A stretch of 23,602 nucleotides of DNA from a virus. The stretch spans positions 1-23,602 of the IMG/VR virus record IMGVR_UViG_3300006789_000162; one strand, given 5' to 3'. The notes below the pieces were generated by a model, which was given only the letters and a program-made list of their open reading frames with translations, had not been told where the DNA came from and did not search any database. A program made the translations under genes and the position numbers. Of this stretch, positions 1 to 23,602 are shown piece after piece (positions within the stretch are counted from its first letter, which is position 1; every line of letters starts with the position of its first letter).

Positions 1-1
1 C

Positions 2-316
2 TATGGTAAGAATGTGGTCTTTGTTGTACCAGGTCTTGCTTCTTATGACCCTGATGATGGTTCTGTCGTTGAGTCTGGTGTGAAAAAGTACACCGTGAAG
101 TCTACTCCACCTGCTAACTACAGTTCCGACATGATTGATGGTGATATTATAGAGAGCAATGATTGTTCTATATCTATATCTTCCTCTGGTCTGCTGTTTA
201 CTCCTGCAAATGGTCTTGAAGTCACTTTCGATAATCAAAGTTGGCGTGTTATGAATGTGATAACTGGGTACACTGGTGATGAAATTGGTATATATGAAAT
301 GCAACTGAGGCGATAA
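2..316 (+). CDS. Head-tail joining / neck protein, 5'-truncated by the window edge
   Basis: The reading frame is open from position 2 and has no convincing start: a GTG at position 14 exists, but codons before it are in frame, so the gene probably begins outside the window. The visible 104 or so residues are beta-rich. They include KYTVKSTPP, a central DMIDGDIIESND segment and a C-terminal FDNQSWRVMNV...YEMQLRR stretch. This pattern (a substrate-like 'D-G' turn followed by a short barrel ending in Y-E-(M/L)-Q) resembles small siphovirus neck or head-completion proteins that sit between the portal and the tail terminator. It lies directly upstream of an HK97 gp10-like gene and overlaps it by one base (TAATG), which supports a joining role. 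The exact family was not identified; the role is inferred mostly from position. Confidence 0.55.
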   Translation, partial: YGKNVVFVVPGLASYDPDDGSVVESGVKKYTVKSTPPANYSSDMIDGDIIESNDCSISISSSGLLFTPANGLEVTFDNQSWRVMNVITGYTGDEIGIYEMQLRR

Positions 317-744
317 TGATAGGAAGTAACAGTAAGATATTTGCAACAGCAGTTATTAACTTAGGGGCGGCTCTTCCTGCGCAACAACTTTCTTACGCCA
401 TAAAGAAAATTAGCCTAGAGGCTTTAGAGGGTCTTGTTGATATGACTCCTGTTGATACTGGTCGTGCTAAAGGTAACTGGAATGTTACTACCGCAGGTCG
501 TTCAATGGCAAAAGCAACAGATTCAAGAATGGATAAAAAAGGTGCTAACTCTATTGAAAGAGGGACGGCAAAAATACTAAAAGCCACGGCAGATAATAAA
601 ACCCCAAAAGCAGTATATATAACAAACAATGTGGATTACATCGAAGACCTTGAAAATGGCAACAGCCGCCAACACGGGAGACAAGGAATGTTAAGGGTAA
701 CTGTGAACAGATTAACTTTAAAGCATAGTGTGACCGCAACATGA
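316..744 (+). CDS. HK97 gp10-like head-tail joining protein
   Basis: A 142-aa protein with the hallmark TPVDTGRAKGNW at residues 44-55. This is the signature of the HK97 gp10-like family of neck/tail completion proteins, in which it follows an N-terminal helix, as it does here (residues 8-40). These proteins form part of the connector between capsid and tail. Residues 95-125 (KTPKAVYITNNVDYIEDLENG) fit the 'N-N-x-x-Y-x-x-x-L-E-x-G' element typical of the family. The ATG overlaps the preceding stop by one base, and the end overlaps the next gene through ATGA, so translational coupling is likely. Family assignment is confident; whether it acts as head closure or tail completion here is inferred. 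Confidence 0.8.
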   Translation: MIGSNSKIFATAVINLGAALPAQQLSYAIKKISLEALEGLVDMTPVDTGRAKGNWNVTTAGRSMAKATDSRMDKKGANSIERGTAKILKATADNKTPKAVYITNNVDYIEDLENGNSRQHGRQGMLRVTVNRLTLKHSVTAT

Positions 745-1169
745 CCGTTCAATCCGCGCAAAAATTACATGATGTAATCAGAAAACGATTCTCCGATGAG
801 TTCGGTGACGAGTACCTTATTGCATACGATAACGCCCCTTTTGACCAACCTGATGACGAGATGTGGATTAGGTGGTCAGTGCTTTCTGGAAACACCATTA
901 AAGCCGATATAGGGGGTAATACGGGCAGATATAGACACAATGGTGTTGCGGTAGCCCAAATTTTCTCTGTACTTGAGAAAGGTACGAGAGATGCTTTAAT
1001 CCTTGCCGATAGGATTGTAGTGAAGTTCCTAGCCACCACAGATAAGACATCTGTGGTGAATAACTCAGTAGTGTTTAGAACCCCGTCAATCACGCATGTT
1101 GGGAGAACTGGCAGTCAGTGGTGGCAAATCAATGTCTCATGTCCGTATTTTGCGGATGAAATCTCCTAA
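741..1169 (+). CDS. Tail terminator-like protein (DUF4128 type)
   Basis: A 142-aa alpha/beta protein. The N-terminal helix (residues 5-20) is followed by NAPFDQPDDEMWIRWSVLSG, then beta strands with GRYRHNGVAVAQIFSVLEKG and a C-terminal strand that ends WWQINVSCPYFADE. The pattern 'N.PF.QP....W.R..V..G....I..G..G..R..G.....IF...G' is typical of DUF4128 tail terminator proteins, which form a hexameric ring capping the tail tube at the head-proximal end. It sits between the gp10-like gene and the tube gene, the usual place for a terminator. The start ATG overlaps the upstream stop (ATGA). Confidence 0.75.
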   Translation: MTVQSAQKLHDVIRKRFSDEFGDEYLIAYDNAPFDQPDDEMWIRWSVLSGNTIKADIGGNTGRYRHNGVAVAQIFSVLEKGTRDALILADRIVVKFLATTDKTSVVNNSVVFRTPSITHVGRTGSQWWQINVSCPYFADEIS

Positions 1170-1187
1170 AAATTAAGGATTAAAATT

Positions 1188-2399
1188 ATGTCTGATACAA
1201 ATAGAGTAACAATACTATACGGAAAAGAGAGTGCCTACGGTACTTCCCCCGTTGCATCTGGTGGCTATTCCACAATGCGTATAACTGGCGAGTCCATGCA
1301 CCAAGAAACCTCAACTATCACCTCTGCTGAAATTAGAGCCGACCGTCAGATTGCTGATGTTGTCCGTTCAAATCTCAGTGTTGCAGGTGATACTGGCTTT
1401 GAACTGTCTTACAGTTTCGCAGAACTTATGCTTGCGGCTGTAATGTCTGACCAAGCGGCAGAAACCTTTACAGAAGCAGTTACCTTTCCATCCCTGGGAA
1501 CACTCGAAGTAACACAATCAACCGCTACATTCACCCAAGGGGGTGATAGTCCGAACTTTGATGAAATGTCGCCAGGACAATGGATTAAGACAGCAGGATT
1601 CACTGATGATGCAAGTAATGGCTACTTCAAAATCAAAACCATTGATTCTAACGAGATGGTTGTTTATGGTACTATTGGTGCAGACGAGACGGCTAGTGCT
1701 ACCCCCACAATGGTACAGGGTGGTCAAGTCAAAAACGGCGCAAAGCAACGCTCATACACAATACAAAGAGTACATGAAGACATTGATACAGCAACATCAG
1801 GTCGTTCAGCAGCATACAGTGGTTGTATGATTGATGGTATGACTTTAAGTGCTACAACAGAAGCAGTTGTAACAGGGTCGTTTTCTTGGATTGGTGCAAA
1901 GGGTGAATCAAATGATACAGAACTTGGCTCTGACCATGTTGATGCAACCAATGAAGATGTTATGAACTCAATTGAGGATGTTGACGGTGTAATGGAAGGT
2001 ACAACTTACGCTTCTAAAAATATCACAGCGTTTACAATGTCTCTTTCCAATAACCTACGACCTCGATTAGAAATAGGTACATTGGGTGCTGTGGCAATTG
2101 GTACAGGTACTTGCAATGTAAGCGGTACATTCCAACGCTACTACAGCGATGCGACAATGATTGACAAGTATTTGAATTTTAATGACTCTGCATTAGCGAT
2201 TGTTTTTGACGATGTAGATGGAAATGCTTATTGCCTTGACTTCCCTAAGATTGTTTACACATCTGCGCAGCGTGTTGCGGGTGGACAAAATCAAGACCTT
2301 ATCGCTGATATGTCTTGGGAAGCAATTAGAAGTGACATTCAGTATGATTCAGCAGATGAAGATTGCACAATTCGTATCACTAAATGGACAGGTGCTTAA
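1188..2399 (+). CDS. Major tail tube protein
   Basis: A 403-aa protein resembling the siphovirus tail tube family often annotated 'phage tail tube protein'. Visible features are the N-terminal YGKESAYGTSP, the stretch ETSTITSAEIRADRQIADV (residues 38-56) followed by a glycine-containing strand, an inner domain with GQWIKTAGFTDDASNGYFKI (about residues 130-150), and a second tube-like half with AVVTGSFSWIGAKG and TAFTMSLSNNL. The GF-x-(D/N)-x-x-(S/N)-NG motif is typical of the family and not a foreign insertion. The product should polymerise around the tape measure to build the tube. The gene has a moderate Shine-Dalgarno (AAGGATT) about 8 bases before ATG and lies 18 bases downstream of the terminator gene. 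It is followed by the chaperone genes, the standard order. Confidence 0.85.
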   Translation: MSDTNRVTILYGKESAYGTSPVASGGYSTMRITGESMHQETSTITSAEIRADRQIADVVRSNLSVAGDTGFELSYSFAELMLAAVMSDQAAETFTEAVTFPSLGTLEVTQSTATFTQGGDSPNFDEMSPGQWIKTAGFTDDASNGYFKIKTIDSNEMVVYGTIGADETASATPTMVQGGQVKNGAKQRSYTIQRVHEDIDTATSGRSAAYSGCMIDGMTLSATTEAVVTGSFSWIGAKGESNDTELGSDHVDATNEDVMNSIEDVDGVMEGTTYASKNITAFTMSLSNNLRPRLEIGTLGAVAIGTGTCNVSGTFQRYYSDATMIDKYLNFNDSALAIVFDDVDGNAYCLDFPKIVYTSAQRVAGGQNQDLIADMSWEAIRSDIQYDSADEDCTIRITKWTGA

Positions 2400-2438
2400 A
2401 GTTAATATAAACTAAGACTCAACCCAAAGGAGATAACT

Positions 2439-2909
2439 ATGGCGTTCAAAATTTCACAACTAAAAACCTCATCAGAGGGTATATGGGTAGACTGCGGTGC
2501 AGACTTGCATCTTAAAGTCGCTCGATTGGGGAATCCTGAATATGAAGAGGCACTAAGAAAAGCAGGAAAGCCTTTTATGAGGCAAATGCGTCTAGGCACA
2601 ATGAAAATAGAAGACATGGAAAAGTTAGCCATGAAATGTGTGGCTGAACATGTTTTGCAAGATTGGAAAGGTCTTGAAGAAGATGATGGCACTGTTATTA
2701 AGTTTTCATCTAAAAAAGCCCTTGAGATATTCAGAGAGTACCCCGAATTTTATTCTATCGTTAAAGATGTTTCTGGAGAAGCAGAACTTTTTAGAAGTGA
2801 TGAAATGGAAGAAGCATCGGGAAACTCAGAGGCTACTTGCGATTCCAACTCGAATGGGGAAAGCACGAAAAGCACCTCCTCAGACAACAAGAAGCGGGAC
2901 AGCAAGTAG
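2439..2909 (+). CDS. Tail assembly chaperone, zero-frame product (gpG-like)
   Basis: A 156-aa, soluble, charged protein lying between tail tube and tape measure genes. This is the position of lambda gpG and its many unrelated-by-sequence counterparts, which hold the tape measure during tube assembly. A strong Shine-Dalgarno (AAAGGAG, 2426-2432) precedes the ATG. Residues 1-125 look folded; the last 30 or so residues, beyond the predicted slip site, are Ser/Thr/Asn/Lys-rich and look like non-functional tail sequence. This is as expected when most of the function comes from the part shared with a frameshifted product. There is no recognised domain name beyond position and gene pair architecture. 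The -1 frame overlaps the 3' part (2804-2909). Confidence 0.75.
   Translation: MAFKISQLKTSSEGIWVDCGADLHLKVARLGNPEYEEALRKAGKPFMRQMRLGTMKIEDMEKLAMKCVAEHVLQDWKGLEEDDGTVIKFSSKKALEIFREYPEFYSIVKDVSGEAELFRSDEMEEASGNSEATCDSNSNGESTKSTSSDNKKRDSK
2819..2825 (+). promoter_or_regulatory. Predicted -1 programmed ribosomal frameshift site (G GGA AAC)
   Basis: Read in the frame of the upstream chaperone gene, this heptamer is G|GGA|AAC, an exact X XXY YYZ slippery sequence. It is very close to the G GGA AAG used between lambda G and T. It falls inside the 106-base overlap in which the -1 frame is open (a TGA in the -1 frame at 2801-2803 bounds it on the left, and the zero-frame TAG at 2907-2909 on the right). 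Slippage would give 129 zero-frame residues followed by 126 residues from the -1 frame, about 255 aa in all. I see no strong hairpin or pseudoknot just downstream, so the efficiency is unknown. Confidence 0.8.
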
Positions 2910-3205
2910 CGGCGTTAGATAATGCACCAGAGTTATACGAATGGTTAATATGTTATTGGAAGGCATTTAGTGATTTAAGTTCAACAAGAAATATGTCGCA
3001 AGTAGGCGCATCAGCGATACTTATTTCAGAGATAGGTTCATGGCTAGATTTTAATGGTATTTATGAACACGAAAGTAGGTCAGATTATATGTATTACATT
3101 CGCCAACTAGATTCTGAGTTCTTGAACTATACCTCAGAAAAATTAAGCCAACAACACGAGAAAAGCAAAAAGGACATTAGTGCCGCCAAGGCAAAGCGAA
3201 GATAA
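2825..3205 (+). CDS. Tail assembly chaperone, -1 frame extension (gpT-like), made as a G-T fusion
   Basis: This -1 frame has no ATG start near its beginning (only a TTG at 2837) and no ribosome binding site of its own, so I read it as the frameshifted extension of the gene at 2439. From the slip site it encodes 126 residues. They include an ELYEWLICYWKAFSDLSSTR segment, the 'E-L...Y..AF..L...R' pattern commonly seen in T-type extensions, and a basic C-terminus rich in Lys and Arg. In lambda, the T part binds the tail tube protein while G coats the tape measure; the same division of labour is inferred here. It ends three bases before the tape measure start codon. Confidence 0.75.
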   Translation, partial: LRGYLRFQLEWGKHEKHLLRQQEAGQQVAALDNAPELYEWLICYWKAFSDLSSTRNMSQVGASAILISEIGSWLDFNGIYEHESRSDYMYYIRQLDSEFLNYTSEKLSQQHEKSKKDISAAKAKRR

Positions 3206-3208
3206 CTT

Positions 3209-6200
3209 ATGACTATTGGGCAAACACTAATGTTAAAAATCAACGCAGCGGCTGCTGCTGTTGGTGCAAAACAATTTCAGGGTGCTGCGGGTACAGTAAG
3301 TGCTTCTGCATTAGCGGCAGGTAAAAGTGTTAATACACTTGGTTTAAACCTCCGTATGCTTGCGGGGGGTTTTCTTGGTCTATATGTTATCCGTGATATT
3401 ACCAAAACGATGGTTGATTTTGAAAGAACCATGCGAACAGTTAAAATTGTCACTCGTGCCAATACAGAGGACATGAAGCGAATGACAACAATTGCCCGTG
3501 AACTCGGAGCAACCACTAGATTTACAGCAACAGAAGCGGGTGAAGGCATGACCTTCCTTGCAAGGGCGGGTTTTGAAGCCGCAGATGTTATGGAAATGAT
3601 TCCCCACACTTTGAACCTTGCTACTGCCGCTGTTATTGACTTGGGTGCAGCGAGTGATATGGTTGCGAATACCATCCATCAATTTGGACTCAAGGCTTGG
3701 GAAACAGAACGAGTAGTAGATTCTCTTATGAATACTGCGAACAATGCGAACACCGATGTATTCCAACTTGGTAATGCGATGCAGTATGCGGGTACTTTCG
3801 CAGGGGCGTTGGGCATTACTCTTGAGGAGACAAATGCAGCCTTGGGTATTATGGCTAACTCAGGCATTAAATCCTCTATGGCAGGTACATCGTTGCGTGG
3901 TGTTTTTGCGGCGTTAATTAAACCAACAGACAAAGCAATGAGGGCTATAGATGCGTTGGGCTTAAAGGCGGATGATGTCAACCCATCAATTAGGACACTA
4001 GAACAAGTATTCCATTCCCTCAGTGAAGCAGGTAAAAAACTAGGCGACACAACAGACTTTGCAGCGTTGATGCTACAAATTTTTGCTCGTAGACCTGTTC
4101 CTGGTGCATTGGCACTGGCTAAACTAAATGAGGAAATAGGAAAGTCAGTTGCGTTACAAAAAAATTTAAGGGGAGAAACAGCAAGAGCAGCGAAGGAAAT
4201 GGATGACACTTTGTTCGGTTCATTTAAGGCACTTCGTTCTGCTGTACAAGAGTTGTGGTTGTCGGCAGGTGATGGTGGTCTACTGGGTACAATGAGGGTT
4301 CTTTCGGATGTATTGGTTAGCACAACACGAATCCTTGGAGGTATGGAAAGAAAAGTAGATAAATATAAGGACGCAGCAAAGGCTCTATCAATTGTAATAA
4401 AGATTCTTGTTGTTCGTCTTGGTGCGCTAATGATTCTCAAAGTGTTACACGGTCTGTTTCTTCTGGTGGGAGGTGCGGTTCTTTTACTCACGGGTAGATT
4501 AAAACAATTACAGGTGGCTTCGGCTGCAAATTGGATAACAGCCTTGGCAACTGCGGTTGCTTTAGTCGCAGTTGCGTATCAGGAATGGGCGAACCACGCA
4601 AAATCCGTTGCGGAGATGCAAGAACGAATACAAGATAGAACTGAGAGGGTGAGTGACTTAAACGCTCAAGCAATTATAGCCAAAGGAAAAGTTGAATCTA
4701 TTCGGATATTAGCACAAGCGTACAACGTATTGAAAGAAAGTGTACAGGATGCAAACAATGAATTAGTCAAAGAGGAAGCCGAAAGTACAGTAGGAAAAAC
4801 TTACCAACAGATTATGGGTTTGAGTGGCGGGAACACATCATTGTTTAACTTTAAACTACCTACTTGGGAGGGGGCGTTGTTTGGTGGTAAAGGTATCGAG
4901 TTTCCAAAAGGACCGAAGACAGAAGAATTTAAATCCCTTCAGGGAGCAGTCAAAGATGCTCAGGGTGGGTTGAATGAGTTCATTGGAGTGTGGCAGGAAC
5001 TATCAACTAAGTCCGAGGAAACATGGGAATCTTTAACAAAAGATGTAACAGACTATACTGGTCTTACGCAAGAGCAGTTGAAAGAGATTGTTGTAGCGGG
5101 TACAGAGTTACAAGCCTTGTTTGCCATATTAGAAGAGAAAAGTGTTAAAGAGGCTATGAAGGGTGTTACCTTGGCGGGGGGTGGGTCGATGATTAACCCC
5201 AACAACTTAGCAGAGTTGGAAGCACTAACAGAGACTCTCATAATGATAAAGAGACTAATAGAGAACATGGGTGGAGATGGGTTCACTGCCTTGGAAATAG
5301 AGGGTCAAGAAGAAGTGATGGAACTAGGAGATAAATACACCCACCTACTGCACACAATCAATATGACAAAAGAGGGGTTAGCCAAATATAACAGAGAACA
5401 AGAACTAGCCACTGCACTAAAAAAAGCAGACGGCGCAGTAACATCCGATGAAGTGAAACGCCTAAAGGATTTGGCGGCGGATTATGAAAATGCGGTGCAG
5501 TTGCAATCATGGCTCAATGATTTGGTGAAAACAAGTATTAAAGCGGGGAAAGAAAAAGCCAAAATAGCAAAAGAAGCGCAAGATTTGAGGGACTTAGAAA
5601 AGACATCTATGAAGCAGTTGGCATCAGATATGAAGTTCAACAATGAGTTATTGAAATTGGAGAAGGAAGGAAAAGAAGGATGGAATCTTGAAACAGAAAA
5701 AATGATTCTAAAGCGACAGATAGATGCAGCAACAACACACCTAGCCGCAGCAGCCAGACAAAAATTAACAGATGCACTTATGGCGGAACTAGAGGTTAAG
5801 CAACAATTAGAAAAGTATGACCCCGCAGACAAGATTAAGGAACTAAACGAACTAATAAAAGAACAAACTATGCTCAATAAAGACGGGGCTTTAGCCCTAG
5901 AGATGTACCAACTTGAACAAACAGCACTTGCTGAAATGGGTAAAGACGCGTCACAAGAACAAATTGATAAAGTGAAAGAATTGATTGCAGAATTGGGAAG
6001 ATTAAAAAAACAAAATGAGGGTACTAAACAGGAGATGCTTATTACCAATCACCAATTTGCCCAGACAATGACTCAAAGTATTATGTCGGTTGTTAAAGGG
6101 GCGGCTACTTTAGAAGAGGCGTTCACGGGTTTAATTATTAAACTTATGGAAATGATTATTCAAGCAATAATTTTGGACGCGATATGGCAGCGTATGGGTA

Positions 6201-6544
6201 TGGGGGGTGGACTAGGAAAAGGTGGTGTGGGTGTTGCTAGGCAAGGGGCAGTTATGTCTGGTGGTGAAATGCAAAACTTCGCAACAGGTGGTGTAGTCCA
6301 TAGACCAACCATGTTCCCAATGGCTAATGGTGGGGTTGGCTTGATGGGAGAAGCAGGGGCAGAAGCAATTATGCCACTTACTCGTCTGCCTTCGGGAGAT
6401 TTAGGCGTGAAAGCCGAGGGCGGAGGCGGAAAAAATGTTATAGTAAACATGAACATAACCACACAGGATGCCGACTCTTTCAGAAAATCAAAGAAACAGA
6501 TTCAACGAGAGATAGGTAAAGGGCTTAGAAGTACAATAGAGTAA
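3209..6544 (+). CDS. Tail tape measure protein (TP901 type)
   Basis: A 1111-aa protein that sets tail length and is ejected ahead of the DNA. Residues about 65-270 match the TP901 core: FERTMRTVKIVTRA, ARELGATTRFTATEAGEGM, FLARAGF, TANNANTDVFQLGNAM and the SSMAGTSLRGVFAAL block. Two hydrophobic stretches (about 392-427 and 441-457) are candidate membrane-inserting segments. The part from about residue 700 to 990 is rich in Glu, Lys, Gln and Ala and looks like coiled coil (for example KELNELIKEQTML). The C-terminus carries GEAGAEAIMPLTRLPSGDLG, a motif common near the C-terminus of lambda gpH-like tape measures. If the rule of about 1.5 angstrom per residue holds, the tail would be near 165 nm. 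It follows the G/T chaperone genes. Confidence 0.93.
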   Translation: MTIGQTLMLKINAAAAAVGAKQFQGAAGTVSASALAAGKSVNTLGLNLRMLAGGFLGLYVIRDITKTMVDFERTMRTVKIVTRANTEDMKRMTTIARELGATTRFTATEAGEGMTFLARAGFEAADVMEMIPHTLNLATAAVIDLGAASDMVANTIHQFGLKAWETERVVDSLMNTANNANTDVFQLGNAMQYAGTFAGALGITLEETNAALGIMANSGIKSSMAGTSLRGVFAALIKPTDKAMRAIDALGLKADDVNPSIRTLEQVFHSLSEAGKKLGDTTDFAALMLQIFARRPVPGALALAKLNEEIGKSVALQKNLRGETARAAKEMDDTLFGSFKALRSAVQELWLSAGDGGLLGTMRVLSDVLVSTTRILGGMERKVDKYKDAAKALSIVIKILVVRLGALMILKVLHGLFLLVGGAVLLLTGRLKQLQVASAANWITALATAVALVAVAYQEWANHAKSVAEMQERIQDRTERVSDLNAQAIIAKGKVESIRILAQAYNVLKESVQDANNELVKEEAESTVGKTYQQIMGLSGGNTSLFNFKLPTWEGALFGGKGIEFPKGPKTEEFKSLQGAVKDAQGGLNEFIGVWQELSTKSEETWESLTKDVTDYTGLTQEQLKEIVVAGTELQALFAILEEKSVKEAMKGVTLAGGGSMINPNNLAELEALTETLIMIKRLIENMGGDGFTALEIEGQEEVMELGDKYTHLLHTINMTKEGLAKYNREQELATALKKADGAVTSDEVKRLKDLAADYENAVQLQSWLNDLVKTSIKAGKEKAKIAKEAQDLRDLEKTSMKQLASDMKFNNELLKLEKEGKEGWNLETEKMILKRQIDAATTHLAAAARQKLTDALMAELEVKQQLEKYDPADKIKELNELIKEQTMLNKDGALALEMYQLEQTALAEMGKDASQEQIDKVKELIAELGRLKKQNEGTKQEMLITNHQFAQTMTQSIMSVVKGAATLEEAFTGLIIKLMEMIIQAIILDAIWQRMGMGGGLGKGGVGVARQGAVMSGGEMQNFATGGVVHRPTMFPMANGGVGLMGEAGAEAIMPLTRLPSGDLGVKAEGGGGKNVIVNMNITTQDADSFRKSKKQIQREIGKGLRSTIE

Positions 6545-6549
6545 TAATC

Positions 6550-7596
6550 ATGTCATTTTATGAAATACAGTTTCCTGACAACATCTCTTACGGTTCTTCA
6601 GGAGGACCCGGATTCTCAACCACAATTGTGGGTCTTGATACAGGCGCGGAGCAAAGAGTATCAAGGTGGAGTAAGTCGAGAAGAAAATATGATGTCTCCT
6701 ACGGCATAAAAACTTATGCGGATTTGCAGTCAGTTTTAGAATTTTACATGTGTGTCAAAGGTGCTGCGTATGGCTTTAGGTATAAAGATTGGTTAGACTT
6801 TACTACTGCAAACGATGGTCGTTCCACTTGTAGTTATGATGACGTACCACTTAAAACATATCAAGCAGGTGGACTAACAGGTGCGAACTTTACGGCGCAA
6901 CTAAAAAAGCGGTATCAGCAATCACAGATTGCGGGTGGGGATACAACAGTTGTAACAAGGAACATTTTCAAACCTGTTCTAAATACTGTGCGCGTAGGTA
7001 AACAAGAAGATGGAGAAACAAGTGTCACAGAGATGGTTAGCGGGTGGTCAGTATCTATTCAAACAGGGGTGATTACTTTTGATGACTACCCCGATGACGG
7101 GACTACTATTTATGCGGGATGTGAGTTTGATGTTCCTGTTAGATTCACAAAAGGAATGGATGACTTACTATCAATTTCTCTGGATACGTTTGAATATGGT
7201 ACAACTTCGGCAATAGACCTCGTTGAGATACTTGACCACGGAGAACATTATGATGAGTATTTTTATGGGGGTGCAGACACAATATCGTTTGATGCTGATA
7301 TATCAATCGCAGTAACACAAGGAAGGGTGATTGCTCTTGACCCTACAGACAGTGGGCTTAGTGTTACACTTCCTGACCCGTGGGCGATGCCTTCGGGGGG
7401 ACCTTGCTTTTATCTTGCTAATATTTCTGGTACGTCTGTTCAACTTACTGATGCTAGGGACCCTGGTGACCACACTGGGGCATCTAGTCAATTAGATTAT
7501 GCGCTTTCTGGCAACACGACTATAACGATGTGGGTTGTTGAGTATTTGGGAGGCTCTAAAGAGTGGTTTGTCTGGGAAAGTTCTTTACCACAATGA
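6550..7596 (+). CDS. Distal tail protein (DUF2460, RcGTA g12-like) with a C-terminal extra domain
   Basis: A 348-aa protein. Residues 1 to about 228 match DUF2460: an FYEIQFPDNISYGSSGGPGF start, then RWSKSRRKYDVSYGIKT, the short helix ADLQSVLEFY and the GAAYGFRYKDWLDF motif (residues 71-84). DUF2460 proteins are distal tail proteins that form the ring joining the tube to the hub, as g12 does in the Rhodobacter gene transfer agent. Residues about 245-348 form an extra beta-rich domain absent from a minimal DUF2460 protein. Its strand pattern resembles that of the small protein encoded next. The end overlaps that gene through ATGA. Confidence 0.85.
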   Translation: MSFYEIQFPDNISYGSSGGPGFSTTIVGLDTGAEQRVSRWSKSRRKYDVSYGIKTYADLQSVLEFYMCVKGAAYGFRYKDWLDFTTANDGRSTCSYDDVPLKTYQAGGLTGANFTAQLKKRYQQSQIAGGDTTVVTRNIFKPVLNTVRVGKQEDGETSVTEMVSGWSVSIQTGVITFDDYPDDGTTIYAGCEFDVPVRFTKGMDDLLSISLDTFEYGTTSAIDLVEILDHGEHYDEYFYGGADTISFDADISIAVTQGRVIALDPTDSGLSVTLPDPWAMPSGGPCFYLANISGTSVQLTDARDPGDHTGASSQLDYALSGNTTITMWVVEYLGGSKEWFVWESSLPQ

Positions 7597-8099
7597 CTAT
7601 TACTGCTAAAACATTCTATGGGGGTTACAGACAAATATACATTGATGGCGACCAGGTGGTGTTGACAGCACTAAGCAACAGATTTATTAGAATTGTTTCT
7701 GCCGCTTGGGGCGGAAAACTATATCTGCCTCCCGCTAATGTTCTCCCTATCATTCGGGGTGGGGCAATTTTTACGGTGTGGAATGAGGGGTACTACAACA
7801 TAAAAGTAATGGATGCTGAAGACAATGAAGTGGGTTGTATACAAGGCACTTCACAGAGTACTCACGGTACACCTGCTTGTTGGACAAATATACACTTAAT
7901 AGATTCCTCCTCTGCTGCGGGGTCATGGTTAATTCAATGTGGGGAATGTGTGGACGAACCCTCTACAGGCACTACTGACACAGACTTCACCACCACTGGC
8001 GGCGGCGGGTCTTCTGTTGACCCCCCAACTACGACTGAGGAAGGTGATTGCACAGACCAGTGGGGGCATAATCTCCCCGCCCTCGACTGTTTGTGGTAA
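7593..8099 (+). CDS. Small beta-rich tail-associated protein with Thr/Ser/Gly/Pro-rich segment
   Basis: A 168-aa protein of unknown family. I chose ATG 7593, which overlaps the upstream stop as ATGA, over a GTG 30 bases upstream. Residues 18-117 are predicted beta-sandwich, with AAWGGKLYLPPANVLP, GGAIFTVWNEGYYNIKVMD and a GSWLIQC end. The order resembles the C-terminal extra domain of the distal tail protein just upstream (SVTLPDP..., GPCFYLANISGTSVQLTD..., EWFVW), suggesting a shared domain origin. Residues 123-150 are a low-complexity run rich in Thr, Ser, Gly and Pro (STGTTDTDFTTTGGGG, then VDPPTTTEE), flanked by cysteine pairs (C116/C119 and C153/C166). Such runs act as flexible linkers or O-glycosylation targets. 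Its place inside the tail tip cluster suggests a tip accessory or decoration protein; function unproven. Confidence 0.6.
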   Translation: MTITAKTFYGGYRQIYIDGDQVVLTALSNRFIRIVSAAWGGKLYLPPANVLPIIRGGAIFTVWNEGYYNIKVMDAEDNEVGCIQGTSQSTHGTPACWTNIHLIDSSSAAGSWLIQCGECVDEPSTGTTDTDFTTTGGGGSSVDPPTTTEEGDCTDQWGHNLPALDCLW

Positions 8100-8108
8100 G
8101 GTGTTGCT

Positions 8109-9146
8109 ATGGAGTTTACTTATTCTGTCATAATTCCTACTCACAACGAGATTCGTGACTTAGAGGTTACTGTTGCGATGGTTTGGGCGAGTGAACCACA
8201 ACCACATGAAATAATTGTTGTAGATGATTGTGGCGATGATGGTGTTAAACATCGGCTTCGCTCATTTGGTGGTGTTAAGGTTGTTAAAACACCAGAACGA
8301 TTAGGTCCGGGTGGAGCAAAACGCTTCGGGGCAAACATGGCAACAGGCGATATTATTGTGGTTATGGACTCTCACATGCGAGTCCCACATTCTTGGTTAG
8401 AGACGGTGGACAAAACTATAGATAGATTTCCTGAATCTATTTTCTGTTGTGGTTGCAAAAACTTTACGGGGGATTGGGTTGGTTGTGGTGCTACATTTTC
8501 ACAACCATTGACGGGGAATAGACACGCATTGTTTTCTACACAGACTTGGAAAAACAGAGGTAATCCATTAGAAATAGACCGATGCCCCTCTTTACTGGGT
8601 GGTTGTTATTTTGTACCCAAACATGTATGGGAAGCCCTTGGTGGGCTTAACGACTGTTTATATGGTTGGGGTTATGAGGAACATGACCTATCACTTCGCG
8701 CATACCTTACGGGGTTTGATGTTCGTAGGCTTAACAATCTTGTTCTTTCTCACAGATTTCAGCGAGAACTTAAAGAACCTAAGAAGCCCTTTGTTGGGAC
8801 ACACGCAGAATACAATGCAATGGTTGTGGCTGCATGTATCTTTGAGGACGGTGTGTTTGAAAGGCTGTTCCACCCATTCTACAAGCAGGTTGCTCCTGTC
8901 GCTGCTCTTCTTGCTTTTGAAGATAATTTAGACAACATAAATACTTTTAGAGAATTTGTCCAAAACAGACGAGTCTATTTTGACGAGGACTTGGTGAGTC
9001 TGTGTGATTTTAGATTGCCTTCCAAAAAACACCAACAACAAGTCACAGAACTTATTAAAGAGAAAGAGGCAGAAAACACTTCCAAGAGGCGGAGACGGAA
9101 CAGAAAGTGCATGGAGTGTTCAGAAGAAGAGAAGGTTAAGGCGTAA
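8109..9146 (+). CDS. Family 2 glycosyltransferase (GalNAc-transferase-like, DXH motif)
   Basis: A 345-aa GT-A fold enzyme. Residues 5-48 give the nucleotide-sugar binding start (YSVIIPTHNE, then EIIVVDDCGDD). GPGGAKRFGANMATGDIIVV leads into MDSHM, a D-x-H motif at residues 87-89, as in polypeptide GalNAc-transferases, where it binds the metal and UDP. GGCYFVPKHVWEALGGL and GWGYEEHDLSLR (residues 186-197) form the acceptor/catalytic part, also close to the W-G-x-E-x-x-(D/E)-x-S-x-R block of that group. The protein has many cysteines and a basic tail (RRRRNRK, 327-333). No signal peptide or membrane segment is visible, so it should act in the host cytoplasm. It sits inside a tail gene cluster on the same strand. 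Its target could be a phage tail protein or a host surface structure; the sugar donor is unknown. Confidence 0.85.
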   Translation: MEFTYSVIIPTHNEIRDLEVTVAMVWASEPQPHEIIVVDDCGDDGVKHRLRSFGGVKVVKTPERLGPGGAKRFGANMATGDIIVVMDSHMRVPHSWLETVDKTIDRFPESIFCCGCKNFTGDWVGCGATFSQPLTGNRHALFSTQTWKNRGNPLEIDRCPSLLGGCYFVPKHVWEALGGLNDCLYGWGYEEHDLSLRAYLTGFDVRRLNNLVLSHRFQRELKEPKKPFVGTHAEYNAMVVAACIFEDGVFERLFHPFYKQVAPVAALLAFEDNLDNINTFREFVQNRRVYFDEDLVSLCDFRLPSKKHQQQVTELIKEKEAENTSKRRRRNRKCMECSEEEKVKA

Positions 9147-9147
9147 C

Positions 9148-10092
9148 ATGGCGGTAGTTTTTACTTCACAATTAAAGTCGCTTAATAATAATCTGGTTCA
9201 TAGATATGCTACGTTGTGGAAACTAAGAAGAACCGATGGTGTAACCTTCAGGGTTACAGACCATAATACAGACATCACGTTTCGAGACAAGGTGTACAGC
9301 GCGGCTTCGGGTTTTGAGGCATCTGCCACGCACCGAGAAGGGGGCTTCAATGAATCTAACCAATCGGCAAAAGGAATGGTTGTCCTTGCAGATGAGTCTG
9401 GAATTACAGAAGATGATTTACGGGCAGGAAGATACAGAGACGCAGCAGTAACAGAATATCTTGTCGATTGGCAATATCCGTGGGTCAATGAGTTGTACAA
9501 GACACAATACACCGTCTCCAACCTTGGTTTTTACGACCAAGCGTGGAAGTTTGAATTAGTGGGGCAAACAAGGATGCTTAACCTACCTACAGGGAGAACA
9601 TTCACACGAAACTGTGGGCATGTGTTAGGTGCAAACCATCACACCGTCTATCGAAGAGGGACGGCAGAAGAACAGTTGGCGATGTATGTTCCTCGATGCG
9701 GGTATTCTTTTGATGGAACAACAATGTTTTTAACTACTGTCGCGGTGGGCGGTGTTGCTAGTAACCCAAGACGAAAGTTTAAAGTTGACGATGCTATTGG
9801 TAGTTCTGATAACTGGTTAAAGTATGGGGTGGCTCAATTCCTAACTGGAAATAACGCGGGGTTAAGATATGAGATTGCTAAATCCCTCAAAGACGACAAA
9901 GAAATCACTACCTATCTTGACATGAGTTTTGATGTTGGAGAGGGAGATGAGGTAAGATTGTTTGCGGGGTGTAACAAGACGATAAGTAATTGCAAAAACA
10001 AGTTTAATAATCTCAAAAACTACGGTGGGTTTCCTGATATTCCAGGTGTTGACAGGGCTATATTTATTCCTGACAACAAAAATAGCATATAA
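9148..10092 (+). CDS. Tail hub protein (DUF2163 / phage BR0599 family, RcGTA g13-like) with putative Fe-S cysteines
   Basis: A 314-aa protein. I chose ATG 9148, two bases after the previous stop, not longer readings into the glycosyltransferase gene. The N-terminal half carries the DUF2163 pattern: YATLWKLRRTDGVTFRVTDHN, then VYSAASGFEASA and SGITEDDLRAGRYRDAAV. The C-terminal half carries four cysteines, Cys156, Cys184, Cys275 and Cys282, ending with the NYGGFPDIPG motif. In the Rhodobacter gene transfer agent hub protein and in lambda gpL, four cysteines in the C-terminal domain hold an iron-sulphur cluster; the number and order here fit that, but cluster binding is inferred. The hub joins the distal tail ring to the tip fibre protein. 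The stop overlaps the next gene (TAATG). Confidence 0.85.
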   Translation: MAVVFTSQLKSLNNNLVHRYATLWKLRRTDGVTFRVTDHNTDITFRDKVYSAASGFEASATHREGGFNESNQSAKGMVVLADESGITEDDLRAGRYRDAAVTEYLVDWQYPWVNELYKTQYTVSNLGFYDQAWKFELVGQTRMLNLPTGRTFTRNCGHVLGANHHTVYRRGTAEEQLAMYVPRCGYSFDGTTMFLTTVAVGGVASNPRRKFKVDDAIGSSDNWLKYGVAQFLTGNNAGLRYEIAKSLKDDKEITTYLDMSFDVGEGDEVRLFAGCNKTISNCKNKFNNLKNYGGFPDIPGVDRAIFIPDNKNSI

Positions 10093-10571
10093 TGGCTAGT
10101 ATAACCAGACAAGACGTAGTAGACGCAGCAAGAACCTATTTAGGTGTTCCGTGGGAGTGGGGAGGCAGAAGAGGTTCAGGGACATTGGATTGTGGAGGTT
10201 TAACTCTTGCTATTATAGAAGATTTGGGGCTACAGGAGTTGATGCCTAAGTATGGTAGTGTCCCTACTTGTAAAAGAACTGTCGCAGCAGGGAAAACACA
10301 CCCTAAAAGTATTTATCAAAAGTTTGTAAATGTTCCTTTTATTGAGATACCGAAAGAAGACGCAGGAATCGGGGATGTTGAAGTATACTATATTCGTGAG
10401 AGAGATATTCCCTGTCACTGTGCTATCTTGACGGACAAGGGTATGATACACACCCATCGAGGAGCATTACTGAACCACCAACTCGGTGAGGTGGTAGAAA
10501 CAAAAAGAAGCACATTTTGGGATAAAAGGGTAATAGCCGCATTTAGATACCAAGGACTAAAGGATGGATAG
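10092..10571 (+). CDS. NlpC/P60 tail tip peptidase, copy 1 (RcGTA g14-like)
   Basis: A 159-aa cysteine peptidase. The catalytic cysteine is Cys34 in LDCGGLT. The likely catalytic histidine is His109, held in the unusual triplet Cys-His-Cys (residues 108-110), followed by the IHTH stretch with His120 or His122 as third residue. The N-terminal helix with DAARTYLGVPWEWGGR is the standard lead-in to the NlpC/P60 fold. Members of this family in phage tails cut cell wall peptides near the tail tip during DNA entry. The gene lies between hub and tip protein genes, as g14 does. It overlaps copy 2 by 8 bases. There is no signal peptide, as expected for a virion protein. Confidence 0.88.
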   Translation: MASITRQDVVDAARTYLGVPWEWGGRRGSGTLDCGGLTLAIIEDLGLQELMPKYGSVPTCKRTVAAGKTHPKSIYQKFVNVPFIEIPKEDAGIGDVEVYYIRERDIPCHCAILTDKGMIHTHRGALLNHQLGEVVETKRSTFWDKRVIAAFRYQGLKDG

Positions 10572-11025
10572 TCTAAAGCCCCGAATGGCTGTAGTTGAAT
10601 CAGCGAGAAGGTTTCTCGGTCATCCGTGGGTGCTTGGTGCTAGTGGCTGTTCGGGCGAAGGTATGGATTGTGCAGGACTAATAACAGCAGTAATAGAAGA
10701 TTTGGGGCTACAGGGGGCTATGCCTGAGTACAAACCCACTAGGACTAACAAAGAGGTACTTTTGCCTCACGAAGACCCTAAAAGTATGCTGTCTCTGTTT
10801 AAATTGGCTTTTAAGACAGACATTCCTTTTAACAGTGCGGGGGTTGGGGATGTTGAAGTGTATTGCCTACGAAACACGGATATTTCGTGTCATTGTGCTA
10901 TCTTAACCGATATAGGAATAATACACACCCACAGAGGAGTAGGCAAAGTTGTAGAAACCGAGAGATGTCGCTTCTGGAATAAGCGTAGAAAAGCGGTGTT
11001 TCACCTGAAAGGAATCGAGGACTAA
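10564..11025 (+). CDS. NlpC/P60 tail tip peptidase, copy 2 (tandem paralogue)
   Basis: A 153-aa paralogue of the preceding protein. Cys36 lies in MDCAGL, His110 in the same Cys-His-Cys triplet, and His121/His123 in IIHTHRG, so the catalytic set is intact. Shared blocks are VIEDLGLQ/IIEDLGLQ, GVGDVEVY/GIGDVEVY, the ISCHCAILTD/IPCHCAILTD segment and GKVVETER/GEVVETKR. Identity continues in DNA: a 22-base run beginning atagaagatttggggc is exact at 10215-10236 and 10693-10714. The start ATG is inside the end of copy 1. The N-terminal glycine loop differs (GASGCSGEG against GRRGSGT), so substrate preference may differ. Two peptidase copies at this place are unusual. Confidence 0.87.
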   Translation: MDSLKPRMAVVESARRFLGHPWVLGASGCSGEGMDCAGLITAVIEDLGLQGAMPEYKPTRTNKEVLLPHEDPKSMLSLFKLAFKTDIPFNSAGVGDVEVYCLRNTDISCHCAILTDIGIIHTHRGVGKVVETERCRFWNKRRKAVFHLKGIED

Positions 11026-11027
11026 CA

Positions 11028-14000
11028 ATGGGTAGTGGCAGTCAATGGGGCATGATAATTGGATTTACAGTAGGGGCTATTATTGGTATAGCAACTGGCG
11101 GTGCGTTTTTTGCAGTTATGCAAGCCGCCGCTATTGGCGGGATGATTGGCGGAATCGCAGGTGGAATCATCGACCCAATGGATATGCCGAGCCACACTAG
11201 CACGGGGCAACGTCTTGAAGAACTACAAATCATGGGTGTACAAGAGGGGTCGGGGGTTACTAAAGCATACGGCGACCAGATTCGATTGGGTGGGCAACTA
11301 ATTGGTTGTGGACCTATTGTTGAGACTAGACACGTTACTGAGCAGCCCGATGGTGGTGGTGGTAAGAAATCCTTTTTGGCGGGTACGCCCATAAGAATGT
11401 CAGGCGGAACAGATAAGAGCATCGAGGATATTAAGATAGGAGATATGGTTCGCACAGCGAAGTTTGCGAAGTCAGGTGACGGAAAACTGTGTTTTAGAAA
11501 CCAAAAAGTCACAAACACACTGACAGGTGAAACAAAAAGGGTATTAAAGATTTCAGGAGAAAACTTTTCTTTTTCATGTACGCCCGAACACAGTGTATAT
11601 GGACTAAAGCCAAATAGGGAAGCGGAGTGGTTTACTGCTGAAAGTTTACGGCAAGGCGACAGTCTTCTGTCCGAAAACGGATGGGTAGATGTAATTGATT
11701 GTGAGAGATTTGAACTAGAGGGTAAGACTTACAATTTAACAGTTAAAGAAGATGAAAATTATTTTGCTGATGGTGTTCTTGTACATAATGGTAAGGGCGG
11801 TGGTGGCGATGGTCAAGGAATTACAGAAGTGGTTTATTACACTTATGCAACAGACGTAATGTGTGCCATTTGTGAGGGTCCTCTTCGTAAAGTTAGATAC
11901 ATATACATGAACGGCAAGAGAAAATACAAAAATGTCACTACGGGAGGTATATCAGGTGGGGACTTTACACTCAAATGGTGGGTAGAAATTACAGGAGGCA
12001 CATGGAACACAAAAAACATAACAGTAATTGGACATTTGCGAGTAACACATACAGGCGGCGGGAGTGGGGACTTTAGTTCATTCTCGCCCGGCATGTACGC
12101 TGATTTTGATGGCATAGGGGCTTGTGCGGGTGGCATAGTAGATGCTGTCATCAATGCTAACACAATAGATGTACGAGTGCCTGTCTCTATTTACTATTAC
12201 CAACAAGGCAACAGCAACTGGAGAGGATACTTCAGGGTTAGTGGACTTGGGAATACGGGGGCGCGTTGCCCCGCAGAAGGTCCTTATGTTAGCGGTCACG
12301 ACCATCCAGGTGAGGCTTTGCACTTAGACAGCCGAGAGGATGCGGATGTACATGCCACACCTGATGCGTTTAATCCAAACCTTATGACTAGGATAAAAAT
12401 ATATATAGGGGACGATGGTGGTGATTCTGATTTTAGCCTTGGTTCTCCTAGCATATCTCACCACTACACCAACGCCAGTGCAGATTCACTTTTTCCTAGC
12501 GGGGGCAACTCACCTGCATATCGAGGAATTGCGTATGCAAGTATGCAACAACTTCAACTCCGAGACTTCGGTAATCAGATTCCCCAATTCCAATTTGCGG
12601 TTGATGCCATACCCAGAGAAACAGAAATAAACGGAAACGCCCCAGGAAATGCGGCATACGCAACGCTCGGAATGGTTCTTGATTCGGTGCTAATTAGGCA
12701 AGGGTTCTTGAAGAAAGCAGGAATCGGGGGAACATACACGCCAGGAGACACAATCAACACGGACGAGTTTCAAGCAGTAAACGGAACAAATAGAGTGCGG
12801 GGGTTCACCTCAGCAGGAACTAAAACCGCCAAAGATATTCTATCTACACTTGTTCTTCGTTACGACTTGATGAGTTTTGAACGAAGTGGTGTTCTCTACT
12901 TTACTTCAAGAAACACTACAGCAGACAAAACTATTGACGTAAGTTTATTGGGGGCATCAACTGGCGATAATTCTAGTGTTCCTACTTTTTCACAATCAGA
13001 TAAAGATGACTCTTTACTCCCGAACGAAGTTACTGTTGATTATTATGACGTACAAGACAACTACCAACGCGGAAGTCAAAAATCAACAAGGGCGATAACT
13101 GGTCTTCAAAGAACTACAAAAATTGATGTTGCAATGGGGTTAAGGTCTTATGAGGCACAAGAAATAGCCAATAGGGTCTTATATCAATCACATGCTTACA
13201 GAAAACGCTGTAGGTTTACTCTTCCTCCCTCGGAAATTGACATTCAAGAGAACGATTTACTTCTGGTGTCAGTAAAAGGCGAGGGGTATTCAGTTCGAGT
13301 GCTAGAATTAAGCAGAGGAGCAGACTTTACACATGAAATTGTTGGTCTACTTGAGGGTTCGGAATCTGTTCCGTATGATGGCGAGGGAGACGAAGATTCT
13401 GTCGATATTGATGAGTACGTTCCGCCTATAATGAAAACTCTTGTGATGGACACTTCACCTTTACACGGGGGTGCAGTAACTTCGCCCTCTCATTATATAG
13501 TGTCTTGCACATTAACAGAAGACCAAGAGTTCACCTCGGCAGGTTTGTGGGCTTCAGATGAAAGTGACGGCGTGTATTACCGAGGTCCTAATCTTTCAGA
13601 GGGCATGTTGGTTGAAGTTGATTCAAGTGTCAGCGATGGACCTACTGGCGTGTGGGACGATACAACCGAGATAACTATAAAAGTTCTAGGACCCTTATCT
13701 AGTAATTCCCCCGCAAGTTCTAGTGAAGAGGACGCACTAAACGGGAAAAGCCTATTGTACTTGGAGGGTGAAATAATTGGGTTCAGGGATGTAGAAGGAA
13801 TAGGCGACCGCGAATACAAATTAAGTAAACTTATTCGTGGTATCAGAGGCACAGAACACTATATATCAACCCACACATCTGAGACTTCTACACAACTCGG
13901 TGCTGTTCTTACTTATGCTGATGGTGGGCGAGTGGCTCCTGTTCTCTATTCGCCAGAGAAGATAGGGGAAAATAGATACTATAAAGCAGTTTCCGAGGGG

Positions 14001-14474
14001 GCAACGGTGTCTGATACATCAATGGTTGGTAAACACATATATGGAAATTCCGTTAAGCCGTTTCCTGTGGGGGGGATAAAGGGGTATAAAGACGGTAACA
14101 CTGACGATTGGATAGTAGATTTTGTGCGAGGGGACAGGGCTATTTTTAATCTCATCTCTGCCACAAACACACCTAATACTGACAACACTGAAGTGTATGT
14201 TGCAAATATATATGACCCTTCAGACCTCGGTACAGTTGTTCGCACACTTAACAGCAATGAAGATACTGATGATGGTTCGGGAATTGTGATTACGCAGTAC
14301 AACGTAGATAATGAAACAGAGACTCATCCTCGTCTTACTTATAGTATTGATGACCAAGAAACAGATAGCACAGACGCATTAACTTCTATTGTTGTTGAAA
14401 TATATAAAGTGGGCGAACACATCTCACAAGGCAAATATACACAACACACAATTACCAATACAAGGAAATACTAA
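11028..14474 (+). CDS. Large tail tip attachment protein (RcGTA g15 / lambda gpJ-like) interrupted by a Hint domain
   Basis: A 1148-aa host-contact protein at the tail tip. Residues 8-50 are glycine- and alanine-rich and hydrophobic (WGMIIGFTVGAIIG, AAAIGGMIGGIAGG), resembling the start of RcGTA g15-type 'megatron' proteins. Residues 56-112 continue with TGQRLEELQIMGVQEGSGVTKAYG and GGQLIGCGPIVETRHV. A Hint domain fills residues 115-254. After it the protein resumes in the glycine-rich loop and ITEVVYYTYATDVMCAICEGPL, the strand that normally follows that loop in this family. A central part (about 560-700) with VLIRQGF, STLVLRYDLMSFERSGVLYFTSRN and LPNEVTVDYYD resembles gpJ/DUF-type tail protein domains, and the rest is beta-rich with FERSGVLYF and ILGPLSS-like strands. 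It follows the peptidases, which is where g15 sits. Gene order and flanks make the role confident; receptor specificity is unknown. Confidence 0.85.
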   Translation: MGSGSQWGMIIGFTVGAIIGIATGGAFFAVMQAAAIGGMIGGIAGGIIDPMDMPSHTSTGQRLEELQIMGVQEGSGVTKAYGDQIRLGGQLIGCGPIVETRHVTEQPDGGGGKKSFLAGTPIRMSGGTDKSIEDIKIGDMVRTAKFAKSGDGKLCFRNQKVTNTLTGETKRVLKISGENFSFSCTPEHSVYGLKPNREAEWFTAESLRQGDSLLSENGWVDVIDCERFELEGKTYNLTVKEDENYFADGVLVHNGKGGGGDGQGITEVVYYTYATDVMCAICEGPLRKVRYIYMNGKRKYKNVTTGGISGGDFTLKWWVEITGGTWNTKNITVIGHLRVTHTGGGSGDFSSFSPGMYADFDGIGACAGGIVDAVINANTIDVRVPVSIYYYQQGNSNWRGYFRVSGLGNTGARCPAEGPYVSGHDHPGEALHLDSREDADVHATPDAFNPNLMTRIKIYIGDDGGDSDFSLGSPSISHHYTNASADSLFPSGGNSPAYRGIAYASMQQLQLRDFGNQIPQFQFAVDAIPRETEINGNAPGNAAYATLGMVLDSVLIRQGFLKKAGIGGTYTPGDTINTDEFQAVNGTNRVRGFTSAGTKTAKDILSTLVLRYDLMSFERSGVLYFTSRNTTADKTIDVSLLGASTGDNSSVPTFSQSDKDDSLLPNEVTVDYYDVQDNYQRGSQKSTRAITGLQRTTKIDVAMGLRSYEAQEIANRVLYQSHAYRKRCRFTLPPSEIDIQENDLLLVSVKGEGYSVRVLELSRGADFTHEIVGLLEGSESVPYDGEGDEDSVDIDEYVPPIMKTLVMDTSPLHGGAVTSPSHYIVSCTLTEDQEFTSAGLWASDESDGVYYRGPNLSEGMLVEVDSSVSDGPTGVWDDTTEITIKVLGPLSSNSPASSSEEDALNGKSLLYLEGEIIGFRDVEGIGDREYKLSKLIRGIRGTEHYISTHTSETSTQLGAVLTYADGGRVAPVLYSPEKIGENRYYKAVSEGATVSDTSMVGKHIYGNSVKPFPVGGIKGYKDGNTDDWIVDFVRGDRAIFNLISATNTPNTDNTEVYVANIYDPSDLGTVVRTLNSNEDTDDGSGIVITQYNVDNETETHPRLTYSIDDQETDSTDALTSIVVEIYKVGEHISQGKYTQHTITNTRKY
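11370..11789 (+). other. Hint (intein-like) domain inside the tail tip protein, Ser1 and Gly+1
   Basis: Residues 115-254 of the tip protein, 140 aa, with all Hint blocks. Block A is SFLAGTPIRM then IEDIKIGDMV; block B is TPEH (Thr185-His188); block F/G is TYNLTVKEDENYFADG then VLVHN, ending at Asn254. It is too short to hold a homing endonuclease. Two residues are unusual for a splicing intein: the first is Ser (codon tcc at 11370-11372) not Cys, and the residue after Asn254 is Gly, which has no nucleophilic side chain. Gly at +1 is more like bacterial intein-like (BIL) domains, which cut at one or both ends without efficient splicing. The flanks are glycine-lysine-rich (GGGGKK before, GKGGGG after). 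Family membership is clear from the motifs; whether it splices, cleaves or is inert is not shown. Confidence 0.88.
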
Positions 14475-15113
14475 ATGACAACAGTAAATCTAGGCTTACA
14501 CCTATTGGCGGCAAATCAGGGGGGTGCAGAAGTTACTTTCAATGAAAGCATGTACAAACTCGATGCAGTTGTTGGGTTGAGTTTCAAAACAACAGAATCC
14601 GACCCAGACAATCTAACTCCCGCAGCAGGAGATGTTCACTTGGTAGGGGATACTGCGGTCAACGACTTTGCGGGAATGGAGAAACACATAGCATACTATG
14701 TGTATAACCAATGGAAGTTTATTCCACCAAAAGAGGGTCTTCGTGCTTGGGACGAAGAGGACCTGAAATACAAATACTATGATGGTACGTCATGGGAAGA
14801 TTTGTATGGAACAAAATCAACAATCTCAGGGCATATATCTAGCCCTGTAGATAAGGATTACTGCTTAGAACTCGTGGCAGCCAAGGATTACAAACTAATT
14901 AAACTGTATGCGGTGATGGGGTCGGGTACATGTACGGTGCAACCTACAATTGACGGAGCAACTAGTCCTTCAACGCTGAATGTGACTGATGCTCTTGATT
15001 CTGTTATTTATCTCTCAGGTTTGGATGTGGAGGCAGGAGAGAAATTAGAACTTACAGTAACCAATAGTAGTACCCCCATGGATTTACAGTTTTCTTTTGA
15101 GACGGAGTTTTAA
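14475..15113 (+). CDS. DUF2793 tail-associated protein, copy 1
   Basis: A 212-aa protein. Residues 1-115 match the DUF2793 pattern found in phage and gene transfer agent-like tail tip neighbourhoods: NLGLHLLAANQGGAEVTFNE, YKLDAVVGL, AAGDVHLVGDTAVNDFAG, then AYYVYNQWKFIPPKEG and LKYKYYDGTSWEDLY. Residues from about 118 to 212 form a separate beta-sandwich-like half starting ISGHISSPVDKDYC. The start ATG directly follows the stop of the tip protein, with a Shine-Dalgarno (aagga) 9-10 bases upstream. The next gene encodes a protein with the same two-part layout. It is probably a fibre or tip accessory protein, though its biochemical role is unknown. Confidence 0.78.
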   Translation: MTTVNLGLHLLAANQGGAEVTFNESMYKLDAVVGLSFKTTESDPDNLTPAAGDVHLVGDTAVNDFAGMEKHIAYYVYNQWKFIPPKEGLRAWDEEDLKYKYYDGTSWEDLYGTKSTISGHISSPVDKDYCLELVAAKDYKLIKLYAVMGSGTCTVQPTIDGATSPSTLNVTDALDSVIYLSGLDVEAGEKLELTVTNSSTPMDLQFSFETEF

Positions 15114-15116
15114 TAA

Positions 15117-15866
15117 ATGTCCACGCCTCTTTTTGGTATAAGAACTCTTAACAATAACCACACAGACTCTCAAGTTGTTTTTAACGAAAGCATATATGGG
15201 TTGGATGCGTTGGGTCAGATAATAGCCATAAGCATTGAATCTACTCCTCCTGCTTCTCCTAGTGTCGGAGATATATACTTAGTTGGAAAATCTTCTACAG
15301 ATGATTGGGTTTCTGAAGAAGGCACAATTGCGTACTGTGTCAATGACGGGGCGGGTGGGGCTGACATTGCGTGGAATAATATAACTCCACTTGATAAAGT
15401 TACTGCTATCACAAAAGACGGCTCGACACAATTATTCTACGACTCATCTTCATCGGAGTGGCTACCTATTCCATCGAGTGTAACGTCACTAAATGGACAC
15501 ATAGAAGAACCTATATATGATGATGAATATGACCGTTCATTTTCTATAATGCTAAATAGCCCTACCAAGTTTGTTATTACCGAGTTCCACGCTCAGATAC
15601 AGTCTGGTAATCCACCTAGTCAAGGAGCAGGTGCTTCTTGTGACATCGAACTGCACAAAAATGGTGCTGCAATAACCTCAACAAAAATTGATGCTGACGA
15701 CCTTAACGACTATGGGCTTTGGTCTATAACTGCTCTAAATGAGGGAATAGGGGTTGGTGATGACTTATCGGTTCGTGTATACAACATGACGGGACAACTA
15801 CCAACGTCAGTGGATTTAGAAGATGTGCGCTTCAGCGTTCACACCTATGAGGTACAAGATAAATGA
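15117..15866 (+). CDS. DUF2793 tail-associated protein, copy 2 (paralogue)
   Basis: A 249-aa protein paralogous to the preceding one. The DUF2793 half has FGIRTLNNNHTDSQVVFNES, IYGLDALGQ, PSVGDIYLVGKSSTDDW, AYCVNDGAG and a QLFYDSSSSEWLPI end. The second half begins LNGHIEEPIYDDEY, parallel to ISGHISSPVDKDY in copy 1, and continues with TEFHAQIQSG and ELHKNGAAI. Most identity is in the fold-defining positions, so the copies are old compared with the peptidase pair. The stop overlaps the next start (ATGA). It probably forms part of the tail tip or fibre base; this is inferred from context. Confidence 0.75.
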   Translation: MSTPLFGIRTLNNNHTDSQVVFNESIYGLDALGQIIAISIESTPPASPSVGDIYLVGKSSTDDWVSEEGTIAYCVNDGAGGADIAWNNITPLDKVTAITKDGSTQLFYDSSSSEWLPIPSSVTSLNGHIEEPIYDDEYDRSFSIMLNSPTKFVITEFHAQIQSGNPPSQGAGASCDIELHKNGAAITSTKIDADDLNDYGLWSITALNEGIGVGDDLSVRVYNMTGQLPTSVDLEDVRFSVHTYEVQDK

Positions 15867-16813
15867 GTTGGATAAATGGAGGCAGCAAAAAAATAGAAGA
15901 ACAAGACCCCACTGAAATAGAACAAGCAACAGTCGGAGATGTCATAGAGTGTACGGGTTGGTGGGAGGCGGGGAACTGGATAACAGCAGAATGGACGGCA
16001 AGCAAAGGCGTGGGCGATGACCTCTACTACATTACAAAATGGACAGACTCAAGTGGTCAGGGCAACCACTTACTAGATGAATCTCTTGGGCTAGGTCCAC
16101 GAGCGTATGGTTCGAGAACTAATGAGTGGGGGGATTCTAATGACGAGTTGAATAAGTACAGTGTTGCTCACTTCCAAGATGTTGATGATGGAAGCGCACA
16201 AGGACAACTATATCTTAAATGTACACCGTCTGTTAGTGCGGATTTTCAATCAAGCACATCTAGTCATTTGAACTGTGTCATTGTTGCAAGACACCATTAT
16301 GATGGCTCAACCCATTCACTCGAATCATTTAGTTCTGAAATGCAGAACTCTACTTCTCATTTTATTTCCTCGTATAACACATCTACTAATTATTGGTTGA
16401 TGGGCATTGGAAATACATCTATATCAGAACACGACCCTGTTTTTAACACAACGCGACACGGGGTGTTAGGTACACACAGCGAAATACTAGACGGCACAAA
16501 CTCTATGGACAACGAGTATCATGTTGCAGGGTTCTTTGGTACAACAACAGCAAGCGGAGTTGGTTGGGGAGTAACTGGATTCAACAGCAATGGCTATCCT
16601 CTTGTGCAACAAACCCCAAACAACCTAGACATAGAAGATGCGGGGGACTCAAGTGGGAAAATCTATGTAGGTTCGGGCGACCCGTCATTTAATTCCTCAA
16701 AGAAATTAGAGGGGAGAATCGTAGAAATGGCTTGTTGGAAATCAGATAACCCGATAAGTAAATACAACCGAGCATCCATTATTCAATACTTTAGAAACAA
16801 GTTCAATTTATGA
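15863..16813 (+). CDS. Concanavalin A/LamG-like putative receptor-binding protein
   Basis: A 316-aa protein. The motif KWTDSSGQGNHLLDE (residues 59-73) followed by VAHFQDVDDG is the 'W.D.SG.GN' to 'V.F' start typical of LamG/concanavalin A-like jelly-roll domains in phage adhesins. At the end, GRIVEMACWKS then SIIQYFRNKF (about 285-315) matches the 'G.I.E...' to 'I..YL..K' closing pattern. The gene lies last among the tail genes, a common place for the receptor-binding protein. The first 55 residues (GSKKIEEQDPTEIEQATVGD, then EWTASKGVG) may attach it to the tip. Ligand unknown. Its start overlaps the preceding stop and its stop overlaps the following start. Confidence 0.65.
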   Translation: MSWINGGSKKIEEQDPTEIEQATVGDVIECTGWWEAGNWITAEWTASKGVGDDLYYITKWTDSSGQGNHLLDESLGLGPRAYGSRTNEWGDSNDELNKYSVAHFQDVDDGSAQGQLYLKCTPSVSADFQSSTSSHLNCVIVARHHYDGSTHSLESFSSEMQNSTSHFISSYNTSTNYWLMGIGNTSISEHDPVFNTTRHGVLGTHSEILDGTNSMDNEYHVAGFFGTTTASGVGWGVTGFNSNGYPLVQQTPNNLDIEDAGDSSGKIYVGSGDPSFNSSKKLEGRIVEMACWKSDNPISKYNRASIIQYFRNKFNL

Positions 16814-17139
16814 AACAACTATCAGAACAAAAAAGAATGCCGAGCAAACACCACGCATGTCTGGGTGCAATACTTTCAAACATTGTTACATGGTCGGTGG
16901 TCGGTTTGTTGTGTGGACAATCTTATGCACAAGACCTGGCTGAATCCCCACATCCTGCTTTGACTCACGACCAGATTCTCATAACACTTCCTGTCTTTGT
17001 CTCTTCAATTATTGCAACGGCATTTTTCACATGGACGATTGCTCAATATGACCGCAAGCGAGATAAGCGAATCGACCAAACGCAACAACTTCTATCAGAT
17101 TTAACACGCAGACTTGGGGATTTAGAAACTAAGGGTTGA
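16810..17139 (+). CDS. Small membrane protein, holin candidate
   Basis: A 109-aa protein with two hydrophobic segments, at about residues 17-38 (ILSNIVTWSVVGLLCGQS) and 56-77 (ILITLPVFVSSIIATAFF). The first is followed by SYAQD and could instead be a cleaved signal peptide (cut after Ala40). The C-terminal 30 residues are highly charged, starting with DRKRDKRIDQ, and probably helical. Size, two spans and the charged tail fit a holin, and the place after the tail genes fits a lysis protein. However, no endolysin is next to it and the sequence has no family-specific motif. An anchor or superinfection-exclusion protein is also possible. The start overlaps the previous stop (ATGA); a second ATG lies at residue 10. 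Confidence 0.45.
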   Translation: MKQLSEQKRMPSKHHACLGAILSNIVTWSVVGLLCGQSYAQDLAESPHPALTHDQILITLPVFVSSIIATAFFTWTIAQYDRKRDKRIDQTQQLLSDLTRRLGDLETKG

Positions 17140-17149
17140 TGGTTAGTGG

Positions 17150-17190
17150 GTGCAAATTGCATAATGAGATGTGCAAATTACCCCTCATTA
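17150..17190. repeat. Direct and inverted repeats at the convergent gene junction
   Basis: The 38-base gap between the two convergent modules and the first bases of the resolvase 3' end hold the 9-mer GTGCAAATT twice (17150-17158 and 17171-17179), starting 21 bases apart, which is two helical turns. They also hold an exact 7-base inverted repeat, TAATGAG (17162-17168) and CTCATTA (17184-17190), with a 15-base loop. There is no T-run on either side, so this is not a convincing terminator. It may be a protein-binding site or chance. Confidence 0.4.
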
Positions 17191-17690
17191 AATAGACCAA
17201 GGAACCATGTACCAATACCTATTGCATCCGCACCGTCAAGAGATTTATCCCTTGAGGATTCATAAGTGTCTGGGTACAACTCCCTAATCTTTTCAGCCCT
17301 AACTGTTTTAGGCTTACACTTTCCTCCGCCCAATCGTGTCCATTCCCCTGCATTTACGGACACAACCCTATATCCCAAGGCAGTCATGTAAGCGATAATC
17401 ATACCTACTGCCATGCCAAGGGTGACAAGACCACGGGAATGGGGTCTGTTTTGACCGCCAGGCGTTTCTACAACCAAGGTGACTGTCCTGTCTTGCCCCT
17501 CAATCTGCTCTAGGATTCCCCCTATTACTGTTTCAACGGCAGAACACATATTAAGACACCTTTCCACAGGGTCACGGCTCGTGGGTACTTTAATCAATTT
17601 CCAATCAAGGAGTGTATCCCCCGCGAAAACTGCAATACCTGTTACCCTTGAGCCAGGGTCGATAGAAAAAAGAATGGGTTTTTGTTCCAT
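17178..17690 (-). CDS. RuvC-like Holliday junction resolvase
   Basis: A 170-aa nuclease of the RNase H-like fold. Acidic residues are placed as in RuvC: Asp11 in FSIDPGSRVTGIAV, Glu75 in LVVETPGGQ, and Asp152/Asp155 in LDGADAIGIGTW. The DGADA block is the typical C-terminal acidic pair. It would cut branched DNA made by recombination or replication before packaging. The gene is the last of the minus-strand module and lies beyond a strong terminator, so it may be transcribed separately. There is no Shine-Dalgarno before the ATG; a TATACT hexamer ends six bases upstream of it. The length fits phage RuvC-like enzymes. Confidence 0.85.
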   Translation of the reverse strand: MEQKPILFSIDPGSRVTGIAVFAGDTLLDWKLIKVPTSRDPVERCLNMCSAVETVIGGILEQIEGQDRTVTLVVETPGGQNRPHSRGLVTLGMAVGMIIAYMTALGYRVVSVNAGEWTRLGGGKCKPKTVRAEKIRELYPDTYESSRDKSLDGADAIGIGTWFLGLFNEG

Positions 17691-17696
17691 GTGTTT

Positions 17697-17702
17697 AGTA
17701 TA
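17697..17702 (-). promoter_or_regulatory. Possible -10 element (TATACT) for the resolvase gene
   Basis: On the minus strand TATACT (5 of 6 matches to TATAAT) ends six bases before the resolvase ATG. No good -35 hexamer lies 16-18 bases upstream. If used, the transcript would start at or next to the ATG, which would fit the absence of a Shine-Dalgarno. It is a weak prediction. Confidence 0.25.
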
Positions 17703-17717
17703 TCGCCCTTTTCTAAC

Positions 17718-17757
17718 AAAAAACTCCCTCTAGCCCATTTTTCAGGACTAGAGGGAG
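17718..17757 (-). terminator. Rho-independent terminator on the minus strand, downstream of the primase-helicase gene
   Basis: On the plus strand CTCCCTCTAG (17724-17733) and CTAGAGGGAG (17748-17757) are exact inverse complements: a 10-base-pair stem with a 14-base loop. Read on the minus strand, the stem is followed directly by TTTTTT (complement of 17718-17723), the classical arrangement. On the plus strand there is no T-run, so it works in one direction only. It ends the replication transcript about 60 bases after the primase-helicase stop. A second, smaller stem (AGGTGG 17768-17773 with CCACCT 17782-17787) lies between stop and terminator and has no T-run. Confidence 0.88.
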
Positions 17758-17792
17758 CCTCAAGGATAGGTGGCGACCAAACCACCTGTAAG

Positions 17793-20519
17793 TCAGATAG
17801 GCAAATCGTTAGTTAGTGCATCTTCAAGGTCTTCGGGAGATGAGAATGACCCAAGAACTTCTTCTGCTTTATCCCACACCCAACCAAATACAATTGATTG
17901 AGTTGTACTTCGTGAGCCAGAGGGTCTACCCTCCTCGTTTACTCGTACCTTCTTGGGTCGTTTTTGCCCATCCTTACCCTCTGTTTCGATTGGCATTAAG
18001 ACCCCCCTACCAAGGAGTTTACCCTTCACAATAGACATACATTTTCTGGAGTTAGCAGAGGCACTAAAGGAGTCATTAGCCCTCCAGTTACCTGATGCCT
18101 CCATTACCTTGACAATCTCTGCTCCTGTTACCTCTGTAATATCCTCAGAATCCTTTCTACGGGAGTACAGAATAAGGTGGTCGGATATGGCTTGAACGAT
18201 AGAGGATGCTTCCTCAGCGTCAGCATCGGCTCCAGGTCGGCGTTCTATGATTTCCGCTGCTAGTTCGTCTACATCGCAGTTAGGAACTTTAGAAAGCACA
18301 TCTCGTTGCCACGCCCTCCACCTATCAGCAAATTTGGCGGATACTACCTTTTTGGCTGTTTGTTTTAGGAGGTGTAATATATCAGAAATTAGTTGCAATC
18401 GGTGTTCTTCTACAAACTGACAAGCCCACTCTACAAAGTCCCCTGCCAAGGGTTTGCCTACTTTGACAATGACGGCTCGTTGAGCAAGGTCACGGGACAT
18501 TTCTGGTAGGTTGAAGGTCAGCATGAAGGTCGCATCATTGGGTCGCTTGACTGTACCAACGAACATCTTGTGACCTGTTAAGAACTCGCTTGTTACTGCC
18601 GCTTCTATAGCAGAGCCACTGAACTTGCCCTTAATGTTGTCAAACAGGAACACCCTTGATAACCAATCATCTGAGGACATGATTCTCTTGGATATATTCT
18701 GCCAATTATCTTCGTAGTCTAATGTTGCAGAGCCACCCCAAATACGCCCGATTGCCTTAGCAGTTTCGGTCTTACCAGAACCTTGCCCATAGTCGGAAGT
18801 GAATACAAACATAGGTCTAGCCCCTGATGCCCCACCCCACCCAGGAGTCATCATTGCTGCCAACATAAGTTTTCTATCATTCTCAGTTGCGGGGTTCAGG
18901 GCATTTACAAACTCATTGAGACACTCCCCTGTTGGCTCTGGTAGTTCTGTTGGTATGTAAAATGTTGAGCGTCTTGGTGGAACATGGGGATACTCGCTCA
19001 CACCATCGTAGGAGGGTTCCATGTTGTCCTTTACCCAACGAAAGAACTCTGTTTTTGTAATGGCAGAGAGAGTATCACCCTGTATTGTTTCACACTCTCC
19101 ACGAACCCAACGAACAATCGCTCGGTCATGGAGTAAAGCAAACAGGTCGTTTGTGTCTAGTATCGACCACAACTCTACCCTCTCTTTTTTTGTTTCTTTA
19201 ATTGCAAACACGCCTGTCGCTGTTGAACGCCTTGGGTATCCCCCAAGAGCCTCGCTCATCTCAAAAGCAATTTCATCAACAGGCTTATAGAGCGTTACAA
19301 CTTTTCGCCTACCATTCTCCATAACTACTTTGGTAGATACATTAGACACAAGAACTCTATCACGGGGGTCAACAGGTCTGTTGTCCACTCTCGTTATGTC
19401 TTTTCCCTCGTCATTAGGAGTACCCCCAACGACCCCCGTATCAGATTCGGAAATTTTTATAGCAACGGCAGAAGAAGCACTGTCTGGGGAATAGCCCTCT
19501 GGAGCCATCCCTTTTGTTTCATTGAGGTCTGAGAGTAGGTCAGAGGTGGTTGTCTCTTCAACTAATGTCCTAGTAAATGAGGGTGTTGCTTTCCTCTTGT
19601 AAGCATTCCGCACCGTTCGTACTGCTTCTGCTTCTGAAAGACCATCACGACCTACACCACGCTCTATAGCCAACTCTTGAATTGCTTGCTCTATTGGGTA
19701 GTTGTTGGCGTTGTAATCGAAAGCGGCTGCTACAAGTTTGTTGTTCCGTTCACCGTCTTCAGTTTCTTCTTGTAAGTAGGAGAGGGTGACAGTGTTTAGA
19801 TTCTCGGTACACGGCTCTCGGTCTGGGTCGTGGTGTGATTGGAACGATTGAACCTCTTCGGCGGGTTTAATTCCAATGGACTCCCAAGTATCGTAAGTGT
19901 TGCCCTCTTTTAGAAGGCGACAAGGTGCGCCCCGCTTATGGTTTTCTGTACCACACAATCGCATTATCCGAGAAGGGTTCTTGATTGCTTTGTCACTCTT
20001 GACGGAGCGAATCATTGCAATTTGTAAGGAACGCCAAAGAACAGGGTCGGAGATTGTCTCATTAAATTTCCAATACGCATGAGTGCCTGTTGCTCTGCCT
20101 GATGCCACAAGAAGTGTGGGTTCAGGCAAACTTGCTGATTCAATTCTTACAAGTGCTTCTTCTGGGTCAGCGTCATCAAAATCAACAAACAATGTGTTAA
20201 ACTTTTCCACATCATTGTCAGTTGCGGCATTACAAGCACCCGAACAACGATTACTGCTTCGGGGATTAGCCCCTATGTATAATGACCACCCTTTTGCGTT
20301 GTGTGCTGTGAGCCACTCATTGAGGCTACTGTCGTCTTCTTTGATTGGGGCTTGTCGGTATAGGGTGTGTACTTTGTTGGAGGAGGAGTTGTTTCGGATG
20401 GCTCTGAACTCAATCCAATCCCCATCATTAAAAATTGTTCGTATGTGTTGTTCTGCTGAACTGAAAAAAACTGGATTGTTGGGAGGGGTGTTAATAAAAT
20501 CATTTTCTTTTTTGGTCAT
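17793..20519 (-). CDS. Primase-helicase (archaeo-eukaryotic primase domain plus AAA+/SF3-like helicase)
   Basis: A 908-aa two-part replication protein. The N-terminal 200 residues resemble the RepB/prim-pol type of AEP primase: TLFVDFDDAD gives the h-D-h-D metal site (Asp113, Asp115), SGRATGTHAYW the s-x-H motif (His148), and KNPSRIMRLCGTENHK the basic nucleotide site (about 180-195). Residues 245-320 look like a linker helical domain. Residues 560-690 hold an ATPase: Walker A GQGSGKT (578-584), Walker B VFLFDN (623-628), and MLTFNLPE...RDLAQRAV, resembling sensor 1 and the arginine region of virus/plasmid AAA+ helicases. It would prime and unwind DNA at the fork. The ATG overlaps the SNF2 gene stop (ATGA on the minus strand). 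A terminator follows. Confidence 0.82.
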   Translation of the reverse strand: MTKKENDFINTPPNNPVFFSSAEQHIRTIFNDGDWIEFRAIRNNSSSNKVHTLYRQAPIKEDDSSLNEWLTAHNAKGWSLYIGANPRSSNRCSGACNAATDNDVEKFNTLFVDFDDADPEEALVRIESASLPEPTLLVASGRATGTHAYWKFNETISDPVLWRSLQIAMIRSVKSDKAIKNPSRIMRLCGTENHKRGAPCRLLKEGNTYDTWESIGIKPAEEVQSFQSHHDPDREPCTENLNTVTLSYLQEETEDGERNNKLVAAAFDYNANNYPIEQAIQELAIERGVGRDGLSEAEAVRTVRNAYKRKATPSFTRTLVEETTTSDLLSDLNETKGMAPEGYSPDSASSAVAIKISESDTGVVGGTPNDEGKDITRVDNRPVDPRDRVLVSNVSTKVVMENGRRKVVTLYKPVDEIAFEMSEALGGYPRRSTATGVFAIKETKKERVELWSILDTNDLFALLHDRAIVRWVRGECETIQGDTLSAITKTEFFRWVKDNMEPSYDGVSEYPHVPPRRSTFYIPTELPEPTGECLNEFVNALNPATENDRKLMLAAMMTPGWGGASGARPMFVFTSDYGQGSGKTETAKAIGRIWGGSATLDYEDNWQNISKRIMSSDDWLSRVFLFDNIKGKFSGSAIEAAVTSEFLTGHKMFVGTVKRPNDATFMLTFNLPEMSRDLAQRAVIVKVGKPLAGDFVEWACQFVEEHRLQLISDILHLLKQTAKKVVSAKFADRWRAWQRDVLSKVPNCDVDELAAEIIERRPGADADAEEASSIVQAISDHLILYSRRKDSEDITEVTGAEIVKVMEASGNWRANDSFSASANSRKCMSIVKGKLLGRGVLMPIETEGKDGQKRPKKVRVNEEGRPSGSRSTTQSIVFGWVWDKAEEVLGSFSSPEDLEDALTNDLPI

Positions 20520-21901
20520 TCTTGCCTCGCAGTTTCTTGTATTCCTAATTCCTTGAGTAATGTCTGTTGCTTGGTGGATTTTTTACGAACAACCCACAAC
20601 AGAGATTCATCGACCGAATCCTTAGCAATGAGGTAAATATATGTAACAGGTCTTTTTTGCCCAGACCTATGTAGTCTATCACGGCTTTGCATGTGTTCTT
20701 CTGCGGAGAAGGACAGCCCATAGTAAATAGCGTATTGACAGACCTTCTGCAACCCATCCGTTCCATGACCTGCGGCTTTGGGGTGGAGAACAAGTCTATC
20801 AAGTTCCCCACTAACGAACTTGTTGATGTACTCTTGGGCATGTTTCGATGTTCTTCCATCAATTATTCCTACCTTATTTCCTTCTTTTGTAAGCCGTCTA
20901 GCAATTCTATCAATATCTGCTGTAAATTCAGCCCAAATAATTGCAGGTTCAGAGCCAATCTCAGCCAAAACATCTACAAGTGTATCAAGTTTTGATGAAC
21001 CCACCTCAGTAGGAGTATCATTAACTTTAACAGTACCTCCTGCAACTTGGCGAAGTTTCATTAAAACGGCTTCTGACCTTACACTAACCGTTGTATCATA
21101 GTCCCCATCATTAGACTTACAACACAACCTCAACTCCTCTATTACTTGATTGTAAATCTTTTGTTCGGGTTTGGCTAACTCAAACACACGAACAACATCC
21201 ATTTGAATAGGTAGGTCTAGGCAGTCTTCTTTTCTCAATGCCCAACTCCACCTTTTTAAATAGGCGTGGAATTGGCTAATCATATCTTTTTTAGGAATCC
21301 AACGAGCAATAACATTCCTGCCTCGTATGTTTTCGGTTATGGGCATAAACCAGTTGTACGCCCACTTGTAAAACTGCAAACCAGAAGCCACAGGAGATAC
21401 CACCCTTAACTGACTCCATAGTTCTGTTTCGCAGTTGGGGCTAGGCGTTCCTGAGAGTAAGTAAACTTCATTGCAAGAGTCTGCAACTTGTATGGCTGCC
21501 TGAGTCACTTTGGCTTTTCGATTCTTCAATTTGCTAGACTCATCAAACACAATGCGCTGTATGCCCGACTCTATGAACAACTCGGCATTCATTCTGAACT
21601 GCTCATAATTTGTAACGAGGATATGATTGCCTTTATCAAGAATCAATTCTCTTCGTTTTGCTTTGTTGGTGTGATGCACAACCCGCAAATCTACATCAAG
21701 TAACTTGGCATCCTTCTCCCAAGCCGACCAGATAATTGATTTTGCTGCAACAACGAGTGTTCGCATTGGTCGTTCTTTTTGAATTGCTAGTATTGCGATT
21801 GTCTTCCCCGTTCCTGGTTGCCAGAAAAACGCATATCTTGGGTACTCTCTCGCTATTTCTACGCCTTGGCGTTGGTGGTCGAACAATGTAATTTCAGACA
21901 T
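20516..21901 (-). CDS. SNF2-type DEAD/DEAH-box helicase
   Basis: A 461-aa superfamily 2 ATPase. Motifs in order: the Q-like DHQRQGVEIA, Walker A QPGTGKT (28-34), Ia-type LVVAAKSI, Walker B/II DESS (120-123) in place of DEAH, motif III LSGTPSP (149-155), and motif VI QSRDRLHRSGQKRPV (405-419), where R-x-H-R-x-G-Q is the SNF2 hallmark. It lacks the extra insertions of chromatin remodellers and resembles the compact SNF2-like helicases common in phages. It probably removes proteins from DNA or helps fork progress or recombination. A good Shine-Dalgarno (AAGGAG) lies about 8 bases before the ATG. The stop overlaps the primase-helicase start, so the two are probably translated together. Confidence 0.9.
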   Translation of the reverse strand: MSEITLFDHQRQGVEIAREYPRYAFFWQPGTGKTIAILAIQKERPMRTLVVAAKSIIWSAWEKDAKLLDVDLRVVHHTNKAKRRELILDKGNHILVTNYEQFRMNAELFIESGIQRIVFDESSKLKNRKAKVTQAAIQVADSCNEVYLLSGTPSPNCETELWSQLRVVSPVASGLQFYKWAYNWFMPITENIRGRNVIARWIPKKDMISQFHAYLKRWSWALRKEDCLDLPIQMDVVRVFELAKPEQKIYNQVIEELRLCCKSNDGDYDTTVSVRSEAVLMKLRQVAGGTVKVNDTPTEVGSSKLDTLVDVLAEIGSEPAIIWAEFTADIDRIARRLTKEGNKVGIIDGRTSKHAQEYINKFVSGELDRLVLHPKAAGHGTDGLQKVCQYAIYYGLSFSAEEHMQSRDRLHRSGQKRPVTYIYLIAKDSVDESLLWVVRKKSTKQQTLLKELGIQETARQE

Positions 21902-21935
21902 TGCAATTTCTCCTTGAGATATAAAAGATAGCCAA

Positions 21936-21981
21936 GAGGGGGCGAGTGAATAGGACTGCGCCCCCCCTCAACTTTCGGGGG
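21936..21981 (-). promoter_or_regulatory. C-run/G-run/C-run element able to form two exclusive hairpins
   Basis: On the minus strand, reading toward the SNF2 gene, there is CCCCC (21981-21977), then GGGGGGG (21967-21961), then CCCCC (21942-21938). The G-run can pair with the first C-run (loop GAAAGTTGA) or with the second as the larger stem GAGGGGGGGCG / CGCCCCCTC (21969-21959 with 21944-21936), but not both. Neither stem is followed by a convincing T-run. The element fills most of the 85-base gap between the stop of the 261-aa gene and the SNF2 ATG. It could be a partial terminator, RNA processing site or attenuator-like switch; no evidence chooses among them. Confidence 0.45.
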
Positions 21982-21986
21982 TAAAC

Positions 21987-22772
21987 TTAGATTGGTAGTG
22001 TTTCAGCATCTACGGTTGGAGTGGTTGCCACACTGTCTTCCGCAACTTTGAATGCTCCACTGTCCACAATTCCTTTTAGTGAATCGTGCATCTTAGAAAG
22101 TTCCGCATAAACATCTTTGTCTTGAATGATTGGAGTATCAACTGGATTGTTGAACTCAAAACCATACCACGAGCGATTATTGCGCTGTCGGACAGCCGTT
22201 TTCAACTCAACACGGTTTGCAAAGATGGAACAAGGTCGGCGTTTCAGCATACCACACAAACGGGAGCCAGTATGGTGTTCACCAACTGAGAATGAGATTG
22301 TTGCCAATTCACCTCTTGCTTCGCCTGAGTCAATCTTAACAATGAAGTTTAATGCTTCTACATACTTGCGAGTGAAGCCATTACCATAAGTTTCTTCTCT
22401 AGTGTCTTTGTTTCGGGCTTTACGAGCAATTTCACTATTGGGGTCTTGTGTGCTGTTCTCAATCATGGGGGTTGCACTGTCGTTTAGGTCAGAGCGAACT
22501 TCCCATGAAGCCCAAAAGATAAGAGGAATAACAACGAATGGTTCATCCATCCCCGCTACTTTAATGCCGTCAGGCATAATTGCAACACCACCCTCACCAA
22601 ATGCTTCTTTGCGCTCAATGTCTGACATTGCTTGCACAATAGTCATACGAGGAGTCACCATAAAGTCTCCGAGTGTATCCGAACCCTTTACTTCTTCTTG
22701 TTGCATCCAATCTGGGACAACAATAGGTGCGTCTGTTGATGTTGCTAGTTCTGTTTCTGTTTTCTTAGCCAT
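21987..22772 (-). CDS. Unidentified 261-aa protein, possible ssDNA-binding protein
   Basis: A family was not recognised with certainty. The protein has an N-terminal charged lead, a block TLGDFMVTPRMTIVQAMSD, then EPFVVIPLIFWASWEVRSD, a middle stretch ARGELATISFSVGEHHTGSRL and a C-terminal SWYGFEFNNPVDTPI. This layout (an opening 'P-R-(L/M)-x-(I/L)-x-Q' block, a beta strand run, aromatic W-Y-G-F strand near the C-terminus) recalls proteins in phage replication modules that are often suggested to bind single-stranded DNA. It lies just upstream of the helicase and primase, which fits. The last 20 residues are mildly acidic and Thr-rich. The start ATG is preceded by AAGGAAA. Confidence 0.5.
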   Translation of the reverse strand: MAKKTETELATSTDAPIVVPDWMQQEEVKGSDTLGDFMVTPRMTIVQAMSDIERKEAFGEGGVAIMPDGIKVAGMDEPFVVIPLIFWASWEVRSDLNDSATPMIENSTQDPNSEIARKARNKDTREETYGNGFTRKYVEALNFIVKIDSGEARGELATISFSVGEHHTGSRLCGMLKRRPCSIFANRVELKTAVRQRNNRSWYGFEFNNPVDTPIIQDKDVYAELSKMHDSLKGIVDSGAFKVAEDSVATTPTVDAETLPI

Positions 22773-22797
22773 AGTTCTGTTTCCTTGTTTCTAAAAT

Positions 22798-23235
22798 TTA
22801 CGAACTTCTTCTGTGGTTAGCGACTTGGATTTCCTCGATAGTTACGCCATCGGGTAAACGATACCCTGCGTCCGATTCTTCTCGGAGTTTACCTGCCGAC
22901 AACCTTCTTTGTACCATGTGAGCATAACCGTCATCACATAGTTTTGTCAATACACTTGACCAATCTGTTTCAGGGTCTAGTTTCACAACAGGCATTTCCT
23001 TGACTGTAATAGTGATTCCGTCACCCGCTAATTTTGATATTTCTTCTGAGTTGCAACGCTTAATCGCTTCTTGTTGCAAGGACTGTTTAATCCCTGACAA
23101 TCTTTTTGCGAAAGCGTTTACTTTATCAATGTCGTCAATACATTGTTTGAACACACCGAGGAATTGCCCTTGGTTTAATACGGAAAAATCCGTAGGGTAT
23201 GTGTCTGGGTTTACATCTAATACTGTTTCTGTCAT
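22798..23235 (-). CDS. Conserved-type phage protein, helical N-terminus (function unknown)
   Basis: A 145-aa protein. Residues 33-65 are predicted helix (IDDIDKVNAFAKRLSGIKQS...). The rest has GDGITITVKEMPVVKLDPET, DWSSVLTKLCDDG, and QRRLSAGKLREESDAG, ending VTIEEIQVANHRR. The order helix, short strand pair, 'D-W-x-x-L', helix with 'Q-R-R-(L/V)-S', and terminal strand is common in small unnamed proteins of phage recombination or replication clusters. Role unknown. The gene lies upstream of the putative ssDNA-binding protein with a 25-base gap. A weak GAGAAA precedes the ATG. Confidence 0.7.
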   Translation of the reverse strand: MTETVLDVNPDTYPTDFSVLNQGQFLGVFKQCIDDIDKVNAFAKRLSGIKQSLQQEAIKRCNSEEISKLAGDGITITVKEMPVVKLDPETDWSSVLTKLCDDGYAHMVQRRLSAGKLREESDAGYRLPDGVTIEEIQVANHRRSS

Positions 23236-23245
23236 TTTATTTCTC

Positions 23246-23266
23246 GATTCTGGATTCTGGATTCTG
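23246..23266. repeat. Three tandem copies of a heptamer (GATTCTG)
   Basis: GATTCTG occurs three times without interruption in the 51-base gap between the two rightmost genes. On the minus strand this is CAGAATC three times, ending ten bases before the ATG of the 145-aa protein and so lying in the 5' leader of its transcript. Strand-slippage repeat or short protein-binding site; no function can be claimed. Confidence 0.75.
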
Positions 23267-23286
23267 TTATTAGTGAATAGTATACT

Positions 23287-23556
23287 CTATCGTATGTCAT
23301 CGTGGTTTACGCCCATATCCTTTAATTTGTCTGCATCCCACTCTACCATCTCTACAAAAATAAGTGCTTCTTCTGGGTCTGAAGCCACTCTATCCCACTT
23401 GATTCCCGCACGGATGCTTGCTTGTTTGACTCTCTTGAGTCCACGATTAGTGAGCCAGTACCCATCTTCAGAAGGTGTGTTGGTTGTAAAGCCGTCTTCT
23501 GGGTATCGAGAATCTTCAGGGTGTGGGGGTGGCTGTTGCCATTCTTGCATAGTCAT
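23287..23556 (-). CDS. Hypothetical 89-aa protein
   Basis: Not recognised. The first 30 residues are Pro-, Glu- and Gln-rich (EWQQPPPHPEDSRYPEDGF). The rest, from GYWLTNRGLKRVKQASIRAG to DKLKDMGVNHDD, is charged and probably helical. No signal peptide, membrane span or known motif is seen. There is no clear Shine-Dalgarno before ATG 23556; a second ATG is at codon 3. It is on the same strand as, and 51 bases upstream of, the 145-aa gene, so it is probably part of the same transcript. The 46 bases beyond it to the window edge hold nothing I can identify. Confidence 0.5.
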   Translation of the reverse strand: MTMQEWQQPPPHPEDSRYPEDGFTTNTPSEDGYWLTNRGLKRVKQASIRAGIKWDRVASDPEEALIFVEMVEWDADKLKDMGVNHDDIR

Positions 23557-23602
23557 TGTGTTTGAGGAATCTGTACTGGGAAGTTAAAAAGTTCATCACG
23601 AA

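Follow-up and report, generated by a model that had tools for sequence, protein, structure and literature searches.

A BIL-like Hint domain in the glycine loop of a phage tail-tip protein: a candidate self-cleaving element at the gpI/gpJ junction

Introduction

Phage tail tips have to remain closed until the virion meets its receptor, at which point they open. Splicing by class 1 inteins requires a Cys, Ser or Thr at the +1 position, and acyl-shift chemistry is generally slower with Ser than with Cys as residue 1. BIL domains are reported to lack a +1 nucleophile and to yield mostly cleaved products (PMC7664689), and some A-type BILs are reported to splice without this nucleophile by an alternative mechanism (PMC5874633). 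The gpI protein of phage lambda forms a trimeric plug; it is a separate chain, held to gpJ via β-strand augmentation, and has two hydrophobic helices that may insert into a membrane (PMC11101478, PMC10721106).

Here we describe a Hint domain within a tail-tip gene of an IMG/VR virus record of 23.6 kb, the whole of which is referred to as the window. No report of a Hint domain in a tail-tip protein was found in the open-access literature.

Results

The tip gene of the window is an intact open reading frame for a hub protein of the g15/gpJ type (Table 1), with Phage-tail_3 (Pfam, E 3e-20) and Rcc01698_C (Pfam, E 1.6e-15) domains, an N-terminal plug segment and a glycine loop. The protein matches the PHROG 4271 tail protein (E 8e-83), and its relatives by sequence in the PDB are RcGTA (6tba/6teh) and the megatron (8gtc). 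Since the same gene recurs in other assembled contigs (with a Hint that is 100% identical in L002 and L003) and in diverged sister phages, a chance or artefactual origin was rejected.

Two further features of the tail module were seen. The gene for an NlpC/P60-type tail peptidase is duplicated in tandem (10092-10571 and 10564-11025), the copies being 49% identical and both retaining their Cys and His motifs; only one copy is present in each of the sister phages L102 and L103. A family-2 glycosyltransferase gene (8109-9146) lies between minor tail genes, and both sisters have a conserved counterpart (1108-2184 in L102, 1111-2187 in L103).

Table 1. Features of the tail-tip gene in the window, with the evidence for each.
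Feature	Position	Strand	Evidence
Tail-tip hub protein, g15/gpJ type, 1148 aa, intact ORF	11028..14474	+	Pfam, PHROG, PDB relatives
N-terminal piece, residues 1-114	11028..11369	+	hhalign against gpI; local AlphaFold secondary structure
N-side of glycine loop, GGGGKK	11352..11369	+	Alignment of window, L102 and L103: identical in sister lineage
Hint domain, BIL-like, residues 115-254, 140 aa	11370..11789	+	Pfam, Hint profile, AlphaFold2, Foldseek
Ser1, position of N-terminal nucleophile	11370..11372	+	Invariant in window, L102 and L103
Block B TPEH, Hint residues 71-74	11580..11591	+	Invariant in sisters; TxxH in 68/70 tip Hints
Terminal His139-Asn140, predicted Asn cyclisation site	11784..11789	+	Invariant in sisters and in 70/70 tip Hints
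Gly+1 and C-side of glycine loop, GKGGGG	11790..11807	+	Translation; +1 is Lys in L102 and L103
Large gpJ-like piece, residues 255-1148, 894 aa	11790..14471	+	Domain matches, sister comparison
First predicted strand after loop, residues 266-283, VVYYTYATDVMCAICEGP	11823..11876	+	Alignment; local pLDDT 82-88

The translated junctions of the Hint domain read GGGGKK/SFLAGTPI...TPEH...ENYFADGVLVHN/GKGGGG, and its C-terminal end is NYFADGVLVHN, followed by GKGGGG. A first, sequence-only reading had described a 140-residue Hint within a g15/gpJ-like tip, with an SFLAGTPI start, TPEH in block B, a VLVHN end, Ser as first residue, Gly at +1 and flanking pieces of 114 and 894 residues; the translation matches this description exactly. 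PT-HINT was detected at residues 130-254 (E 1.7e-7, 32 bits against a Pfam cut-off of 27.7), and a Hint profile found the domain at E 7e-38 and gave no second match on the two strands of the window. The AlphaFold2 model of the Hint, built from a 64-row alignment (the window and 63 relatives), has a pLDDT of 88.8 and a pTM of 0.84, and its top solved matches in Foldseek are Tetrahymena BUBL1 BIL2 and the Clostridium thermocellum BIL, with true inteins ranking behind. The 140 residues hold no homing endonuclease, block F reads TYNLTV and has no Cys, and residue 1 is Ser in the window clade whereas almost every other Hint retrieved has Cys there. By its predicted fold, together with Ser1, TxxH, the His-Asn terminus and a seemingly dispensable +1 nucleophile, the domain is probably an A-type BIL.

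Three other assignments were rejected: an ordinary class 1 intein on account of the +1 residue, which is Gly, or Lys in the sisters; a class 3 intein on the presence of Ser1 and the absence of both the WCT pattern and the block F Cys; and a pretoxin HINT protein on the 894-residue tail hub, with no toxin domain, downstream of the Hint.

Where the window has its Hint, the homologous tips of phages and IMG/VR records show a short glycine loop (for example ETKKKQSGGGGGGGGKGGGGGGGSVTTYTYAVHVAVGVCEGP in L012). An insertion in this loop had been suggested from the sequence, and comparison with the Hint-less homologues bore it out by defining clean borders. The strand before the loop finishes with ...VIWAT..ET and the one after it opens with ..TYTYS..AVALCEGP, and RcGTA g15 and the R4C megatron, which are alignable across it, have few residues there. 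A-type BILs are typically found in variable regions of bacterial proteins that are not conserved, which is a trait of distribution and not of chemistry; here the site is fixed in a conserved phage tip protein, and the loop around the Hint varies in length and sequence. The sequence-only reading had also allowed that all relatives might carry the domain; single-sequence and profile searches found no Hint among about 80 other homologous tip loci, and the Hint was therefore rejected as a normal part of the family. RcGTA and about 57 tips have both parts of the protein in one Hint-free chain; the fold therefore does not generally need a cut. Residues 90-106 and 266-283 are both predicted strands with a local pLDDT mostly above 80, and in the model the second is likely the partner of the first; the AlphaFold prediction of the tip (530 aa) is poor overall, with a pLDDT of 55, and was relied on for local strands and helices alone.

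Two sister phages, on contigs of 36.9 kb (L102) and 19.6 kb (L103), carry the Hint at the identical site. Identity between the window and these phages is 64% for the Hint, 60-61% for the N-terminal piece and 43-44% for the C-terminal piece. Ser1, TPEH and HN are unchanged across the window, L102 and L103, which represent two diverged lineages, and the +1 residue is Gly in the window and Lys in each of the sisters. The downstream flank has diverged (GKGGGGDGQG in the window versus KKDSNTTNQG in the sisters). Comparison of L102 with L103 gives a dN/dS of about 0.11 for the Hint, an indicative value from 7 differing codons, and of about 0.66 for the C-terminal piece. As judged from the aligned genes, this conservation has the marks of purifying selection on a functional domain that is passed on vertically and does not use its +1 residue in the chemistry, and the retention of the catalytic residues in diverged sisters makes Hint activity likely.

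The N-terminal piece, which had been called small and membrane-like, corresponds to lambda gpI. It has predicted hydrophobic helices at residues 5-22 and 28-47 and the strand at 90-106 (local AlphaFold features, overall confidence low), a composition that matches lambda gpI. With hhalign, 55 g15-type N-termini aligned to 43 gpI C-termini with a probability of 87.9 (E 3.2e-6, score 39.4), against a top score of 15.6 among 30 column-shuffled decoys; a smaller input of 6 against 5 sequences gave a weak probability of 15, and the match is convincing only with the 55 and 43. By this profile comparison the piece and the C-terminal part of gpI in lambda are homologues, which puts the Hint at the gpI/gpJ junction. 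There is no room for a separate gpI gene between the peptidase and tip genes of the window. From this placement, and by analogy with lambda, we infer that a cut at the junction would recreate the two-chain state of that phage.

Recurrence was examined by a search seeded with the Hint near the gpJ start of L159 (FNIII-A_GpJ, Phage-tail_3, Phage_Tail_Tip). It returned 80 loci, of which 79 were examined and 70 were tip-like by a motif rule, with the Hint in the glycine segment equivalent to that of the window tip; 38 of these 70 Hints are distinct below 90% identity. An HN terminus is present in all 70, residue 1 is Cys in each of the 63 that are complete, and the +1 residue is Ala (52), Lys (11), Gly (6) or Ser (1). 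C1, TPNH and HN are invariant in a sample alignment whose members have 36-81% identity to the first. In contrast, the +1 residue is Cys or Ser in the terminase, IMPDH and helicase Hints that these searches also retrieved. A typical gpJ-type Hint reads MSRIVGAGGGGGG/CFLGHTLVR...FIAGGIRVHN/AGLGLGIAGAGGGGGGKGGGG...VDLISEGEIEGL. In tips of this type the piece before the Hint has 10-36 residues (median 15), the segment after HN carries both gpJ-start flank motifs in 47 of the 61 cases, and in many of the loci a gpI gene, with an end reading ..SGIQNTSRQGLPVPIVYGETLVGSVVISAG.., lies directly upstream of gpJ. The short N-terminal piece and the mostly normal-looking gpJ start after HN favour C-side cutting as a maturation step in gpJ-type tips.

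Another g15-type tip (L260, with Phage-tail_3 and Rcc01698_C) has a Hint in the same loop, with C1 and Gly at +1. In L255, a tail assembly protein that is gpI-like by sequence judgement and has no Pfam gpI match, the Hint (121-251 aa) lies between the N-terminal domain and a hydrophobic segment and is bordered by glycine runs. A genome search with a gpJ-Hint query found three gpJ copies (L267, L268 and L270), all on MAG contigs, and the same search with the window tip as query found no tip Hint. When five Hint queries were compared by tblastn with 50,697 phage records, no tip Hint from cultured phages was among the matches listed; these comprised helicase, terminase, RecA, RNR and similar inteins, unannotated proteins and Erwinia virion proteins. 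A common clade of tip Hints was not rejected against several insertions (AU p 0.55). Judged by these gene matches, Hints are recurrent in the tip genes of uncultured phages, with dozens of cases.

Hints were also seen in other tail proteins. Three tape-measure-like proteins have one near the C-terminus (L126, 1042-1185 aa; L152, 527-658 aa; L179, 617-746 aa), with C1, HN and Val, Ala or Gly at +1. The lambda tape measure is cleaved near its C-terminus, and by analogy these may be another self-cutting tail protein. Fibre-like proteins (L108, L128, L132, L117 and others) have up to four tandem C-terminal Hints, some ending HN-Lys-stop. Very large tail proteins (L089, L092 and L093) carry a complete Hint (HN/GGGGGGG) and then a second, truncated Hint at the end, and L089 opens with a gpJ-like glycine segment. 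In Erwinia phage pEa_SNUABM_1 (L097) a collagen-like protein, annotated only as a virion structural protein, has a C-terminal Hint (C...VLVHN-T).

Discussion

We consider it somewhat more probable than not that the tip protein of the window joins a gpI-like plug segment (residues 1-114) to a gpJ-like hub (residues 255-1148) in a natural fusion, and that the BIL-type Hint between them is self-processing, with cleavage as the main outcome and a two-chain hub like that of lambda as the product. Since Ser1, block B and HN are intact, both Asn254 cyclisation and an N-O shift with hydrolysis would be expected. After folding, the Hint would process itself: on the C-side, cyclisation of Asn254 would break the Asn254-Gly255 bond, and on the N-side, the Lys114-Ser115 bond could be broken by hydrolysis once an N-O acyl shift has taken place at Ser115. 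The resulting gpI-like and gpJ-like chains would stay joined by β-strand pairing, and cleavage would let the plug segment move during DNA ejection; we infer this last step, as we do the cleavage itself and its order. A non-splicing, cleaving outcome had already been proposed from the sequence. The cleavage part has gained weight, in that the closest relatives (BILs) mainly cleave and the catalytic residues are conserved, whereas splicing, which in its normal form that reading did not expect, keeps a minor probability, as some A-type BILs are reported to splice without a +1 nucleophile.

A wider proposal, which we regard as plausible while falling a little short of probable, is that BIL-type Hints at the gpI/gpJ junction or at the gpJ start cut siphophage tips autocatalytically during assembly, so that the hub would end up either in two chains, as in lambda, or with a new gpJ N-terminus, and the plug could move.

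The opposite outcome, in which the Hint splices and one continuous tip results, is unlikely. The freed amine of Gly255 (Lys in the sisters) would attack the Ser115 ester, or some other non-canonical route would rejoin Lys114 to the +1 residue, restoring a normal glycine loop. Splicing by an alternative mechanism is reported for some A-type BILs (PMC5874633), the upstream GGGGKK is conserved and the borders are clean; excision would leave GGGGKK-GKGGGG, an ordinary loop as in the homologues, which counts against cleavage, as do the generally slower acyl shift of Ser1 and the tips that stay fused with no Hint. However, a +1 nucleophile is absent from every lineage of the window site, the downstream flank is poorly kept between sisters, and the gpJ-type tips would gain by splicing merely a peptide of 10-36 residues on an already complete start.

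Nor do we give much weight to an inert or decayed Hint, the two taken together being doubtful. A formerly mobile intein that has lost its +1 nucleophile and its endonuclease, and persists as a tolerated insert, inert or accidentally cutting, is improbable in itself. The catalytic residues are invariant at 64% identity, no part of the tip is better conserved than the Hint, and the same state is found in about 70 other tip genes; these facts have to be set against the lack of an endonuclease, the rarity of Hints among g15-type tips and the weak placement of the window clade among canonical Cys/Ser+1 inteins in one Hint tree. More improbable still is a structural or ligand-binding role, in which an uncleaved Hint fold would decorate the virion tip. 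Such a role would suit a loop of variable length, and many phage fibres end in Hints with almost nothing after them (HN-Lys-end), but it would not need the conserved Ser/Cys1, TxxH and HN. Hedgehog-like ligation, in which an outside nucleophile such as a lysine or a lipid resolves the Ser1/Cys1 (thio)ester and leaves the N-terminal piece covalently on another tail or host component, is very improbable: it would agree with conserved N-terminal acyl-shift residues beside a +1 residue that is not conserved, and with the hydrophobic helices of that piece, but there is no candidate acceptor and the conserved HN indicates C-side cleavage, a reaction absent from Hog domains.

If the self-cleavage reading is true, some phages time or arm their tip by an autocatalytic cut between plug and hub. 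BIL domains, of whose natural roles little is known, would gain a defined structural job, and uncultured phages would have a widespread, undescribed processing step.

The closest known systems each share part of this arrangement. The A-type BILs of C. thermocellum (2lwy) and Tetrahymena (BUBL1 BIL2, 6y75) have the predicted fold of the window Hint (TM 0.78-0.87) and, like it, an HN terminus, an N-terminal nucleophile, no +1 nucleophile and no endonuclease; the window domain differs from them in having Ser rather than Cys at position 1, and in occupying one fixed loop, itself variable in length and sequence, of a structural tail-tip protein where the BILs lie in variable bacterial proteins. With the class 1 inteins of phage terminase, helicase and IMPDH it shares blocks A, B, F and G and a permitted Ser/Cys1, whereas it lacks Cys/Ser/Thr at +1 and any sign of mobility, and its host protein is no nucleic-acid enzyme. 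PT-HINT domains give the best Pfam match above cut-off, yet what follows the window Hint is a tail hub and not a toxin domain. On the side of the tip, RcGTA g15 (6tba/6teh) and the R4C megatron (8gtc) have the same fused domain order and glycine loop, but without a Hint and with a loop of few residues. In lambda gpI/gpJ the N-terminal piece has its counterpart in the gpI C-terminus, the C-terminal piece is a gpJ-like hub and the break falls in the same place; lambda uses two genes, where the window has one gene with a Hint between the two parts. The chemistry is already known; the place, the recurrence and the likely role are new.
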